From Fusobacterium ulcerans (lineage in GTDB: Bacteria > Fusobacteriota > Fusobacteriia > Fusobacteriales > Fusobacteriaceae), in NCBI RefSeq assembly GCF_003019675.1, contig NZ_CP028105.1, positions 1,814,282-1,878,281 of the forward strand: a DNA stretch of 64,000 bases. The letters run 5' to 3'. Below the pieces are notes generated by a model that saw nothing but the letters and a program-made list of their open reading frames with translations, ran no database searches and was not told the origin of the DNA. A program made the position numbers and the translations under genes. Positions 1 through 64,000 of this stretch are shown piece by piece (within the stretch, counting starts at the first letter, position 1; each line of letters starts with the position of its first letter).

Positions 1-473
1 TTTCTCTGGTAAATGTAGGAATAGGGTATATTCGTGGAACGATATTTGACTTTGCTATTTTTGGATTATTATATAAAGATACAAATTGGGTATCTTTCAT
101 AATTGTAGGATTAATATTATCAGTAGCTACTTATTTTATATTTAAATATTTTATACTGAAATTTAATATAAAGACACCAGGTAGAGAAGATGCTCCATCA
201 TTAGATAATACTTTAATAAAGGAAAAAAGATATAGTGAAATAGCAGATATAGTAATAGAAGGACTTGGAGGAAGAAGTAATATAGTTAATGTAGATAATT
301 GCATTACAAGATTAAGAATAGATTTAGTAGATACAAAATTAGTAGATCAAAAAATATTAGAGAAATCAGGATATTCTGGATTATTTTTTCCACTGCCAAA
401 ACATATACATATTGTTTATGGACCATTAGTTGAATTTGTAAGAAATGCCATAGATGATAAATTAAAGAAATAA
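1..473 (+). CDS. PTS EIICB component, C-terminal end (partial)
   Basis: This is the 3' end of a sugar PTS permease, cut by the window's left edge; the reading frame is open from base 3 to the TAA at 471-473. The visible part holds the last two hydrophobic segments of the EIIC domain, a linker, and an EIIB domain of the glucose/maltose type. The EIIB phosphorylation site is the Cys in the NCITRLR motif. It would take up and phosphorylate a glucoside. The GH4 phospho-glycosidase starts 28 nt downstream, so the pair probably works like malB-malH for alpha-glucosides. The exact substrate is inferred from this neighbour. Confidence 0.85.
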   Translation, partial: SLVNVGIGYIRGTIFDFAIFGLLYKDTNWVSFIIVGLILSVATYFIFKYFILKFNIKTPGREDAPSLDNTLIKEKRYSEIADIVIEGLGGRSNIVNVDNCITRLRIDLVDTKLVDQKILEKSGYSGLFFPLPKHIHIVYGPLVEFVRNAIDDKLKK

Positions 474-501
474 TAAACTGAAAATAAGGAAGGTAAAACA
501 G

Positions 502-1830
502 ATGAAAAGAAAATCACATATTATAACTATAGCTGGAGCTGGAAGTGCTCGTGTACCTGCACTTTTGGGGAATTTAATAGAATATAAAGATAGATTTCCA
601 GTAAGTAAAATAATTATGTATGATATAGACAATGAACGTATGGGACAAATGGAAGCTTATGACAGACTTGTATTAAAATGTTATTATCCAGAAGCAGAAA
701 TTGTATTTACAACAGATGCAGAGACTGCATATTCAAAAACAGATTTCATATTTTGCCAGATGCGTGTGGGTAAGGGAGAAATGCGTAGTAATGATGAAAA
801 AATTCCATTAAAATATGGTCTTGTAGGTCAGGAAACATGTGGACCGGGAGGGTTTTCATATGGAATGCGTTCTTTACAGGGAATGAAAGAAATGGTGGAA
901 AAGGTTCGTTCATATTCAAAAGAAACATGGATATTGAATTATACTAATCCAGCAGCTATAGTGGCTTTGGGGTTGGATCGTATGTTTCCTGAGGATAAAA
1001 GAATATTAAATTTATGTGATCAGCCATATTCATTATTAAAATCTTATGCCAAGATATTAGAAGTGGATCAGGAAGAGCTTGTACCTAAATATTTTGGACT
1101 TAATCATTTTGGGTGGTTTACTGATTTAAAAGATAAAGCTGGAAATGATCTTTTTGAAAAATTAAGAACATATTTAAGAGATCATGATTTTCAGCCGTTT
1201 AATGCAGAGCAAAGAGCAAAATCTTGGCTGGACACTTATGTGAGAGTAAATAAATATATGAAGTTTTTTGATGAATATATTCCAACTACATATATGCAGT
1301 ATTATATGTTTGCTGATGAAATAGTAGAAGAATCTGATCCTGAATATACGAGGGCAGATGAAGCTAAAGATGGAAGAGAAAAAGAGGTGTTTGAAACTTG
1401 TAAATCGGCAGAAGGCAAAACTACTATGGAAGGTATCGAGATGCTGACAAATAGTGTATTTGGAAAATTGATGGTGGAAGTTGCAGAATCAATAGCATAT
1501 GATTTAAATAATCCTTTTGTTGTAATGGTGAAAAATAATGGACTTATAACTAATTTTCCAGCAGAAGCGATAGTGGAAGTAGATGGAACAATAGGAAAAG
1601 ATGGAGCTAAGGGAAATTATGTAGGAGAAATAAAACCATTCTATAAAGGGCTTATGGAAGGACAGTATGCTTATGAATTATTAACAGTTGAAGCTTTTAT
1701 GGAAAAAAGTTATACGAAAGCTCTTCAGGCATTAACATTAAATAGGACAGTAATAAGTCCTGTAAAAGCAAAAATGGTGTTGGATGACTTAATGAGTGTG
1801 AGCAAAGATTTCTGGGTTTTAGAAAAGTAA
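502..1830 (+). CDS. GH4 6-phospho-alpha-glucosidase-like enzyme
   Basis: A 442-residue glycoside hydrolase family 4 enzyme. This family is cytoplasmic, needs NAD+ and Mn2+, and hydrolyses 6-phosphoglycosides. An N-terminal Rossmann glycine motif (AGAGSARVP, about residues 11-19) replaces the usual GGGS. The metal-site region reads NLCDQP with Cys172, followed by NHFGW with His202. In 6-phospho-alpha-glucosidases (GlvA, MalH) this stretch is CDMP, so Gln replaces Met and the exact specificity is open. The ribosome site AAGGAAGG precedes the ATG. The gene follows the PTS component and ends in a terminator. Family assignment is firm; substrate is inferred. Confidence 0.88.
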   Translation: MKRKSHIITIAGAGSARVPALLGNLIEYKDRFPVSKIIMYDIDNERMGQMEAYDRLVLKCYYPEAEIVFTTDAETAYSKTDFIFCQMRVGKGEMRSNDEKIPLKYGLVGQETCGPGGFSYGMRSLQGMKEMVEKVRSYSKETWILNYTNPAAIVALGLDRMFPEDKRILNLCDQPYSLLKSYAKILEVDQEELVPKYFGLNHFGWFTDLKDKAGNDLFEKLRTYLRDHDFQPFNAEQRAKSWLDTYVRVNKYMKFFDEYIPTTYMQYYMFADEIVEESDPEYTRADEAKDGREKEVFETCKSAEGKTTMEGIEMLTNSVFGKLMVEVAESIAYDLNNPFVVMVKNNGLITNFPAEAIVEVDGTIGKDGAKGNYVGEIKPFYKGLMEGQYAYELLTVEAFMEKSYTKALQALTLNRTVISPVKAKMVLDDLMSVSKDFWVLEK

Positions 1831-1840
1831 CATATAAATA

Positions 1841-1890
1841 AGCTGACTATAAAGTTAGAATGATTTCTACTTATAAGTCAGCTTTTTTTT
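1841..1890 (+). terminator. Rho-independent terminator after the GH4 gene
   Basis: The arms AGCTGACTATAA (1841-1852) and TTATAAGTCAGCT (1871-1883) pair with one bulge and run into eight T. It separates the GH4 gene from the convergent dehydrogenase gene. Confidence 0.85.
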
Positions 1891-1900
1891 CATATTTTAA

Positions 1901-2974
1901 TTATTTTTCGTAGGCTTCTAATTTTCTTACAGCTTCCCAAATTATTTCTTTAGTAACAGGGAAAGCAGATACATTTAAATCAGGAACATCTACAGCTTTT
2001 TGAATTACTCCCTCCATTTCCTTTTCACTTGTATCAAGATTTTTATACGATACAGGAAGTCCAATACTCTTATAAAATGGCATTATTCTATTGATTTCAT
2101 CAGTTTTTCCATCTACCATAAGCAGTACAAGAACTCCATAAGAAACTATCTCACCGTGCAAATGACTGACTTCAACATGATGTATAGTGGAGAATCCATA
2201 GCACAGTGCATGAGCAATAGAACTGTTGTAGTCATTTATTACATAGTTTGAAACGATTCCAGTTGTAACAATTATAGCAAGGATTGTTTCTTCTAATTCA
2301 GTAGATACTCTATCTGCTTTGCAGTCATCAAGAGCTTTTTTCCCATATTTAACAAGGGGCTCCTGACATAGTTTTGATAGAGTTACTCCTAGAGCATTTG
2401 AATGATTCAAAGATTTACCCCTAGAAGAAAATTCAGGCTCATATCCCTTTGCCATAGTATCTCCAATTCCTGCCCACAGATACCTCTCTGGAGCTTCTGT
2501 AATTATTTTTGTGCTGATGAAAGTGTGTTCTGCTGGTGCAAATCTCCAGTATAGATTTTTAAAAGACCCATTTTCATTATACATTGCACAAACTGAAGTA
2601 ACAGAAGCACAAGTTGAAGATATAGTTGGAAAAGTGAAAAGAGGCTTTTTTAATTGTCCAGTAAGACATTTACAGGTATCAATAGCTTTTCCACCTCCAA
2701 AGACAAAAACCATATCAGCTTCTATAACTGATTTTTCCTGTTTCAGTTTTTCAATATTCTCATAACATGCCTCCCCGCCAAACCAAAGAGTATCAATAAC
2801 TTCAAGAGTGCTGTTTTTAATCGCCTCTTTTACTATATCGCTGGCTTTGGACAAAGCTGTTTTTCCTCCTATAAAGACTACTTTTTTCCCATATGCTTCA
2901 CAAATAGAAGGAACTTCTGTGTAAGGGTTTTCTCCAATGCTGTAATTTGGTAAAAATATATTTTTTGTTTCCAT
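1901..2974 (-). CDS. HcxA/GldA-type metal-dependent alcohol dehydrogenase family protein
   Basis: A 357-residue member of the glycerol dehydrogenase / iron-containing alcohol dehydrogenase superfamily. It shows the nucleotide glycine motif FGGGKAIDTCK (about residues 91-101). Metal ligands are typical: Asp in GIGDTMAKGYE, His in SIAHAL and His in SHLHGE. The GDTxAKxYE motif and the C-terminal FPVTKE...VRKLEAYEK segment resemble E. coli YbdH/HcxA, a 2-oxo-acid/hydroxycarboxylate dehydrogenase, more than GldA. The gene lies 40 nt downstream of the YkvI-type transporter on the same strand, which suggests one operon that imports and reduces or oxidises a small acid. Substrate is unknown. Confidence 0.8.
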   Translation of the reverse strand: METKNIFLPNYSIGENPYTEVPSICEAYGKKVVFIGGKTALSKASDIVKEAIKNSTLEVIDTLWFGGEACYENIEKLKQEKSVIEADMVFVFGGGKAIDTCKCLTGQLKKPLFTFPTISSTCASVTSVCAMYNENGSFKNLYWRFAPAEHTFISTKIITEAPERYLWAGIGDTMAKGYEPEFSSRGKSLNHSNALGVTLSKLCQEPLVKYGKKALDDCKADRVSTELEETILAIIVTTGIVSNYVINDYNSSIAHALCYGFSTIHHVEVSHLHGEIVSYGVLVLLMVDGKTDEINRIMPFYKSIGLPVSYKNLDTSEKEMEGVIQKAVDVPDLNVSAFPVTKEIIWEAVRKLEAYEK

Positions 2975-3014
2975 TTAAATTTCTCCTTTATATTTTAGTT
3001 TTGTATGATAATTT

Positions 3015-4199
3015 CTATTTAGCAAAAGCCTGTTTCCCTTTTACAACTACTGTAAAATTATTTTCAGCTGCATATTTTTTATTTTTATAGACTCCAACTG
3101 TTAAAAATGGAATGATGATAATTGCAATTCCTAAGTATCCACAATACCCATATCCATATTTTATGATTTTGCTAAGTCCTATCATTGATACACTCATAGA
3201 TATAATCATACAGAAACTTGAAGTTATAATTCTTCTTATGATTGGTTTTTCAATTTTTTCCATAATTTTTATAGAAGAGAATCTTGAAACAAATCCATAT
3301 ATAGTAGTTACACCAGTTGAGATGAAACATAACAGCAAAGCAATATTATAGAACCAGTACAAAATATTAGTATCTAACTGCTGACAGATATACAAAGAAG
3401 GCAATGTAGTAGCTCCAGCCTGAGTAAAGTCACCATGCCATCCCAACAGCATAACTACTGACATTCCCAAAGCAATAGAATTCATTACAAAAGCTATTAT
3501 CATTGATTTTGATACATTTTCCTTTTCTCCTAATTGCTTTCCACAGGCTATCATTGTAGGAATGACAACTGACTGGAATCCAGCATATGTAAAAGCATTT
3601 AAAATAGATTTTTTTACTACAGCTCCATCTGTAAAAAATCCCTGAGAAAAGATTAGAGATATTTCAGGAGCTTTAGCTTTTATTCCCATGAAAAATATTA
3701 TGAAAGTAGATATTAAAATGCATATAGACATTACAGTAGAAACTTTAGACACCAAACTGGAACCAAATATAGTCATAACAAGTAAAATAGCTCCGACGCT
3801 CATTGCAGCCATTTTATATCCCATGATTCCATTAGCTGATATCAATGAAGCTGCTCCAGCAATAACTGCTCCCACAGCACAGATTACCATTATATTGAAA
3901 TATACTTCAAAGACCCATTCCAATTTATCAAAAGGGTGGTACAAAGTTTCAAAAAGTTCCTTGTAGTTTTTTAAATTTCTTGAATTTCTCATAATGATGC
4001 ATTCTCTTATAGTAAGAGCTAAAAGAGCCATTGCTACTATGGCAGAAACTATTCCCCATACACCAGTTACAACAAAGTATTGTGTAGTCTGATTACCACT
4101 GGCAAAACCTCCTCCAGCATGTGAGCTGAATAAAACACTTGCAACTGCAAATACTGCTCCGAATCCAATTTTAGCATAGTTATTATTTTCTTTTATCAT
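3015..4199 (-). CDS. YkvI-family membrane transporter
   Basis: A 394-residue protein with about ten hydrophobic segments and the N-terminal motif FSSHAGGGFASGNQ, characteristic of the YkvI-like branch of the APC superfamily. An upstream in-frame ATG at 4247 exists, but the ATG at 4199 has AGAGGAGAG a few bases before it, so 4199 is preferred. The gene lies upstream of the HcxA-like dehydrogenase and is probably co-transcribed with it. The transported compound is not evident; sodium-coupled uptake is known for relatives of this superfamily but is inferred here. Confidence 0.75.
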   Translation of the reverse strand: MIKENNNYAKIGFGAVFAVASVLFSSHAGGGFASGNQTTQYFVVTGVWGIVSAIVAMALLALTIRECIIMRNSRNLKNYKELFETLYHPFDKLEWVFEVYFNIMVICAVGAVIAGAASLISANGIMGYKMAAMSVGAILLVMTIFGSSLVSKVSTVMSICILISTFIIFFMGIKAKAPEISLIFSQGFFTDGAVVKKSILNAFTYAGFQSVVIPTMIACGKQLGEKENVSKSMIIAFVMNSIALGMSVVMLLGWHGDFTQAGATTLPSLYICQQLDTNILYWFYNIALLLCFISTGVTTIYGFVSRFSSIKIMEKIEKPIIRRIITSSFCMIISMSVSMIGLSKIIKYGYGYCGYLGIAIIIIPFLTVGVYKNKKYAAENNFTVVVKGKQAFAK

Positions 4200-4262
4200 G
4201 ATTTCTCTCCTCTGTCTTATATTTTCTAAATAATGATGAATCTCCACAACTAGCAGCCCTAT

Positions 4263-4358
4263 TTAGAAACAGAGTAGTATTGATTTGAAATTGATATATT
4301 TTATTATTATTTTATTTATATTTTTTTCTTTAAAGTTTTTTTCAAATATTATTTTCAT
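4263..4358 (-). CDS. possible 31-residue peptide upstream of the YkvI transporter
   Basis: An ATG at 4358 has GGAGG five bases upstream (4364-4368) and opens 31 codons of basic, Ile/Lys/Asn-rich sequence ending in SILLCF. It sits between the terminator at 4382-4410 and the transporter gene. It could be a leader peptide or a chance ORF in AT-rich DNA; only the ribosome site supports it. Confidence 0.3.
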   Translation of the reverse strand: MKIIFEKNFKEKNINKIIIKYINFKSILLCF

Positions 4359-4381
4359 ACTAACCTCCAAAATTTTCTAAT

Positions 4382-4410
4382 AAAAAAAGACCCTAACCAA
4401 AATTAGGGTC
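4382..4410 (-). terminator. Rho-independent terminator of the 34-residue peptide unit
   Basis: Read on the minus strand, GACCCTAA and TTAGGGTC form a perfect 8-bp stem with a 6-nt loop, followed by seven T. It lies 44 nt after the stop codon of the small ORF at 4454-4558. Confidence 0.85.
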
Positions 4411-4453
4411 TCCAAGTTTCAAATTTAAAACTTAATATTTTATATAATAAAAT

Positions 4454-4558
4454 TTAGAGGAAGTTCCTAATATGATTTTTCGTACTCAAAAATATATTGC
4501 TTATAAGAGTTATAACCAATAAACTGAGTATGAGGTTTGTCATATTAGAAATAAACAT
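4454..4558 (-). CDS. 34-residue hydrophobic peptide, toxin-like or small membrane protein
   Basis: The ORF starts at 4558 with AAGGAG about ten bases upstream. It encodes 34 residues: a short N-terminus, one membrane segment (residues 8-25, rich in Ile/Leu), and a basic tail with Lys, His and Arg. It has its own promoter (4604-4632) and its own terminator (4382-4410), so it is a stand-alone transcription unit. The coding region also holds nested inverted repeats (4467-4475 with 4540-4548; 4481-4488 with 4525-4532). Short single-membrane peptides with structured mRNAs are typical of type I toxins, but no antisense RNA promoter is convincing. I do not recognise the family. Confidence 0.55.
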   Translation of the reverse strand: MFISNMTNLILSLLVITLISNIFLSTKNHIRNFL

Positions 4559-4603
4559 ACTGTGCTTTCTCCTTTTTAATTATTTTTTTAAATTAATTGA
4601 CTA

Positions 4604-4632
4604 ATGATACAACATATAAAAATAAAATGCAA
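4604..4632 (-). promoter_or_regulatory. promoter of the 34-residue peptide unit
   Basis: On the minus strand TTGCAT (4627-4632), a 17-nt spacer and TATCAT (4604-4609) form a sigma-70-type promoter. The start would be near 4597, about 40 nt before the small ORF. Confidence 0.6.
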
Positions 4633-4801
4633 GTATTTTTTCAAAAATAATTTTGAAGAAAATAAATTATTACATGAATAAATAAAAAATGAATAAGATT
4701 ATACAATAGCAAAGAATTCTTTTTTTCTGAAATTATTTTAGCTCTAAATTTTTTGAAAAGACTGAATAAAATACAAAATAAAGTTTTTAGAAAAAATATA
4801 C

Positions 4802-4832
4802 TTGACTTAGAGTTAACTCTAGGTGATACACT
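4802..4832 (+). promoter_or_regulatory. MerR-type promoter with 19-bp spacer
   Basis: TTGACT (4802-4807) and TACACT (4827-4832) are separated by 19 bp instead of 17. The spacer contains the perfect dyad AGAGTTAACTCT (4809-4820). Over-long spacers with a central dyad are the mark of promoters that MerR-family activators twist into register. The target is the exported flavodoxin at 4939. No merR-like gene is present in the window. Confidence 0.75.
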
Positions 4833-4938
4833 AATTTAACTAAAGTTAGTTATTCATGTGCAATTGGGCATATTTTATGAAACTTGACTGATTATTGATT
4901 TATTTTTTATAAATCTTGATATTTGAAGGAGGAAAATT

Positions 4939-5496
4939 ATGAAAAAATTATTGCTCATCCTGTCTTTATTCAGTATTTTTTCTTTAACTGGATATGGTGC
5001 TGAAAGTAAAATTTTGATAGCTTATTTTACACGTACTAACAACACTGAAAAAATAGCTGAGATGATACAGGAATATACAAAAGGAGATATATTTAAAATA
5101 GAAGTTCTCAATCCTTATCCTGAAGCATACAGAGCAACTACTGACCAGGCAAAAAAAGAATTGGAATCAGAATATCTTCCACCTTTAAAATCTAAAATTG
5201 AAAACTTAGATTCTTATGATACAATATTTATTGAATATCCTATCTGGTGGGGAACTGTTCCTACTCCAATGAGAACTTTCCTATCAGAAAATGATATATC
5301 TGGAAAAACTATCATTCCTTTCTGCACACATGGTGGAGGCGGAGCAGGTACAAGTACAGCAGATTTAACAGCCCTTGCTCCAAAGTCTACAGTAGTAAGT
5401 GATGGATATGTAACAAGAAATGCTGGTGCTGGAAGAACTCAGGGAGAAGTTACTCAGTGGCTGGATTCACTAAAAGACAGATGGAACAAAAATTAA
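4939..5496 (+). CDS. exported flavodoxin
   Basis: A 185-residue protein with a type I signal peptide (residues 1 to about 21, ending GYGA) and a flavodoxin_4-type domain. The FMN phosphate loop reads AYFTRTNNTEKIA and the isoalloxazine loop EYPIWWGTVPTP; both are typical. It probably carries FMN outside the cytoplasmic membrane and takes part in a redox reaction with unknown partner. The ribosome site GGAGGAAAAT precedes the ATG. The promoter at 4802-4832 suggests induction by a MerR-family regulator, such as those answering aldehydes, oxidants or metals. It is followed after 52 nt by a metallophosphoesterase gene. Confidence 0.85.
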   Translation: MKKLLLILSLFSIFSLTGYGAESKILIAYFTRTNNTEKIAEMIQEYTKGDIFKIEVLNPYPEAYRATTDQAKKELESEYLPPLKSKIENLDSYDTIFIEYPIWWGTVPTPMRTFLSENDISGKTIIPFCTHGGGGAGTSTADLTALAPKSTVVSDGYVTRNAGAGRTQGEVTQWLDSLKDRWNKN

Positions 5497-5548
5497 TTTT
5501 GAGAAGAGATAAAAAATTATATACAAATTTTAGAACGGAGTTGAAGAA

Positions 5549-6628
5549 ATGAGTTATTTTTTTCTAGCATTATCCACAACACTATTTATTCTTAATTTTT
5601 TTGTTATGTGGAAAACAGTTAAATATGTATTTCCCTCAGATAAAAAAATATTTTTTATAATACTATTTTTAATATTAATTGTACTTTTATATGGATATCA
5701 GTTTTTCAACTCATATTTTGTATCTAATTTTTCATATGGAAGTAATAGAATTCTTTCATATATAGTTTACTATTATTTAGCATTTGTTATCTATGGATCA
5801 ATGGTATACTTTATAGTTTCGATTATAGAAATGATATTTAGATATAAATTAAATCTGAATTTATATAAGCCTGGCTTTATAATTATCTTTATAATATTAG
5901 CAATAGGAACTTTTTATAAACACAATACTTTATTGACTGAATATGAAATAGATAGTGGAGGGAAAATATCTGCTCCTCTGAATATAGTTTTGGTTTCAGA
6001 TGTTCATTTAGGACATATAAACGGAAATGCTTCATTAATAAAGATGATAGACAAAGTAAATTCTCTGAAACCAGATGTTGTTCTTATAGCTGGAGATCTT
6101 ATAGATATGTATTTAGAACCTGTTTTAGAAAGAAATATGTTAGATGAATTAAAAAATATAAAAAGCACTTATGGATCTTATTTCACTCTTGGAAATCATG
6201 ATATATATGGAAGTAAAGCTGACATGCTTACAGAAATACTTAGGAATAATGCTGTAACTATCGTATTGAGAGATGAAAAAATGCTTGTTAATAATGAAAT
6301 ATATATAGCTGGAAGAGATAATTTTTCTAAAAAGCCTATAAGTGAGATATTAAATGGAAAAGAGGATAAACCTGTTATTCTTATCCAACATACACCTGAT
6401 ACAATAGATGAAGCAGTGGAGAATAAAACTTTTCTGCAAGTTTCGGGACATACTCACAAAGGACAGATGTTTCCAGGGAGATTATTTACTAAAAAAATGT
6501 TTAAAGTTGATTATGGACATGAAAAGATAGAAGATACTAATATAATAGTTTCTTCTGGATATGGAACTTGGGGGCCTCCTATTCGTATAGGAAGTCAGTC
6601 AGAAATAGTTTTAATTAAAATTAGATAA
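5549..6628 (+). CDS. membrane-anchored metallophosphoesterase (YkuE-like)
   Basis: A 359-residue protein. The N-terminal third (about residues 1-130) contains four or so membrane segments, and the rest is a calcineurin-type phosphoesterase domain. The metal motifs are complete: SDVHLGH, AGDLID, LGNHDI, IQHTP and SGHTHKGQ. The C-terminal region with TWGPPIRIG is typical of the YkuE/YaeI branch, which acts on membrane-associated substrates such as lipid phosphates. The substrate here is unknown. It lies 52 nt behind the flavodoxin gene and could be read through from the same promoter. Confidence 0.82.
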   Translation: MSYFFLALSTTLFILNFFVMWKTVKYVFPSDKKIFFIILFLILIVLLYGYQFFNSYFVSNFSYGSNRILSYIVYYYLAFVIYGSMVYFIVSIIEMIFRYKLNLNLYKPGFIIIFIILAIGTFYKHNTLLTEYEIDSGGKISAPLNIVLVSDVHLGHINGNASLIKMIDKVNSLKPDVVLIAGDLIDMYLEPVLERNMLDELKNIKSTYGSYFTLGNHDIYGSKADMLTEILRNNAVTIVLRDEKMLVNNEIYIAGRDNFSKKPISEILNGKEDKPVILIQHTPDTIDEAVENKTFLQVSGHTHKGQMFPGRLFTKKMFKVDYGHEKIEDTNIIVSSGYGTWGPPIRIGSQSEIVLIKIR

Positions 6629-6704
6629 AATATCTAAGAACAGAGCAAAGTTAAAGTGATAAAATAAATCTAAAAAAATTATATGTGTAGCTGAAAGTTG
6701 ATAA

Positions 6705-6765
6705 GCTCCTTTACAGTAGACAGATGAAATAATAAAAATTTCTCTGCTGTGAAGGGGCATTTTTT
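6705..6765 (+). terminator. strong terminator between the phosphoesterase and helicase genes
   Basis: Arms 6705-6720 and 6743-6758 form 16 pairs, including three G-U pairs that hold only in the plus-strand RNA, followed by T6. It ends one base before an in-frame ATG at 6766. That ATG is therefore unlikely to be a start codon. Confidence 0.88.
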
Positions 6766-6891
6766 ATGGAAAAATTATTATATAGATTCTCTTCATATCA
6801 TATTTTTTATAAAAAAGTTAAACTTCCTATCAAATTTAGCTGTAAAATGATAAAATATTCTTTGGATAGTGTTCAAACAGGAGGAAAAAAT

Positions 6892-9714
6892 ATGGAAACG
6901 AATTTAATTGAAAGCTTCAAAACAAGCTCAATAAATTTAAATATAGAATCAAGTAAAAACTTTCAGCATAGACTGCTTTGTAATAAAGATGAGAAAATTA
7001 TAACAACTTTAAGAAAAGAACTGGAGAGCTGTGATGAGTTTATAATTTCAGTAGCCTTTATAACAGAAGGAGGGCTGGCTCTGATTTTAGAAGAACTGAA
7101 AGAACTTGAAAACAGGAATATAAAAGGGAAAATTCTTACAGGAGATTATTTGAATTTTACTGAGCCTAAAGCTCTAAAGAGACTGCTAAATTATAAAAAT
7201 ATAGAATTGAAAATATTATCTAAAGAAAAATTTCATGCTAAGGGATATTTTTTTAGAAAAGATAATTTGTGGACTTTAGTAGTTGGGAGCAGCAATTTAA
7301 CTCAGACAGCTTTAACAGTAAATTTCGAGTGGAATTTAAAAGTAAATTCTCTGGAAAATGGGAAGATTGCAAAGGATATTTTAAGCAGCTTCAATGATAT
7401 TTTTGAAAGACTTCCAAAGTTGGATTTAGAAATGATAGAAAACTATGAAAAAGTATATAAACTTTCAAAGAGTTATTCTAAAGCTCAGGAAAAATTACAA
7501 AATCCTTTGTTTAAAAAAGAGATAAAGCCAAATATTATGCAGAAAGAAGCATTGGATAATTTAAGTGAGCTGAGAGAAAATGAAAAAGAAGGACTATTGA
7601 TTAGTGCAACTGGAACAGGAAAAACATATTTAAGTGCCTTTGATGTAAAAAAAGTAAAACCTGAAAAAATGCTTTTTATAGCTCATAGAAAAACTATAAT
7701 AAAAAAAGCTAAGTATACTTTTGAAAGTATTATAAGCAATAAAAAAATGGCAATCTATGGAGATGAAGATATTTCAGATGCAGACTATATATTTGCCATG
7801 GTTCAGACTTTAAATAAAAAAGAACATTTAGAAAGATTTCCTAAAGACTATTTTAATTATATAATAATTGATGAAGTTCATCACAGTGGAGCTAAAACTT
7901 ATCAAAGTGTAATAAATTATTTTAAGCCAGATTTTCTGTTGGGAATGACAGCAACTCCAGAGAGAAGTGATGATTTTGATATATATGGACTTTTTAATCA
8001 CAATATAGCTTATGAAATAAGACTTTATGATGCTTTGAGAGAAAATCTTCTGTGTCCATTTCATTATTTTGGAATCTCAGATATAACTGTAAATGGTGAA
8101 TGTATTGATGGAAAAACTTCTATAAAAAATCTTACTTTAGATCAAAGGATAGATCATATAATTGAAAAGAGCAGATATTATGGATATAGTGGAGAAAAAC
8201 TCCATGGGCTGATGTTTGTATCAAGAGTGGAAGAGGCAAATATATTAGCTGAAAAGCTTAATGAAAAAGGAATAAAATCTATAGCACTTACAGGAGACCA
8301 TGGGGATAATGCAAGAGAAAATGCTATTGAAAAGCTAGAGAAAGGTGAAGTAGAATATCTGATAACTGTTGATATATTTAATGAAGGAGTTGATATACCA
8401 TGTGTAAATCAAGTTATTCTTCTAAGACCAACAGAATCTTCTATTGTATATATTCAGCAACTTGGAAGAGGGTTGAGAAAAAATGAGAATAAGGAGTTTG
8501 TTGTAGTTTTAGACTTTATAGGAAACTATGAAAAGAACTTCTTAATTCCAACTGCTATTTCCCAAAATAATAGCTTTGACAAAGATTTTATGAAGAGATT
8601 TATTTTAAATGGAACAAATATGATTCCAGGAGAAAGCTCAATATCTTTTGAAGAAATAGTAAAAGAGAGAATATTTGAAAATATAAACAAGACAAATTTT
8701 TCAACTAAGAAAAATATAGAGCATGATTTTGAACTTCTGGAAAAACAATTAGGAAGGATCCCATTGTTAAATGATTTCTTTGTAAGAAATATGATAGATC
8801 CAAGTGTAATATTAAAGTTTAAAAAAGATTATGACAGTGTTTTGAAAGCTTTGAGACCTGATACAGAATTTGGTATTTTATCAGAGATGGAAAAGAATTT
8901 TTTGACTTTCCTGTCAAGTTTCTTTACTCCTGCTAAAAGAGTTCATGAAATGGTAATATTGCTGGAAGGTATTAAGGAGTCAAAAATTTCAATAGAAAAG
9001 ATAGAAGAGATTTTAGAGAAAGAATATAAGCTAAAAGATCAAAAAGAAAATATTGAAAATGGAATAAAACATCTTTCTAAAGAAATATTTACTAGCCTTT
9101 CTACTATGAAGGGATTTGAACCTATTTTAGAAAAAGCTGGCGGAGAATATCAAATAGATAAAAATTTTAAAAATGGATATAAAAATAATAAATATTTTAG
9201 AGATTTAATTGATGACTTGATTAAATATAATCTTGCTTATGTAGAGAAAAACTATAAACAATATGGAAAAGATTCTATTCAAAAATATAAACAATACACA
9301 AAACTGGAAGGATTCTGGCAGCTGAATCTGGACTTTAATAATGGATATCAGGTGAGTGGTTATATGGTATTTGAAGAAGCTAAAAAAGTTGTAATGTTTG
9401 TGACAATGGAAGACTCAAGTATTTTTGATAATAAGTTTTTAGATCAGCAAAGATTTCCATGGTTTTCTAAAAATAACAGATGCCTGAGCAGAAATAATAA
9501 GTTGACAGCTGAGGGAAAAATAGCAAAAAATTATTATATATTGGAAATATTTGTTAAGAAAAGTTCAGGAGAAAGTTTTTACTATTTAGGTCAAGCTGAA
9601 AAGGTTTTAAAAGCAAAGGAATGCTTTACTGAAAAGGGAGTTCCTCGTGTGGAGTATGAACTGAAATTAAAGAATGAAGTGCCAAAGGATCTTTTTGATT
9701 ATTTAATGGTATAG
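6892..9714 (+). CDS. PLD-like nuclease / SF2 helicase / DUF3427 protein
   Basis: A 940-residue three-part protein. Residues about 60-200 form a phospholipase-D-like nuclease half with the HxK motif FHAKGYF. Residues about 215-560 are a superfamily 2 helicase with ATGTGKT, DEVHH, TATPER and the motif VI region QQLGRGLRK. The C-terminal third corresponds to DUF3427. The frame is open from 6766, but that ATG lies on a terminator; the ATG at 6892 has GGAGGAAAAA before it and is chosen. It stands alone on its strand. Proteins of this architecture are scattered among bacteria and are suspected to process DNA; a defence role is possible but nothing adjacent supports it. Confidence 0.85.
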   Translation: METNLIESFKTSSINLNIESSKNFQHRLLCNKDEKIITTLRKELESCDEFIISVAFITEGGLALILEELKELENRNIKGKILTGDYLNFTEPKALKRLLNYKNIELKILSKEKFHAKGYFFRKDNLWTLVVGSSNLTQTALTVNFEWNLKVNSLENGKIAKDILSSFNDIFERLPKLDLEMIENYEKVYKLSKSYSKAQEKLQNPLFKKEIKPNIMQKEALDNLSELRENEKEGLLISATGTGKTYLSAFDVKKVKPEKMLFIAHRKTIIKKAKYTFESIISNKKMAIYGDEDISDADYIFAMVQTLNKKEHLERFPKDYFNYIIIDEVHHSGAKTYQSVINYFKPDFLLGMTATPERSDDFDIYGLFNHNIAYEIRLYDALRENLLCPFHYFGISDITVNGECIDGKTSIKNLTLDQRIDHIIEKSRYYGYSGEKLHGLMFVSRVEEANILAEKLNEKGIKSIALTGDHGDNARENAIEKLEKGEVEYLITVDIFNEGVDIPCVNQVILLRPTESSIVYIQQLGRGLRKNENKEFVVVLDFIGNYEKNFLIPTAISQNNSFDKDFMKRFILNGTNMIPGESSISFEEIVKERIFENINKTNFSTKKNIEHDFELLEKQLGRIPLLNDFFVRNMIDPSVILKFKKDYDSVLKALRPDTEFGILSEMEKNFLTFLSSFFTPAKRVHEMVILLEGIKESKISIEKIEEILEKEYKLKDQKENIENGIKHLSKEIFTSLSTMKGFEPILEKAGGEYQIDKNFKNGYKNNKYFRDLIDDLIKYNLAYVEKNYKQYGKDSIQKYKQYTKLEGFWQLNLDFNNGYQVSGYMVFEEAKKVVMFVTMEDSSIFDNKFLDQQRFPWFSKNNRCLSRNNKLTAEGKIAKNYYILEIFVKKSSGESFYYLGQAEKVLKAKECFTEKGVPRVEYELKLKNEVPKDLFDYLMV

Positions 9715-10031
9715 TTAAAAAGAGAAGGAAATGCAGAGATGCTTTCAAAATATATAATAAAATTTGTACAGAAAAATAGAAATTAAGAAGTTTAAAACAA
9801 ATATATATTTCATATAAAAATTGAATTGATTAAATGAATACAAAAATTATCTGTCTAAGAAAAAATATTTTTAAAATTATTATTATTGAAATATATTTTC
9901 AGAATATATTTAAAGTATATATAAAATACAAAGGGAAGCAACATAAAAAAGAACAAAGAGAAAATATAAATCATAGATTCACCAAGATATAATATTTATA
10001 TTCTATAAATTGTATTAATATTGAAAATTCA
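9715..10031. other. non-coding AT-rich stretch
   Basis: About 320 bases between the helicase gene and the glutaminase promoter. I see no convincing terminator, small ORF with ribosome site, or RNA structure. The stretch is nearly all A and T. Confidence 0.5.
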
Positions 10032-10060
10032 TTGACAAAATGTTACACTAAGTTTATATT
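10032..10060 (+). promoter_or_regulatory. promoter of the glutaminase-symporter operon
   Basis: TTGACA (10032-10037), a 17-nt spacer and TATATT (10055-10060) lie about 60 nt upstream of the glutaminase start. Confidence 0.7.
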
Positions 10061-10122
10061 ATAAATGGATGTTTTTTATTTTTTATAAAATTAAAAAACC
10101 TTTATGATATCAGGAGGAACTC

Positions 10123-11037
10123 ATGAAAGATTTATTAGATAAGTTAGTAAAGAAAAATATAGCAGAAACAAAATTAGGGACAGTTGCAAGCTATATTCCA
10201 GAACTTGATAAGGCTAAAAAAGATGCATTGGGATTATACATAATTGATGTAAATGGAAATGAATATTGTTCTGGAGATTGGGATACAAAATTTACAATTC
10301 AGAGCATATCTAAAATAGTAACTTTGATGTTGGCAATATTAGATAATGGAGAGGAATATGTTTTTTCTAAAGTGGGAATGGAGCCAACAGGAGATCCATT
10401 CAATTCTATTAAAAAGCTTGAAACTTCAAGCAGAAGAAAACCTTACAATCCTCTTATAAATGCAGGAGCTATAGCAATAGCTTCAATGATAAAAGGAAAA
10501 GATGTAAGAGATAAATTTCAGAGACTTTTAGATTTTCTTAGAAAAATATCTGAAGATGAAACTTTAGATGTAAATTATAAGATTTATTGTGGAGAATCTG
10601 AAACAGGAAATAGAAACAGAGCGATGGGATATTTCCTTAAAGGAGAAGGAATAATAGAGGGAGATGTTGAAGACGCATTGGATATATATTTTAAACAATG
10701 TTCAATAGAAGTAACAGCAAAAACACTTGCAAAGATAGCATTATTTTTAGCAAATAATGGTAAACTAAGCAGTGGAGAAATTGTAATTACTCCTAGAATA
10801 GCTACTATTGTAAAAACTTTAATGGTAACTTGTGGAATGTATGATAGCTCTGGAGAATTTGCTGTAAGAGCAGGAATTCCATCTAAAAGTGGTGTAGGAG
10901 GAGGAATTCTTTCTGTAGTACCAGGAAAAATGGGAATAGGAGTGTACGGACCATCTCTTGATAAAAAAGGAAATTCAATTGCAGGGGTACTTTTGCTGGA
11001 AGATTTATCCAGTGAGTTAAATCTGACAATATTTTAA
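10123..11037 (+). CDS. glsA: glutaminase
   Basis: A 304-residue glutaminase of the serine-hydrolase (beta-lactamase-like) fold, normal length for the family. It hydrolyses glutamine to glutamate and ammonia in the cytoplasm. The catalytic Ser-x-x-Lys pair is in QSISKIV (about residues 66-72), and the family motifs NPLINAGAIA, the C-terminal KSGVGGGIL and VPGKMGIG are intact. The ribosome site is AGGAGG seven bases before the ATG. The gene is followed by an AGCS sodium symporter, the same arrangement as glutaminase-glutamine transporter operons in other bacteria, so uptake and deamidation of glutamine, possibly with pH homeostasis, are the likely role. Confidence 0.93.
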   Translation: MKDLLDKLVKKNIAETKLGTVASYIPELDKAKKDALGLYIIDVNGNEYCSGDWDTKFTIQSISKIVTLMLAILDNGEEYVFSKVGMEPTGDPFNSIKKLETSSRRKPYNPLINAGAIAIASMIKGKDVRDKFQRLLDFLRKISEDETLDVNYKIYCGESETGNRNRAMGYFLKGEGIIEGDVEDALDIYFKQCSIEVTAKTLAKIALFLANNGKLSSGEIVITPRIATIVKTLMVTCGMYDSSGEFAVRAGIPSKSGVGGGILSVVPGKMGIGVYGPSLDKKGNSIAGVLLLEDLSSELNLTIF

Positions 11038-11119
11038 CCAGAAAAAATTTTGTTCAAGTAAATAAAATATGGTAAAATAAACAGAACTATATAATAAAAT
11101 ACTAGCATAGGAGGAAAGA

Positions 11120-12535
11120 ATGGTTTTTTTGTATGATGCATTTAACTGGCTGAACAATTTTATCTGGTCGTATATATTGATTATACTTCTTGTAGGATTA
11201 GGTGTATATTTTAGTTTTAAAACAGGGTTTGTTCAATTTAGAATGTTAGGGGAAATGTTTAGACTTCTTGGTGAAGGAGCTATGAAGAATGAAAGCTCTA
11301 ATGAAAAACATGGGTCAAGTGGAATTTCTTCATTTCAGGCATTTTGTATTTCAACAGCTTCGAGAGTTGGGACAGGAAATATGGCAGGAGTTGCTATAGC
11401 TATTGTTATAGGAGGTCCAGGAGCTGTATTCTGGATGTGGGTAATGGCTCTTATAGGTTCAAGTTCAAGCTTTGTAGAAAGTACACTTGCACAAATATAT
11501 AAAGTAAAAGAGGGAGATCACTTTAGAGGTGGACCAGCTTACTATATGGAAAAAGCTTTAGGAAAAAGATGGATGGGAGTTGTATTTTCAATTCTTATTT
11601 CTATAACTTTTGGACTTATATTTAATTCAGTACAGGCTAATACAGTATCATTTGCATTTGAAAAAGCTTTTAACGTTAATAGAATGTATTTAGGAATAGC
11701 AATATCTATTGCTACTGCTATTATCATTTTTGGTGGAGTAAAAAGAATAGCTCGTGCAGTGGAATATATAGTTCCTGTAATGGCTGTAGCATATGTTGCT
11801 GTAGCGTTGTTCGTTCTAGTAAAAAATTTTACAATGATACCATCTGTTATTGAATCTATAGTTTCTAATGCTCTTGGATTTAAACAAGCAGTAGGTGGAG
11901 GACTTGGAGTAGTAATAATGCAGGGGGTAAAAAGAGGATTATTCTCAAATGAGGCTGGAATGGGAAGTGCTCCCAATGCAGCAGCAACTGCAAATGTTAC
12001 ACATCCAGTAAAGCAAGGACTTATTCAAACTTTGGGAGTATTTACAGATACTATATTAATATGTTCTGCAACTGCTTTCATTATATTGATGTCTGGAGTA
12101 GATTTACAGGGAGAATCTAATGGAATACAGCTGACTCAGGAAGCTCTTGTTTCACAGGTTGGACCTTGGGGAAGTATATTCATTGCTATATGTATATTTT
12201 TATTTGCCTTCTCGTCTATCATAGGAAATTATTACTATGGAGAAACAAATATAGAATTCTTAAATGGAAATAAAATATGGTTAAATATTTACAGATGCTT
12301 TGTTGTATTTATGGTAATGTATGGATGTCTTGCTAAAGTTCAGATAGTTTGGGATATGGCAGACTTATTTATGGGATTCATGGCGATAATGAATCTAGTG
12401 GTAATAGCAATACTTTATAAAGTGGCAATTGCAGCTCTTCGCGATTATATAACTCAGAAGAAAAAAGGTTTAAATCCTCAATTTAAAACTTCAGCTGTTC
12501 CAGGATTAAAAAATGCTGAATGTTGGGATGAATAA
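11120..12535 (+). CDS. AGCS-family sodium:alanine/glutamine symporter
   Basis: A 471-residue carrier of the alanine/glycine:cation symporter family with about ten membrane segments. It shows the family signatures STASRVGTGNMAGVA near residue 75, FRGGPAYYMEKALG near 135 and GLFSNEAGMGSAPNAAA near 275. It imports a small neutral amino acid with sodium. It lies 82 nt downstream of the glutaminase gene with its own ribosome site (GGAGGAAAG), so glutamine is the most likely substrate. The operon ends at the terminator at 12557-12609. Confidence 0.92.
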   Translation: MVFLYDAFNWLNNFIWSYILIILLVGLGVYFSFKTGFVQFRMLGEMFRLLGEGAMKNESSNEKHGSSGISSFQAFCISTASRVGTGNMAGVAIAIVIGGPGAVFWMWVMALIGSSSSFVESTLAQIYKVKEGDHFRGGPAYYMEKALGKRWMGVVFSILISITFGLIFNSVQANTVSFAFEKAFNVNRMYLGIAISIATAIIIFGGVKRIARAVEYIVPVMAVAYVAVALFVLVKNFTMIPSVIESIVSNALGFKQAVGGGLGVVIMQGVKRGLFSNEAGMGSAPNAAATANVTHPVKQGLIQTLGVFTDTILICSATAFIILMSGVDLQGESNGIQLTQEALVSQVGPWGSIFIAICIFLFAFSSIIGNYYYGETNIEFLNGNKIWLNIYRCFVVFMVMYGCLAKVQIVWDMADLFMGFMAIMNLVVIAILYKVAIAALRDYITQKKKGLNPQFKTSAVPGLKNAECWDE

Positions 12536-12556
12536 AAATAACTAGATAATAATTAA

Positions 12557-12609
12557 TAAAAAGATGATCAAGAGTTTGATGATATTTCAACTTTTAGTCA
12601 TCTTTTTTT
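12557..12609 (+). terminator. terminator after the glutaminase-symporter operon
   Basis: AAAAAGATGA (12558-12567) and TCATCTTTTT (12598-12607) pair around a long loop and run into T7. Confidence 0.75.
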
Positions 12610-12712
12610 ATTGCTTAATTTTTTTTTGAAAAATTAATTCTTTTTATGATGTGTGATATTGAAAAATGATTCAGTATAAGAAAAAAACGTTTTAAAATAA
12701 GTCACAAAAAAG

Positions 12713-12741
12713 TTGACAACAAAAAAATGATAGAGTATACT
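12713..12741 (+). promoter_or_regulatory. promoter of the sugar operon
   Basis: TTGACA (12713-12718), a 17-nt spacer and TATACT (12736-12741) form a near-consensus promoter 48 nt before the ROK regulator gene. Confidence 0.82.
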
Positions 12742-12750
12742 AATATTAAT

Positions 12751-12769
12751 TAATAAAGTTTCTTTATTA
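12751..12769 (+). promoter_or_regulatory. candidate operator of the ROK regulator
   Basis: TAATAAAG and CTTTATTA form a perfect 8-bp inverted repeat with a 3-bp centre, placed just at and after the expected transcription start. The position suits a repressor site used for autoregulation by the ROK protein encoded next. This is inference from position and symmetry only. Confidence 0.5.
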
Positions 12770-12788
12770 GAAAAGAGAGGGGAATATT

Positions 12789-13838
12789 ATGACAACAATT
12801 AATGGAAAACCTAAAATAATAAAAGAAATAAACATGGCTTTAGTTAGAAAAAATATCATAAGAAATTCACCTATAACAAAGCCAGAGTTGTCAAAATTAT
12901 TAGGGCTCAGCCTTCCTACTATAAATAAATGTGTAGATGAACTTCTTGAAAAAGAAATTGTAAAAGTATTTGAAGGAGAAGTAGAAGTAAAGGGGAGTGG
13001 AAAGAAACCTATATTCTATGAGATAAACAGCGATCATGTATCATATATAGCTGCGTACTTTAAAGGAACTGTCCTTACAGTGAGAGAATACAATCTTCTT
13101 GGTAAAGTGAAAAATGAAAAAGTAAAAAAATTAAAAGAAGACAGTGATGAAAAAATATTGATTTCTGTTTTAGATAAAATGATAAAAGAATCTAAAAATA
13201 AAGAGAATATAGAGGCTATTTCCATTGGAATAGCAGGAATAATGGAAGAAAATGGAAGTATAAACAATGTCTATACTCTGAAAAATTTTAATGGAATATT
13301 TTTGAAAGAGGTATTGGAAGAAAGATATGATATTCCAATAATAATAGAAAATGATGCAAATCTAGTAACTTTTGGACTTGTGGATAAGATAGAATTTAAT
13401 ACAAGAGATCTTGTATATATTTATTTAGGAACTGGAATAGGAACTGGAACTGTAATAAATGGAAAACTTCACAAAGGAAAATCTAATTTTTCAGGAGAGA
13501 TAGGGGAGCTTCCAGTATCAACAGATAAGACTTTGGAAGATGACTATAAGGAAATAATAAAAAGAAAAGATATGGAAAAATTTGAGAAACTGATAATCTT
13601 TATACTTATGATAAATATTTCTATATTAAATCCTGAAATAATAGTATTGAGCAGTGATATATTAAAAATAGAAAAAAGTCTGTTAAAACGTATAATCAAG
13701 AAAATATCTGAAAGATTTGGAGAAGAAAATATGCCAGAGATAATTCTTGACAGCAATGATATTGAAAATGGAATGAAGGGAGCTTTAAAACTAGCTCTTC
13801 AAGAAAGTGACAAGGACTTGAAAATAATAGGGAAATAG
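12789..13838 (+). CDS. ROK-family transcriptional regulator
   Basis: A 349-residue NagC/XylR-type regulator. A winged helix-turn-helix occupies about residues 20-60 (PITKPELSKLLGLSLPTINK), followed by a sugar-kinase-like ROK domain with ENDANL and LGTGIGTGTVINGK. The zinc-binding cysteine cluster usual after the GEIG motif is missing (GEIGELPVSTDK), so it probably acts only as a sugar-sensing repressor and not as a kinase. It is the first gene of the operon and sits behind a palindromic site, which suggests autoregulation and control of the ABC importer downstream. Confidence 0.85.
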   Translation: MTTINGKPKIIKEINMALVRKNIIRNSPITKPELSKLLGLSLPTINKCVDELLEKEIVKVFEGEVEVKGSGKKPIFYEINSDHVSYIAAYFKGTVLTVREYNLLGKVKNEKVKKLKEDSDEKILISVLDKMIKESKNKENIEAISIGIAGIMEENGSINNVYTLKNFNGIFLKEVLEERYDIPIIIENDANLVTFGLVDKIEFNTRDLVYIYLGTGIGTGTVINGKLHKGKSNFSGEIGELPVSTDKTLEDDYKEIIKRKDMEKFEKLIIFILMINISILNPEIIVLSSDILKIEKSLLKRIIKKISERFGEENMPEIILDSNDIENGMKGALKLALQESDKDLKIIGK

Positions 13839-13847
13839 AGGTAGAAA

Positions 13848-14759
13848 ATGGGATATATATTATCAGTAGATGGTGGGGGAAGTAAAACTTCATATTGCCT
13901 TTATGAGATAGAAAGTAGTCATAAAGAATATATTAAAGGAGAAAGTACCAACTATAAAAATATAGGGATAGAAACAGTAAAAAAAAATCTGGAAGAAAAT
14001 ATAAATAAAATAATGGAAAGTAGGAATATTACTTTTCAAGATATAAAATATTTTGTATTTGGTCTTTCTAGTTGTGATACAGCTGAAGATTACAAGCTTT
14101 TCAAAGAATTACTTAATAGTATTGGGATAAAAGAAAATCTTGTGATAATGAATGATGCAGAACTGGCATTCAGAGCTATATGTCCATTTGAAGATGGAGG
14201 AGTTATTGTATCAGGAACAGGGTCTATAGGTTTTGCTTTTGACAAAGACAAAGTCATAAGAGTTGGAGGCTGGGGAAAGGACCTCAGTGATCTTGGTTCA
14301 GGATACTGGATTGGAAGAAAATTTCTTGAGAAATATATTCTTTATTTAGAAGATATGGAAGAGAAAGATGATTCTTTTGACAGAATGGAAATTTTGGGAA
14401 ATGACAGAAAAAAACAACTGGAAAAAATAGTTGAAAAATATGACACAGCAGAAAAAATAGCAAGTATAGCAAGATTTGTTATAGAGGAAAAAGATACTTC
14501 TCTATGCAGTAAAATATTGGATAAAGCAGTGGAAAAACTTATGATGATGATAAAAGAAATATCTAAGAGCATAGAAAAAGACAGCTACATATTGGTATTA
14601 TCTGGAGGAGTAGCTATAAGTGATGCAGTTACAGATAAGATACAGAAAAAAATAGTAGAAAATGCTTTAGGAAACAGAATAAAGCTGATACCTAATAGAT
14701 ATGAACCAGTAGATGGAGGAATAAATATAGGACTTAACTATCTTCAAAAGAATAAATAA
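13848..14759 (+). CDS. BadF/BadG-type sugar kinase (N-acetylglucosamine kinase-like)
   Basis: A 303-residue ATPase of the BadF/BadG/BcrA/BcrD family, ASKHA fold. The phosphate-1 loop reads LSVDGGGSKTSY at the N-terminus, phosphate-2 reads VSGTGSIGFA and the adenosine motif reads LSGGVAISD. Bacterial members next to sugar transporters are usually N-acetylglucosamine or glucosamine kinases. It starts nine bases after the ROK gene and overlaps the start of the next gene's frame, so it is clearly part of the operon. It would phosphorylate the imported sugar; an amino sugar is a reasonable guess. Confidence 0.8.
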   Translation: MGYILSVDGGGSKTSYCLYEIESSHKEYIKGESTNYKNIGIETVKKNLEENINKIMESRNITFQDIKYFVFGLSSCDTAEDYKLFKELLNSIGIKENLVIMNDAELAFRAICPFEDGGVIVSGTGSIGFAFDKDKVIRVGGWGKDLSDLGSGYWIGRKFLEKYILYLEDMEEKDDSFDRMEILGNDRKKQLEKIVEKYDTAEKIASIARFVIEEKDTSLCSKILDKAVEKLMMMIKEISKSIEKDSYILVLSGGVAISDAVTDKIQKKIVENALGNRIKLIPNRYEPVDGGINIGLNYLQKNK

Positions 14760-15923
14760 ATGGTGGTGGAAATGAAAAAGTATTTACAGGTATTTTCTGG
14801 AGGATTCTCAAATTTAGAAGTAGATATAGACAAACTAAAAGAAAAACTTTTAAAGATAATGGCTATAAAGAAAATAGATGGAATTATTATTGGATGGAAT
14901 GAAAATAGGGAACTGTATAGAGAATTGAAAGATTTTCTAAAATCTTATGGAACAAAACTATATTTCTGGCTTCCTGTATTTTCTGAACTGTCACATTACA
15001 AAGAATTTAATAAAGTTTTAGATTATACTGGAAAAGAAATAGAAAATTTCTCATTTCAAGAGGGAGAAAATTTTGAATTTTACTGTCCTAATACCATTAA
15101 AAATATAGAAAATGTAAAAAGTATATTTGATGAAAAGTTTTCAGATTATGAGATAGATGGAGTATTTCTGGATAAAATAAGATACCCAGCATTTTCAAAT
15201 GGAGGAAAAGCTGTATTCAGCTGTTTCTGTCCTGTATGCGTGGAAAAAATGAAAAAAAGAGGGATAGATGTAGAAAAATTAAAAGAATACATTGATAAAA
15301 CTTTTGAAAATCAAGGAAATAATCCACTTGAAATACAAAGTTATAAAGATTTTAGGTATGAATTTCAAGATAAAGAAATGAATCAATATTTTCAATTTAA
15401 AAATGATTCAATAACTGAAAAAATAAATGAACTGATAAATTTCTTTAAAAATAAGGGATTGGAAGTGGGGCTGGATACATATGCCTCTGATATTTCTTAT
15501 CTCTTTGGGCAGGATATAATCAGGCTCAGTGAGAAAGCGGATTTTATAAAACCTATGTATTATAGAAAAACTTATGCTCCAGCAGGAATTCCTTTTGAAA
15601 TACAGACTTATGGAGAACTATATAATAAAAAAGCTGGAGAGTTTCTTTTGAATATCATAGGAGAAAAGGATTTAAAAGATAATATAGGAAAAGAACAGAT
15701 GATAAAAGAGATAAAATATCTGACTGAAAATTTAAAAAATATATGTGTAGGAATAGATTTCAATAAGAAGGAAAATATAGCATTAAGTGATGCAGAATAT
15801 ATAAAAGAGGTATTTGATATTTTAGAAGAGGGAAATTCAGAAGGGATAGTTCTTTCATGGGATTTAATGAGCATACCAGAGGAACATCTGGATATATTTT
15901 TGAAAAGGGAGGAGAAATGCTAG
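14760..15923 (+). CDS. glycoside-hydrolase-like TIM-barrel protein
   Basis: A 387-residue protein without a signal peptide. The motif DGVFLDKIRYPAF (about residues 138-150) matches the DGxxLDxIRYP signature of the GHL/DUF187-like putative glycosidase families. A small cysteine group, CFCPVCVEKM, follows. The ATG at 14760 has no ribosome site; the ATG at 14772 follows GGTGG and may be the true start. It lies inside the sugar importer operon and overlaps the ABC ATPase gene by 7 nt. A cytoplasmic glycosidase acting on an imported disaccharide is the simplest reading, but activity is unproven. Confidence 0.65.
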   Translation: MVVEMKKYLQVFSGGFSNLEVDIDKLKEKLLKIMAIKKIDGIIIGWNENRELYRELKDFLKSYGTKLYFWLPVFSELSHYKEFNKVLDYTGKEIENFSFQEGENFEFYCPNTIKNIENVKSIFDEKFSDYEIDGVFLDKIRYPAFSNGGKAVFSCFCPVCVEKMKKRGIDVEKLKEYIDKTFENQGNNPLEIQSYKDFRYEFQDKEMNQYFQFKNDSITEKINELINFFKNKGLEVGLDTYASDISYLFGQDIIRLSEKADFIKPMYYRKTYAPAGIPFEIQTYGELYNKKAGEFLLNIIGEKDLKDNIGKEQMIKEIKYLTENLKNICVGIDFNKKENIALSDAEYIKEVFDILEEGNSEGIVLSWDLMSIPEEHLDIFLKREEKC

Positions 15924-17413
15924 TAGGAGATGTAATTCTAAATTGTAAAAACATAAGCAAATCTTTTTCTAAAGTAGAAGTTTTAAAAAATATAAACATT
16001 GAAATAAAAAAGGGAGAAGTTCATGCCATAATAGGTGCAAATGGGGCTGGGAAATCTACTTTGATGAAAATAATCTGCGGAGTGCATGAAGCTAACGGTG
16101 GAGAGCTGATTTATAAAGGGAAGGCAGAGAAATTTAAAACGCCTCTTGAAGCACAGGAAAAAGGAATTAGTATAATATATCAAGAGCTGAGTCTTGTATC
16201 TACACTTAAAAACTATGAAAATCTTTTTGTAGGAAATGAAATAAAAAAATATGGAATATTTACTGATGACACAGCAATGATAAAAAGATTTAAGGAACTG
16301 TGTGAGAGACTGAATTTTGATATAGATCCTATGGAAATAACAAGAAATATGAGTATATCAAAACAGCAGATGATAGAGATACTTAAAGTAGTGGCAAATG
16401 ATTCTGACATTATAATAATGGATGAACCAACAACTTCACTATCAGAAAAAGAAAAAAAATCTTTGTTTGATGTAATAAGAAAATTGAAAGAAGCAGGAAA
16501 AACAGTTATATATATTTCCCATATGCTGGAAGAAGTATTTTCAGTATGTGACAGGATAAGTGTATTGAGAGATGGAGAATTTATAGCTACTAAAAAAGTT
16601 TCAGAGCTTACAAAGGATAAAGTAGTGGAACTGATGACAGGAAAAGTAGTTAAAAGAGGAAGCATAAGAGAGAAAAAAGATAATAGAAATGAAACAGTCC
16701 TTGAGGTAAAGGGTCTGGAATATAAGAATATATTAAAAGATCTATCTTTTCAGGTAAAAAGAGGGGAAGTAGTAGGGATAGCAGGGCTGGTTGGCTCTGG
16801 AAGAAGTGAACTGGCAGAATGTATATTTGGAGCAAGGGAGATAAATAAAGGAGATATTTATTTAGAAGGAGAAAAGCAGAACTTCTCGCATCCTAAAGAT
16901 GCTATAAAAAATGGAATAGGGCTGATACCTGAAGACAGAAAGAATTTTGGGCTTATAATGAAACATACAATTAAAGATAACTCCACATTGATACAGATAA
17001 AGAAAATGTTAGCAGGACCTCTTTTGAGTAATAAAAAAGAGAATGAACATATTGAGGAAGCTATAAAAGATCTTTCAATAAAAGTTTCAGATTATAATTT
17101 AAAAGTATCAAGTCTCAGTGGTGGAAATCAGCAGAAAATAGTTATATCAAAGTGGAAAGATATGGACTTAAAAATATTAATATTTGATGAGCCTACAAAA
17201 GGAATAGATGTAAATGCCAAAGAAGATATTTTTAAAGTAATAGAGGATTATGCAGCTAAAGGAGTGGGAATAATCTTTATATCCTCTGATCTTGAAGAGG
17301 TAGAAAGAGTAGCTGACAGAGTTCTTGTTTTGAAAAGAGGAAATTTTATCAGTGAACTTAGGGGAAATGATATAAATATAGAAAAAATAAACTATTTGGC
17401 GTTGAATGGTTAG
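15917..17413 (+). CDS. sugar ABC transporter ATP-binding protein (RbsA/MglA type)
   Basis: A 498-residue protein with two fused ATPase domains. The first has Walker A GANGAGKST and Walker B IIIMDEPTT; the second has the degenerate loop GLVGSGRSE and the signature LSGGNQQK, as is normal for the RbsA family. It energises import of a monosaccharide or nucleoside. An open frame extends upstream to 15857, but GGGAGG before the ATG at 15917 decides the start. It overlaps the preceding gene by 7 nt, indicating translational coupling, and is followed 12 nt later by its permease. Confidence 0.92.
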   Translation: MLVGDVILNCKNISKSFSKVEVLKNINIEIKKGEVHAIIGANGAGKSTLMKIICGVHEANGGELIYKGKAEKFKTPLEAQEKGISIIYQELSLVSTLKNYENLFVGNEIKKYGIFTDDTAMIKRFKELCERLNFDIDPMEITRNMSISKQQMIEILKVVANDSDIIIMDEPTTSLSEKEKKSLFDVIRKLKEAGKTVIYISHMLEEVFSVCDRISVLRDGEFIATKKVSELTKDKVVELMTGKVVKRGSIREKKDNRNETVLEVKGLEYKNILKDLSFQVKRGEVVGIAGLVGSGRSELAECIFGAREINKGDIYLEGEKQNFSHPKDAIKNGIGLIPEDRKNFGLIMKHTIKDNSTLIQIKKMLAGPLLSNKKENEHIEEAIKDLSIKVSDYNLKVSSLSGGNQQKIVISKWKDMDLKILIFDEPTKGIDVNAKEDIFKVIEDYAAKGVGIIFISSDLEEVERVADRVLVLKRGNFISELRGNDINIEKINYLALNG

Positions 17414-17425
17414 AATGGAGGATAT

Positions 17426-18376
17426 ATGTTAGAACAGGTAAAAAATTCTTTTAGAAGAGAGAATCTTTTGAAAAATTATGGAATAATAATAGGGTTTTTA
17501 GTACTATGTACAATAATAAGTTTTGCAACACCTAATTTTCTTACTAGAAACAATATACTTAATTTATTGAGACAATCATCTATAATCGGAGTTATTGCAA
17601 CAGGAATGACTTTTGTAATAATATCTGGAAATTTTGACATATCAGTAGGAAAAATAGCTGCCTTAGGAGGAACTATAATAATGAGTATGATTTCAAATGG
17701 TCATAGCTTTATTGTTGCTCTTCTAGCTGCACTTTTAGCAGGAGCAGTTATTGGATTAATTAACGGATTTGCAGTTGCAGTCATTAAAATACCATCTCTT
17801 ATAGCAACTATGGGAATGGTCGTAATTTTACAGGGGCTCATTTTTATATATACAGGGGGATATCCAATTTCAGGAACTAATCCAGTTCTTTCTCTTATTG
17901 GAAGAGGCTATATCTTAGGAATACCTGTACCTGTTATAATTTTCTTCCTTGGGGTAATACTGGCTAATGTAGTTTTAAGAAAAACAGTAATGGGAAGAAG
18001 AATATATGCAGTAGGAGGGAATGAAGATTCCAGCAGACTGTCAGGTATAGATACTATAAAGTATAAAATAATGGTATTCATGATAAATGGTATGGCCTCA
18101 ATAATAGGGGGACTTATTCTTGTATCAAGATTGAGCACAGCTACTCCTACAGCAGGAGAGGGATACGATATGGATGCAATAGCTTCAGTAGTTATCGGGG
18201 GAACAAGTGTAAATGGTGGAGAAGGAAACGTTATGAGAACAATAATCGGAGTTCTTCTCATGAGTGTTATAAGCAATAGTTTCAATCTTATAGGTGTGAG
18301 TATATATTTCCAATATGTATTTAAAGGAATAATAATACTGGCAGCAGTAGGATTTGGAAGTTTTAAGAAAAAATAG
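17426..18376 (+). CDS. sugar ABC transporter permease (RbsC type)
   Basis: A 316-residue permease of the ribose/xylose/galactose ABC class with eight to ten membrane segments. Family motifs include FVIISGNFDISVG near residue 65 and the cytoplasmic loop YAVGGNEDSSRLSGI near 195. Only one permease gene is present, so it would act as a homodimer. The ribosome site GGAGG lies before the ATG. It sits between the ATPase and the binding protein. Confidence 0.92.
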   Translation: MLEQVKNSFRRENLLKNYGIIIGFLVLCTIISFATPNFLTRNNILNLLRQSSIIGVIATGMTFVIISGNFDISVGKIAALGGTIIMSMISNGHSFIVALLAALLAGAVIGLINGFAVAVIKIPSLIATMGMVVILQGLIFIYTGGYPISGTNPVLSLIGRGYILGIPVPVIIFFLGVILANVVLRKTVMGRRIYAVGGNEDSSRLSGIDTIKYKIMVFMINGMASIIGGLILVSRLSTATPTAGEGYDMDAIASVVIGGTSVNGGEGNVMRTIIGVLLMSVISNSFNLIGVSIYFQYVFKGIIILAAVGFGSFKKK

Positions 18377-18405
18377 ATTTCAATATAATAAAAAGGAGGA
18401 AGAAG

Positions 18406-19329
18406 ATGAAAAAATTATTATTAGGTGCTTTATGTTTAGTAGTTGGTGCAACTGCTTTTGCAGCAGAAAAAGTTATTGGAGTGTCTTTACCTGGACCAGT
18501 AGGATATTTTATAGCAGTAAGAGATGGAATGGATACACAGGCTAAAAAAGAGGGATTAAAGTTGGAATATACTGATGCTAACTGGGATCCAATCAAACAG
18601 TTATCACAAATAGAAGATCTAGTAGCTAAAAAAGTAGATGTAATAGCAGTAGCAGCAGCAGATTCAGAAGCTATCAAAGGAGCAATTGCAATAGCTAATG
18701 AAGCAAAAATACCAGTTATAGCTTTTACAAATGCAATTGGAAGTGACGAAGATGGTAAGTATGATGGTGTAGTTACTTATGTTGGACAAAACGAAGTAAA
18801 AACAGGAGCTTTAACAGGGAAAATAGCTAAAAATTTATTAAAAAAAGATGACGCTAAAATAGTTCTTATAGAAGGAGTTCCAGGAACACCTCCTCAAAGA
18901 AACAGAAAAAAAGGACTTACTGAAGAAATAGCTGGAACAAAAATGGAAATTGTATATAATCAAACAAGCAGATGGGAAAAAGAAAGAGCTATGAAAATAG
19001 TTGAAGACCTTATCCAAAAAAATCAAAAGATGGATATAATAATAACTCAAGATGATAACTCAGCTATGGGTGCTGGAATGGCTTTACAAGAAGCTGGATT
19101 AAAAGATAAAATATATGTAATAGGACTTGGAGGAAGCAAGGAAGGGCTTGCAGCAATAAAAGATGGTCTTATTGATGGAACTACATATATGTCAGCAGTA
19201 GAAGAGGGAGCAAAAACTATAGAAGCAGCAGGAAAATTATTAAAAGGTGAAAAACTTGATCCTGTGACTCCTATGATTCAAGTGGAAGTAAATAAAGAAA
19301 ATGTAAATAACTTTAAAGGTGAATGGTAA
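18406..19329 (+). CDS. sugar ABC transporter substrate-binding protein (RbsB type)
   Basis: A 307-residue periplasmic binding protein of the Peripla_BP_4 class. Residues 1-20 are a signal peptide ending in AFA. The mature part opens with KVIGVSLPGPVGYF, and the hinge region GLGGSKEGLAAIKDGLI is typical. It captures the sugar outside the membrane for the RbsA/RbsC-type pair encoded just upstream. It is the last gene of the operon and is followed by a strong terminator. The ligand cannot be told from sequence; the operon kinase hints at an amino sugar. Confidence 0.92.
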   Translation: MKKLLLGALCLVVGATAFAAEKVIGVSLPGPVGYFIAVRDGMDTQAKKEGLKLEYTDANWDPIKQLSQIEDLVAKKVDVIAVAAADSEAIKGAIAIANEAKIPVIAFTNAIGSDEDGKYDGVVTYVGQNEVKTGALTGKIAKNLLKKDDAKIVLIEGVPGTPPQRNRKKGLTEEIAGTKMEIVYNQTSRWEKERAMKIVEDLIQKNQKMDIIITQDDNSAMGAGMALQEAGLKDKIYVIGLGGSKEGLAAIKDGLIDGTTYMSAVEEGAKTIEAAGKLLKGEKLDPVTPMIQVEVNKENVNNFKGEW

Positions 19330-19338
19330 AATAATTTA

Positions 19339-19377
19339 GAAGGAAGTGCAAAATACTTTGTACTTCCTTCTTTTTTT
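19339..19377 (+). terminator. terminator of the sugar operon
   Basis: A 14-bp stem (19339-19352 with 19357-19370, one G-U) with a 4-nt loop and T7. Confidence 0.93.
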
Positions 19378-19421
19378 GTGGTATGCTATATTTGTATATA
19401 TGAAAATTGAGAGGTGTAAAA

Positions 19422-19844
19422 ATGCAGTATAAAAGTAAAGATATAGCAAAAGCTTCAGTTATAATGGCTATGAGTTCAAGAGAGGAAGAAGCAGAACTTA
19501 AAATAAAATATTTAGATTCAGGAATAAAAACAGCTGCTGTAGATATAGGAGGAAATGTTGTAGATTCTATCTCTAAAATATTGGAGAGAGCTCTGGTAGC
19601 ATCTAAAAGAAATGGAATAATATCAGAATCACATATATATGAAGGAGCTTTGACAGGAGCAACTAGAGAAGCTATAGCACAGATAATGGATAAAGCAGTT
19701 GGATTTAATGTAGGAGGAAAAATAGGAATTGCAAGATGTCAGGAACATCTTTCAGTATGTATTTTTCTTACAATAGGTATGTTCAGACTAGATGAAGTAG
19801 TAATAGGGCTTGGTCACAGAGCAGTACCAATAGATCACGAATAA
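19422..19844 (+). CDS. HutP-family RNA-binding protein
   Basis: A 140-residue protein of the HutP family. In Bacillus HutP is an antiterminator that binds UAG-rich RNA when L-histidine and Mg2+ are present. The segment EGALTGATREA (residues 74-84) lines up with the HutP EALHGVTRG region, with Arg82 at the ligand-binding arginine. The C-terminal LSVCIFLTIGMFRLDEVVIGLGHRAV matches the family's beta-sheet core. The frame is open from a TTG at 19407, but AGAGGTG before the ATG at 19422 decides the start. Directly downstream lies a leader with two UAG-rich blocks and a terminator before an ABC operon, a likely target. Confidence 0.78.
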   Translation: MQYKSKDIAKASVIMAMSSREEEAELKIKYLDSGIKTAAVDIGGNVVDSISKILERALVASKRNGIISESHIYEGALTGATREAIAQIMDKAVGFNVGGKIGIARCQEHLSVCIFLTIGMFRLDEVVIGLGHRAVPIDHE

Positions 19845-19852
19845 AATAACGG

Positions 19853-19881
19853 TTGACAAAAGTGAGGATTTTTTATATAAT
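19853..19881 (+). promoter_or_regulatory. perfect consensus promoter of the TrpXYZ-like operon
   Basis: TTGACA (19853-19858), a 17-nt spacer and TATAAT (19876-19881). Transcription should begin near 19888. This leaves a leader of about 215 nt before the first gene. Confidence 0.93.
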
Positions 19882-19898
19882 CATCATTAATAAAATAT

Positions 19899-19969
19899 GT
19901 AGAATTGTAGAATAGTAGAAATTGAAGAAGAAATGAAAAACAGTAGAGTAGAATTGTAGGATAGTAGGA
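19899..19969 (+). promoter_or_regulatory. duplicated UAG-rich blocks in the leader RNA
   Basis: A 22-nt element occurs at 19899-19920 and 19948-19969 with two or three A-to-G differences. Each copy starts GTAGAATTGTAG and carries UAG triplets at the same offsets: 19900, 19908, 19913, 19916 and 19949, 19957, 19962, 19965, plus one more at 19944. Bacillus HutP recognises UAG/NAG triplets, so these are candidate HutP-like binding sites upstream of the terminator at 20036-20069. Confidence 0.65.
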
Positions 19970-20035
19970 AAATTTAATACTTTGTAGCAGAGTCACCTTA
20001 TTTTTAAGGGGGATTTGTTGTATTATGTTTATTTT

Positions 20036-20069
20036 ACCTTTTTACAATTTTATGTAAAAAGGTTTTTTT
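20036..20069 (+). terminator. leader terminator (attenuator) before the TrpXYZ-like operon
   Basis: ACCTTTTTACA (20036-20046) and TGTAAAAAGGT (20053-20063) form a perfect 11-bp stem with a 6-nt loop and T7. It lies 33 nt before the first start codon and downstream of the operon's promoter, so it can only act as an attenuator. A small hairpin CCTTA-TTTT-TAAGG sits at 19996-20009. Confidence 0.88.
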
Positions 20070-20102
20070 AATTTCCTCATCAATAATAATCAGGAGGAGA
20101 GA

Positions 20103-21074
20103 ATGAAGATGAGAGTAGGACAGAGATTAATAATGATGGTGATAATGTTTTTAGTTATAGCAGGAGTAAAGAGTAATGCACAGGAAGGAAAAAAATTTAA
20201 AATAGGTATTTCACAATTTGCAGAACACCCAGCATTAGATGATGTTAGAAGAGGTTTTGAAGATGAATTAAAATCTTTAGGGGTAGAGGCAGATATAACA
20301 TATAAAAACTCACAGGGAGATACTGGTGTAGCTGGAGTAATAGCACAGAAATTTGTATCAGATAAATCAGATCTTATTTTTGGAATAGCAACTGTATCAG
20401 CTCAGGCTGCTAAACAGTCAACTGATAAGATCCCAGTTCTTTTCAGTGCAGTAACAGATCCAGTAAATTCTCAACTAGTAAAAACAATGGATAAGGTAGG
20501 AGGAAATGTAACAGGAACTACTGATGCAACTCCTATGGAAAAACAGTTGGAACTGTTTAAGAAAATTAATCCTGAAATTAAAAGGATAGGAATAATATAT
20601 AATACAAGTGAATCAAACTCAGAAATCCAAGTAGCAAATGCAAAAGAAATAGGAGCAAAATTGGGACTTGAAATAAGAGCTGTTGGTGTAAATAATATAA
20701 ATGATATACCTCAGGCTGTAAATTCTCTAGTATCTAAAGTAGATGGATTTTACACTATCACAGATAATATAGTTGCTTCTGCTATAAATCTTATCTCTAT
20801 GGCAGCTAATGAAAGAGGATTGGTAACAGTGGGAGCAGAGGAAGCTCATGTAAAAGGAGGAATACTTTTAACAGATGGGCTTAGCTACTATGAATTGGGA
20901 AGACAAACTGGCCGTATGGCTAAAGAAATACTTGTAGATGGAAAGAAACCAGAAGATATGCCAGTGGAAACATTGGCTAACACTACTAAAGTAGTAAATG
21001 AAAAAACAATGAAAAAACTTAAATTAAATAAAGAGCTTCCAGTTTTTGAAGGAGCAGAGTTTATAGAACAATAG
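20103..21074 (+). CDS. ABC transporter substrate-binding protein (TrpX-like)
   Basis: A 323-residue protein of the ABC_sub_bind (PF04392-type) family. Residues 1-26 are a signal peptide ending in SNA. The family motifs are visible: KIGISQFAEHPALDDVRRGF near the mature N-terminus, VLFSAVTDPV near residue 120, and RIGIIYNTSESNS near 160. Relatives are predicted aromatic amino-acid importers (TrpX). The ribosome site AGGAGG precedes the ATG. The operon is attenuator-controlled and lies beside a HutP-like gene, so the ligand may instead be histidine or another amino acid. Confidence 0.85.
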   Translation: MKMRVGQRLIMMVIMFLVIAGVKSNAQEGKKFKIGISQFAEHPALDDVRRGFEDELKSLGVEADITYKNSQGDTGVAGVIAQKFVSDKSDLIFGIATVSAQAAKQSTDKIPVLFSAVTDPVNSQLVKTMDKVGGNVTGTTDATPMEKQLELFKKINPEIKRIGIIYNTSESNSEIQVANAKEIGAKLGLEIRAVGVNNINDIPQAVNSLVSKVDGFYTITDNIVASAINLISMAANERGLVTVGAEEAHVKGGILLTDGLSYYELGRQTGRMAKEILVDGKKPEDMPVETLANTTKVVNEKTMKKLKLNKELPVFEGAEFIEQ

Positions 21075-21095
21075 GAAAAGAAAAAGGGGTAAAAA

Positions 21096-21986
21096 ATGAA
21101 TTCATTAATGACTATATCAATAGAACAGGGACTCATATTTGCAGTATTGGCAATGGGAGTATTTATAACATATAAAATATTGGATTTTCCTGACTTATCA
21201 GTTGAAGGAACATTTCCATTTGGAGCATTTATCTTTGCAAGATTTGCAACTTTAGGTCTTGATCCAGTGACAAGCACAATATTAGCATTTGCCTTTGGCA
21301 CATTAGCTGGAGTGATAACATATTTTCTTCATATAAAAATGAAAATAGCTCCGATATTAGCTGGAATCCTTACAATGACTATACTTTATTCTGTAAATTT
21401 AAGAATAAATGGAAAAGCTAATATTCCTCTATATAATAGCCCATCTGTTTTCTCATTTGGAAATAAGATAGTAGTTCTTGTGATAATAGTCGTAATTATA
21501 AAAGTATTGATGGATATGTTTCTTAAAACAGAGATAGGATATCTTCTCATAGCAACTGGAGATAATGAAACACTTGTAAAATCTCTAGGTGTAAGCTGTG
21601 ATAAATTTAAACTTTTAGGACTTATGCTTTCAAATGGACTTGTAGCTGTAAGTGGAGCTCTTATGGGACAGATACAGGGATTTGCAGATATAAATATGGG
21701 GACATCTATAATAGTTTCTGCACTTGCTTCTATAATAATAGGAGATACAATCCTTAAAAAATCTACAAAACTAAGAGGGACAACAAGGGCTATAATGGGA
21801 GCCATAAGTTATAAGATAATAGGTGGAGCAGCAATAGATTTAGGACTTGCTCCAACAGATTTGAAGGCTATCAGTGCAATAATAGTGATAATATTTATAG
21901 GATATAACAATGCATCATTCTTTAGTTTGAAAAAGAAGGGAGGAGAAGAGAATGCTGGAAATAAAAAACTTGTCAAAGAGCTTTAA
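21096..21986 (+). CDS. ABC transporter permease (TrpY-like)
   Basis: A 296-residue permease with about eight membrane segments and the motif FPDLSVEGTFPFGAF near residue 33, characteristic of the TrpY branch of branched-chain-type permeases. It begins 21 nt after the binding-protein gene. Its last 35 nt overlap the ATPase gene in another frame, which suggests translational coupling. It forms the membrane channel of the importer. Confidence 0.87.
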   Translation: MNSLMTISIEQGLIFAVLAMGVFITYKILDFPDLSVEGTFPFGAFIFARFATLGLDPVTSTILAFAFGTLAGVITYFLHIKMKIAPILAGILTMTILYSVNLRINGKANIPLYNSPSVFSFGNKIVVLVIIVVIIKVLMDMFLKTEIGYLLIATGDNETLVKSLGVSCDKFKLLGLMLSNGLVAVSGALMGQIQGFADINMGTSIIVSALASIIIGDTILKKSTKLRGTTRAIMGAISYKIIGGAAIDLGLAPTDLKAISAIIVIIFIGYNNASFFSLKKKGGEENAGNKKLVKEL

Positions 21987-22728
21987 TAGTGGAACTGAAA
22001 ATGAATTAAATATATTTGAAAATTTTAATCTTAATATAGAGGAAAGTGAATTTGTAGCAATACTGGGATCAAATGGGTGTGGAAAAAGTACTCTTTTTAA
22101 TCTTATCAGTGGTTCATTAAAAGAGGATGCTGGAAGTATCTCTCTTGATGAAACATCAATAAATAATTTAAAAGAGGAAGATAGAGCATGGGGAATAGGA
22201 AAAGTTCACCAAGATCCATCAAAAGGAGTATCTCCTTCTCTTACTATATTGGAAAATCTTTCTTTGGCAGATAAAAAATGTGAAAAATTTTCTTTGAGAA
22301 ATCTTATAAAAAAAGATAAAATAAAAAGATTTGTAGAGATTTTAAAAGAAGTGGATTTAGGACTTGAAAATAAACTGGATACTCAGGTAAAATTTCTTTC
22401 AGGAGGACAAAGACAGGCTCTTTCTCTTATTATGGCAACTCTTAAAAAGCCAAAACTTCTCCTTTTAGATGAACATACAGCAGCTCTTGATCCTAAGACA
22501 TCAAAGGTAATAATGGAAAAAACAAAGCAGCTTATTGATAAGCAGCATATTACAGCTATGATGATATCTCATAATTTAAGAGATGCAGTGCAGTATGCTG
22601 ACAGGATAATTATGTTGGATAAAGGAAGAGTTATCCTTGATGTAGAAAGTAAAAAAATAACTGAATCAGAACTTGCTAAAATCTATAATTCCAAGATAGA
22701 AAAGGAACAGATGAGAGCAGCAGGATAA
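21952..22728 (+). CDS. ABC transporter ATP-binding protein (TrpZ-like)
   Basis: A 258-residue ATPase with Walker A LGSNGCGKST (about residues 36-45), Q-loop region GKVHQDPSKG, signature LSGGQRQA, Walker B LLLLDEHTAALD and the switch His in MISHN. The DEHTAALDP variant is usual for this transporter class. The ribosome site GGGAGGAGAAG lies within the permease coding region, 35 nt before the permease ends. A terminator-like hairpin follows at 22738-22795. Confidence 0.9.
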   Translation: MLEIKNLSKSFNSGTENELNIFENFNLNIEESEFVAILGSNGCGKSTLFNLISGSLKEDAGSISLDETSINNLKEEDRAWGIGKVHQDPSKGVSPSLTILENLSLADKKCEKFSLRNLIKKDKIKRFVEILKEVDLGLENKLDTQVKFLSGGQRQALSLIMATLKKPKLLLLDEHTAALDPKTSKVIMEKTKQLIDKQHITAMMISHNLRDAVQYADRIIMLDKGRVILDVESKKITESELAKIYNSKIEKEQMRAAG

Positions 22729-22737
22729 AATAAAATC

Positions 22738-22795
22738 AAGTTTTAGAGTTTTTAAGTTAGAAATATTCTAGTGAAAAAGTTCTAAGACTTTTTTA
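22738..22795 (+). terminator. terminator after the TrpXYZ-like operon
   Basis: Imperfect long hairpin: 22738-22753 pairs with 22774-22790 with G-U pairs and small mismatches, followed by T6. Confidence 0.65.
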
Positions 22796-22838
22796 TTTGA
22801 AAAAATATTTTTATATCTTGACAAGTGTTTGATACTAA

Positions 22839-22867
22839 TTGACAAAAAAGGATGTAAGTAGTATTAT
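22839..22867 (+). promoter_or_regulatory. promoter of the Mrp gene
   Basis: TTGACA (22839-22844), 17-nt spacer, TATTAT (22862-22867). Confidence 0.8.
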
Positions 22868-22906
22868 AATAGATAGTTTGGTAGAAAAATTTAGGGAGGG
22901 AATCAA

Positions 22907-23728
22907 ATGTCAGATTGTAATACTTGTCCATCAGGAAGCAGTTGTACAAAAGATAAAGAGAGCTGTGGAATAGTAAATAATCCACACAATAACATAAAAA
23001 AAGTAATCGGAGTAATGAGTGGAAAAGGTGGAGTTGGAAAATCTACAGTAACAACTTTATTTGCAAAAGAACTTAGTAAATTGGGATACAAAGTTGGAAT
23101 AATGGATGCAGATATAACTGGACCAAGCATTCCTAGATTAATGGGAATGAAAGATGAAAAGGCTATGGGAGATGGAGAAAGCATATATCCTGTAATGTCT
23201 AAAGAGGGAATAAAAGTTATTTCTCTTAACCTGTTAATAGATGATGAAAACGAGCCAGTAATCTGGAGAGGACCAGTAGTAGGGGGAGCTGTAAAACAGT
23301 TCTGGGAAGATGTAATATGGGGAGACCTTGACTTCCTGCTAATAGATATGCCGCCAGGAACAGGAGACGTAGCTTTGACAGTTATGCAGTCTACACCAGT
23401 TAATGGAGTAGTAATGGTATCTGTTCCTCAGGATATGGTATCTATGATAGTTGCAAAAGCTGTAAATATGACTAAGAAAATGAATATACCTGTACTAGGT
23501 GTAGTAGAAAATATGAGCTATATAGTTTGCCCAGGATGTGAAACTAAAATAAGCTTCAACGAAGAAAATGGAACTAACGATTTCTTAAATGAAATGGGAC
23601 TTACTCTATTGGGAGAACTTCCTATGACTAGAGGAATAGCAGGGCTTACAAAAGGTAAAGAAGATGGAATAGGAGAATTATTCACACCTATTGCTATAAA
23701 TATTATTAAAGAAATTGAAAAATTATAA
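22907..23728 (+). CDS. Mrp/NBP35-family iron-sulfur carrier ATPase
   Basis: A 273-residue P-loop protein that binds and delivers Fe-S clusters in the cytoplasm. It has the deviant Walker A GKGGVGKST near residue 40, Walker B LIDMPPGTGD and the bridging cluster motif VCPGC near residue 205. An N-terminal cysteine group (Cys4, Cys7, Cys13, Cys20) recalls the NBP35 branch and may hold a second cluster. The gene has its own promoter and terminator, so it is monocistronic. Confidence 0.9.
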   Translation: MSDCNTCPSGSSCTKDKESCGIVNNPHNNIKKVIGVMSGKGGVGKSTVTTLFAKELSKLGYKVGIMDADITGPSIPRLMGMKDEKAMGDGESIYPVMSKEGIKVISLNLLIDDENEPVIWRGPVVGGAVKQFWEDVIWGDLDFLLIDMPPGTGDVALTVMQSTPVNGVVMVSVPQDMVSMIVAKAVNMTKKMNIPVLGVVENMSYIVCPGCETKISFNEENGTNDFLNEMGLTLLGELPMTRGIAGLTKGKEDGIGELFTPIAINIIKEIEKL

Positions 23729-23743
23729 TAAATAATTATTTGG

Positions 23744-23786
23744 AAAAATGTGGATGGTTAATCAATGAGCTATTCACATTTTTTTA
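23744..23786 (+). terminator. terminator after the Mrp gene
   Basis: AAAATGTG (23745-23752) pairs with CACATTTT (23775-23782) and runs into T7. Confidence 0.75.
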
Positions 23787-23870
23787 TTGCTTTACACATT
23801 GAAATAGAACGAAACATATTAAAATAAAATAATAATTTCCGATTTTTTAATAATAAAAATAAAAAAACAG

Positions 23871-23899
23871 TTGAAATTTTAATTCATAAGTGTTACTAT
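23871..23899 (+). promoter_or_regulatory. promoter of the exported EEP-family gene
   Basis: TTGAAA (23871-23876), 17-nt spacer, TACTAT (23894-23899), about 60 nt before the start codon. Confidence 0.65.
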
Positions 23900-23958
23900 G
23901 AAGTTGGATATTGAATACAAAATATCCTGTTAAAAATTAAAAAAATAGGGGGATTAAT

Positions 23959-24816
23959 ATGAAAAAAGCATTAGCATTATTATTTGTAATTCTTTCTGTT
24001 GTATCTTTTGCAGAAACAAAAGTTTTATACAATAAGAAGATAACAAAAAATAATCCAAAGATGAAAATCATGACTTACAACATTGCAGCAGGGGCGAATA
24101 ATTTCAAAGTAGATTTAAAGGTAACAGCAGAAACAATTAAAAAGGTAAATCCAGACATTGTTGCAATACAGGAAGTAGATAGAAATACTAATCGTAGTGG
24201 TAAAATAGATCAAGCTCAAATTCTAGCAGATCTTACTGGATATAATATGGTATTTGGAAAGACTATAGACCATGATGGTGGGGACTATGGAATAGCAATT
24301 TTATCTAAACATCCTATTTTGAGTCAGCAAAGTCTTATTTTACCTTCTTTCCCTAATGGAGATACAACAAGTCCTGGCTATGAACAAAGAATAGCTTTAA
24401 TTACTCAAATAGAGGTTCCAGGATTTGAAGTGCCAATTACATTTATTAATACTCATTTAGACTGGCATGAAGATCCAGCAGTTCGTTTACAGCAAATAAG
24501 AACTATAAATGAAATAACTCTTGATATGAGAGGAATAAAAATATTAGCAGGAGATTTCAACGATACTGTTAATTCTGTAATAGGAAAAGAAATGGAAAGA
24601 TATTGGGTGTCAGTTTTTGATGATAAGATAGATCACAGAACATGGCCAGCAGTAAATCCAGAAGTTGCAATTGATCAGATATATTTAAATAAAGCACAAG
24701 TGTGGGAAGCAAAAACATATGTGCCTAACAAAGAAAATGAAAAAGATGGAATTCAATGGAATAAAGTAAGTGATCATATTCCTGTAATTGTAGATTTAAA
24801 ATTATTAGAACAATAA
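23959..24816 (+). CDS. exported endonuclease/exonuclease/phosphatase family protein
   Basis: A 285-residue protein with a signal peptide (residues 1-18, ending SFA) and an EEP fold (DNase I-like). Active-site motifs are complete: TYNIA, IQEVDRNT, INTHLDW, AGDFND and VSDHIPV. Exported members cleave phosphodiesters or phosphomonoesters of nucleic acids, phosphoinositides or sphingomyelin; the substrate here is unknown. The gene has its own promoter and shares a bidirectional terminator with the convergent NhaC-type gene. Confidence 0.87.
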   Translation: MKKALALLFVILSVVSFAETKVLYNKKITKNNPKMKIMTYNIAAGANNFKVDLKVTAETIKKVNPDIVAIQEVDRNTNRSGKIDQAQILADLTGYNMVFGKTIDHDGGDYGIAILSKHPILSQQSLILPSFPNGDTTSPGYEQRIALITQIEVPGFEVPITFINTHLDWHEDPAVRLQQIRTINEITLDMRGIKILAGDFNDTVNSVIGKEMERYWVSVFDDKIDHRTWPAVNPEVAIDQIYLNKAQVWEAKTYVPNKENEKDGIQWNKVSDHIPVIVDLKLLEQ

Positions 24817-24832
24817 TTAGTTGTAATAAAAG

Positions 24833-24866
24833 AAAAAGAGGGTGAAAATTATTTCACCCTCTTTTT
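24833..24866. terminator. bidirectional terminator
   Basis: A perfect 15-bp stem (24833-24847 with 24852-24866) with a 4-nt loop and A5/T5 at the stem base. It serves the EEP gene (plus) and the NhaC-type gene (minus). Confidence 0.93.
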
Positions 24867-24878
24867 GTATAATAATAT

Positions 24879-26222
24879 TTAATTTGCTTTTACTTTATTT
24901 TTGTCTAATTTAGCAATGATTTTTTCATTGATAGAGAAGAATATGAATACTACTGTGAAGATGAACAATAATAATTGATACCATAATAGAGGTATGATGT
25001 CTAATGGAGAAACTTTTCCAGCTGTAAATCCTAAGAGGATAAGCATTTGAGCTCCATAAGGGATAAGTCCTTGGAATATACAAGAGAATATATCCAATAT
25101 AGCAGCACTTTCTCTGAGATCAACATTATATTTTTGGCATATTTTTTTGGCAATAGAACCATTTATAATGATAGCAACAGTATTATTAGCAACTGCCATA
25201 TCTGTTACTGCAACCAGAAGTCCAACACCAATTTTAGCACTTTTCTTACCAACTATTATTTTTTGTATCTGTTCAATCAACCATTGTATACCACCAGCTT
25301 TTGTAGACATAGTAGCCAGCCCTCCTGTCAATAATGAAAGAAGGAATATTTCATTCATACCTAGGAAACCATTGTATATTTCATTTGTTAAAGAAAGTAA
25401 AGTAAAGTCTCCATGAGCTAATCCAATTATTCCTGAAAGGAATATACCACTAGTAAGTACAACGAAAACGTTTATACCTGTGATAGCTAAGATTAGAACT
25501 ACAAGATATGGTAATACTTTCAAGAAATTATATGCAAGAACTTCTATGTGAGGAACATGGTCAGGTTTTCCAAATACTAAGAGAAGAATAATTGTAATAA
25601 TAGCAGCTGGAGCAGCTATGTACAAGTTTACTCTAAATTTATCTCTCATTTCTACACCTTGTGTTTTTGTTGCTGCAATAGTAGTATCAGATATAACAGA
25701 AAGGTTGTCCCCAAACATTGCTCCACCCATAACAGCAGCTAAGATAAGAGGAAGAGGAACTCCACTCTTTTCAGCCAGACCTACTGCAATTGGAGTAATA
25801 GAAACTATCGCTCCTACAGAAGTACCTGTAGCTGTAGATATAAAAGAAGCTATTATAAATAATCCTGCTGCTATATAGTGAGCTGGGATATAAGTAAGTC
25901 CCATATTAACAGTAGCATCTACTCCACCCATGGCTTTAGATACACCTGCAAAAGCTCCTGCAAGCAGATAAATTATACACATTGTAATTATATCCTGATG
26001 CCCACAACCTTCAAGGAAAGTATCGAATTTTTCTATGATACTTCCTTTGAATAATATGAAAGCAGCAATTATACCAACAAAAACAGCTACTGGTGCTGGC
26101 AATTGATAGAATGCCATTCCAACACCTTTCATTTGAAGCACTACTCCTGTTCCGAGGTAGATAGCAACAAATATTAGAAAGGGAATTAACCCTACAAAAC
26201 TTGGTTTAGCTTTGTTCTCCAT
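24879..26222 (-). CDS. NhaC-family carrier, possibly methionine transporter (MetT-like)
   Basis: A 447-residue membrane protein with about eleven hydrophobic segments and NhaC-family motifs: STATGTSVGAIVSITP, GGAMFGDNLSVISDTTIA and DMAVANNTVAI. It begins 20 nt after the methionine gamma-lyase gene with ribosome site AGGAGG and is surely co-transcribed with it. Some NhaC-family proteins under methionine control in other bacteria were proposed as methionine transporters (MetT). The operon context suggests the same here, although plain sodium/proton exchange cannot be excluded. Confidence 0.8.
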   Translation of the reverse strand: MENKAKPSFVGLIPFLIFVAIYLGTGVVLQMKGVGMAFYQLPAPVAVFVGIIAAFILFKGSIIEKFDTFLEGCGHQDIITMCIIYLLAGAFAGVSKAMGGVDATVNMGLTYIPAHYIAAGLFIIASFISTATGTSVGAIVSITPIAVGLAEKSGVPLPLILAAVMGGAMFGDNLSVISDTTIAATKTQGVEMRDKFRVNLYIAAPAAIITIILLLVFGKPDHVPHIEVLAYNFLKVLPYLVVLILAITGINVFVVLTSGIFLSGIIGLAHGDFTLLSLTNEIYNGFLGMNEIFLLSLLTGGLATMSTKAGGIQWLIEQIQKIIVGKKSAKIGVGLLVAVTDMAVANNTVAIIINGSIAKKICQKYNVDLRESAAILDIFSCIFQGLIPYGAQMLILLGFTAGKVSPLDIIPLLWYQLLLFIFTVVFIFFSINEKIIAKLDKNKVKAN

Positions 26223-26242
26223 ATAGACCTCCTATTGTATTT

Positions 26243-27430
26243 CTATATTTTGCTGAGACCGTATTCTAAATCTGCAATAATATCTTCGATATTTTCAAGA
26301 CCAACTGATAATCTTACTAATCCATCAGTTATTCCAGCTTCCATTCTTTCCTCTTTAGTGTAAGGAGAGTGAGTCATAGAAGCAGGGTGTTGAATTAAAG
26401 TTTCAGTGTCTCCAAGAGATACAGCCAAAGAACATAGTTTTAAATTATTTAGAAGAATCTTTCCAGCTTCAAATCCACCTTTTAATTCAAAAGACATGAT
26501 TCCGCCAAAAGCATCCATTTGTTTTGCTGCAATTTCGTGACCTGGGTGAGATTTAAGTCCAGGGAAATAAACTTCAGCAACTTTATCGTGAGCTTCTAAG
26601 AATTCAGCAACTTTTAGAGCATTTTCACAATGTTTTCTCATTCTTACTTCTAGAGTTTTCATTCCTCTGATTATCAAGTAAGCTTCCATAGGTCCTAAAA
26701 CTGATCCTGTCATATCTTTTATTCCAACTAATCTTATTTGATCAACTAAATCTTTTCTAGAAATAACCATACCTGCAATAACGTCTCCATGTCCGTTTAG
26801 GTATTTTGTAGCTGAGTGAACAACTATATCTGCTCCCAATTCAAGAGGTCTTTGACAATAAGGAGTAGAGAATGTATTGTCAACAACAACTAAAGTATTT
26901 GGGTTAGTATGAGCTATCTCAGCTATTGCTTTAATATCAACTATTTTTAAGTTAGGGTTAGCTGGAGTTTCAAGATATACAGCTCTAGTATTAGGCTTCA
27001 TAGCTTTTTTAACAGCTTCTCCATCAGCAGTATCAACAAAACTTACTTCGATTCCAAATCTTGATAATCCATGACTGAAGAAAGCGAAAGTACATCCATA
27101 AAGAGTTTTATCAGAAATAATATGATCTCCAGCTTTTAGGATAGTCCACATAACTGAAGAGATAGCTCCCATACCAGATGATGTAGCTACAGCTGCTTCA
27201 CCAGATTCTAATTGAGCTATTTTATCTTCTAAAACAGTAGTTGTAGGATTTCCAAGTCTTGAGTATATATATCCTGGTTCTTCTAGTGCAAATCTTTTCC
27301 CACCTTGTTCTGCTGAATCAAATACGAAAGTAGAAGTTTGAAATATAGGCACAGCAAGTGTACCATAAGGGTTTTTACAGCTACCTCCATGAATACTTAC
27401 AGTTCCAAATCCTGCTTTTTTGTTTTCCAT
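26243..27430 (-). CDS. megL: L-methionine gamma-lyase
   Basis: A 395-residue PLP enzyme of the Cys/Met metabolism family. It splits methionine to methanethiol, 2-oxobutyrate and ammonia. The PLP lysine is Lys209 in [12 protein letters not shown]. Cys113 in LYGCTF is the residue that marks methionine gamma-lyases, and the tyrosine pair in [12 protein letters not shown] is present. The sequence is close to the Fusobacterium nucleatum enzyme as I recall it. The ribosome site AGGAGG precedes the ATG. It is first in an operon with the NhaC-type carrier and divergent from a MocR regulator. Confidence 0.94.
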
Positions 27431-27549
27431 AATTATTTCCTCCTTGAAAATGTTAATTAAATGATATAAATATATAATATGAGAATAAAACGCTTTGTTA
27501 TAATACGATTTTATTATATAATATAAGAAAAATCAAACATTCAACCTTG

Positions 27550-27569
27550 AAAGTGTCTTATGACACTTT
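27550..27569. promoter_or_regulatory. palindromic operator candidate between megL and the MocR gene
   Basis: AAAGTGTC and GACACTTT form a perfect 8-bp inverted repeat with a 4-bp centre. It lies 46 bp before the MocR start and 119 bp before megL, in the shared divergent control region. The MocR-type protein is the likely ligand, by position. Confidence 0.6.
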
Positions 27570-27615
27570 AAAAAATTATTATTAGGTCACCTCAAAATGG
27601 GAGGAAAATATTACT

Positions 27616-29055
27616 ATGAATGAAAAAATCATTAGGAATACAGGAACCAATTTTTATACTCAGCTGTATGAACTATTGAAAGCAGAAATAGTTGCAAAAA
27701 AAATGAAACCTGATTCAAAGTTTTATTCTGTAAGACAAACAGTTATTAAGTTTGATGTAAATATCAATACAGTTTTGAGAGTCTACAGAATGCTTGAGGA
27801 GAATGGGTATATATATTCAATAAAAGGAAAGGGCTGCTTTGTAAAAGAGCACTCAGATTTCACTATAAGCGATAAAGTTATTCCTATTATGGAGAGCTTT
27901 AGATATGGACAGCAAAATGAACTTCCTGAGATAAATTTTTCAAATGGTACACCATCAAAAGATTTCTTTCCAGTAGAAGTGTATCAGAAACTTTCGGAAA
28001 AAGCAATAAAAGATTGTGGAAGAGAGCTATTTGGTTATCAACATGTACAGGGGCTGACAAGTTTAAGAGAAGTGCTGGCTGATTATCTTGAAAAAGATGA
28101 TATCTTTGTAGAAAGGGAAGATATAATTATAACATCAGGAACACAGCAATCTTTGGATATAGTAGTAAAAGCTTTTGGATGCCACCCAGTAAAAACAGTG
28201 GTTATATCCAATCCTACTTATCCAAATGCTATAAATCTTTTAGGAGATATATGTAATGTAAAAACTATGGATCTTGAAAATGATGGCTGGGATATGGAAA
28301 AATTTGAAGAAATGATAAAAAAAGAAAAAATACATATGGTATATGTAGTTTCTAATTTTCAAAATCCAACTGGAATAGTGTGGTCAGATGAGAAGAAAAA
28401 GAAGCTTATTCAATTAGCAGAAGAATATGATTTTTATATAATAGAGGATGACTGCTTCTCTGAATTTTATTATGATGAAAATAAGGTTTATTCTATAAAA
28501 AGTATGGATAAGACTGGAGAAGAGAGAGTAATTTATATAAGAACATATTCAAAAATGTTTATGCCAGGAATAGCACTAGCTTTTATGATACCTCCTAGAA
28601 AATTTATGGAGAAGTTTGTATTGATAAAATATGGGCTTGATCCAAATACTCCAGGATTAAATCAGAAGATATTAGAATATTTTATAGCTGAAGGACATCT
28701 TGACAGACATTTAGAGGAATCAAAAAAGATTCTGGCAGTTAAGTTTCAAAAAATGCTGTCTCTATTATTGAAAATACCTCATATAAAAATAATAAATGTT
28801 CCAAGAGGAGGATTTTTTGTCTGGATAGAGCTGGCTGATTATATAGATGGAGAAAAATTTTATTATAAGTGCAAGTTGAGAGGATTATCAATACTTCCAG
28901 GAAGTATATTCTATTATAATAAGAGAAACTCATGTAAAATAAGAATCAGTTTTCTCTCTACAACTATGGAAGAAATAGAAACAGGAATGAGAATTATGGA
29001 AAATGTTCTTATAAATTGTGAAGGAACAAAGAAAATAGTAAAAGAAAAAATATAA
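27616..29055 (+). CDS. MocR-family (GntR-aminotransferase) regulator
   Basis: A 479-residue fusion of a GntR-type winged helix (about residues 10-78, with the YSVRQTVIKFDVNINTVLRVYR recognition region) and a fold-type I aminotransferase-like domain. The PLP lysine is in TYSKMFMPG, and the NPTYPN and EDDCFSEF motifs are present. MocR proteins use PLP and an amino-acid ligand to control nearby genes. It is divergent from megL with a palindrome between, so it probably senses methionine or PLP and controls the lyase operon. It ends at its own terminator. Confidence 0.87.
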   Translation: MNEKIIRNTGTNFYTQLYELLKAEIVAKKMKPDSKFYSVRQTVIKFDVNINTVLRVYRMLEENGYIYSIKGKGCFVKEHSDFTISDKVIPIMESFRYGQQNELPEINFSNGTPSKDFFPVEVYQKLSEKAIKDCGRELFGYQHVQGLTSLREVLADYLEKDDIFVEREDIIITSGTQQSLDIVVKAFGCHPVKTVVISNPTYPNAINLLGDICNVKTMDLENDGWDMEKFEEMIKKEKIHMVYVVSNFQNPTGIVWSDEKKKKLIQLAEEYDFYIIEDDCFSEFYYDENKVYSIKSMDKTGEERVIYIRTYSKMFMPGIALAFMIPPRKFMEKFVLIKYGLDPNTPGLNQKILEYFIAEGHLDRHLEESKKILAVKFQKMLSLLLKIPHIKIINVPRGGFFVWIELADYIDGEKFYYKCKLRGLSILPGSIFYYNKRNSCKIRISFLSTTMEEIETGMRIMENVLINCEGTKKIVKEKI

Positions 29056-29059
29056 AAAT

Positions 29060-29106
29060 AAAACCCCCTCTGAAAGAAATTTTAATAAAACCAGAAGGGG
29101 TTTTTT
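29060..29106 (+). terminator. terminator after the MocR gene
   Basis: AAAACCCCCTCTG (29060-29072) pairs with CAGAAGGGGTTTT (29092-29104) with a small offset and runs into T6. Confidence 0.8.
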
Positions 29107-29142
29107 ATAAGATTATGAAAATTTATAAATGATATGAAAACA

Positions 29143-29712
29143 TTATTTAAATAATTCCTCCAAAGCTATATTTAATTCTAAAACATTAATCATATCATTT
29201 TCTATATTATTTTTTACTAATTCTATAACTTTTTCTTTAGGAATATTATTTGCTTTAGAAATTCTCTCAACCTGTATCATAGCTCCTTGAATTGATATAT
29301 TAGGATCAACACCTGAACCAGAAGAAGTTATCATTTCTATAGGAATTTCTTTTGTTTCTAAATTAGGATTTTTTTTAAGTAAAAGATCTATATTATTTTT
29401 AATATTTTCGTTGTATACAGGGTTGCTTAAAGCAAGATTTGTCCCACCAGAAGCAGGAAGTGTTTCAGCTTCTTCCTTAGAATCATATGTATTATAGTTA
29501 TAAGCTGAAGGCCTTCCATGAAAATATTTGTCACTTGTGAAAAACTGTCCAATATATTTACTTCCTACAGCTTGGTTATTTTTATATATAATACTTCCAT
29601 TTGCACTGTCTTTGAAAAAGGTTTGAGCAAATACATTAATTATAATTGTATAAAGTACAGCAATTATGAATAAAGAAATTGTAGTGTAAATACTTTTTTT
29701 TATCAATTCCAT
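29143..29712 (-). CDS. kdpC: potassium-transporting ATPase subunit C
   Basis: A 189-residue KdpC, the single-span subunit that stabilises the KdpA-KdpB complex. It has one N-terminal membrane helix (about residues 9-29). The family motifs SKYIGQFFTSDKYFHGRPSA and TSSGSGVDPNIS are intact. It is last in kdpFABC and starts 18 nt after kdpB with ribosome site AGGAGG. Confidence 0.95.
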   Translation of the reverse strand: MELIKKSIYTTISLFIIAVLYTIIINVFAQTFFKDSANGSIIYKNNQAVGSKYIGQFFTSDKYFHGRPSAYNYNTYDSKEEAETLPASGGTNLALSNPVYNENIKNNIDLLLKKNPNLETKEIPIEMITSSGSGVDPNISIQGAMIQVERISKANNIPKEKVIELVKNNIENDMINVLELNIALEELFK

Positions 29713-29730
29713 TTTATTTTCCTCCTATTA

Positions 29731-31785
29731 TTACATTCCTAAAATTGAAAGGAATGGTGTGACGATTAAGTCAATAAATTTTATTCCTATAAATGGAGCA
29801 ATAATTCCTCCCACTCCATATATACCTAGATTTTTTAATAACATTATTTGAACATTCATAGGTTTATACTTAACTCCTTTTAGAGCAATAGGAACTAAGA
29901 GAGGAATGATTACAGCGTTAAAAATTAATGCCGAAATTATTGCACTCATTGGAGAAGAAAGATGCATAATATTAAGTTTTTCCATTTGGGGAATAGCAGC
30001 TATAAACATAGCAGGAATAATAGCAAAATATTTTGCTACATCATTAGCTATACTGAATGTAGTTAAAGCCCCACGAGTTATTAATAATTGTTTACCTATT
30101 TCTACTACTTCAAGAATTTTTGTAGGGTTAGAATCTAAATCCACCATATTAGCAGCTTCTTTAGCAGCAATAGTACCGCTGTTCATCGCAATACCTACAT
30201 CAGCTTGAGCAAGTGCAGGAGCATCATTAGTTCCATCACCTGTCATAGCTACCAATTTTCCTTGAGCCTGTTCTCTTTTTATAACTTCAATTTTTTCTTC
30301 TGGTGTACATTCAGCTACAAATTCATCTATTCCAGCTTCTTTAGCTATTGTTTCAGCAGTTAAAGGGTTGTCTCCAGTACACATAATAGTTTTGATTCCC
30401 ATTTTTCTTATGTTATCAAATCTTTCTTTTAGCCCAGGTTTTACTGTATCTTTTAAGTAGATGACTCCATAGATTTTATTATCAACAGCAAGAACTAAAG
30501 GAGTTCCACCAAGTCTTGATATTCTATCAATTATATTATCAAGATCTTTAGGTATATCCCCATTTTGTTCATGGACAAATTTTTTGATTGAAGAGCCAGA
30601 ACCTTTTCTAATTTTTTGACCATTTTCTAGATTTATTCCACTAGTTTTTGTTTGAGCACTAAATTCAATAAATTCAGCTTTATCAAAATCCTTTTCAGCT
30701 AAAATAATACCAAGTTTTTTACTTAATTCCACAATAGATCTTCCTTCTGGAGTCAGATCTTTTAATGAGGAAATGGCAGAATATTTTATCATTTCATCTT
30801 TTGGGATTCCAGTAACAGGGAAAAAGTCATCAGCAAGTCTGTTACCAAATGTAATAGTTCCTGTTTTATCTAAAATGATGGTATTAATATCTCCACATGT
30901 TTCTACAGCTTTACCAGACATTGCAATAACATTAAATTTATTTACTCTGTCCATACCAGCTATTCCTATTGCTGAAAGTAAACCACCAATGGTAGTAGGA
31001 ATTAAGCATACAAGTAAAGCTATAAGTGTAGATAATGGAAGATGAACTCCAGCATATAATCCCATTGGAAACAGAGTTACAATAACTACTAAAAATATTA
31101 GTGTCAAACCAACAAGAACAGTATTTAGAGCAATTTCATTAGGAGTTTTCTTTCTTTCGGCTCCTTCCACAAGATTAATCATTTTATCAAGGAAAGATTC
31201 TCCACTTGAAACAGATATTTGAACTTTGATTTTATCACTTACTACACGAGTCCCTCCAGTGACAGAAGAGAAATCTCCCCCAGCCTCTTTTATTACTGGA
31301 GCAGATTCTCCAGTAATAGCAGATTCATCTACAGATGCTATTCCTTCAATAACAGTTCCATCATTAGGAATAAGTTCACCAGTATTTACAATGACAATAT
31401 CTCCCTTTTTTAAAGAACCAGCATCTATTACTACTAGACTTCCATCTTCTTTCAAAAGATTTGCAGAAGTTTCTTTTCTAGTTTTTTTCAAACTGTCGGC
31501 TTGAGCTTTTCCTCTCCCTTCAGCAATGGATTCAGCAAAGTTTGCAAAGATTACAGTAACAAAAAGAATAAATGAAATTATACCATTAAATATTCTTAAA
31601 TCAGCTTCATTTTCTGTAAATAATGAAGGATTTATAGTTAAAATTAAAGTAAGGAAAAAACCTATTTCAACAACAAATATAACTGGATTTTTAATTAAAA
31701 TTCTAGGATCAAATTTTTTAAAAGATTCAATAAAAGCTTTATTTAATATTTCTTTAGAAATAGATTTAACTTGTTTTTTGCTCAT
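29731..31785 (-). CDS. kdpB: potassium-transporting ATPase subunit B (P-type ATPase)
   Basis: A 684-residue P-type ATPase that powers high-affinity potassium import. The phosphorylated Asp is in ILDKTGTIT, the actuator loop reads [11 protein letters not shown], and the hinge [23 protein letters not shown] is intact. The frame can be opened at a TTG (31791), but the ATG at 31785, nine bases after GGGGG, is the better start. It begins just after the kdpA stop codon, so translation is coupled. Confidence 0.96.
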
Positions 31786-31791
31786 AGTCAA

Positions 31792-33417
31792 TTACCCCCA
31801 GATGCTCAAGTGCTCAGCAATAGGTCCTAAAGCCAAAGCTGGTAAAAATGTAAGAGCACCAATTATTAAAATTATAAAGAATAAAATAAAAGAAAAAGTT
31901 AAGTTGTCTGTTTTAAATGTAGAAGCATTAACAGGGACAGCTTGTTTTTTATAAAGTGAATATCCAACCATTAACATTAATATCATGCTTATATATCTTC
32001 CTAAAAGCATTACTATTCCAGTCATAATATTCCAAAATGCAGTTCCATCTCCAAGACCTTCAAATCCAGAGCCATTATTAGCAGCACTTGAAGTATATTC
32101 ATAAAGTACTTGAGATATTCCATGAAATCCCGAATTTGTAATTCCAGAGATTCCTAAATCGTTAATCAGAGATATAGCACTAGGAACCAGTATTATAATT
32201 GGATGTATCAATATTAAAAATGTTATTATCTGCATTTCTTTGGCTTCAAGTTTTTTTCCAAAAAATTCAGGAGTTCTTCCAACCATAAGTCCACATAGGA
32301 AAACTCCAAACATCATATACATAAGGATATTCATAAATCCTACTCCCTTTCCTCCAAAGATACAATTTAGCATCATATTCCATAGAGGCATCATTCCACC
32401 TATTGGAGTCAAAGAGTCATGCATATTATTAACGCTTCCTGTTGTAAAGGATGTTGTTATATCTGTAAATAATATAGAGGCTATAAGCCCAAATCTCATC
32501 TCTTTACCTTCCATATTAATACCATTTAATCCATATTTAGAGAATATTGGAACGCCCTGTTTTTCAAAGTGGTATAACATGAAGAAAGAAAAAAGAAATA
32601 AAGCAAATATTGGTAAAAATATAAACCAAACTTGTTTTTTATTTTTGGCAGCCATTCCAAAACCTATAATAGTAGCTCCTGGAATAATCATCATACACAT
32701 CATTTCAATATAGTTTGTATACAAAGAAATATTTTCAAAAGGGTGTGATGAATTGGCAGAAAATATTCCTCCTCCATTTGTTCCTAGATGTTTTATTGCT
32801 TCCCAAGCAGCCGAAGGTCCTAAGGTAAGTACTTGATATTGTCCTTCAAGTGTTTTTACTACTGCTTGAGTATTAAAAGTTTGAGGAATACCTAAGATAA
32901 CCAATATAATTGCTGCAATGATTGAGAGAGGAAGTAAAAGTCTAGTTATAGATTTTACTAAATCCTCAAAGAAATTACCTAATCTGATTTTTAATATTCC
33001 TCTAATAATTGCCATTGACACAGCAAGTCCACTTGCTGCTGATGTGAACATTAGATTTATTAAGGCTAATCTTGACATTGTTCCATTTAACCATTCACCA
33101 GAATAATGCTGTAAATTTGTATTTGTCATAAAACTTACTGCGGTATTAAAAGCTAATGATGGAGAAGAACCATCTAATGCAAGAATAATATATGTTAAAA
33201 TAAGCATTGTTAAATTGACTCCTAAAAAAGCTCCAATATAAGTTTTAATATTCATATTCTGATTTTTGGTAATCTTAAAAATAAATTTTTCTATTTTTGA
33301 AAAAAAAGATTCAAAAATTGTTTCTTCATGCAAAATTAATTTAGATATATGTTTTCCTACAGGAACTATTAATAAAATAAAAACAATAAGAAAAATAAAT
33401 ACATCAAATAGTGACAT
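31792..33417 (-). CDS. kdpA: potassium-transporting ATPase subunit A
   Basis: A 541-residue KdpA, the potassium channel-like subunit of the KdpFABC pump, with about ten membrane segments. Selectivity-filter-type loops are visible as FMTNTNLQHYSGE, LGTNGGGIFSANSSHPFEN and the C-terminal ANNGSGFEGL. It starts 13 nt after kdpF, preceded by GGGAGGGA. Length is normal for the family. Confidence 0.96.
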   Translation of the reverse strand: MSLFDVFIFLIVFILLIVPVGKHISKLILHEETIFESFFSKIEKFIFKITKNQNMNIKTYIGAFLGVNLTMLILTYIILALDGSSPSLAFNTAVSFMTNTNLQHYSGEWLNGTMSRLALINLMFTSAASGLAVSMAIIRGILKIRLGNFFEDLVKSITRLLLPLSIIAAIILVILGIPQTFNTQAVVKTLEGQYQVLTLGPSAAWEAIKHLGTNGGGIFSANSSHPFENISLYTNYIEMMCMMIIPGATIIGFGMAAKNKKQVWFIFLPIFALFLFSFFMLYHFEKQGVPIFSKYGLNGINMEGKEMRFGLIASILFTDITTSFTTGSVNNMHDSLTPIGGMMPLWNMMLNCIFGGKGVGFMNILMYMMFGVFLCGLMVGRTPEFFGKKLEAKEMQIITFLILIHPIIILVPSAISLINDLGISGITNSGFHGISQVLYEYTSSAANNGSGFEGLGDGTAFWNIMTGIVMLLGRYISMILMLMVGYSLYKKQAVPVNASTFKTDNLTFSFILFFIILIIGALTFLPALALGPIAEHLSIWG

Positions 33418-33430
33418 CTAAAATCCCTCC

Positions 33431-33508
33431 CTAAAATTTTTCTGGTTTGAATAAAGCATAAAATAAATAACAAAATAAAAAAAATACAACTATTCCCAAA
33501 ATTATCAT
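33431..33508 (-). CDS. kdpF: KdpF small subunit
   Basis: A 25-residue peptide with one membrane segment and a basic-acidic tail ending KPEKF, immediately upstream of kdpA on the same strand. KdpF stabilises the Kdp pump by binding KdpA. The ribosome site AGGAGG lies eight bases before the ATG at 33508. Size and position match KdpF in other bacteria. Confidence 0.88.
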   Translation of the reverse strand: MIILGIVVFFLFCYLFYALFKPEKF

Positions 33509-33547
33509 TTTGAAATCCTCCTATTATTTAAAAATTTAAAATATTTT

Positions 33548-33583
33548 AAAAATAGTATTTTTTATATTGAAAATACTATTTTT
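33548..33583 (-). terminator. hairpin before kdpF, possible attenuator
   Basis: A perfect 14-bp inverted repeat (33548-33561 with 33570-33583) with an 8-nt loop. On the minus strand it ends in T5 and lies 40 nt before the kdpF start. It could end part of the kdp transcripts in the leader. The stem is nearly all A-T, so it is weak. Confidence 0.5.
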
Positions 33584-33626
33584 TTAACAAAAATTGACCA
33601 AATTAAAACTGCTGTTAATGCTTAAA

Positions 33627-33664
33627 ATATTTTGAGATTTAAAAAACTAAAAATCTCAAAATAT
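33627..33664 (-). promoter_or_regulatory. 14-bp inverted repeat overlapping the end of the 26-residue ORF
   Basis: The arms 33627-33640 and 33651-33664 are perfectly complementary, with a 10-nt loop. They contain the last codons and stop of the small ORF at 33639-33719. A ribosome finishing that ORF would melt this stem. Confidence 0.55.
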
Positions 33665-33719
33665 AAAAAAATATTAAGACAAAAAGAGCAGTAGGCAATA
33701 AAGAAAATAATTTTATCAT
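33639..33719 (-). CDS. 26-residue membrane peptide in the kdp leader
   Basis: An ATG at 33719, eleven bases after GGAGG (33731-33735), opens 26 codons that form a single hydrophobic segment with one Lys and one Arg. It precedes kdpF by 130 nt on the same strand, downstream of the kdp promoter. It has the size and shape of KdpF but a different sequence. It may be a second small Kdp subunit or a leader peptide coupled to the two hairpins that follow. I do not recognise it. Confidence 0.5.
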   Translation of the reverse strand: MIKLFSLLPTALFVLIFFYILRFLVF

Positions 33720-33808
33720 ATTATAAAACACCTCCAATACAAAATTTAGAATAAAAATAATAATGGTGAAAAATTATTTTTATTTACAAAGAGGTTTCAC
33801 AGCTATGG

Positions 33809-33838
33809 ATATTACCATTAATTTTTCATAAAAGTCAA
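33809..33838 (-). promoter_or_regulatory. promoter of the kdp operon
   Basis: On the minus strand TTGACT (33833-33838), an 18-nt spacer and TAATAT (33809-33814). The leader to kdpF would be about 295 nt. Confidence 0.55.
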
Positions 33839-33881
33839 TAGTTTTTTTATATTTTTTTTTCTTAATTTTTTGCTATACTAT

Positions 33882-33913
33882 AAAAGCAGAGTGAAAAAAA
33901 AGCAGAGTGAAAA
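33882..33913. repeat. tandem 16-nt repeat between divergent promoters
   Basis: The unit AAAAGCAGAGTGAAAA occurs twice with a 16-nt period between the kdp promoter (minus) and the riboswitch promoter (plus). An extended -10 sequence TGCTATACT lies just upstream at 33871-33879. It may be a regulator site or slippage product. Confidence 0.6.
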
Positions 33914-33932
33914 TTTTTTTGTGCAAAAGTAC

Positions 33933-33961
33933 TTGACTTTTATTTTATTTAGGAGTATTAT
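33933..33961 (+). promoter_or_regulatory. promoter of the riboswitch-led signalling operon
   Basis: TTGACT (33933-33938), 17-nt spacer, TATTAT (33956-33961), about 25 nt before the riboswitch. Confidence 0.75.
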
Positions 33962-33984
33962 CTGAAAATGAAAATTGAATAATA

Positions 33985-34112
33985 CCAAATCGCTTAGTTT
34001 ATTTTATTAAATAAAGCGGGGGAACCATTATTTTGGGGCGTATTTCCACTAGGAATAGGATACTTTTCAATCCGAGCCCGTCAGCTAACCTCGTCAGCGT
34101 TGAAAAGAGCCT
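33985..34112 (+). ncRNA. cyclic di-AMP riboswitch (ydaO/yuaA class)
   Basis: The conserved ydaO elements occur in order: AAATCGCTTAG, then AAAGCGGGGGAACC, then TTGGGGCG, and the 3' core CCCGTCAGCTAACCTCGTC followed by GCGTTGAAAAGAG. These match the class as I recall it from Bacillus subtilis ydaO. The ligand, c-di-AMP, signals high internal potassium and normally switches expression off. The element stands before a terminator and the histidine kinase operon, opposite kdpFABC, so a potassium link makes sense. Confidence 0.92.
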
Positions 34113-34126
34113 GGGTTTGTTTATTT

Positions 34127-34161
34127 ACAACACCATGACTTTTTTGTTGTGGTGTTTTTTT
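34127..34161 (+). terminator. expression-platform terminator of the c-di-AMP riboswitch
   Basis: AACACCA (34129-34135) pairs with TGGTGTT (34150-34156), possibly extended inside by AC/GT, and runs into T8. It lies 15 nt after the riboswitch core. Confidence 0.8.
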
Positions 34162-34184
34162 AGTTTCAAATTACAAAGAGGTAA

Positions 34185-36050
34185 ATGGTGAAAGAGATGA
34201 AAGCAGGTATTAAAAGTGTTAAATCAAGAGTTTTTTTAATTTTCATTACAGCTTTGGGAATTTTTACTTTGAACAGTTTATGGGCTATTTTTAATTTTAA
34301 TATTTTAAACAATTCAATCGAGGGGATATTGGATTCAAATTACAAAAGTATAGTGGCTGCCCAAAATATGACAACATCAGTTGAAAGGCAGGATAGTTTG
34401 CAGTTATCTTATATTTTTACACGAGATAAAAAATATATAGCAGATTTTACAAAAAATGAATCACAATTTTATAATTTCTTAAAAAATGCTCAAGATAATG
34501 TGACAGAAATTGGAGAAAAAGAAATAGTAGATAAGCTTGGAAATTCTTATGAAGAATATATAAAAAAGTTTTATATTTTTATGAAAATAGAAAATACAGA
34601 GGAACAGAGAAATTTTTATTTTAAAGAAATATTTCCCAGATTTGAAAAAATAAAAAATATTTCTAAAAAACTTTTAGAAATTAATCAGGACTCTATGGTG
34701 AAAAAAAGATATGAAGCAGGGAAAATAGCAGCTAAAGCTACTCTCTTTACAACAATAATAGCAGTAGTTACAATTCTTTTAGGAATGTTGATAATTATTT
34801 ATCTTGTTAAAAAGATTTTAAAACAATTTCAAATCTTTATTGAAAAAATAGAAGAAATATCGAAAGAAAATTATTCTCAAAGAATACCTACAAACTTAGA
34901 TAAAGAATTTAATGAATTAGGAATTGCTTTTAATCAAATGGCAGAAAAATTAAATGATTACAAGAATATAAATATAAAAAAAATAATGACAGAAAAAAGT
35001 AAAGCAGAAGCAATTGTTGAGAGCATAAGTGATGGAATAATTGTAACAGATAAGGAAAATAAAATACTTCTTATCAATAATGCTGCTGAAAAACTTTTAA
35101 ATGTAGAGGAATCAGAATTGCTGGATAAATCATTTTTAACAGCAATTCCAAATAGAAAAATATATGACAGTATTACAGAAGTTAAAAACAATAATGATAT
35201 AAAATCTACTTTTAAGCAATTAGAAATATCTTTAAACTCCAATGTAGAGAAAAATATTTACTGTAGAGTTTTTATAAATTCCATAATTGGAAAAAATAAA
35301 GAAAATTTAGGGATAGTAACTTTGTTGCAGGATATAACAAAACTAAAAGAAATAGATCAGATGAAATCAGATTTTGTGTCAACAGTTTCACATGAATTCA
35401 GAACTCCTCTAACTTCTATGGGAATGGCTGTAGAGTTATTGGGAGATGGTTCTGTGGGAACAATAAATGAAACACAGAAAGAACTTTTAAAAGTAATAAA
35501 AGAGGATAATGAAAGATTAAATTTCCTTATTAGAGATCTTTTAGATTTATCAAGGTTGGAATCTGGAAAAACTCACATGAAATTTGAAGAATGCAGTATT
35601 AAAAAAATTGTGGAAACAGCAGTAAATTCTTTAAAAAACTTTTCTGAAAATAGAAATGTTAAAATAGAAATCAGAAATATAAAAGATTCATTTTTAGTTT
35701 TTGCTGATTTGAATAAGATTTTATTAGTTTTGACTAACCTTCTAACCAATGCTATAAAATATAAAAGTGAGGAAAGGGAAGGGAATATAATAGTAGAAGC
35801 GTTTAAGAAAGGAAAAAATATAGTTGTTTCTGTAAAAGATAATGGTAAGGGAATTCCAGAGGAATATAAAGAGAAAATATTTAATAAATTTATACAAGTT
35901 AAAATTTCTAATGATGGAAAAATAGAAGGAACAGGATTAGGACTTTCTATATGTAAAGAAATTATAAAAGCTCATGGAGGAGAAATATGGGTTGATAGTG
36001 TTTTAAATAAAGGAAGTATTTTTTATTTTTCATTAAAAAGTGTAGATTAA
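34185..36050 (+). CDS. membrane histidine kinase with HAMP and PAS domains
   Basis: A 621-residue sensor kinase. Membrane segments lie at about residues 12-32 and 184-208 with an extracellular helical sensor between. HAMP follows to about 260, PAS from about 275 (ESISDGIIVTD), then HisKA with the phospho-His in STVSHEFRTPLTS (about residue 404) and HATPase with NLLTNAIKY, DNGKGIP and GTGLGLSI. The ATG at 34185 is only four bases after GAGG; GTG 34188 or ATG 34197 are alternatives. It is the first gene after the c-di-AMP riboswitch and heads an operon with two receivers and a KdpD fragment. Confidence 0.9.
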   Translation: MVKEMKAGIKSVKSRVFLIFITALGIFTLNSLWAIFNFNILNNSIEGILDSNYKSIVAAQNMTTSVERQDSLQLSYIFTRDKKYIADFTKNESQFYNFLKNAQDNVTEIGEKEIVDKLGNSYEEYIKKFYIFMKIENTEEQRNFYFKEIFPRFEKIKNISKKLLEINQDSMVKKRYEAGKIAAKATLFTTIIAVVTILLGMLIIIYLVKKILKQFQIFIEKIEEISKENYSQRIPTNLDKEFNELGIAFNQMAEKLNDYKNINIKKIMTEKSKAEAIVESISDGIIVTDKENKILLINNAAEKLLNVEESELLDKSFLTAIPNRKIYDSITEVKNNNDIKSTFKQLEISLNSNVEKNIYCRVFINSIIGKNKENLGIVTLLQDITKLKEIDQMKSDFVSTVSHEFRTPLTSMGMAVELLGDGSVGTINETQKELLKVIKEDNERLNFLIRDLLDLSRLESGKTHMKFEECSIKKIVETAVNSLKNFSENRNVKIEIRNIKDSFLVFADLNKILLVLTNLLTNAIKYKSEEREGNIIVEAFKKGKNIVVSVKDNGKGIPEEYKEKIFNKFIQVKISNDGKIEGTGLGLSICKEIIKAHGGEIWVDSVLNKGSIFYFSLKSVD

Positions 36051-36069
36051 TATAAAGAACAGGAGAAAA

Positions 36070-36447
36070 ATGTCAAAAAAAATTCTTGTTATAGATGATG
36101 AAAAAAATATTTTATTAACTTTAAATTTAATTTTAAGAAATGAGGGTTACGATGTTTTAGTAGCTTCAGATAGTTTAGATGGAGTGATAAAAGCTGGAGA
36201 ATTAAAACCTGATTTGATATTGTTAGATATATGCCTGCCAAGAGTGGATGGATATTCTGTATGCAGATCATTGAGGTGTGATGTTGATATTGATAAAATA
36301 CCAATAGTATTTATGAGTTCAAAAAATCAGGAAGAAGATATAAAGGAAGCTTTTGATTCAGGGGGAAATGACTATTTATTAAAACCTTTTACAAAAGAAA
36401 AACTATTAGATATTGTTGAGAAAAACATATCAAAAGGAGAAAAATGA
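36070..36447 (+). CDS. single-domain response regulator
   Basis: A 125-residue protein that consists only of a receiver domain. The acidic pair is Asp9-Asp10, the phosphorylated residue is Asp53 in LLDICLP, and the Ser/Lys pair is in FMSS and LLKPF. No output domain follows, so it must act by protein contact or as a phosphorelay shuttle. It starts 19 nt after the kinase gene and overlaps the next receiver gene by 4 nt (ATGA). Confidence 0.9.
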   Translation: MSKKILVIDDEKNILLTLNLILRNEGYDVLVASDSLDGVIKAGELKPDLILLDICLPRVDGYSVCRSLRCDVDIDKIPIVFMSSKNQEEDIKEAFDSGGNDYLLKPFTKEKLLDIVEKNISKGEK

Positions 36448-37115
36448 AAAAGAAAATATTAATTACAGATGATGAAAAAAATATAAGAACCACTTTAAAT
36501 TACTGCCTTTCAGCTGAAGGGTTTGAAATAGAAACTGCATCTAATGGCAGCGAGGCATTGGAACTGCTTTTAGAACAGGGAAAAAGTTATGATTTAATAT
36601 TACTGGATATTAAAATGCCAGATATAAGTGGAATGGAAGTATTGAGAAAGTTGAGGGGAGCAGATAATAAAACTAATATTATTATGATGACTGCATATGG
36701 AACTATAAAAGAAGCAGTAGAAGCAATGAAATTAAATGCTATTGACTTTATAAGTAAACCATTCACTCCTGAGCAGATAAGAGTATTAGTAAAGAAAGTA
36801 TTTTCAAGAGAGGAATTAGAGGAAGAGAAGCTTGAAACTTATGAAGATTATATAGAATATGCAAAATTAAATATAATTGGAAAAAAATTTGAAAAAGGAG
36901 AAAGTCTTTTAAAAATAGCTATTGGAAAAAATGTTAATTCCCCAGAAGCACATAATTTATTAGGAGTAATAGCAGAATGTAAAGGAAAGATAGGAGAAGC
37001 TCAGAAACAATATAGAGCTGCTTTAGCTTTAGATTCTTCATATGAGCCTGCTGCATGTAATCTTGAAAGAATAACTGAAATGGATTATTCTAATGAAAAT
37101 ATAAAGTTGGGATAG
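36444..37115 (+). CDS. response regulator with TPR-like C-terminal domain
   Basis: A 223-residue protein. Residues 1-120 form a receiver domain with Asp9-Asp10, phospho-Asp55 in LLDIKMP, Thr in MMTAYG and Lys in FISKPFTP. Residues about 135-215 form helical TPR-like repeats (SPEAHNLLGVIAECKGKIGEAQKQYRAALALD is interpreted as one repeat and a half; only the short motif NLLGVIAECKGKIGEA is diagnostic). There is no DNA-binding domain. It overlaps the preceding receiver by 4 nt. Output by protein-protein contact is inferred. Confidence 0.87.
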   Translation: MKKKILITDDEKNIRTTLNYCLSAEGFEIETASNGSEALELLLEQGKSYDLILLDIKMPDISGMEVLRKLRGADNKTNIIMMTAYGTIKEAVEAMKLNAIDFISKPFTPEQIRVLVKKVFSREELEEEKLETYEDYIEYAKLNIIGKKFEKGESLLKIAIGKNVNSPEAHNLLGVIAECKGKIGEAQKQYRAALALDSSYEPAACNLERITEMDYSNENIKLG

Positions 37116-37124
37116 GGATAGGAT

Positions 37125-38267
37125 ATGGATGAAGGAAAAAGATTAACCCCAGAAGAAGCATTGAAAATATATAATAAAGAAAAGAATGGAAAACTTAAAA
37201 TATATCTTGGTTATTCTCCTGGAGTAGGAAAAACTTATACAATGCTCAGAGAAGCAAATATAAGAGCAAGAAGAGGGGAAGATATTTGTATAGGATATAT
37301 TGAACCTCATGATAGAAAAGCTACAACAGAGCAAATAGGAATATTAGAAGAAATTCCTCCTTTAGAAATAGAATATTGTGGAAAAAGATATAAAGAAGTA
37401 GATGTAGAAGGTATAAAAAAAAGAAAACCTGCAACAGTTCTTGTAGATGAACTTGCTCACACTAATATAAAAGGAAGTAAAAATAAAAAAAGATATGAAG
37501 ATATATTAGAAATACTTGGAGCAGGAATAAATGTTCATACGACTATGAATATACAACATCTTGAAAGTTTAAATGATACAATACACATAATAACAGGTAT
37601 AGTAGTAAGAGAAACCATTCCTGATAAAATAATAAATATTGCTAATGAAGTGGAAGTTATAGATATTTCATTTACAAGTCTTGAAGAGAGGCTTAAAAGA
37701 GGAGAAATATATAATTTTCAAACAGTTCCCAATGCATTAAAAAATTTTTTTAGACAGGGAAATTTAAATGCATTAAGAGAAATAGCATTAAGACAGATAG
37801 CTCAAGAGGTTGATAATAATCTAATTGAATACATGAAAGATAAAAAGATAACAACTAATTGGCATACTACAGAAAGAGTTTTAGTGTCAATATCATCAAG
37901 CCCTAAAGCAGGAAGGGTAGTTAGATATGGTGCGAGAATAGCTCAAAGATATAAATGTGAATTTTATGTTATATCAATTGAAACTACTGGAATTTTAAAA
38001 AAAGGATTCACAGAAGAGGAATGGAAAGTAATAGAGGAACATGAGAATCTAGCTAAAACTTTAGGAGCAGAAGTTGTAAGATTAAAAGGAAAGGATATTG
38101 TCAAAGAGATATTAAAATTTTCTTCAGAAAAGAGAATAACTCAGATAGTCTTAGGACATAGTAAAAGAAGCAGATTAACTACTTTTTTTAGAGGGTCAGT
38201 TATAAATAAAATAATAGAAAATTCAAAAGGAGCAGAGATAAGAATAGTTCCTTGGGAAAATATGTAA
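37125..38267 (+). CDS. truncated KdpD: cytoplasmic sensor half without kinase
   Basis: A 380-residue protein matching only the N-terminal cytoplasmic part of KdpD. Residues about 1-230 are the KdpD domain with P-loop SPGVGKT, VDELAHTN and NIQHLESLND. Residues about 245-378 are a Usp-type domain (ERVLVSISSSPKAG; VLGHSKRSR). The four membrane helices and kinase core of full KdpD are absent, and the ORF ends before a strong terminator, so this looks like a designed short form and not a decay product. In full KdpD this half tunes the response to potassium; here it may modulate the separate kinase upstream. Confidence 0.88.
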   Translation: MDEGKRLTPEEALKIYNKEKNGKLKIYLGYSPGVGKTYTMLREANIRARRGEDICIGYIEPHDRKATTEQIGILEEIPPLEIEYCGKRYKEVDVEGIKKRKPATVLVDELAHTNIKGSKNKKRYEDILEILGAGINVHTTMNIQHLESLNDTIHIITGIVVRETIPDKIINIANEVEVIDISFTSLEERLKRGEIYNFQTVPNALKNFFRQGNLNALREIALRQIAQEVDNNLIEYMKDKKITTNWHTTERVLVSISSSPKAGRVVRYGARIAQRYKCEFYVISIETTGILKKGFTEEEWKVIEEHENLAKTLGAEVVRLKGKDIVKEILKFSSEKRITQIVLGHSKRSRLTTFFRGSVINKIIENSKGAEIRIVPWENM

Positions 38268-38332
38268 AACTTCCTTTATAATAGACAGAGAAAAGTGAGA
38301 AAGATGTTTATTATAAAGGAAGTTTATTTTTT
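38267..38332. terminator. long perfect hairpin terminator
   Basis: Arms 38267-38283 and 38309-38325 are perfectly complementary over 17 bp, with T-rich sequence on the plus side. It ends the signalling operon and abuts the convergent M23 gene. Confidence 0.88.
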
Positions 38333-39164
38333 ATTTTTCCAATACTGGAGAATCAATGAAAAGGTATGGATTTACAAAAGTTGTTCCAACACTGATTGTA
38401 AAATGCAGATGAGGTCCAGTAGTAAAACCTGTATTTCCACTTTTTCCAATTATATCCCCTTTTTTTACTGTATCTCCCTCTTTTACATTTAAAACACTCA
38501 TATGAGCATAGCTTGAAAATACATTCATTCCATGGTCAATAACAAGAGTATTTCCAGTAGAAGTAAGCTCTTTTGCAAGAACTACCTTTCCAGAATTTGA
38601 TGCTTTTAAAGGAGTTCCTACAGAAACAGGAAAATCAATACCTGAATGATATCCCACTACCTTATTATTTACAAATCTCATAGCACCAAAGGGGCTGCTG
38701 ATTTTACTTTGTACAGGAAGGATAAAATTACTGTCCCAAAGTTTTTTTACAGCTGGGCTTTTCTTAGCTTCTGCTACAAAATTAGTCATAACCTTCATAT
38801 TCTTTTCAGAACGTTTTTCTGACATAGTTTTAGAAACTGTGATATAGCTTTTTTTAAAATTTCCATCAAGAACTTTTACAGTTTTAGAAAAAACTTCATT
38901 GTCCCCTTCAGATATTTTTACAGTATACACACCTTCAGGAGTAGAATAATGTACAGGAATAAGAGCCACTTTTTTTCCATCTTCATCAAAGCTTTTTATT
39001 TTTATATAAGAATTTTTAAAAGTGATTTTGTAGTCTTTATCAGCAGGATATTCAATATAGAAAAACCCTCCCTGATTGACTTTATCACTTGAAAATACAA
39101 TATTTTCTGAAGCAGAAGTTAAAATAGTCAAAGTAAGAAACATAAACAATAGTAATTTTTTCAT
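38331..39164 (-). CDS. exported M23-family metallopeptidase
   Basis: A 277-residue protein with a signal peptide (about residues 1-17), a beta-rich region to about 150, and a C-terminal LytM/M23 domain. Zinc ligands are in YHSGIDFP (His and Asp) and HLHF; the second active His is in SYAHM. It would cleave peptidoglycan cross-links or act as an envelope factor. The frame is open upstream to 39281, into the MATE gene; AGGAG six bases before the ATG at 39164 decides the start. It lies 17 nt after the MATE gene, so co-transcription is likely. Confidence 0.87.
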   Translation of the reverse strand: MKKLLLFMFLTLTILTSASENIVFSSDKVNQGGFFYIEYPADKDYKITFKNSYIKIKSFDEDGKKVALIPVHYSTPEGVYTVKISEGDNEVFSKTVKVLDGNFKKSYITVSKTMSEKRSEKNMKVMTNFVAEAKKSPAVKKLWDSNFILPVQSKISSPFGAMRFVNNKVVGYHSGIDFPVSVGTPLKASNSGKVVLAKELTSTGNTLVIDHGMNVFSSYAHMSVLNVKEGDTVKKGDIIGKSGNTGFTTGPHLHFTISVGTTFVNPYLFIDSPVLEK

Positions 39165-39181
39165 CTTCATCTCCTTTATTT

Positions 39182-40516
39182 TTAAGCAGAAGCTTCTATA
39201 TAATTTGTAACAATGATTTTCTTCATAAATGGAATAGTCAGTATAGCTGTCATAAAATCTGCAAAAGGCAGAGCAAGCCAAATACCATTTACTCCTACTA
39301 ATTTTGGAAGAATAACCAAACCTATAAACACGAAAAGAAAACTTCTAGACATACATATTACATTAGAAAACATAGGTCTGTCAACTGCCTGAAGATAGGC
39401 AATGTTTACAAAATTGAATCCAAGAAATGAAAGAGCTACGGAATAAAGAATAAATCCTTTAGCTGATTCAACAACAAGAGGTGCATCATGAGTAAAAATT
39501 CTTACTACTGGAGTAGCAAGGAGAATAATTATAAACAGAGAGCCTATTGAAGCTATAAAAGTTATTTTATGAGCAAAGATAAGCATTTTTTTTACTCTTT
39601 CCAAATTTGATCTTCCATAGTTAAAACTTACTATTGGCTGTATTCCTTGAGAAAGACCTGTGAAAAGCATTCTAAAGAACATAAAGCTATATGAAATTAT
39701 TCCATAAGCAGAAGCTCCAAATACTCCTATTGCATTCATAAATGCTATATTGAGAAGAACTGTAATTACAGCAACTGCAAATTCTAAGACAAATGAAGGA
39801 AATCCTATTGAAAGAAGTTTCTTTAAAAGAAAGAAATCTATATTTTTTAAAGAAAGATCGAGCTTAAATGTAGAACCAATAAAGTGTTTGCAAAGATATA
39901 TAGCGGAAACTATCTGACTTATGGCAGTAGCATAAGCTCCCCCCTCAATTCCCAGATTAAATTTAAAGATAAATAAATAATCCAAAACAATATTCATTCC
40001 AGCACCTAATAAAGTAGAGACCATTGCTCTCCTTGGAGCATTGTCATTTCTTACAACTGCATTCAATGACATAGACATCATAAGAAAGAAAGTAGCTACT
40101 GTACATGGGTACATATATCCTTTTATCATAGGAAGAAGTTTTTCATTTGCTCCCATTGCCATCATCAAAGGATTGGTAAATAAAAATATCATACTTGCTA
40201 CTATTATATATACAAAAATATTTAGAAGAATTATATGAGAGAAACATTTATTCTGGTATTTTATATCACCTTTCTTAAATGCAATAAGAGTAGCTCCTCC
40301 TATTCCAAACATCAGACTAAGGGCAACAGTAAAGTTAATGATAGGATATCCGATATTTACAGCAGCAATTCCATCACTTCCTACTCCTCTTGTAATAAAG
40401 ACACCATCAGCAATAGTATAAAGAGATGTCACTATCATGCTGATAGTAGAAGGAACAGCAAAACTAAAAAAAAGTTTTGATATCTTTCCAGTCTCCAGAT
40501 TTAAATTTTGTTTCAT
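39182..40516 (-). CDS. MATE-family efflux transporter
   Basis: A 444-residue carrier with twelve membrane segments and the MATE-type opening SFAVPSTISMIVTSLYTIADGVFITRGVG (the core motif is YTIADGVFI). It exports cationic drugs or metabolites using a sodium or proton gradient. Strong resemblance is to the fusobacterial/clostridial MepA-like branch. The frame opens at a TTG at 40531, but AAGGTG before the ATG at 40516 is a clear ribosome site. It is divergent from the riboflavin operon. Confidence 0.88.
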   Translation of the reverse strand: MKQNLNLETGKISKLFFSFAVPSTISMIVTSLYTIADGVFITRGVGSDGIAAVNIGYPIINFTVALSLMFGIGGATLIAFKKGDIKYQNKCFSHIILLNIFVYIIVASMIFLFTNPLMMAMGANEKLLPMIKGYMYPCTVATFFLMMSMSLNAVVRNDNAPRRAMVSTLLGAGMNIVLDYLFIFKFNLGIEGGAYATAISQIVSAIYLCKHFIGSTFKLDLSLKNIDFFLLKKLLSIGFPSFVLEFAVAVITVLLNIAFMNAIGVFGASAYGIISYSFMFFRMLFTGLSQGIQPIVSFNYGRSNLERVKKMLIFAHKITFIASIGSLFIIILLATPVVRIFTHDAPLVVESAKGFILYSVALSFLGFNFVNIAYLQAVDRPMFSNVICMSRSFLFVFIGLVILPKLVGVNGIWLALPFADFMTAILTIPFMKKIIVTNYIEASA

Positions 40517-40632
40517 TTTTTCACCTTCCAAATATTAATCAAATTTATATGAACAATACATATCATACACTATAAATAAAAATTTTCAATAGAATTTAAG
40601 GGAAAATTTTAAAAAACACTGGAAATATCTAG

Positions 40633-40661
40633 TTGACAAAAATAGAAAGCAGCTTTATACT
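40633..40661 (+). promoter_or_regulatory. promoter of the riboflavin operon
   Basis: TTGACA (40633-40638), 17-nt spacer, TATACT (40656-40661), 30 nt before the FMN riboswitch. Confidence 0.88.
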
Positions 40662-40690
40662 ATTTATGTAGAGAAATTAAATAAAAAAAT

Positions 40691-40802
40691 TATCTTCAGG
40701 GCAGGGTGTGATTCCCGACCGGCGGTAAAAGTCCGCGAAGACCTTTGGTCTTGATTTGGTGCAACTCCAAAACCGACAGTATAGTCTGGATGGAAGAAGA
40801 GG
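40691..40802 (+). ncRNA. FMN riboswitch (RFN element)
   Basis: The conserved RFN segments are present in order: ATCTTCAGGGCAGGGTG, TTCCCGACCGGCGGT, GTCCGCGA, GCAACTCC, AAACCGACAGT and ATAGTCTGGATGGAAGAAGA. It precedes a terminator at 40841-40867 and the ribH-ribD-ribE-ribBA operon, so FMN shuts off riboflavin synthesis by transcription termination. Confidence 0.97.
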
Positions 40803-40840
40803 AAAGAAATCTTTTTTGATTGTCTTTTTTATGCTTTTAC

Positions 40841-40867
40841 AGCCTGGAGTTTATCTGGGCTTTTTTA
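40841..40867 (+). terminator. expression-platform terminator of the FMN riboswitch
   Basis: AGCCTGG (40841-40847) and CTGGGCT (40855-40861) pair with two G-U pairs and run into T6, 26 nt before the ribH start. Confidence 0.83.
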
Positions 40868-40893
40868 TTTGTCCTGAATCACAAGGAGGAAAA

Positions 40894-41355
40894 ATGAAAG
40901 TATTAGAAGGAAATTATGCAGGTAGAGGGTTAAGAGTTGGAATTGTAGCAGCAAGATTTAATGAGTTCATCACATCTAAATTAATAGGTGGAGCAGAAGA
41001 TGCACTAGTTAGACATGAAGTTGCAAAAGATGATATTGAATTAGCTTGGGTACCTGGAGCATTTGAAATTCCTTTAGCAGCAAAGAAAATGGCAGAATCA
41101 GGGAGATATGATGCTGTAATTACTCTAGGAGCAGTAATTAAAGGATCAACACCGCATTTTGATTACGTTTGTGCAGAAGTTTCTAAAGGAGTAGCTACTG
41201 TAAGTCTTCAAAGTAATATACCAGTAATATTTGGTGTACTTACTACAAACACTATAGAAGAAGCTATCCAAAGAGCTGGAACAAAAGCAGGAAATAAAGG
41301 ATTTGATGCTGGAGTTACAGCTATTGAAATGGTAAACTTACTAAAGGGGATGTAA
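40894..41355 (+). CDS. ribH: 6,7-dimethyl-8-ribityllumazine synthase
   Basis: A 153-residue lumazine synthase, which condenses the pyrimidine and the four-carbon phosphate in the penultimate step of riboflavin synthesis. Family motifs [17 protein letters not shown] and [14 protein letters not shown] with the catalytic His are intact. An open frame extends back over the riboswitch to 40756 but is spurious; AAGGAGG seven bases before the ATG at 40894 marks the start. It is first in the rib operon. Confidence 0.96.
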
Positions 41356-41357
41356 TC

Positions 41358-42434
41358 ATGGATAAGAAGTACATGGAGAGGGCATTGGAACTTGCTGCTC
41401 TGGGAGAGGGAAATGTAAATCCTAATCCTATGGTAGGAGCAGTAGTAGTAAAAGATGGAAAAATCTTAGGGGAAGGATATCATAGAAAATATGGTGGACC
41501 TCATGCAGAAGTTTTTGCTCTGGAAGAAGCTGGAGAAAAAGCTAAGGGAGCAACTATCTATGTTACTTTAGAACCATGTTCTCATTATGGAAAAACTCCT
41601 CCATGTGCCAAAAAAATAATAGATATGGGGATAAAAAGATGCGTTATCGCATCTTTAGACCCTAATCCGCTAGTATCTGGAAGAGGTATAAAAATGATGA
41701 CAGATGCTGGGATTGAAGTAATTACTGGCATCATGGAAAAAGAAGCTTTAGAACTCAATAGAGTTTTTATGAAATATATATCAACAAAGACGCCATATCT
41801 ATTTTTGAAATGTGGTATAACATTAGATGGAAAAATAGCCAGCAGAACAGGAAATTCAAAATGGATAACTAACGAACTGGCGAGAGAAAAAGTACAAAGA
41901 CTGAGAAATAAATATATGGGAATAATGGTAGGAATAAATACAGTTCTTGCAGATGACCCAAGTCTTACAGCTAGAATAGAAAATGGAAGAAATCCATATA
42001 GAATAGTAATAGACCCATTTTTAGATATTCCTTTAGATTCAAAGTTTGTAAATTTTGAAGATGGAAAAAGTATTCTGGTTACTTCATATAATAATGTAGA
42101 AAAAGAAAAAATATCTCTTTTAAAAAATAAAAATGTAAATGTGATTTTTTTAGAAGGGACAAATTTTAAAATATGTGATATATTAAAAAAAGTTGGTGAA
42201 ACAGGAATAGATGCAGTTCTTTTAGAAGGTGGAAGTTTCCTAATATCAAGAGCTTTTGCTGAAAAAGCTATAGATGGCGGAGAGATATTTATTGCTCCAA
42301 AGATACTTGGAGATGGTGAAGCGGTACCTTTTATAAAGGGATTTACCTGTGAAAATATTTCTGATGGATTTCAGCTGGAAAATGTTAAAATAAATAATTA
42401 TGGAAATAATGTATCGATGGAATTTTACAGATAG
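41358..42434 (+). CDS. ribD: bifunctional riboflavin deaminase/reductase
   Basis: A 358-residue RibD. The N-terminal cytidine-deaminase-like domain binds zinc with HAEVFAL and PCSHYGKTPPCAKKI. The C-terminal reductase domain (from about residue 145) starts LKCGITLDGKIAS. It makes the pyrimidine substrate of lumazine synthase. It starts 2 nt after ribH, preceded by AAGGGGATG. Confidence 0.95.
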   Translation: MDKKYMERALELAALGEGNVNPNPMVGAVVVKDGKILGEGYHRKYGGPHAEVFALEEAGEKAKGATIYVTLEPCSHYGKTPPCAKKIIDMGIKRCVIASLDPNPLVSGRGIKMMTDAGIEVITGIMEKEALELNRVFMKYISTKTPYLFLKCGITLDGKIASRTGNSKWITNELAREKVQRLRNKYMGIMVGINTVLADDPSLTARIENGRNPYRIVIDPFLDIPLDSKFVNFEDGKSILVTSYNNVEKEKISLLKNKNVNVIFLEGTNFKICDILKKVGETGIDAVLLEGGSFLISRAFAEKAIDGGEIFIAPKILGDGEAVPFIKGFTCENISDGFQLENVKINNYGNNVSMEFYR

Positions 42435-42442
42435 AGAGGAGA

Positions 42443-43099
42443 GTGAGTTCTATTTTTACAGGACTTGTAGAAGAGATGGGAGAAGTCCTTGCTATTGAAA
42501 ATGGTGAGAAATCTCTTAAAATAAAAATAAAATGTAAAAAAGTCTTAGATAAAAGTAAGATTGGAGATAGTATAGCAACAAATGGAACTTGTCTTACTGC
42601 TGTTGAAATAGGAGAGAATTATTTTACTGCTGACTGTATGTATGAAACAGTAAAAAGAACTAATCTGAAAAGACTTAAAGCAGGGGATAAAGTAAATCTT
42701 GAAAAATCTATCACATTGGCAACTCCTCTTGGAGGACATCTTGTAACAGGAGATGTAGACTGTGAAGGAACTATTGCTTCAATAGCTTCTGAAGGAATAG
42801 CAAAGATATATGAGATAGAGATAGACAGACAATATATGAAATATGTAGTGGAAAAAGGAAGAGTAACTTTAGATGGAGCAAGTCTGACAGTTATGAGAAT
42901 GACAGACAGTAGTCTGAGTGTATCTCTTATACCACATACACAGGAAATGGTAACATTAGGAAGTAAAAATATAGGAGATCATATAAATGTAGAAACTGAT
43001 CTCATAGGAAAATATGTAGAAAGACTGCTTAATTTTTCTGGTGAAGATAAAAAAGAAGGAATACTTACAAGAGAGTTTCTCTTGGAAAATGGATTTTAG
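42443..43099 (+). CDS. ribE: riboflavin synthase alpha subunit
   Basis: A 218-residue riboflavin synthase built of two lumazine-binding repeats. The first opens with the family signature FTGLVEEMG, and GTCLTAV and GASLTV mark the two ligand pockets. The start is a GTG at 42443 after GAGGAGA, eight bases after ribD ends. It dismutates two lumazines to riboflavin. Confidence 0.94.
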
Positions 43100-43116
43100 A
43101 GGAGAGTGAATTAAGA

Positions 43117-44310
43117 ATGTTAGATAGAATAGAAGATGCTCTGGAAGACCTAAGAGCTGGTAAATCAATAATTGTAGTAGATGATGAAAATCGTGAAAAT
43201 GAAGGAGATATAATCTGTGCAGCAGAGTTTGCAACATTGGAAAATGTAAATCTTATGGCAGCTCATGCAAGAGGGCTTATCTGTATGCCTATGTCACAAG
43301 AATATATAGAAAAATTAGACCTGCCTCAAATGTGCAGTGACAATACTGATAACCATTGTACAGCTTTCACTGTGTCTATCGACCATGTGGACACAACAAC
43401 TGGAATATCAGCATATGAACGTGGAATTACAGCTATGAAAGTAGTTGAGGAAGGAGCAAAACCAAAAGATTTCAGAAGACCTGGACATATGTTTCCTCTT
43501 AGAGCAAAAGAAGGAGGAGTTCTTGTAAGAAATGGACATACAGAAGCAACTGTAGATCTTATGGTACTTGCAGGACTTAAACCAGTAGGATTATGCTGTG
43601 AAATAATGAAAGAAGATGGAATGATGGCAAGAATGGACGATCTTCAAGAATTTGCTAAAAAATTCAATCTTAAAATGATATCTATAGAAGATCTTCAAAA
43701 ATATAGAAGAAAAAATGAAAAACTTATGGAAATATCTGTAAAAGCAAAAATGCCAACAGCTCAAGGAGAATTTGAAATAGTTGGTTTTGATAATAAACTT
43801 GATGATAAGGAACATATTGCTCTTATAAAAGGAGATTTAGAAGGAAAAGAAGATGTTCTTATAAGAATCCATTCAGAATGTTTCACAGGAGATATTCTAG
43901 GATCATTGAGATGTGACTGCGGTTCTCAATTGAAAAGAGCTATGAAGAGAGTAGATGAAGAGGGAGAGGGAGCTGTTCTTTATTTAAGACAGGAAGGAAG
44001 AGGAATTGGACTTCTTAATAAACTTAGAGCTTATACTCTTCAAGATAATGGAGCAGATACTGTAGAGGCAAATGTAAAACTTGGATTTGATCCAGATATG
44101 AGAGATTATTCTATAGCAGCTCAAATGATAAAAGCTCTTGGAATAAAATCAGTAAGAATAATGACAAACAACCCTGAAAAAATTAAAGGGCTGGAAGAAT
44201 ATGGAATAAAAGTAACTGGAAGAGAAGCTATTGAGACAGGATTTAATCCATCAAATGAAAGATATATGAAAACTAAAAAAGAAAAAATGGGTCATATACT
44301 TCACATCTAA
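43117..44310 (+). CDS. ribBA: bifunctional DHBP synthase / GTP cyclohydrolase II
   Basis: A 397-residue RibBA. The N-terminal RibB domain (to about residue 200) has [10 protein letters not shown] and the metal motif GHTEATVDL. The C-terminal RibA domain has the zinc motif with Cys in [11 protein letters not shown] and [12 protein letters not shown]. It supplies both committed precursors of riboflavin and closes the operon in front of a terminator. All key residues are visible. Confidence 0.96.
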
Positions 44311-44333
44311 TCTAAGAAAATAAAGTGTTTTGG

Positions 44334-44378
44334 GAAATGAGTTCACCATTTAAAGAAATGGACTCATTTCTTTTTTTT
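44334..44378 (+). terminator. terminator of the riboflavin operon
   Basis: GAAATGAGT (44334-44342) pairs with ACTCATTTC (44362-44370), with an inner CCATT/AATGG helix, and runs into T8. Confidence 0.88.
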
Positions 44379-44423
44379 CTAATAAATGCTATAATTAAAA
44401 AAAATAAAAAGTGTGGAGAAATT

Positions 44424-45365
44424 ATGGAAAATATTAAAGAAACTATAACTGTATATGCTGATGAAAATGATAAAGGAAAGAGAATAGACAGTTTTTTGAA
44501 TGAAGTCATAGATGATGCAACAAGATCCTATATTCAGAAAATAATTGATGGTGGATATGTGGAGATAACTGGAAAGAAAGTTACTAAGAGCGGAAATAAA
44601 CTCAAAGGAACAGAAACAATTACAGTAAATATTCCAGAAGATGAAATTCTTGATGTGATACCAGAAAATATCCCTCTTAATATAATATATGAAGATAAAG
44701 ATATAGTTGTTATAAATAAAGCACCTGATATGGTAGTGCATCCTGCACATGGAAATTATAATGGAACCCTTGTGAATGCTCTGTTGTATCATATAAAAGA
44801 TCTCTCTACTATCAATGGAGTGATAAGACCTGGAATTGTTCACAGGCTGGATAAGGATACAAGTGGAGTCATAGTGGTAGCTAAAAATGATGAAGCTCAC
44901 TCGACTCTTTCAGATATGTTTAAGGAAAAAACTTTGGAAAAAACATATATCTGTATAGCAAAGGGAATATTTAAAGATAAATCTGGAAGGATAGAAACTC
45001 TTATAGGAAGAGATTCAAGAGATAGAAAAAAAATGGCGGTAGTAGATATAAATGGAAAAAATGCTATTTCAAATTATGAAATATTAGATGAAGAGAAAAA
45101 TTTCTCTCTTGTAAAAGTGAGAATAGAAACTGGAAGAACACATCAGATAAGAGTTCATATGAAATATCTTAATCATCCAATACTGGGAGATTCTGTATAT
45201 GGAAGCAGTGGTGAAGGAGCCAAGAGACAAATGCTTCATGCGTATAGATTAAAATTTACCCATCCTGTAACAAAAAAAGAGATGGAAGTTACAGCAGATA
45301 TACCAGAGGATTTTAAAAAGGCAGCAAAATTTGCTGGAGTAAATATAGATAAAATAAATTTCTAA
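44424..45365 (+). CDS. RluA/RluD-family pseudouridine synthase
   Basis: A 313-residue enzyme with an N-terminal S4 RNA-binding domain (about residues 15-75) and an RluA-type catalytic domain with the active Asp in VHRLDKDTSGV (about residue 140). It converts uridine to pseudouridine, most likely in 23S rRNA as RluD does. An open frame reaches back to 44325 across the rib terminator; GTGGAGAA before the ATG at 44424 and the S4 domain boundary set the start. It begins a housekeeping gene run reaching to gpmI. Confidence 0.9.
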   Translation: MENIKETITVYADENDKGKRIDSFLNEVIDDATRSYIQKIIDGGYVEITGKKVTKSGNKLKGTETITVNIPEDEILDVIPENIPLNIIYEDKDIVVINKAPDMVVHPAHGNYNGTLVNALLYHIKDLSTINGVIRPGIVHRLDKDTSGVIVVAKNDEAHSTLSDMFKEKTLEKTYICIAKGIFKDKSGRIETLIGRDSRDRKKMAVVDINGKNAISNYEILDEEKNFSLVKVRIETGRTHQIRVHMKYLNHPILGDSVYGSSGEGAKRQMLHAYRLKFTHPVTKKEMEVTADIPEDFKKAAKFAGVNIDKINF

Positions 45366-45378
45366 AGAAGGACTGATC

Positions 45379-46098
45379 ATGAAAAATAAAAAAAATGATG
45401 AAAGACCAGAAAATCAGCTGGGACTTTTTTCTGTGGAAGAGAAAAAAGTGACAAGAGGAAGAAAGAAGAAAAATATTTTAAGTGAAGAGAAAGAAGCTGC
45501 ATCACTTCATGACTTTGATATTAACATAGGTGAAGAAATTATAGGAGTAGATGAAGCAGGAAGAGGGCCACTGGCAGGATCTGTAGTAGCTGCTGCTGTA
45601 AAGATAAAAGATTATAACAGTGACCTTGATGAGATAAATGATTCAAAACAAATATCGGAAAAAAAGAGAGAAAGACTTTATGATGTGGTAAAAGAACATT
45701 TTTATGTAGGAGTAGGAGTAGCTGATGCTAAAGAGATAGATGAAATAAATATACTTAATGCTACTTTTTTAGCAATGAGAAGAGCTCTGGAGAATTTAAA
45801 AAAAGAGTGTGAAGGAGAATACCTTGTACTAGTAGATGGAAATTTCAAGATAAGAGAATATAAAGGAAGACAGGAACCTATAGTTAAAGGGGATGGGAAA
45901 AGTCTTTCAATAGCGGCCGCTTCTATAATAGCAAAAGTGACAAGGGACAGAATGATGAGAGAGGAAGCTGTTAAATATCCTCTCTATGGATTTGAGAAGC
46001 ATAAAGGCTATGGAACAAAACAGCACAGAGATGCAATAGAAGAACATGGAGTATTAGATATACACAGAAAAAGTTTTCTCACTAAAATATTAAAATAA
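45379..46098 (+). CDS. rnhB: ribonuclease HII with N-terminal extension
   Basis: A 239-residue RNase HII, which removes ribonucleotides from DNA. The catalytic core starts near residue 54 with IGVDEAGRGPLAG; DSKQ, VDG and the SIIAKVTRDRMM region are intact. The first 50 residues are an added charged segment. It contains QLGLF at residues 13-17, which fits the bacterial sliding-clamp binding pentapeptide (QLxLF). This may tether the enzyme to the replication clamp; that is inference. It starts 13 nt after the pseudouridine synthase gene. Confidence 0.93.
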   Translation: MKNKKNDERPENQLGLFSVEEKKVTRGRKKKNILSEEKEAASLHDFDINIGEEIIGVDEAGRGPLAGSVVAAAVKIKDYNSDLDEINDSKQISEKKRERLYDVVKEHFYVGVGVADAKEIDEINILNATFLAMRRALENLKKECEGEYLVLVDGNFKIREYKGRQEPIVKGDGKSLSIAAASIIAKVTRDRMMREEAVKYPLYGFEKHKGYGTKQHRDAIEEHGVLDIHRKSFLTKILK

Positions 46099-46113
46099 AG
46101 ACTGGAGATTCTT

Positions 46114-46473
46114 ATGAATAAAAGAGAAAAAGGTAGTATTTATGAGGAGAGGGCAGCAGAGTTTTTAGAAAAAAATTCATATAGAATTTTAGATAAAAAC
46201 TACCATGGAAAACATGGAGAGATAGATTTGATAGCATTAAAGGATAGACAAATCGTATTTATCGAGGTAAAATATAGAGAAACATCTAAATATGGTGATG
46301 GTGTAGAGGCTGTAGATAAAAGAAAAGCTGTAAGAATATATAAAACAGCAGAAGAGTATCTTATAAAAAATCATATAGTAGATCACGATGTCAGATTCGA
46401 CTGTATAAGCTATTTAGGAGATAAACAGAAATGGCTTAAAAATATTTTATGGGGTGATGAAATTGGATTTTAA
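46114..46473 (+). CDS. YraN/UPF0102-family nuclease-like protein
   Basis: A 119-residue protein of the YraN family with a PD-(D/E)xK-like core: GEIDLIALKDRQIVFIEVKYR holds the acidic pair and Glu-x-Lys (shown here as GEIDLIA and FIEVKYR). Function is unknown, but members often sit beside rnhB as here and may act in DNA processing. It starts 15 nt after rnhB, and its end overlaps the zinc ribbon gene by 20 nt. Confidence 0.88.
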   Translation: MNKREKGSIYEERAAEFLEKNSYRILDKNYHGKHGEIDLIALKDRQIVFIEVKYRETSKYGDGVEAVDKRKAVRIYKTAEEYLIKNHIVDHDVRFDCISYLGDKQKWLKNILWGDEIGF

Positions 46474-46660
46474 GTGTGTAAAATGCGGATGTGATAAATA
46501 TCAGGTAAAAACTTCGATTTTACCAGAAAAAAGTCCAGGGCTAAAGCTGGAATTAAGTACTTATTATATAAAGACATGCTTGAATTGTGGATATACAGAA
46601 ATATATTCCGCCAAAATAGTGGACATGGAAAAAGATGAAGAGCTTAAGCCAGAGTTTTAG
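46454..46660 (+). CDS. small zinc-ribbon protein
   Basis: A 68-residue protein with two Cys-x-x-Cys knuckles, CVKCGC and CLNCGY, separated by about 34 residues. This forms a zinc ribbon like the small nucleic-acid-binding zinc ribbon families. It overlaps yraN at its 5' end and the ComF-like gene by 26 nt at its 3' end, so all three are translationally coupled. No specific function can be assigned. Confidence 0.75.
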   Translation: MMKLDFKCVKCGCDKYQVKTSILPEKSPGLKLELSTYYIKTCLNCGYTEIYSAKIVDMEKDEELKPEF

Positions 46661-47273
46661 GAAGCTTTTCTTTTCAGTAAAGTGTTCAGTATGTGGAAAA
46701 ATTATAGAAGATGAAAATAATTATATATGTCATGAGTGTTTCAAAATATTGAAAAGAAAAGCTGAGATGAAAAATATATTTAATTACTATTTTTTATATT
46801 ATTATGATGAGGATATAAAAAAAATTATAGCAGATTATAAACTTAAGAATAGAAAGGGACTTTCAAGAGAAATTTCTATTTTAATAAAAAAACCTTTAAA
46901 GGAACTGATACAAGAAAAAAGAATAAATATAGTGATACCAGTTCCAATAAGCAGAAACAGAATGAGAGAAAGAGGATTTAATCAGATAGAAGAAATATTG
47001 GAAGAATTGGATATAGATTATAAAACAATGGATAGAATAAAGGATACAGAACATATGTATTCTATACTGGAAGAGAAAAAAAGAGAAGAAAACATTAAAA
47101 AAGCCTTTAAACATAATGAGGTAGATGCAGATGGGAAAAACATACTTATAATAGATGATATAGTAACTACAGGAAGTACAATAAGAGAAGTAGTGAAGGA
47201 GATAAGGAAAAGGAGTTCTCCAAAAGAGATCTATGTTTTTTCAATAGCAATGTCGAGATTCTTTAAAAAATAA
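46635..47273 (+). CDS. ComF-family phosphoribosyltransferase-like protein
   Basis: A 212-residue ComF-type protein. An N-terminal Cys4 zinc motif (CSVCGK...CHEC, about residues 17-38) precedes a type I phosphoribosyltransferase domain with VIPVPISRNRMRERGFNQ and the PRPP loop LIIDDIVTTGST. ComF proteins take part in DNA uptake with helicase ComFA in competent bacteria; no comFA is near here. It starts inside the zinc ribbon gene and ends one base before the next ORF. Confidence 0.87.
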   Translation: MKSLSQSFRKLFFSVKCSVCGKIIEDENNYICHECFKILKRKAEMKNIFNYYFLYYYDEDIKKIIADYKLKNRKGLSREISILIKKPLKELIQEKRINIVIPVPISRNRMRERGFNQIEEILEELDIDYKTMDRIKDTEHMYSILEEKKREENIKKAFKHNEVDADGKNILIIDDIVTTGSTIREVVKEIRKRSSPKEIYVFSIAMSRFFKK

Positions 47274-47903
47274 ATGAAAACAGAGGTTATGATGGAAGTA
47301 TATGTAGATAATGTAAAAGTGGAGATGAAACAGAAAAATTTTAAAAGTTTGGGAAATGCAATTTCTGCAATCAATAAAAAACTTATGAAAGAAAATAAAA
47401 TACCCCATGAAATATATGTAAATGGGAGCACTTTAAGAGATAATAGTATTATAGGAGGTAAAGATCTCAAAGTTATTGAAGTAATAACAAAAACTCATGG
47501 AGCTATGATACTGGAATCAATTCTTACAGCTAAGGAGTCAATTGACAGATATTTTGAAATATTTGATGATATGGAAGAAAGTGGTCAAGAAAGTCTTAAT
47601 GATGAAGATGAAATTCAGCTCATTGAAATGGTGATTTTTTTGAGATGGTTTTATAATCTTCTTCTTTTAATAAAAGAAAACCACATACTTGATTTTATAT
47701 ATGAAGATTTTGATGAATATATAGAAGATTTCAAAAAAGAACTGGAAGTTGCAGAGCAGGCATATGAAGCAAGAGATCTGATAGGATTTATAGATATACT
47801 TGAATTTTCAATAGGAGATCTTCTAATAGAATTTTATGATAATGTAGAAGATTATTACAATGATATCGCAGAAGAAGAAAATCGTAAAAGATTGCTCAAT
47901 TAA
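47274..47903 (+). CDS. acidic protein of unknown function
   Basis: A 209-residue soluble protein, strongly acidic, mostly helical by composition, with a lysine-rich first 60 residues and long Asp/Glu-rich helices to the end. I recognise no domain. The ATG at 47274 abuts the ComF stop codon; the ATG at 47289, after AGAGGTT, is an alternative start. It ends the coupled run rnhB-yraN-zinc ribbon-comF. Position suggests a role tied to DNA or envelope housekeeping, but nothing more can be said. Confidence 0.75.
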   Translation: MKTEVMMEVYVDNVKVEMKQKNFKSLGNAISAINKKLMKENKIPHEIYVNGSTLRDNSIIGGKDLKVIEVITKTHGAMILESILTAKESIDRYFEIFDDMEESGQESLNDEDEIQLIEMVIFLRWFYNLLLLIKENHILDFIYEDFDEYIEDFKKELEVAEQAYEARDLIGFIDILEFSIGDLLIEFYDNVEDYYNDIAEEENRKRLLN

Positions 47904-47929
47904 TAGTTATTATATGACCAATGATACAT

Positions 47930-47958
47930 TTGAAAAATAATGATTACTGTGATAATAT
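47930..47958 (+). promoter_or_regulatory. promoter of tpiA-gpmI
   Basis: TTGAAA (47930-47935), 17-nt spacer, TAATAT (47953-47958), 38 nt before tpiA. Confidence 0.7.
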
Positions 47959-47996
47959 TTATTGAAAAGTAAATATAAAAATGGAGGTTATTTAGG

Positions 47997-48752
47997 ATGA
48001 GAAAAAAAGTTATAGCTGGGAACTGGAAAATGAATAAAACTAATGCAGAAGCGGTAGAAATGCTTACTGAATTAAAAGAACTTGTAAAAGGAATAGATAA
48101 TGTAGGAATAATAATAGGAGCTCCATTCACTGCACTTTCTGATGCTGTAAAAGCTGTAAAAGGAAGTAATATAGCAATAGCAGCGGAAAATGTTTATCCA
48201 AAAGATTCAGGAGCATACACAGGAGAAGTTTCTCCATCTATGCTTAAAGCTATAGGAGTAGAATATGTTATTCTAGGACATTCAGAAAGAAGAGAATACT
48301 TCAAAGAAAGTGATGAATTCATAAATGAAAAGGTAAAAGCTGTCTTAGCTGCTGGAATGCTGCCAATACTATGTATTGGGGAAAAATTAGAAGAAAGAGA
48401 ATCAGGAAAAACTGGTGAAGTTACTGAAACTCAAATCAGAGGTGGATTGAAAGATCTTACTGCTGAAGAAGCTAAAAAAGTAATAGTTGCTTATGAACCA
48501 GTATGGGCAATAGGAACAGGTAAAACTGCTACACCTGAAATGGCTCAGGAAACACACAGACAAGTAAGAGATGTACTTGTATCTATGTTTGGAAATGAAA
48601 CTGCTGAAGAGATGATAATCCAATATGGTGGATCAATGAAGCCTGATAATGCTGTTGAATTATTAGCACAAAAGGATATTGATGGAGGACTTATAGGAGG
48701 AGCATCTTTAAAAGCTTCTTCATTTGCTGAAATAGTTGTAGCAGGAAAATAA
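47997..48752 (+). CDS. tpiA: triosephosphate isomerase
   Basis: A 251-residue glycolytic TIM-barrel enzyme interconverting dihydroxyacetone phosphate and glyceraldehyde 3-phosphate. Active residues are in GNWKMNKT (Asn, Lys), LGHSERR (His) and AYEPVWAIGTG (Glu); the phosphate loop GGASLKA is present. Ribosome site GGAGG precedes the ATG. It is followed 17 nt later by gpmI, and both probably share the promoter at 47930. Confidence 0.97.
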   Translation: MRKKVIAGNWKMNKTNAEAVEMLTELKELVKGIDNVGIIIGAPFTALSDAVKAVKGSNIAIAAENVYPKDSGAYTGEVSPSMLKAIGVEYVILGHSERREYFKESDEFINEKVKAVLAAGMLPILCIGEKLEERESGKTGEVTETQIRGGLKDLTAEEAKKVIVAYEPVWAIGTGKTATPEMAQETHRQVRDVLVSMFGNETAEEMIIQYGGSMKPDNAVELLAQKDIDGGLIGGASLKASSFAEIVVAGK

Positions 48753-48769
48753 AAGAGGTGGAAAATTAA

Positions 48770-50290
48770 ATGAACAAAAAACCATTAATGCTTATGATAT
48801 TAGATGGATGGGGTATCAATAAACATCCAGAACAAAAAAATGCAATAGTAGCTGCAAACCCTGAAAATTTTTACAGACTTGAAAAAGAATATCCTCATTC
48901 TGAACTGGAAGCTTCTGGTGAAGCTGTTGGTCTTCCAGATGGACAAATGGGAAATTCAGAAGTAGGACATTTAAACATAGGTTCAGGAAGAGTAGTTTAT
49001 CAGCCATTAGTTGAAATTTCAAAAGATATAAGAGAGGGAACTTTTTTCAATAATAAGGTTCTTAAAGAAGCTTTTGAATATGCTGCAAAAGAAGGAAAAT
49101 CAGTACATTTTGGAGGATTAGTTTCTCCAGGAGGAGTACACTCACATACTGATCATCTTTATGGTCTTTTGATGATGGCTAAAAAATATGGAGTAAAAGC
49201 TTATGTTCATGCTTTTCTTGATGGAAGAGATACAGCTCCTGAGTCTGGAGAAGGATTTTTAAAAGAACTTGAAGCTAAAATGAAAGAAATAGGTGAAGGA
49301 ACAATAGCAACTATATCTGGTAGATATTATGCTATGGATAGAGACAAGAACTGGGACAGAGTAAAAAAAGCCTATGATGCTATGGTATATGGAATAGGAA
49401 ATCATGCTTCTTCAGCTATTGAAGCAATAGAAAAATCATATGCTGAAAAAGTAAGTGATGAATTTGTAATTCCTACTGTAGTATGTTCAGAGGGAATTAT
49501 CAAAAAAGGAGATGTATTTATAAACTTCAACTTTAGACCTGACAGAGCAAGAGAAATAACAAGAGCTTTAAATGATAAAGAATTCTCTGGATTTGAAAGA
49601 GAATATCTAGGGCTAAAATATTATTGTATGCGTCAGTATGATTCTACTATAGATGCACCAGTGATTTATGGAGAAAAAGATATAACTAATACTCTTGGTG
49701 AAGTTATATCGAAGGCAGGATTAAAACAATTAAGAACTGCTGAAACAGAAAAATATGCCCATGTAACTTTCTTCTTTAATGGAGGAAAGGAAGCTCAATA
49801 TGAAGGAGAAGAGAGAAAACTTGTAGCATCACCTAAAGTAGCTACATATGATCTCCAGCCTGAGATGTCAGCATGCGGAGTTACAGAAGGACTTATGGAA
49901 GCTCTGGATTCAGGGAAATTCGATGTTATTATAGTCAACTATGCCAACCCTGACATGGTAGGTCACACAGGGGTATTTGAAGCTGCTGTAGCTGCTGTGA
50001 AGAAAATAGATTTCTGTTTAGGAAAAGTTTCTCAGAAAGTACTTGAACTTGGAGGAACACTTTTAGTGACTGCTGATCATGGAAATGTTGAACTTATGGA
50101 AGATCCAGTTACTAAAATACCATTTACTGCACATACAACTAATAGAGTTCCATTTATAATGGTGTCAAATGAGTATAAGAATTATAAACTAGAAGATGGA
50201 AAATTATCAGATATAGCTCCAACTATGTTGGAAATTTTGGGTATAAATAAACCAGAAGAAATGAATGGAAAATCACTATTAGTAAAATAA
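48770..50290 (+). CDS. gpmI: 2,3-bisphosphoglycerate-independent phosphoglycerate mutase
   Basis: A 506-residue two-metal phosphoglycerate mutase of the alkaline phosphatase superfamily. Metal and catalytic motifs are intact: ILDGWG, MGNSEVGH with the nucleophilic Ser, GGVHSHTDH, DGRDT and TADHGN. It converts 3- to 2-phosphoglycerate in glycolysis. It is co-transcribed with tpiA and ends at a perfect terminator. Confidence 0.97.
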   Translation: MNKKPLMLMILDGWGINKHPEQKNAIVAANPENFYRLEKEYPHSELEASGEAVGLPDGQMGNSEVGHLNIGSGRVVYQPLVEISKDIREGTFFNNKVLKEAFEYAAKEGKSVHFGGLVSPGGVHSHTDHLYGLLMMAKKYGVKAYVHAFLDGRDTAPESGEGFLKELEAKMKEIGEGTIATISGRYYAMDRDKNWDRVKKAYDAMVYGIGNHASSAIEAIEKSYAEKVSDEFVIPTVVCSEGIIKKGDVFINFNFRPDRAREITRALNDKEFSGFEREYLGLKYYCMRQYDSTIDAPVIYGEKDITNTLGEVISKAGLKQLRTAETEKYAHVTFFFNGGKEAQYEGEERKLVASPKVATYDLQPEMSACGVTEGLMEALDSGKFDVIIVNYANPDMVGHTGVFEAAVAAVKKIDFCLGKVSQKVLELGGTLLVTADHGNVELMEDPVTKIPFTAHTTNRVPFIMVSNEYKNYKLEDGKLSDIAPTMLEILGINKPEEMNGKSLLVK

Positions 50291-50311
50291 AAAAAATTAT
50301 AATCTTTTTTT

Positions 50312-50346
50312 AAAAGGTATCTGTTTTTTAAACAGATACCTTTTTT
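50312..50346 (+). terminator. terminator after gpmI
   Basis: A perfect 15-bp stem (50312-50326 with 50330-50344) with a 3-nt loop and T6. Confidence 0.95.
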
Positions 50347-50751
50347 GTTTGATTAAAAAAATTTTAAGAGATAAAAAGAATAGAAATTTTTTTTAAAATA
50401 AAGGATTTTAAAAATAAAAATTGAGAAAGGGGCAATTTTTATACATTTCTCTTAGTAAAAGAAGGTATACAAATGTTAAAAAACATGTGTAATATGTTTA
50501 GTTTTGAAATATATAGCTTGACAACTAAACGAAAAGATGGTAAAAAAGTAATAGGAAATGGGAATAAAAGCAGAATGAGTATACCTATGAAAGTTTTATT
50601 TTTATGAACTATTCTAGCAGAAGAAAAAAGAAAGTATAGGTTAGGGATATATTTTTTTATTTTTTTTGAAAGAATATAAAATAAAATTTGTAGATACCAC
50701 TGCTATTGCTTATTCTTAATTTAAACCTAATAATATTTTGGAGGTAAAAAT
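50347..50751 (+). promoter_or_regulatory. control region of the first NhaC-type carrier
   Basis: A promoter TTGACA (50518-50523), 17-nt spacer and TAAAAA (50541-50546) lies in this stretch. The spacer ends AAAAGATGG, closely like the promoters at 52358 and 54392. The leader from there to the carrier gene is about 200 nt and AT-rich. An ATG at 50587 opens MKVLFL then stops; it sits where the small exported-protein genes start relative to the other two promoters, so it may be a remnant of a third copy. That is weak. Confidence 0.55.
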
Positions 50752-52236
50752 ATGATAGCAGTACTTAAGTTAAGTCCGGTTTTTGTGCTAGCAGCACTTA
50801 TGATAAGCGGATTTGATGCTCTGATCGCAGCACCTTTGGCAACAATAGTTGCAGCATTGATAGCTATGTGGACAGAGAAGAAAAACTTCGCATACATCTT
50901 GGATGCAGCGATAACAAATGTAAGAGAAATAACAATAGCATTGTTTATTTTGATGGCAGCTTATGCTCTTGCAGAGACATTCATGTCAACTGGAGTTGGA
51001 GCATCAATCATCAATATGGCATTAAACTTGGGGATAACAGGAAAGACTGTTGCACTTACAGGAGCAATAGTAACTTCTGTATTATCAATAGCTACAGGAA
51101 CAAGCTGGGGAACATTTGCAGCCTGTGCACCTATCTTCTTATGGCTTAACCATATAGTTGGAGGAAATATTCTTCTTACTACAGCAGCAATAGCTGGAGG
51201 AGCATGTTTTGGAGATAACATTGGTCTTATTTCTGATACTACAATAGTAAGTTCTGGTATACAAGGGGTAGAAGTTGTTAGAAGAATCAGACACCAAGGT
51301 GTATGGTCTGGGCTTGTACTATTATGTGGAGTAGTAGCTTTTGGAGTTGCAGGAATGATGATGGGACTTCCATCAGTAACTGGAAATGGATCTGAAGCTA
51401 TTAATCAAATACCAGCAGAAGTATGGACAAAACTAGCTGAAGAAAGAGAATCAGCAGTTACATTATTGAATCAAGTAAGAGATGGAGTTCCTTATTATAT
51501 GGTAATCCCTCTAGTATTGGTTCTTGTTGCAGCATTTATGGGATATCAAACATTTATCTGTTTATTCTTAGGAATAGCAGCAGCATATGTACTTGGTAAA
51601 TTTGCAGGTACTGTAACTAGTACAACTGATTACTTAAATGACCTTGTAATGACTGGATTTGCAGATGCAGGATCATGGGTTGTAGTAATGATGATGTGGG
51701 TAGCAGCCTTTGGTGGAATAATGAAGGTAATGGATGCCTTCAAACCTGTGTCAGACTTAGTTGGAAAAATTTCAAAAAATGTAAGACAGCTTATGTTCTG
51801 GAATGCAATTCTTTCAATATTTGGAAACATGGCACTTGCAGATGAAATGGCACAAATAGTAACTATTGGACCAATCATCAGAAACCTTGTTGAAAAGAAT
51901 GTAGTTGGAAGTGAAGAGGATATATATACTCTTAAACTTAGAAATGCAACATTCAGTGACGCAATGGGAGTATTTGGATCTCAATTGATTCCATGGCACG
52001 TTTATATTGGATTCTATATAGGTATAGCTTCTACAGTATATCCTTTACATGAATTCATAGCAATAGATATTATAAAGTATAACTTTATAGCTTTCATAGC
52101 TGTATTTAGTATGTTATTCTTAACTTTAACAGGTTTTGATAGATTTATACCTAAATTTGCTCTGCCTAGAGAACCTAAAGTAAGATTAAAAACTGCTGAA
52201 GAAAAAAAAGCTGATGAAGCGGCAATTCATGCATAG
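50752..52236 (+). CDS. NhaC-family carrier, copy 1
   Basis: A 494-residue membrane protein with about twelve hydrophobic segments and NhaC-type motifs SIATGTSWGTFAACAPIFLWL and GGACFGDNIGLISDTTIV (quoted in part: ATGTSWGTFA; FGDNIGLISDTT). It is a sodium-linked antiporter or organic-ion exchanger; the true substrate is unknown. Copy 2 at 52850 is very similar over its whole length, which points to a recent tandem duplication. Ribosome site GGAGG precedes the ATG. It ends at a hairpin terminator. Confidence 0.85.
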   Translation: MIAVLKLSPVFVLAALMISGFDALIAAPLATIVAALIAMWTEKKNFAYILDAAITNVREITIALFILMAAYALAETFMSTGVGASIINMALNLGITGKTVALTGAIVTSVLSIATGTSWGTFAACAPIFLWLNHIVGGNILLTTAAIAGGACFGDNIGLISDTTIVSSGIQGVEVVRRIRHQGVWSGLVLLCGVVAFGVAGMMMGLPSVTGNGSEAINQIPAEVWTKLAEERESAVTLLNQVRDGVPYYMVIPLVLVLVAAFMGYQTFICLFLGIAAAYVLGKFAGTVTSTTDYLNDLVMTGFADAGSWVVVMMMWVAAFGGIMKVMDAFKPVSDLVGKISKNVRQLMFWNAILSIFGNMALADEMAQIVTIGPIIRNLVEKNVVGSEEDIYTLKLRNATFSDAMGVFGSQLIPWHVYIGFYIGIASTVYPLHEFIAIDIIKYNFIAFIAVFSMLFLTLTGFDRFIPKFALPREPKVRLKTAEEKKADEAAIHA

Positions 52237-52249
52237 TAATTAAAAATTG

Positions 52250-52291
52250 AATAATATGGGGGCAGATTCTATTGCTGTCCCCTATTATTTT
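52250..52291 (+). terminator. terminator after carrier copy 1
   Basis: AATAATA plus GGGGGCAG (52250-52265) pair with CTGTCCCC plus TATTATT (52275-52289), with one bulged T. The following T tract is short. Confidence 0.72.
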
Positions 52292-52357
52292 ACAAAAGTT
52301 AAAAATAAAAGAAAAATTTTATATGAAAATTTATGTGGAATAATATTTTTATAAATG

Positions 52358-52386
52358 TTGACAAAAGGTATAAAAGGTGGTAGTAA
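52358..52386 (+). promoter_or_regulatory. promoter of small exported protein 1 and carrier copy 2
   Basis: TTGACA (52358-52363), 17-nt spacer ending AAAAGGTGG, then TAGTAA (52381-52386). The arrangement copies the promoters at 50518 and 54392. Confidence 0.6.
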
Positions 52387-52436
52387 TATACTTAATATAG
52401 ACCTTTGAAATTAAACTGAAGGAGGATGGACTGATT

Positions 52437-52796
52437 ATGAAAATAAAATTATTTTATTTTATAATTTCATGTGTATTTGCTGTAATTACTTCAACAAATA
52501 ATAAAATAGATAAAGTCCATTGGCAGTTTAAAGAAAAAGGACAAAATATACTTTTGTTGGAGATACAGGAAAGTAAAATAAAAAATTATACTTCTATCTT
52601 TATTAATAAAATAGAACCAGAAAATGATTTAACTAATAAGATAAAAGGAAAATTTGAAATCTTTTATGAAAATGTTTTTCATACAGAAATAAGCGAAGAG
52701 ATTAATAGAAATAATAAAGAAGCAGAAATAACGGGCAGGGAATTGCCTTATTATACAATTTTATATCGCTATAAAGATCGAGTACTCCGAATTTGA
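52437..52796 (+). CDS. small exported protein 1, YTIL-RYK family
   Basis: A 119-residue protein of a family I do not recognise. It has a hydrophobic N-terminus with the motif ISCVFAV (residues 10-16), a lysine/glutamate-rich middle, and the C-terminal motif YTILYRYKDRVLRI. A paralogue with the same ends lies at 54454. The Cys at residue 12 is too early for a standard lipobox, so a type I signal or membrane anchor is more likely. It starts 51 nt after its promoter and ends 53 nt before carrier copy 2, with which it is probably co-transcribed. Confidence 0.72.
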   Translation: MKIKLFYFIISCVFAVITSTNNKIDKVHWQFKEKGQNILLLEIQESKIKNYTSIFINKIEPENDLTNKIKGKFEIFYENVFHTEISEEINRNNKEAEITGRELPYYTILYRYKDRVLRI

Positions 52797-52801
52797 TTTT
52801 A

Positions 52802-52854
52802 CCCATCTTTCAGATAATTAAAATCAAATAAAATTAACCGGAGGCAAAGATGGG
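52802..52854 (+). promoter_or_regulatory. inverted repeat trapping the start codon of carrier copy 2
   Basis: CCCATCTTT (52802-52810), six bases after the stop codon of the small gene, is perfectly complementary to AAAGATGGG (52846-52854), which includes the ATG of the carrier. The ribosome site lies in the 35-nt loop. Ribosomes ending the small ORF could open the stem. Confidence 0.6.
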
Positions 52855-54340
52855 AATAATAGCAATAATTAAATTAGTACCAGTATTGGTTTTGGCAGCA
52901 CTTATGATGAGCGGGTTTGATGCTTTAATAGCAGCACCATTAGCAACAATAGTTGCAGCAGCAGTAGCAATGTGGACAGAAAAGAAAAACTTTTCACATG
53001 TTTTAGATGCTGCAATAACAAATGTAAGAGAGATAACTATTGCATTGTTTATTCTAATGGCAGCATATGCTATGGCTGAAGTATTTATGGCAACTGGAGT
53101 AGGAGCATCAATCATCAATATGGCATTGACTCTTGGAATTACAGGGAAAACAGTTGCTCTTGTAGGAGCAATAGTGACATCTATATTGTCAATAGCTACT
53201 GGAACAAGCTGGGGAACATTTGCAGCCTGTGCACCTATCTTCTTATGGCTTAATCACATAGTTGGAGGAAATATTCTGTTAACTGTTGGAGCTATAGCAG
53301 GTGGAGCATGCTTTGGTGACAACATTGGTCTTATTTCAGATACTACAATAGTAAGTTCTGGAATACAGGGAGTAGAAGTTGTCAGAAGAGTAAAACATCA
53401 AGGTGTATGGTCTGGATTAGTATTGTTATTTGGAATAGTATCTTTTGGTATAGCAGGAATGATTATGGTACCTTCATCAGTAGCTGGAAATGGAGCAGAA
53501 GCTATTAGTCAAATACCAGCAGAAGTATGGGCAAAACTAGCTGAAGAGAGAGAATCAGCAGTTATATTGCTGAATCAAGTAAGAGATGGAGTTCCATATT
53601 ATATGATAATACCATTAATATTAGTTCTTATTACAGCATTTATGGGATATCAGACATTTATATGCCTATTCTTAGGAATAGCATCAGCTTATATTTTAGG
53701 AAGATTTGCAGGTACAGTAACTAGCACTGACTCTTTCTTGAATGATCTAATCATGTCAGGATTTGCAGGAGCAGGAGGTTGGGTTGTTGTAATGATGATG
53801 TGGGTAGCAGCATTTGGTGGAATAATGAAAATGATGGATGCTTTTAAACCATTATCAGATCTTCTAGGAAGAATATCAAGAAATGTAAGACAGCTTATGT
53901 TCTGGAATGCTGTTCTTTCAATATTTGGAAATATGGCTCTTGCAGATGAGATGGCTCAAATAGTTACTATTGGACCTATCATTAAGAACCTTGTAGAAAA
54001 AAATGTAGTTGCCAGTGAAGAAGATATGTATACACTGAAATTGAGAAATGCAACATTCAGTGACGCAATGGGAGTATTTGGATCACAATTAATTCCATGG
54101 CATGTATACATAGGATTTTATATTGGTATAGCAGCTACAGTTTATCCTTTACATGAATTTGTGCCTATGGACATAATAAAATATAATTTTATTGCGTACA
54201 TAGCTGTTTTTAGTATGCTTATTTTAACATTGACTGGATGGGATAGATTTATACCTAAATTTGCTCTGCCTAGAGAGCCAAAAGTAAGATTAAAAACAAA
54301 AGAAGAGATAGCAGCAGATGAGGCAGCTCTTCGTGTATAG
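52850..54340 (+). CDS. NhaC-family carrier, copy 2
   Basis: A 496-residue paralogue of the carrier at 50752, colinear and nearly identical in the motif regions (ATGTSWGTFA; FGDNIGLISDTT; MALADEMAQIVTIGPII). Differences are mostly conservative changes in membrane segments plus a few loop changes such as VPSSVAGNGAEA for LPSVTGNGSEA. The ribosome site CCGGAGG precedes the ATG, which may be held in a stem with 52802-52810. It follows the small exported protein gene by 53 nt. Substrate is unknown; its neighbours suggest amino-acid or dicarboxylate exchange. Confidence 0.85.
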   Translation: MGIIAIIKLVPVLVLAALMMSGFDALIAAPLATIVAAAVAMWTEKKNFSHVLDAAITNVREITIALFILMAAYAMAEVFMATGVGASIINMALTLGITGKTVALVGAIVTSILSIATGTSWGTFAACAPIFLWLNHIVGGNILLTVGAIAGGACFGDNIGLISDTTIVSSGIQGVEVVRRVKHQGVWSGLVLLFGIVSFGIAGMIMVPSSVAGNGAEAISQIPAEVWAKLAEERESAVILLNQVRDGVPYYMIIPLILVLITAFMGYQTFICLFLGIASAYILGRFAGTVTSTDSFLNDLIMSGFAGAGGWVVVMMMWVAAFGGIMKMMDAFKPLSDLLGRISRNVRQLMFWNAVLSIFGNMALADEMAQIVTIGPIIKNLVEKNVVASEEDMYTLKLRNATFSDAMGVFGSQLIPWHVYIGFYIGIAATVYPLHEFVPMDIIKYNFIAYIAVFSMLILTLTGWDRFIPKFALPREPKVRLKTKEEIAADEAALRV

Positions 54341-54391
54341 GCATATATTTATGAAAAAACAATACTGTTTTTTATAAAAAAAGACTTCATA

Positions 54392-54420
54392 TTGACATTA
54401 ATGTTTAAAAGTGGTATAAA
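54392..54420 (+). promoter_or_regulatory. promoter of small exported protein 2 and gltS
   Basis: TTGACA (54392-54397), 17-nt spacer ending AAAAGTGG, then TATAAA (54415-54420). Confidence 0.75.
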
Positions 54421-54453
54421 GAGTTATGGACAAAAAATAAAAGGGAGGGAAGT

Positions 54454-54807
54454 ATGATGAGAGAGAAAATTTTATATTTTATGATATCTTGTGTATTTGC
54501 TATAGTAACTACATCAAGTGCTGCTCCAAATACTTCTCAACCTGTTTTTAGAGAAACGACAACAGATAGATTATTTGAAGCTGGTCAAGGAAATAGTGAG
54601 AAAAATTATGTGATTCTCACATTAGAAAAAGTAAAAATGGAAAGCAGGCTTGCTCCTAAAGAAGATATATTTTGGTCAGATGTATTTTTTAAGACAGAAG
54701 GTTCTTCTGTTCCAGGAATAAAAACTGAACTAATAGAAAAAACTATTGGAGTAAGAGCTGATTATACAATATTATCACGATACAAGGAGCGGGTGCTTCG
54801 GAATTAA
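54454..54807 (+). CDS. small exported protein 2, YTIL-RYK family
   Basis: A 117-residue paralogue of the protein at 52437. The N-terminus carries ISCVFAI in a hydrophobic segment ending near SAAP, which fits a signal peptidase site. The C-terminus ends YTILSRYKERVLRN. The middle part differs strongly from copy 1, so the two ends are under the tighter constraint. Ribosome site GGGAGGG precedes ATGATG. It ends exactly 53 nt before gltS, the same gap as copy 1 before its carrier. Function is unknown; an accessory role to the carriers is inferred from position. Confidence 0.75.
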   Translation: MMREKILYFMISCVFAIVTTSSAAPNTSQPVFRETTTDRLFEAGQGNSEKNYVILTLEKVKMESRLAPKEDIFWSDVFFKTEGSSVPGIKTELIEKTIGVRADYTILSRYKERVLRN

Positions 54808-54860
54808 AACCTTCATATATTTTTATTTAAAACAATAAAATATTATATGGAGGGAAAATT

Positions 54861-56054
54861 ATGTTGACAGTAAACTTTAATATGGCAGAAACACTGGCGG
54901 TTGCAATAGTTGTACTTTTACTTGGTAGAGAGGTTAAGAAAAGAGTTAATTTTCTTGAAAAATTCTTTATCCCTGCTCCAGTTGTAGGAGGAGTTATATT
55001 TTCTATACTTCTATTGATTGGTAATAACACTGGTGCTTTTACCTTTAATTTTGATGGTGTCTTGAAAGATTTTCTAATGCTGATATTCTTTACTACAATA
55101 GGATTTACTGCAAGTGGAAAACTGTTGAAAAAAGGTGGAGTTGGAGTTGTTATATTCTTAATAACTGCCACAGTTCTTGTAATAATTCAAGACGTAGTTG
55201 GAGTTTCAATGGCTAAAGTTTTTGGACTTAATCCATTACTTGGACTAGCTGTAGGTTCTATTCCATTAACAGGAGGACATGGAACTTCTGGAGCTTTTGG
55301 ACCAGTTCTAGAACAATTAGGAGTTACTGGAGGACTTTCAGTTTCAATAGCTGCTGCAACTTATGGATTAATTGCAGGATGTCTAATTGGTGGACCAATT
55401 GCTAAAAGACTTAAAGAAAAATATAATTTAAAACCAAATTTAGAAGAAACAGGAATGTCAATTGAAGAATTAGAAGATGCAACTGTTAATCCTGTTTCAG
55501 AATCTACTTTATTTGATGCAGTAGTTGTTATATCATTGGCAATGGGAATTGGATACTGGATAGCACCATTCTTGAAAACTTATGGAGTAGTAATTCCAGC
55601 ATATATTGGACCAATGTTTATCGCTGCTATAATCAGAAATATAGCTGATATGTCGAAAAAAGAGCTTCCTATGAAAGAAATATCTATCACAGGAAATATA
55701 GCACTGTCTCTATTCTTGGCAATGGCATTAATGACATTGAAATTGTGGGAACTTGCTGCACTTGCTGTACCAATAGTAACAATACTATTAATACAAACAG
55801 TGATCATGGCAGCTTATGCATACTTTATTACATTCAATTTCAATGGAAAAGACTACGATGCTGCTGTTATAGCAACAGGACACTGTGGATTTGGACTTGG
55901 AGCAACTCCAAATGCAATGGCTAACATGGAAGTATTTACTAAAGAAAATGGGCCTGCAACAAGAGCTTTCTTTGTTCTACCTATCGTTGGAGCATTATTT
56001 ATAGATTTTACAAACGCAACAGTAATAACATTTTTCATCAATATGTTTAAATAA
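54861..56054 (+). CDS. gltS: GltS-family sodium:glutamate symporter
   Basis: A 397-residue carrier of the ESS family with about ten to twelve membrane segments. The two family re-entrant loops are visible as GSIPLTGGHGTSGAFG (about residue 133) and GHCGFGLGATPNAMAN (about residue 340). It imports glutamate with sodium, which feeds glutamate fermentation typical of fusobacteria. Ribosome site GGAGGG precedes the ATG. It follows the small exported protein gene by 53 nt and ends at a clear terminator. Confidence 0.93.
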   Translation: MLTVNFNMAETLAVAIVVLLLGREVKKRVNFLEKFFIPAPVVGGVIFSILLLIGNNTGAFTFNFDGVLKDFLMLIFFTTIGFTASGKLLKKGGVGVVIFLITATVLVIIQDVVGVSMAKVFGLNPLLGLAVGSIPLTGGHGTSGAFGPVLEQLGVTGGLSVSIAAATYGLIAGCLIGGPIAKRLKEKYNLKPNLEETGMSIEELEDATVNPVSESTLFDAVVVISLAMGIGYWIAPFLKTYGVVIPAYIGPMFIAAIIRNIADMSKKELPMKEISITGNIALSLFLAMALMTLKLWELAALAVPIVTILLIQTVIMAAYAYFITFNFNGKDYDAAVIATGHCGFGLGATPNAMANMEVFTKENGPATRAFFVLPIVGALFIDFTNATVITFFINMFK

Positions 56055-56103
56055 AACCTATTGTTGAACTTTCTATATTTGTTGTGAATACCCTAACTCA
56101 CAA

Positions 56104-56135
56104 GGGCTGGTCTTTTATGACCAGCCTTATTTTTA
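56104..56135 (+). terminator. terminator after gltS
   Basis: GGCTGGTC (56105-56112) and GACCAGCC (56119-56126) form a perfect stem with a 6-nt loop, followed by TTATTTTTAT. Confidence 0.9.
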
Positions 56136-56162
56136 TATAATGATATTTTAAATTTAAACATA

Positions 56163-56212
56163 AAAAAAGTAAAACAGTATATAATTTAATATCTCACAAG
56201 AATAATCTTGTA
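56163..56212 (+). repeat. imperfect 50-nt direct repeat, copy 1
   Basis: It shares GTAAAACAGTATATA and CTCACAAGAATAA with copy 2 at 56437-56486. It contains the inverted repeat ACAAG-N6-CTTGT (56196-56211). Confidence 0.75.
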
Positions 56213-56257
56213 AGACAAAGAGAAATTAATATGTTAAAATTGATATAAGAAGTAAAA

Positions 56258-56283
56258 AACTACAGTTACAGCTGTAGCTTTTT
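56258..56283 (+). terminator. small hairpin with T5 in the gltS-lysR gap
   Basis: CTACAG (56260-56265) and CTGTAG (56272-56277) pair with a 6-nt loop, followed by CTTTTTA. With the next hairpin it may end a short unannotated RNA. Confidence 0.5.
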
Positions 56284-56295
56284 ATAGGGTATGAC

Positions 56296-56327
56296 AAAAT
56301 TATCTAAAAGATTCAGATAATTTTTTT
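56296..56327 (+). terminator. second hairpin with T7 in the gltS-lysR gap
   Basis: AAAATTATCT (56296-56305) and AGATAATTTT (56315-56324) form a perfect 10-bp stem ending in T7. Confidence 0.65.
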
Positions 56328-56436
56328 ATCAATCTGGTATATTAATTATGTGTGATATACAAGTGAAATATAATTTTATAGTATAAAAATTTTTTTAGTT
56401 TCTATGATTTATATTTAAATTATAGATTTTAAATAG

Positions 56437-56486
56437 AAAAAAGTAAAACAGTATATAGTTTAACAACTCACAAGAATAAACTTGTG
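56437..56486 (+). repeat. imperfect 50-nt direct repeat, copy 2
   Basis: The second copy lies just before the LysR gene. Its inverted repeat is extended to CACAAG-N6-CTTGTG (56469-56486). The two copies flank the hairpins and are candidate sites of the LysR protein. Confidence 0.75.
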
Positions 56487-56518
56487 AATATATAATAAGA
56501 GGAGAGGGGGAGAAAAAT

Positions 56519-57451
56519 ATGACAACAAGTTTTGAAATATTTTTAAAGGTAGCTGAAGAGTTAAGTGTAAGCAGAGCAGCAGCAAGATGTTTTGTAACAC
56601 AGCAATGTGTAAGTGATCATATAAAAAGATTAGAAGAGGATTATGGAATTTTACTTTTTAATAGAAAACCACATTTTTCTCTGACTGAAGCAGGGCAGAT
56701 ACTTTATGAATCTGTTTTGGATATGCAAAAAATAGAAGAAAATATAAAAATGAAGTTTGATAGATTAAAGAATAATAAAAAACTTACAGTAGGAATGAAT
56801 GCCACTAGGATAAGCCTTATACTTCCTGAACTTCTTCCTATATATAATGAAATATTTCCAGATGTAGAAATATCTTTTGTGATGCGTGAAACACGGGTGC
56901 TTGAACAGATGCTGCTAAAGGGAGAGATAGATGTATTTGTAGGGGTAAATGCAAACAGCAGTTCGAAATACTCTGCTGACCTTCTTGGAATGGAAAAAAT
57001 AAATATAATAATTTCTTCGAAACTTTTTAAAAAGAATTTTAATTCTAAAAATTTAAAAGAAATGAAAAAAGGAGTAGATTTTTCTGAATTTAAAAATATT
57101 TCCTTTGTAAAAGAACCAGGATGGAGCAGAATAAACGAATTAATAGATTTCTATTCAAAACGTGAGGATGTATATTTGAAACCTCTTTACTATACAAGGG
57201 ATTATGATACACAGATGGCTTTGTGCTCTTCAGGTCTTGTAGCTGTAGTTTGTCCTGGTATGATAACTAAAAAAATTCTGGAACATAATGAAAAAAATTC
57301 TAAGGAAAATGAAATATTTATATTTCCTTTGAATAATCAGACTGAGCTCTTAAAAATAGAATTAATAACATTAAAAAAATCTGATGAAAGTGATTATAAA
57401 ATTAAATTTATAGAGCTGTTAAAAAAACATATGAAAGAAAATATTAATTAA
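56519..57451 (+). CDS. LysR-family transcriptional regulator
   Basis: A 310-residue LysR-type regulator. The N-terminal winged helix reads SVSRAAARCFVTQQCVSDHIKRLE (residues about 16-39; key part RAAARCFVTQQCVSDHI), followed by LFNRKPHFSLTEAG. The effector-binding domain starts near residue 88. It is preceded by GAGGAGAGGGGGAG. Neighbouring direct repeats suggest autoregulation and perhaps control of gltS or the hairpin RNA upstream. The effector is unknown. Confidence 0.87.
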   Translation: MTTSFEIFLKVAEELSVSRAAARCFVTQQCVSDHIKRLEEDYGILLFNRKPHFSLTEAGQILYESVLDMQKIEENIKMKFDRLKNNKKLTVGMNATRISLILPELLPIYNEIFPDVEISFVMRETRVLEQMLLKGEIDVFVGVNANSSSKYSADLLGMEKINIIISSKLFKKNFNSKNLKEMKKGVDFSEFKNISFVKEPGWSRINELIDFYSKREDVYLKPLYYTRDYDTQMALCSSGLVAVVCPGMITKKILEHNEKNSKENEIFIFPLNNQTELLKIELITLKKSDESDYKIKFIELLKKHMKENIN

Positions 57452-57519
57452 TGTAGAAACTCTTTCAAGTAAATAAAAAATGGAGAGCTGTATTATTTTA
57501 TATGGAGATTTTCTCAGTA

Positions 57520-57548
57520 TTTACAAATATTCTAATATGTGGTAAAAT
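57520..57548 (+). promoter_or_regulatory. promoter of ychF
   Basis: TTTACA (57520-57525), 17-nt spacer, TAAAAT (57543-57548), 35 nt before the start codon. Confidence 0.7.
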
Positions 57549-57583
57549 TTGTAGTAATATAAATTTTTAGGAGGGGCTTTTTA

Positions 57584-58681
57584 ATGATTGGAATAGGAAT
57601 AGTGGGTCTTCCAAATGTAGGAAAATCTACACTTTTTAATGCTATAACGAAAGCTGGAGCTGCTGAGGCAGCAAACTATCCCTTTTGTACAATAGAACCA
57701 AATGTAGGGATGGTAACTGTACCAGATAAAAGACTTGATCAACTTTCTGCTATAATTAATCCACAAAGAGTAGTACAGGCAACTGTTGAGTTTATAGATA
57801 TTGCAGGACTTGTAAAAGGAGCAGCTAAAGGAGAAGGACTTGGAAATAAATTCCTTTCAAATATAAGAACTACTGCTGCTATATGTCAAGTAGTAAGATG
57901 TTTTGAAGATGAAAATGTCATTCATGTAAGTGGATCAGTAGATCCAATCAGAGATATCGAGATTATTAATACTGAGCTTATTTTTGCTGATATGGAAACT
58001 ATAGAGAAAGCTATTGAAAAACATAAAAAATTAGTAACAAGCAAAAATAAAGAATCAATGGAATTAATGCCAGTATTGCTAAAATGCAAGGAACATCTTG
58101 ATGGTTTTCAGTTGTTGAAAGTATTGACATTGACTCCTGAGGAGACAGAATTATTAAGAACATATCAACTGCTTACTTTAAAACCTATGATATTTGCAGC
58201 AAATGTATCTGAAGATGATCTTGCATCTGGAAATGAATATGTTGAAAAGGTAAAAGAATATGCTGAAACAGTAGGATCACAAGTAGTAATAGTTTCTGCA
58301 AAAGTGGAAGCTGAACTTCAAGAAATGGATGATGAAGCTGAGAAGCAGGAATACTTAGAAACATTGGGAGTAGAGGAAGCAGGACTTAGTAGATTGATAA
58401 GAGCAAGTTTTAAACTTCTGGGGCTTCAGACTTACTTCACAGCAGGAGTGAAGGAAGTAAGAGCTTGGACTATAAAAATAGGAGATACTGCACCTAAAGC
58501 AGCTGGAGAAATTCATACTGATTTTGAAAAAGGATTTATTAGAGCTAAAGTAGTTTCTTTTGATGATTTTATCAAATATTCAGGATGGAAAGGGTCGCAG
58601 GAAGCAGGAGTGTTAAGATTGGAAGGAAAAGAATATATCGTAAAAGATGGAGACTTAATGGAATTCCTGTTTAATGTTTAA
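57584..58681 (+). CDS. ychF: YchF/OLA1-family ATPase
   Basis: A 365-residue Obg-related P-loop protein. G1 reads [10 protein letters not shown]3 DIAGLVKGA, and the NxxE motif NVSEDD replaces NKxD, which explains the family's ATP preference. A C-terminal TGS domain is present (about residues 275-365). It binds ribosomes and takes part in stress responses. Ribosome site GGAGGGG precedes the ATG. It has its own promoter. Confidence 0.95.
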
Positions 58682-58708
58682 AATAAAATCTTTGTGAAGA
58701 AATTTTAC

Positions 58709-58737
58709 TTGACAAGGTTTAAAAAAATTAGTAAAAT
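58709..58737 (+). promoter_or_regulatory. promoter of yceD-rpmF
   Basis: TTGACA (58709-58714), 17-nt spacer, TAAAAT (58732-58737). Transcription should start near 58744, after the ATG at 58694, which therefore cannot be the yceD start. Confidence 0.85.
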
Positions 58738-58765
58738 ATCTAGGTATAGATTGGAGGAGGTTGTC

Positions 58766-59260
58766 TTGAAACTAAGAGTTAAAGATTTTAGCAGCGTTCT
58801 TAACAATACTATAAGGTTTGATTTTTATGCAGAAAGCATTGGTGACATTGAACTTTCAGATAAAATACATGTACTAGGAAGTGCAGTTTCTGATAACAAT
58901 GGAAAGATAGAAATCAGTGGAAAATATTCTACAAAAGCTATTGTCCAATGTGTAAGATGCCTAAAAAATATTGAAATAGATCTAAGTGGAGAATTTACAG
59001 GAAGTTTTTTAGATGAAGGAGCATATAGACAATATATGAAAAATCTGAAAGCAGAATGTGAAATAGACAGTAATGAAATTTATGATGAAATCATAGATGG
59101 AGAGATAGATCTGTTAGAATTGGTAAGAGAGTATATAATACTTGATCTGCCTCCATACCCACAATGTAATCCTAAGTGCGAAGACGATTCTGAAATAGAA
59201 AAGTATAGTGATGATGGAATAAATTCAAGGTGGCAGCAATTATTACAAATAAAAAATTAA
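58766..59260 (+). CDS. yceD: YceD/DUF177-family protein
   Basis: A 164-residue protein of the YceD family, found next to rpmF in most bacteria and implicated in 23S rRNA maturation or stability. The CxxC pair in VQCVRCLKNI (about residue 65) and the conserved C-terminal DLLELVREYIILDLPPYPQC region (core EYIILDLPPYP) are intact. The frame is open from 58694, but the promoter at 58709-58737 and GGAGGAGG five bases before TTG 58766 show that TTG is the start. rpmF follows after 36 nt. Confidence 0.88.
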   Translation: MKLRVKDFSSVLNNTIRFDFYAESIGDIELSDKIHVLGSAVSDNNGKIEISGKYSTKAIVQCVRCLKNIEIDLSGEFTGSFLDEGAYRQYMKNLKAECEIDSNEIYDEIIDGEIDLLELVREYIILDLPPYPQCNPKCEDDSEIEKYSDDGINSRWQQLLQIKN

Positions 59261-59296
59261 TTTTTTAAATATGAGTGTAGTAGGAGGGAAACTAAG

Positions 59297-59479
59297 ATGG
59301 CAGTACCTAAGAAAAAGACATCTAAGGCTAAAAAGAACATGAGAAGATCTCATCACGCTTTAACTGGAACTGGTTTAGCAACTTGTGAAGTTTGCGGAGC
59401 ACCAAAAAGACCTCACAGAGTTTGTTTAAGCTGTGGAGACTATAATGGTAAAAAAGTTTTAGCTGGAGACGCTGAGTAA
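59297..59479 (+). CDS. rpmF: 50S ribosomal protein L32
   Basis: A 60-residue L32 with the basic N-terminus [19 protein letters not shown] and a full zinc ribbon, [20 protein letters not shown] (four Cys). The ribosome site is GGAGGG. It is co-transcribed with yceD and followed by a strong terminator. Confidence 0.97.
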
Positions 59480-59502
59480 TCAACGTAGGATGCAAATTAA
59501 AT

Positions 59503-59537
59503 AAAAAAAGACAAGAACCATAATCTTGTCTTTTTTT
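59503..59537 (+). terminator. terminator after rpmF
   Basis: AAAAAAAGACAAGA (59503-59516) pairs with TCTTGTCTTTTTTT (59524-59537) around a 7-nt loop. Confidence 0.9.
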
Positions 59538-59640
59538 ATATGTATATATTTTTTAAAATTATTGAAATATCTAGTTTTCTATTTCGAAAAAGTAATGTAT
59601 AATATATGAGAAAATGTTTTTTTATTTTAGGGAGGAAAGA

Positions 59641-60657
59641 ATGAGAATAGCTTTAGATGCTATGGGTGGAGATAATGCCCCAGTGGAAACAATCAAGGGA
59701 GCAATAGCCGCTTTGAGTGAAATAGAAAAGTTACAACTTGTATTAGTTGGAAAAAAAGAAGTGATTGAAGCTGAACTTTCTAAATATAAGTATTCTAAAG
59801 AGAGAATAGAAATAGTAGATACAAGAGAAGTAATAGAGATGACTGATGATCCTGTGACAGCAGTGAAAACAAAAAAGGATTCTTCTATGAATAGAACTCT
59901 TGAATTAGCAAAAGAAGGAACTGTAGATGCTTCTGTTTCAGCAGGAAATACAGGGGCTCTTATCACAGCCAGTCAACTTAAGCTGAAAAGAATAAAGGGA
60001 GTGTTAAGACCAGCTATCGCAACTATGTTTCCTAATAAAAAAGGACATATGTTGATGCTTGATGTTGGGGCTACAGCAGATTGTAAACCAGAATTCCTTA
60101 ATCAGTATGCAATGATGGGTTCTAAGTATGTAGAAATTCTTTTAGGGAGAAAAAAGCCTAAAGTAGGACTTCTAAATATAGGAACAGAAGAAGGAAAAGG
60201 TAATGAGGTAACAAGAGGAGCATACGAACTTTTAAAGGAAAATAAAGCAATAAATTTTGTGGGAAATGTTGAAAGTACAGAAGTAATGAATGGTGAAATA
60301 GATGTTGTTGTAACAGATGGATTTACAGGAAACATGGTTTTAAAAACAGCAGAAGGAATTGCAAAATTTGTACTGAGTATAATAAAAACTGAGATTAAGA
60401 AGAGTGTTATTTATATGTTAGGAGCTCTTCTGCTTCGTCCTGCTTTAAAAATGATAAAATTAAAAATGGATTCTTCTGAATATGGAGGAGCAATATTTTT
60501 AGGGCTTAATGGTCTTTCTATAAAAGCACATGGAAATTCAGATTCTAATGGAATAAAAAATGCAATAAAAGTTGCAAACAGATTTGCTGAAATAAACTTT
60601 GTAGAGGAATTAAAGAAAGTCATAGATATTGATGTTGATAAAGAAGAAACAAATTAG
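59641..60657 (+). CDS. plsX: phosphate acyltransferase PlsX
   Basis: A 338-residue PlsX, which makes acyl-phosphate from acyl-ACP for phospholipid synthesis. It opens with the family motif RIALDAMGGDNAP and contains SAGNTGALI and GFTGNMVLK. The frame opens at 59614, but GGGAGGAAAG before the ATG at 59641 and the conserved N-terminus set the start. A TATAAT at 59598-59603 could be its -10 box, though no good -35 box is visible. fabH follows after 8 nt. Confidence 0.95.
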   Translation: MRIALDAMGGDNAPVETIKGAIAALSEIEKLQLVLVGKKEVIEAELSKYKYSKERIEIVDTREVIEMTDDPVTAVKTKKDSSMNRTLELAKEGTVDASVSAGNTGALITASQLKLKRIKGVLRPAIATMFPNKKGHMLMLDVGATADCKPEFLNQYAMMGSKYVEILLGRKKPKVGLLNIGTEEGKGNEVTRGAYELLKENKAINFVGNVESTEVMNGEIDVVVTDGFTGNMVLKTAEGIAKFVLSIIKTEIKKSVIYMLGALLLRPALKMIKLKMDSSEYGGAIFLGLNGLSIKAHGNSDSNGIKNAIKVANRFAEINFVEELKKVIDIDVDKEETN

Positions 60658-60665
60658 GAGGTAGA

Positions 60666-61658
60666 ATGGAATTTAAAAGTGTAGGAATCAAAGGAATGGG
60701 ATATTATGTTCCAGAAAGAATTATGTCTAACTTTGATTTCGAGAAGATATTAGATACTAGTGATGAGTGGATAAGAACAATGACAGGAGTAGAGGAAAGA
60801 AGATTTGCAGCTCCTGAAGAAGCAACTTCTGATCTTTGTGTAAAAGCAGCTGAAAAAGCACTGAAAGTTGCAGGAATGACTATAGAAGATATAGACATGA
60901 TAATTGTAGCCACAGTTACACCAGACTACCCTGTTCAAAGTGCAGCTTGTCTTGTACAGCATAAAATGGGAGCAAGAAATGTACCATCATTTGATGTAAA
61001 TGCTGCATGTAGTGGATTTATATACTCACTTACAATAGCAGGATCAATGATAAGAAGTGGGATATATAAAAATGTTTTAGTAATTGGAGCAGAAGTTCTT
61101 TCAAGAATACTTGATATGACTAATAGAAGTAACTGTATCCTTTTTGGAGATGGAGCAGCGGCAGCTGTAGTATCTGAAGTAGAGGAAGGATATGGAATGC
61201 TTTCTACATACCTTGGAGCAGAAGGAGAGGACAATTATGTTCTTAAAATACCAGCAGGAGGAAGTAAAAAACCTAATGATGCTGAAACAATAGCAAATAG
61301 AGAGAATTTTCTTGTAATGAAAGGACCGGAAGTTTTCAAATTTGCTGTACACGCTCTTCCATCAGCAACAAACAAAGCTTTAAAAATAGCAAATGTAAAA
61401 TCTGAAGAGTTAAAAATGATATTTCCACATCAGGCTAATGTAAGAATAATAGAATCAGCAGCTAAAAGAATTCATGTGCCTATGGATAAATTCTATATGA
61501 ATATTCAAAGATATGGAAATACTTCAGCAGCTTCTGTAGGAATTGCTTTAGGAGAAGCGTTAGAAAAAGGAATGCTTCAAAAAGGAGATTTAATTGCTCT
61601 TACAGGATTCGGTGCTGGACTTACTTATGGGTCAATCGTAATGAAATGGGCTTATTAA
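60666..61658 (+). CDS. fabH: beta-ketoacyl-ACP synthase III
   Basis: A 330-residue FabH, the initiating condensing enzyme of fatty acid synthesis. The catalytic triad is Cys115 in NAACSGF, His in FPHQANVRI and Asn in YGNTSAAS. It is translated from ATG 60666 after AGGAGG and is coupled to plsX. Confidence 0.97.
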   Translation: MEFKSVGIKGMGYYVPERIMSNFDFEKILDTSDEWIRTMTGVEERRFAAPEEATSDLCVKAAEKALKVAGMTIEDIDMIIVATVTPDYPVQSAACLVQHKMGARNVPSFDVNAACSGFIYSLTIAGSMIRSGIYKNVLVIGAEVLSRILDMTNRSNCILFGDGAAAAVVSEVEEGYGMLSTYLGAEGEDNYVLKIPAGGSKKPNDAETIANRENFLVMKGPEVFKFAVHALPSATNKALKIANVKSEELKMIFPHQANVRIIESAAKRIHVPMDKFYMNIQRYGNTSAASVGIALGEALEKGMLQKGDLIALTGFGAGLTYGSIVMKWAY

Positions 61659-61661
61659 TTA

Positions 61662-61690
61662 TTGACATATTTTGAATGCTGTGATATATT
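61662..61690 (+). promoter_or_regulatory. promoter before fabD
   Basis: TTGACA (61662-61667), 17-nt spacer, TATATT (61685-61690), just after the fabH stop. It gives fabD-acpP-fabF an extra start point. Confidence 0.75.
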
Positions 61691-61724
61691 AAAAAAACAG
61701 GTGTAATTAATAAGGGGGCTTTTT

Positions 61725-62639
61725 ATGTCAAAAATTGCTTTTGTATTTCCAGGACAGGGAACACAATATGTGGGAATGGGAAAAGAACTTTATGAGAACA
61801 GTGAACTGGCAAAAAAAGAATTTGACAGTCTGTTTTCAAAGCTTGATTTTGATCTTAAGACAGTAATGTTTGAAGGACCAGAAGAAGCATTGAAAGAAAC
61901 AAAAAATACTCAACCGGCTATCGTTTCTATGAGCCTTATACTTACAAAATTATTAGAAGCTAAAGGGGTAAAACCTGATTATGTTGCTGGACACTCAGTT
62001 GGGGAATATGCAGCTTTTGGAGCAGCAGGATATTTGAGCACAGAAGATACAGTAAAACTTACAAGTGCAAGAGGAAAATTTATGAATGATACAGCTGTAA
62101 AAGTAAATGGTGGAATGGCTGCAATCATTGGACTTGACTCAGAAAAAATAAAAGAAGTATTAACAAATGTTGAAGGAATAGTAGAAGCAGTAAACTTTAA
62201 TGAACCAAACCAGACAGTAATAGCTGGTCAAAAAGATGCTATTGAAAGAGCATGCACAGCTTTAAAAGAAGCTGGAGCAAGAAGAGCAATGCCTTTAGCA
62301 GTATCTGGTCCTTTCCATTCTTCTCTAATGAAAGAAGCTGGAGAGAAATTAAAAGAAGAAGCAGAAAAATATACTTTCCAAATGACAGATGTAAAGCTTG
62401 TAGCTAATACTACAGCTGATACTTTAAACAGTATTGAAGATATAAAAAATGAGATATATGCTCAAAGTTTTGGACCAGTAAAATGGGTAGATACTGTAAA
62501 AAAATTAAAATCTGAGGGAGTAACAAAAATTTATGAAATTGGTCCTGGTAAAGTATTGGCGGGGCTTGTGAAAAAAATCGACAAGGAAATAGAAATAAAA
62601 AATATAGAAAAACTTGAAGATTTGGAAAATTTAATGTAA
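61725..62639 (+). CDS. fabD: malonyl-CoA:ACP transacylase
   Basis: A 304-residue FabD, which loads malonyl groups onto ACP. The active Ser is Ser91 in the GHSVGEYAA motif, with the catalytic His in VSGPFHSSLM and the opening FVFPGQGTQ motif. It is preceded by AGGGGG and its own promoter. Normal length. Confidence 0.97.
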   Translation: MSKIAFVFPGQGTQYVGMGKELYENSELAKKEFDSLFSKLDFDLKTVMFEGPEEALKETKNTQPAIVSMSLILTKLLEAKGVKPDYVAGHSVGEYAAFGAAGYLSTEDTVKLTSARGKFMNDTAVKVNGGMAAIIGLDSEKIKEVLTNVEGIVEAVNFNEPNQTVIAGQKDAIERACTALKEAGARRAMPLAVSGPFHSSLMKEAGEKLKEEAEKYTFQMTDVKLVANTTADTLNSIEDIKNEIYAQSFGPVKWVDTVKKLKSEGVTKIYEIGPGKVLAGLVKKIDKEIEIKNIEKLEDLENLM

Positions 62640-62684
62640 AATCTAAGTATAATGCATAGATAAAGAATTTTAAGGAGGAAAAAA

Positions 62685-62909
62685 ATGTTAGATAAAATAA
62701 GAGAAATCGTAGTAGAACAATTAGGGGTTGACGCTGAACAAGTAACTCCAGAGGCTAACTTCGTAGAAGATTTAGGAGCAGATTCACTAGATACAGTTGA
62801 ATTAATAATGGCTTTTGAAGAAGAATTCGATGTAGAAATTCCTGATACAGATGCTGAAAAAATCAAAACTGTACAAGACGTTATGGATTACATTGAAGCA
62901 AAAAGATAA
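62685..62909 (+). CDS. acpP: acyl carrier protein
   Basis: A 74-residue, very acidic ACP. The phosphopantetheine attachment site is Ser34 in [10 protein letters not shown]. Ribosome site AGGAGG precedes the ATG. It lies between fabD and fabF, the usual order. Confidence 0.98.
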
Positions 62910-62929
62910 GAAAATCTAATATATTAAGA

Positions 62930-62953
62930 AACGGGGTATGAATGTACCCCGTT
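62930..62953 (+). promoter_or_regulatory. GC-rich hairpin between acpP and fabF
   Basis: AACGGGGTA and TACCCCGTT form a perfect 9-bp stem with a 6-nt loop but no T tract. It may stabilise the abundant acpP mRNA or act as a partial terminator or processing site. Confidence 0.65.
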
Positions 62954-62991
62954 CCTTATATATAGTATAATTATAAAGTAGAGGTGAGAGT

Positions 62992-64000
62992 GTGAAAAGA
63001 GTAGTAGTTACTGGACTTGGATTAATAACTGCGTTGGGGACTGGTTTAGAAAAAAGTTGGAAAAAAATATTAGCAGGAGAAACTGGAGTAGGGCTTATAG
63101 AGTCATATGATACTACAGATATGCCTGTTAAAATAGCAGCTGAAGTAAAAGATTTTGATCCATTAGAATTTGGAATTGAAAAAAAAGAAGTTAAAAAATT
63201 GGCAAGAAACACTCAATTTGCTATCGCTGCAACTAAAATGGCATTGGCAGATTCTGGTCTTGTTATAGATGAAAATAATTGTGAAGATGTAGGAGTAATT
63301 GTTTCTTCTGGTATTGGAGGAATAGAAATATTCGAAGGACAACATCAGACTATGCTTGAAAAGGGAGTAAAAAGAATATCTCCTTTTACTATACCTGGAA
63401 TGATATCTAACATGGCAGCAGGAAATATAGGGATATATTTTGGTGCAAAAGGACCAAATAAATCTATAGTTACAGCTTGTGCAGCAGGAACTCATTCGGT
63501 TGGGGATGCTTTTGAAATGATAAAAACAGGAAGAGCTAAAGTGATGATAGCTGGAGGAACTGAAGCTTCTATTACTCCATTTGCAATGAATGCTTTTGCT
63601 AACATGAAGGCACTATCTACTAGAAATGATGAGCCTCAAAAAGCTTCAAGACCATTCTCAGCAGACAGAGACGGATTTGTAATGGGAGAAGGAGCTGGAA
63701 TTCTTATTCTTGAAGAATTAGAATCAGCTAAAGCAAGAGGAGCAAAAATATATGCTGAAGTAGTAGGGTATGGAGAAACTTGTGATGCATATCATATAAC
63801 TGCACCAGCTGATGGTGGAGAGGGAGCTGCAAGAGCTTTCAAAATGGCATTAAAAGAGGGAGACATTGATTTAAATGATGTTGACTATATAAATGCACAT
63901 GGAACATCTACACCTGCAAATGATAAAAATGAAACTATGGCAATAAAAACTGTATTTGGTGAAAGAGCTAAAGAACTTTTAGTTTCTTCTACTAAGGGAG
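62992..64000 (+). CDS. fabF: beta-ketoacyl-ACP synthase II (partial)
   Basis: The first 336 residues of FabF, the chain-elongating condensing enzyme; the right window edge cuts the gene. It starts at GTG 62992 after GAGGTGAGA. The opening is VVVTGLGLITALG, the catalytic Cys163 is in TACAAGTHS, and the first catalytic His is in NAHGTSTPAND. A TATAAT box at 62965-62970 may give it some independent expression. Confidence 0.96.
   Translation, partial: MKRVVVTGLGLITALGTGLEKSWKKILAGETGVGLIESYDTTDMPVKIAAEVKDFDPLEFGIEKKEVKKLARNTQFAIAATKMALADSGLVIDENNCEDVGVIVSSGIGGIEIFEGQHQTMLEKGVKRISPFTIPGMISNMAAGNIGIYFGAKGPNKSIVTACAAGTHSVGDAFEMIKTGRAKVMIAGGTEASITPFAMNAFANMKALSTRNDEPQKASRPFSADRDGFVMGEGAGILILEELESAKARGAKIYAEVVGYGETCDAYHITAPADGGEGAARAFKMALKEGDIDLNDVDYINAHGTSTPANDKNETMAIKTVFGERAKELLVSSTKG

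Follow-up and report, generated by a model that had tools for sequence, protein, structure and literature searches.

A HutP-family protein and a UAG-repeat leader suggest TRAP-like repression of an aromatic amino acid importer in Fusobacterium ulcerans

The hutP gene, the leader and the importer genes

The window, that is, the whole 64-kb stretch of Fusobacterium ulcerans DNA analysed here, contains a gene for a HutP-family RNA-binding regulator, followed by a UAG-rich leader and the genes of an ABC importer, all on the forward (+) strand. The regulator gene (19422–19844) encodes 140 amino acids (19422–19841) plus the stop codon. A Pfam profile search matched the protein to PF09021 (HutP) with 154.6 bits against a cut-off of 25, over the full length of the profile (1–128 of 128). 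It is the sole HutP found in a search of the 3.54-Mb genome. With the single 140-aa protein as query, phmmer did not recover the HutP structures, and a sequence profile matched them only weakly; the structural assignment to the family was therefore decided by the predicted fold. The AlphaFold model, which represents the monomer, has a pLDDT of 92.4, and its sole Foldseek matches at E ≤ 0.001 are HutP crystal structures. The VIA Z values against HutP structures are 15.5–18.1, and the next family reaches 8.3. Judged by the full-length profile match and the predicted fold, the protein is a member of the HutP family, which bears out the initial annotation of a 140-residue HutP-family gene. A hexameric state would be expected by homology.

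In B. subtilis HutP, His73 and His77 together with His138 are the ligands of the Mg2+ that holds histidine. In the profile alignment (hhalign), Gly75 and Gly79 of the window protein align with His73 and His77, and both glycines are invariant in 62 of 62 relatives. His138 lies beyond the hhalign alignment and by eye stands opposite Glu125. The B. subtilis reference sequence used for the alignment differs in one residue from PDB 1vea. With glycine at the positions of His73 and His77, the window protein appears not to share the histidine/Mg chemistry of the Bacillus type. The Arg82 initially noted as kept is present; its counterpart in B. subtilis HutP is Met80, which is no ligand residue.

Between hutP and the importer genes lies a sigma-70 consensus promoter (19853–19881). 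It starts nine bases past the hutP stop codon and consists of TTGACA (19853–19858), a 17-nt spacer and TATAAT (19876–19881). The leader contains ten UAG triplets, which start at positions 19900, 19908, 19913, 19916, 19944, 19949, 19957, 19962, 19965 and 19985. Nine of them fall in two blocks, as initially counted for a duplicated element, and the one at 19985 is additional. Block 1 (19899–19918), which is conserved in relatives, is made up of the triplets at 19900, 19908 and 19916 with a period of 8 and an extra one at 19913. Block 2 (19944–19967) shows the same period at 19949, 19957 and 19965 and also holds the triplets at 19944 and 19962. Both blocks read UAG-N5-UAG-N5-UAG, a regular period of 8 with one additional UAG, and it is the extra triplet inside the block that produces the offsets of 8, 5 and 3 first described as unlike a regular spacing. 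Like a Bacillus-type site, the leader has NAG triplets grouped in two clusters of three (19900/08/16 and 19949/57/65). None of 5000 dinucleotide shuffles of the region 19885–20035 gave two period-8 UAG triples, and the UAG count by itself is mildly unusual there (P 0.014 in dinucleotide shuffles). When the 64 kb were scanned for GTAGAATTGTAGNATAGTAG with up to three mismatches, the two blocks were the sole matches, with 0.04 expected. The leader continues into an intrinsic terminator (20036–20069), whose hairpin (20036–20063) has a perfect 11-bp stem (ACCTTTTTACA/TGTAAAAAGGT) and a 6-nt loop and whose run of seven T residues spans 20063–20069. The perfect promoter and the perfect terminator of the initial annotation are thus both confirmed. 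A T-box, named at the outset as a possible alternative controller, or another Rfam element was found neither in the window leader, even at E ≤ 1, nor in the related leaders. Elsewhere in the window, an FMN riboswitch (40688–40805) and a c-di-AMP riboswitch (33981–34114) are located.

The importer genes encode a substrate-binding protein (SBP; PF04392, 20103–21074), an ABC permease (PF02653, 21096–21986) and an ABC ATPase (PF00005, 21952–22728), all three as assigned by Pfam. The SBP reaches 273.7 bits against the TrpX equivalog, below the cut-off of 390, and a tryptophan importer by name was rejected on this ground. Its residues Glu246 and Tyr262 correspond to Glu263 and Tyr279 of CD0873 of C. 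difficile, which set the tyrosine specificity of that protein, while the equivalent positions are Ala/Tyr in a phenylalanine binder and Ala/Gln in a tryptophan binder (PMC6816091). The window SBP is accordingly predicted to be of the tyrosine type. Of the TrpXYZ-like importer initially annotated, the SBP-permease-ATPase composition stands; the TrpX identity is not upheld by the score or by the specificity residues. The tyrosine importer protein CD0873 is the closest solved SBP, and the paper describing it (PMC6816091) makes no mention of HutP control. The trpXYZ genes of Streptococcus suis likewise encode a leader-controlled aromatic ABC importer with an SBP of the same family, but their sensor is a tRNA-binding T-box (PMC9382623).

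Conservation of the UAG motif and its co-occurrence with hutP

A scan with the HutP alignment yielded at least 560 relatives, of which 80, mostly from Clostridia, were kept. The same gene order, hutP and then the importer, was found together with the UAG motif at no fewer than 45 clostridial loci. The clostridial leaders contain 40 period-8 UAG triples in 14.9 kb, compared with a single one in the 567 kb of DNA that flanks them, and 8 is the commonest offset of their UAG pairs. These counts, together with the shuffles and the 64-kb pattern scan, rule out a chance cluster of UAG triplets. UAGs are situated around the Shine-Dalgarno sequence and the start codon at 38 of the 38 clostridial SBP starts examined, where GGAGGATGGTAGTATGGTAG or a close variant forms a second element spanning both; the alignment of start codons has two other rows, Sebaldella and F. 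mortiferum, outside this count. At L197 and L203, the sequence CCCCCATACTTACC just 5′ of the SBP start is partly complementary to the UAG block, and control by pairing of the leader with the Shine-Dalgarno sequence may be possible at these two loci.

In the phylum Fusobacteriota, hutP was detected in 52 of 98 genomes. Of the 52 genomes with hutP, 18 contain an exact match to TAGNATNGTAGNATNGTAG, versus 1 of the 46 without it (Fisher P 2e-5). An SBP orthologue (67–100% identity) is present in 11 Fusobacteriota genomes, and all 11 have both hutP and the UAG leader. The UAG blocks thus persist where both genes are present, the comparison that the initial annotation had proposed as a check. The window genome belongs to the same genus group as G022. 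In G023 and G029 the UAG-led importer is located apart from hutP, and proximity therefore does not explain the pairing of gene and motif. In family f4, the UAG element is found at the Shine-Dalgarno sequence of the first SBP gene, apart from hutP, in seven hutP-bearing genomes, and it adjoins hutP in four (G087–G090). Such a UAG cluster is absent from 17 SBP/importer leaders of genomes without hutP. Some hutP genomes (genus g14 and several Clostridia) have no clear importer site, and G039, a genome that is 93% complete, has an exact site with no hutP detected. No relatives were found on plasmids. Conservation and co-occurrence support the claim, made from the window alone, that the HutP homologue acts together with the UAG leader in control of the importer, and a link of protein, motif and importer is very likely.

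Several further arrangements were observed in the course of this comparison. In G050, G051 and G052 (L065, L066 and L060), a UAG element lies just upstream of hutP at the Shine-Dalgarno sequence of the gene itself, which may indicate autoregulation, and a threonine-aldolase-like gene is located downstream. Four loci of the HutP-bearing genus g14 (L034, L037, L038 and L039) have a UAG-dense leader before an amino-acid permease gene (PF13520), with a spacing partly unlike period 8. G042 (L036/L267) encodes a different, Bacillus-like HutP with the segments HALLHAS and GLGVMHI, and the gene stands beside citrate/oxaloacetate-metabolism-like genes and not beside hut genes.

Regulon content and the candidate effector

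The motif is not restricted to importers. Sites were found before the DAHP synthase gene in Leptotrichia-type genomes and also in G039/G040; amino-acid transporter genes, among them those for AGCS and NhaC, likewise have sites in front of them. A further site, with a weak score (E 0.12) and in the single genome G046, is located at the trpD Shine-Dalgarno sequence within the trpEGDCFBA operon. Several matches of the motif model with E > 0.1 inside unrelated coding genes were left uncounted. Control of hut genes was not found; the targets are importers, DAHP synthase and trpD, and they support the initial view of a regulon other than hut. In various genomes hutP adjoins aroQ, the chorismate mutase gene aroH, the DAHP synthase gene aroF or trpE, the last of these at L191. 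The target genes and the neighbours of hutP therefore share the theme of aromatic amino acids, and an aromatic amino acid is a likely effector of the protein. The suggestion that the ligand is other than histidine is supported as probable by these targets and by the change of His73 and His77 to glycine.

Which of the aromatic amino acids would be sensed is indicated by the importers. The Glu/Tyr pair is found in nearly all SBPs that have a UAG leader; in two, both clostridial, Phe replaces Tyr. The paralogous importer of the window genome is preceded by a Trp-rich leader peptide and has no UAG leader; the residues at these positions in its SBPs are Val/Tyr and Thr/Asp. In G046, the two residues are Glu/Tyr in the SBP with a UAG leader and Val/Gln in the SBP that follows a Trp-rich leader peptide. 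Glu/Tyr SBPs occur also in some genomes without hutP, and the pair is therefore not proof of the ligand of the regulator. At the level of sequence, the Glu/Tyr pair supports tyrosine as the cargo of the SBP and, by inference, as the effector too; tyrosine in particular is the effector that we favour, with modest confidence. The same mechanism with tryptophan, phenylalanine or any aromatic amino acid as ligand in place of tyrosine would accommodate the trpD site within the trp operon, the trpE gene adjoining hutP at L191 and the sites at DAHP synthase, an enzyme common to all three aromatic pathways. This alternative is rather unlikely in view of the tyrosine-type residues of the UAG-controlled SBPs and of the Trp-rich leader peptide that takes the place of a UAG leader before the paralogous importer of the window genome.

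Leader peptides of this kind were seen at several loci. Short open reading frames such as MMNRFTWWWQNRLHKFNTRQVDQVLS and terminators precede paralogous SBP operons at L232 and L255 (own genome, G000:C1 ~582720–583350, minus strand) and also at L233, L234, L224, L225 and L237, which points to a Trp leader-peptide attenuator in Fusobacteria. At L240 (G050:C40:12250–12900), a short open reading frame with a tyrosine run, FAYWRNDYYYYYYGSRIFV, lies before an SBP operon and may belong to a tyrosine leader-peptide attenuator.

Predicted RNA switch and comparison with Bacillus HutP and TRAP

In the predicted folding of the window leader, the first part of block 2 (19948–19961) is paired with 20040–20053. 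These two stretches would form the 5′ and 3′ strands of an antiterminator, and because the 3′ strand overlaps the 5′ arm and the loop of the terminator, the two structures are mutually exclusive. The computed P(terminator) is 0.00 for the free leader; it rises to 0.96 if the UAG blocks are constrained to stay single-stranded, compared with 0.04 if the constraint is put on other stretches. Six of the eight Fusobacterium importer leaders are predicted to switch likewise, and those of G020 and G035 are not. In some of the other Fusobacterium leaders, the control constraints raise P(terminator) too (0.22–0.79), and the window leader shows the effect most cleanly. In three leaders of NhaC-type transporters, holding the UAGs raises the value to 0.98, from about 0.25 in two of them and from 0.64 in the third. 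The antiterminator is conserved in relatives, and the antiterminator and terminator strands are nearly invariant. Most clostridial leader terminators are predicted to be stable whether the UAG block is held open or not. Folding thus lends no support to an attenuation switch in the clostridial leaders, and control of translation is the firmer reading there.

HutP binds UAG triplets in single-stranded RNA (entry title of 1wmq). Since block 2 pairs with the 5′ arm of the terminator, a protein that keeps this block single-stranded would favour termination, and since the clostridial UAGs lie over the Shine-Dalgarno sequence and the start codon, a protein bound there should block translation. The predicted folds and the start-codon motifs make repression the likely direction of control, and the antitermination initially proposed is not supported: the UAG block is itself the predicted antiterminator strand. 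It could be argued that the amino-acid-loaded HutP homologue prevents termination on the UAG leader and so induces the importer, as at the Bacillus hut operon; B. subtilis HutP is known to act by preventing terminator formation (PMC7430163), and in Clostridia the leader is predicted to form the terminator by default. This is improbable, because the UAG blocks precede the terminator and base-pair with the 5′ arm of its stem, because UAGs at the Shine-Dalgarno sequence and start codon suggest repression, and because uptake and biosynthesis genes as targets argue for feedback repression by the amino acid. The UAG element might instead be bound by a TRAP-type protein, by a T-box tRNA or by some other protein, with hutP a mere neighbour, which would suit the U/GAG triplets read also by TRAP (PMC7430163). 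This is very improbable, as TRAP (PF02081) occurs in 0 of 98 Fusobacteriota genomes and is thereby ruled out as the UAG binder in this phylum, as the leader has no Rfam match, and as the motif tracks the presence of hutP even where the two are unlinked.

We propose that the HutP-family protein, as a putative hexamer, takes up an aromatic amino acid as its ligand (L-tyrosine being the most likely one) and would then bind the two leader blocks of three period-8 UAG triplets each. The bound protein would keep block 2 single-stranded and unable to pair with the 5′ arm of the terminator; the terminator would then form, and the importer would be off. Under shortage of the amino acid, block 2 would be free to pair with the arm, no terminator would form, and the importer would be transcribed. 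The role of the protein in Clostridia and Leptotrichia-type genomes is probably to mask the UAGs at the Shine-Dalgarno sequence and start codon and so to block translation, either in addition to attenuation or in its place. The protein would thus be a feedback repressor, TRAP-like in action and built on the HutP fold. We regard this explanation as a whole, an aromatic-amino-acid-activated (probably tyrosine-activated) repressor of the importer, as fairly probable.

The window protein has the fold and the Pfam family of Bacillus subtilis HutP, and differs from it at two Mg ligands, which are histidines in B. subtilis. The Bacillus protein controls hut, whereas the targets of the window type are genes of uptake and aromatic biosynthesis. 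The Bacillus site lies within the terminator that is disrupted, and the title of PDB 1wrn places it in the terminator region; the period-8 sites of the window type are located either upstream, within the antiterminator strand, or across the Shine-Dalgarno sequence, with a predicted polarity opposite to that of Bacillus hut. The logic is shared instead with TRAP on the Bacillus trp leader, where protein on UAG triplets prevents the antiterminator; in the window, by computation, the paired UAG strand excludes the terminator and the open strand allows it. The aromatic theme is also common to both. The TRAP sites for translation control at trpE and trpG overlap the Shine-Dalgarno sequence and block translation, like the clostridial UAG sites. 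The TRAP protein is unrelated to HutP, and it is an 11-mer that binds 11 triplets spaced by 2–3 nt (PMC7430163), compared with three triplets per block at period 8 in the window leader.

No description of this system was found in the literature searched, which left most subscription journals outside, and a published account may exist. Repression of tyrosine uptake at the RNA level by the HutP family is not described in that searchable literature, and the evidence presented here suggests such a role. A broader reading, to which we lean only slightly, is that a large HutP branch of Clostridia and Fusobacteria no longer depends on histidine and now serves these phyla as a tyrosine (aromatic) repressor with a period-8 UAG code, acting by attenuation and by covering start codons. 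If this is true, the name of a histidine regulator misleads for most of the relatives counted above, and the control of aromatic uptake and synthesis at the RNA level in Clostridia and Fusobacteria would become testable through one short motif. A small RNA-binding fold would have changed its ligand, its targets and its regulatory sign while keeping its triplet code, and would be an independent counterpart of what TRAP does for tryptophan in Bacillus.
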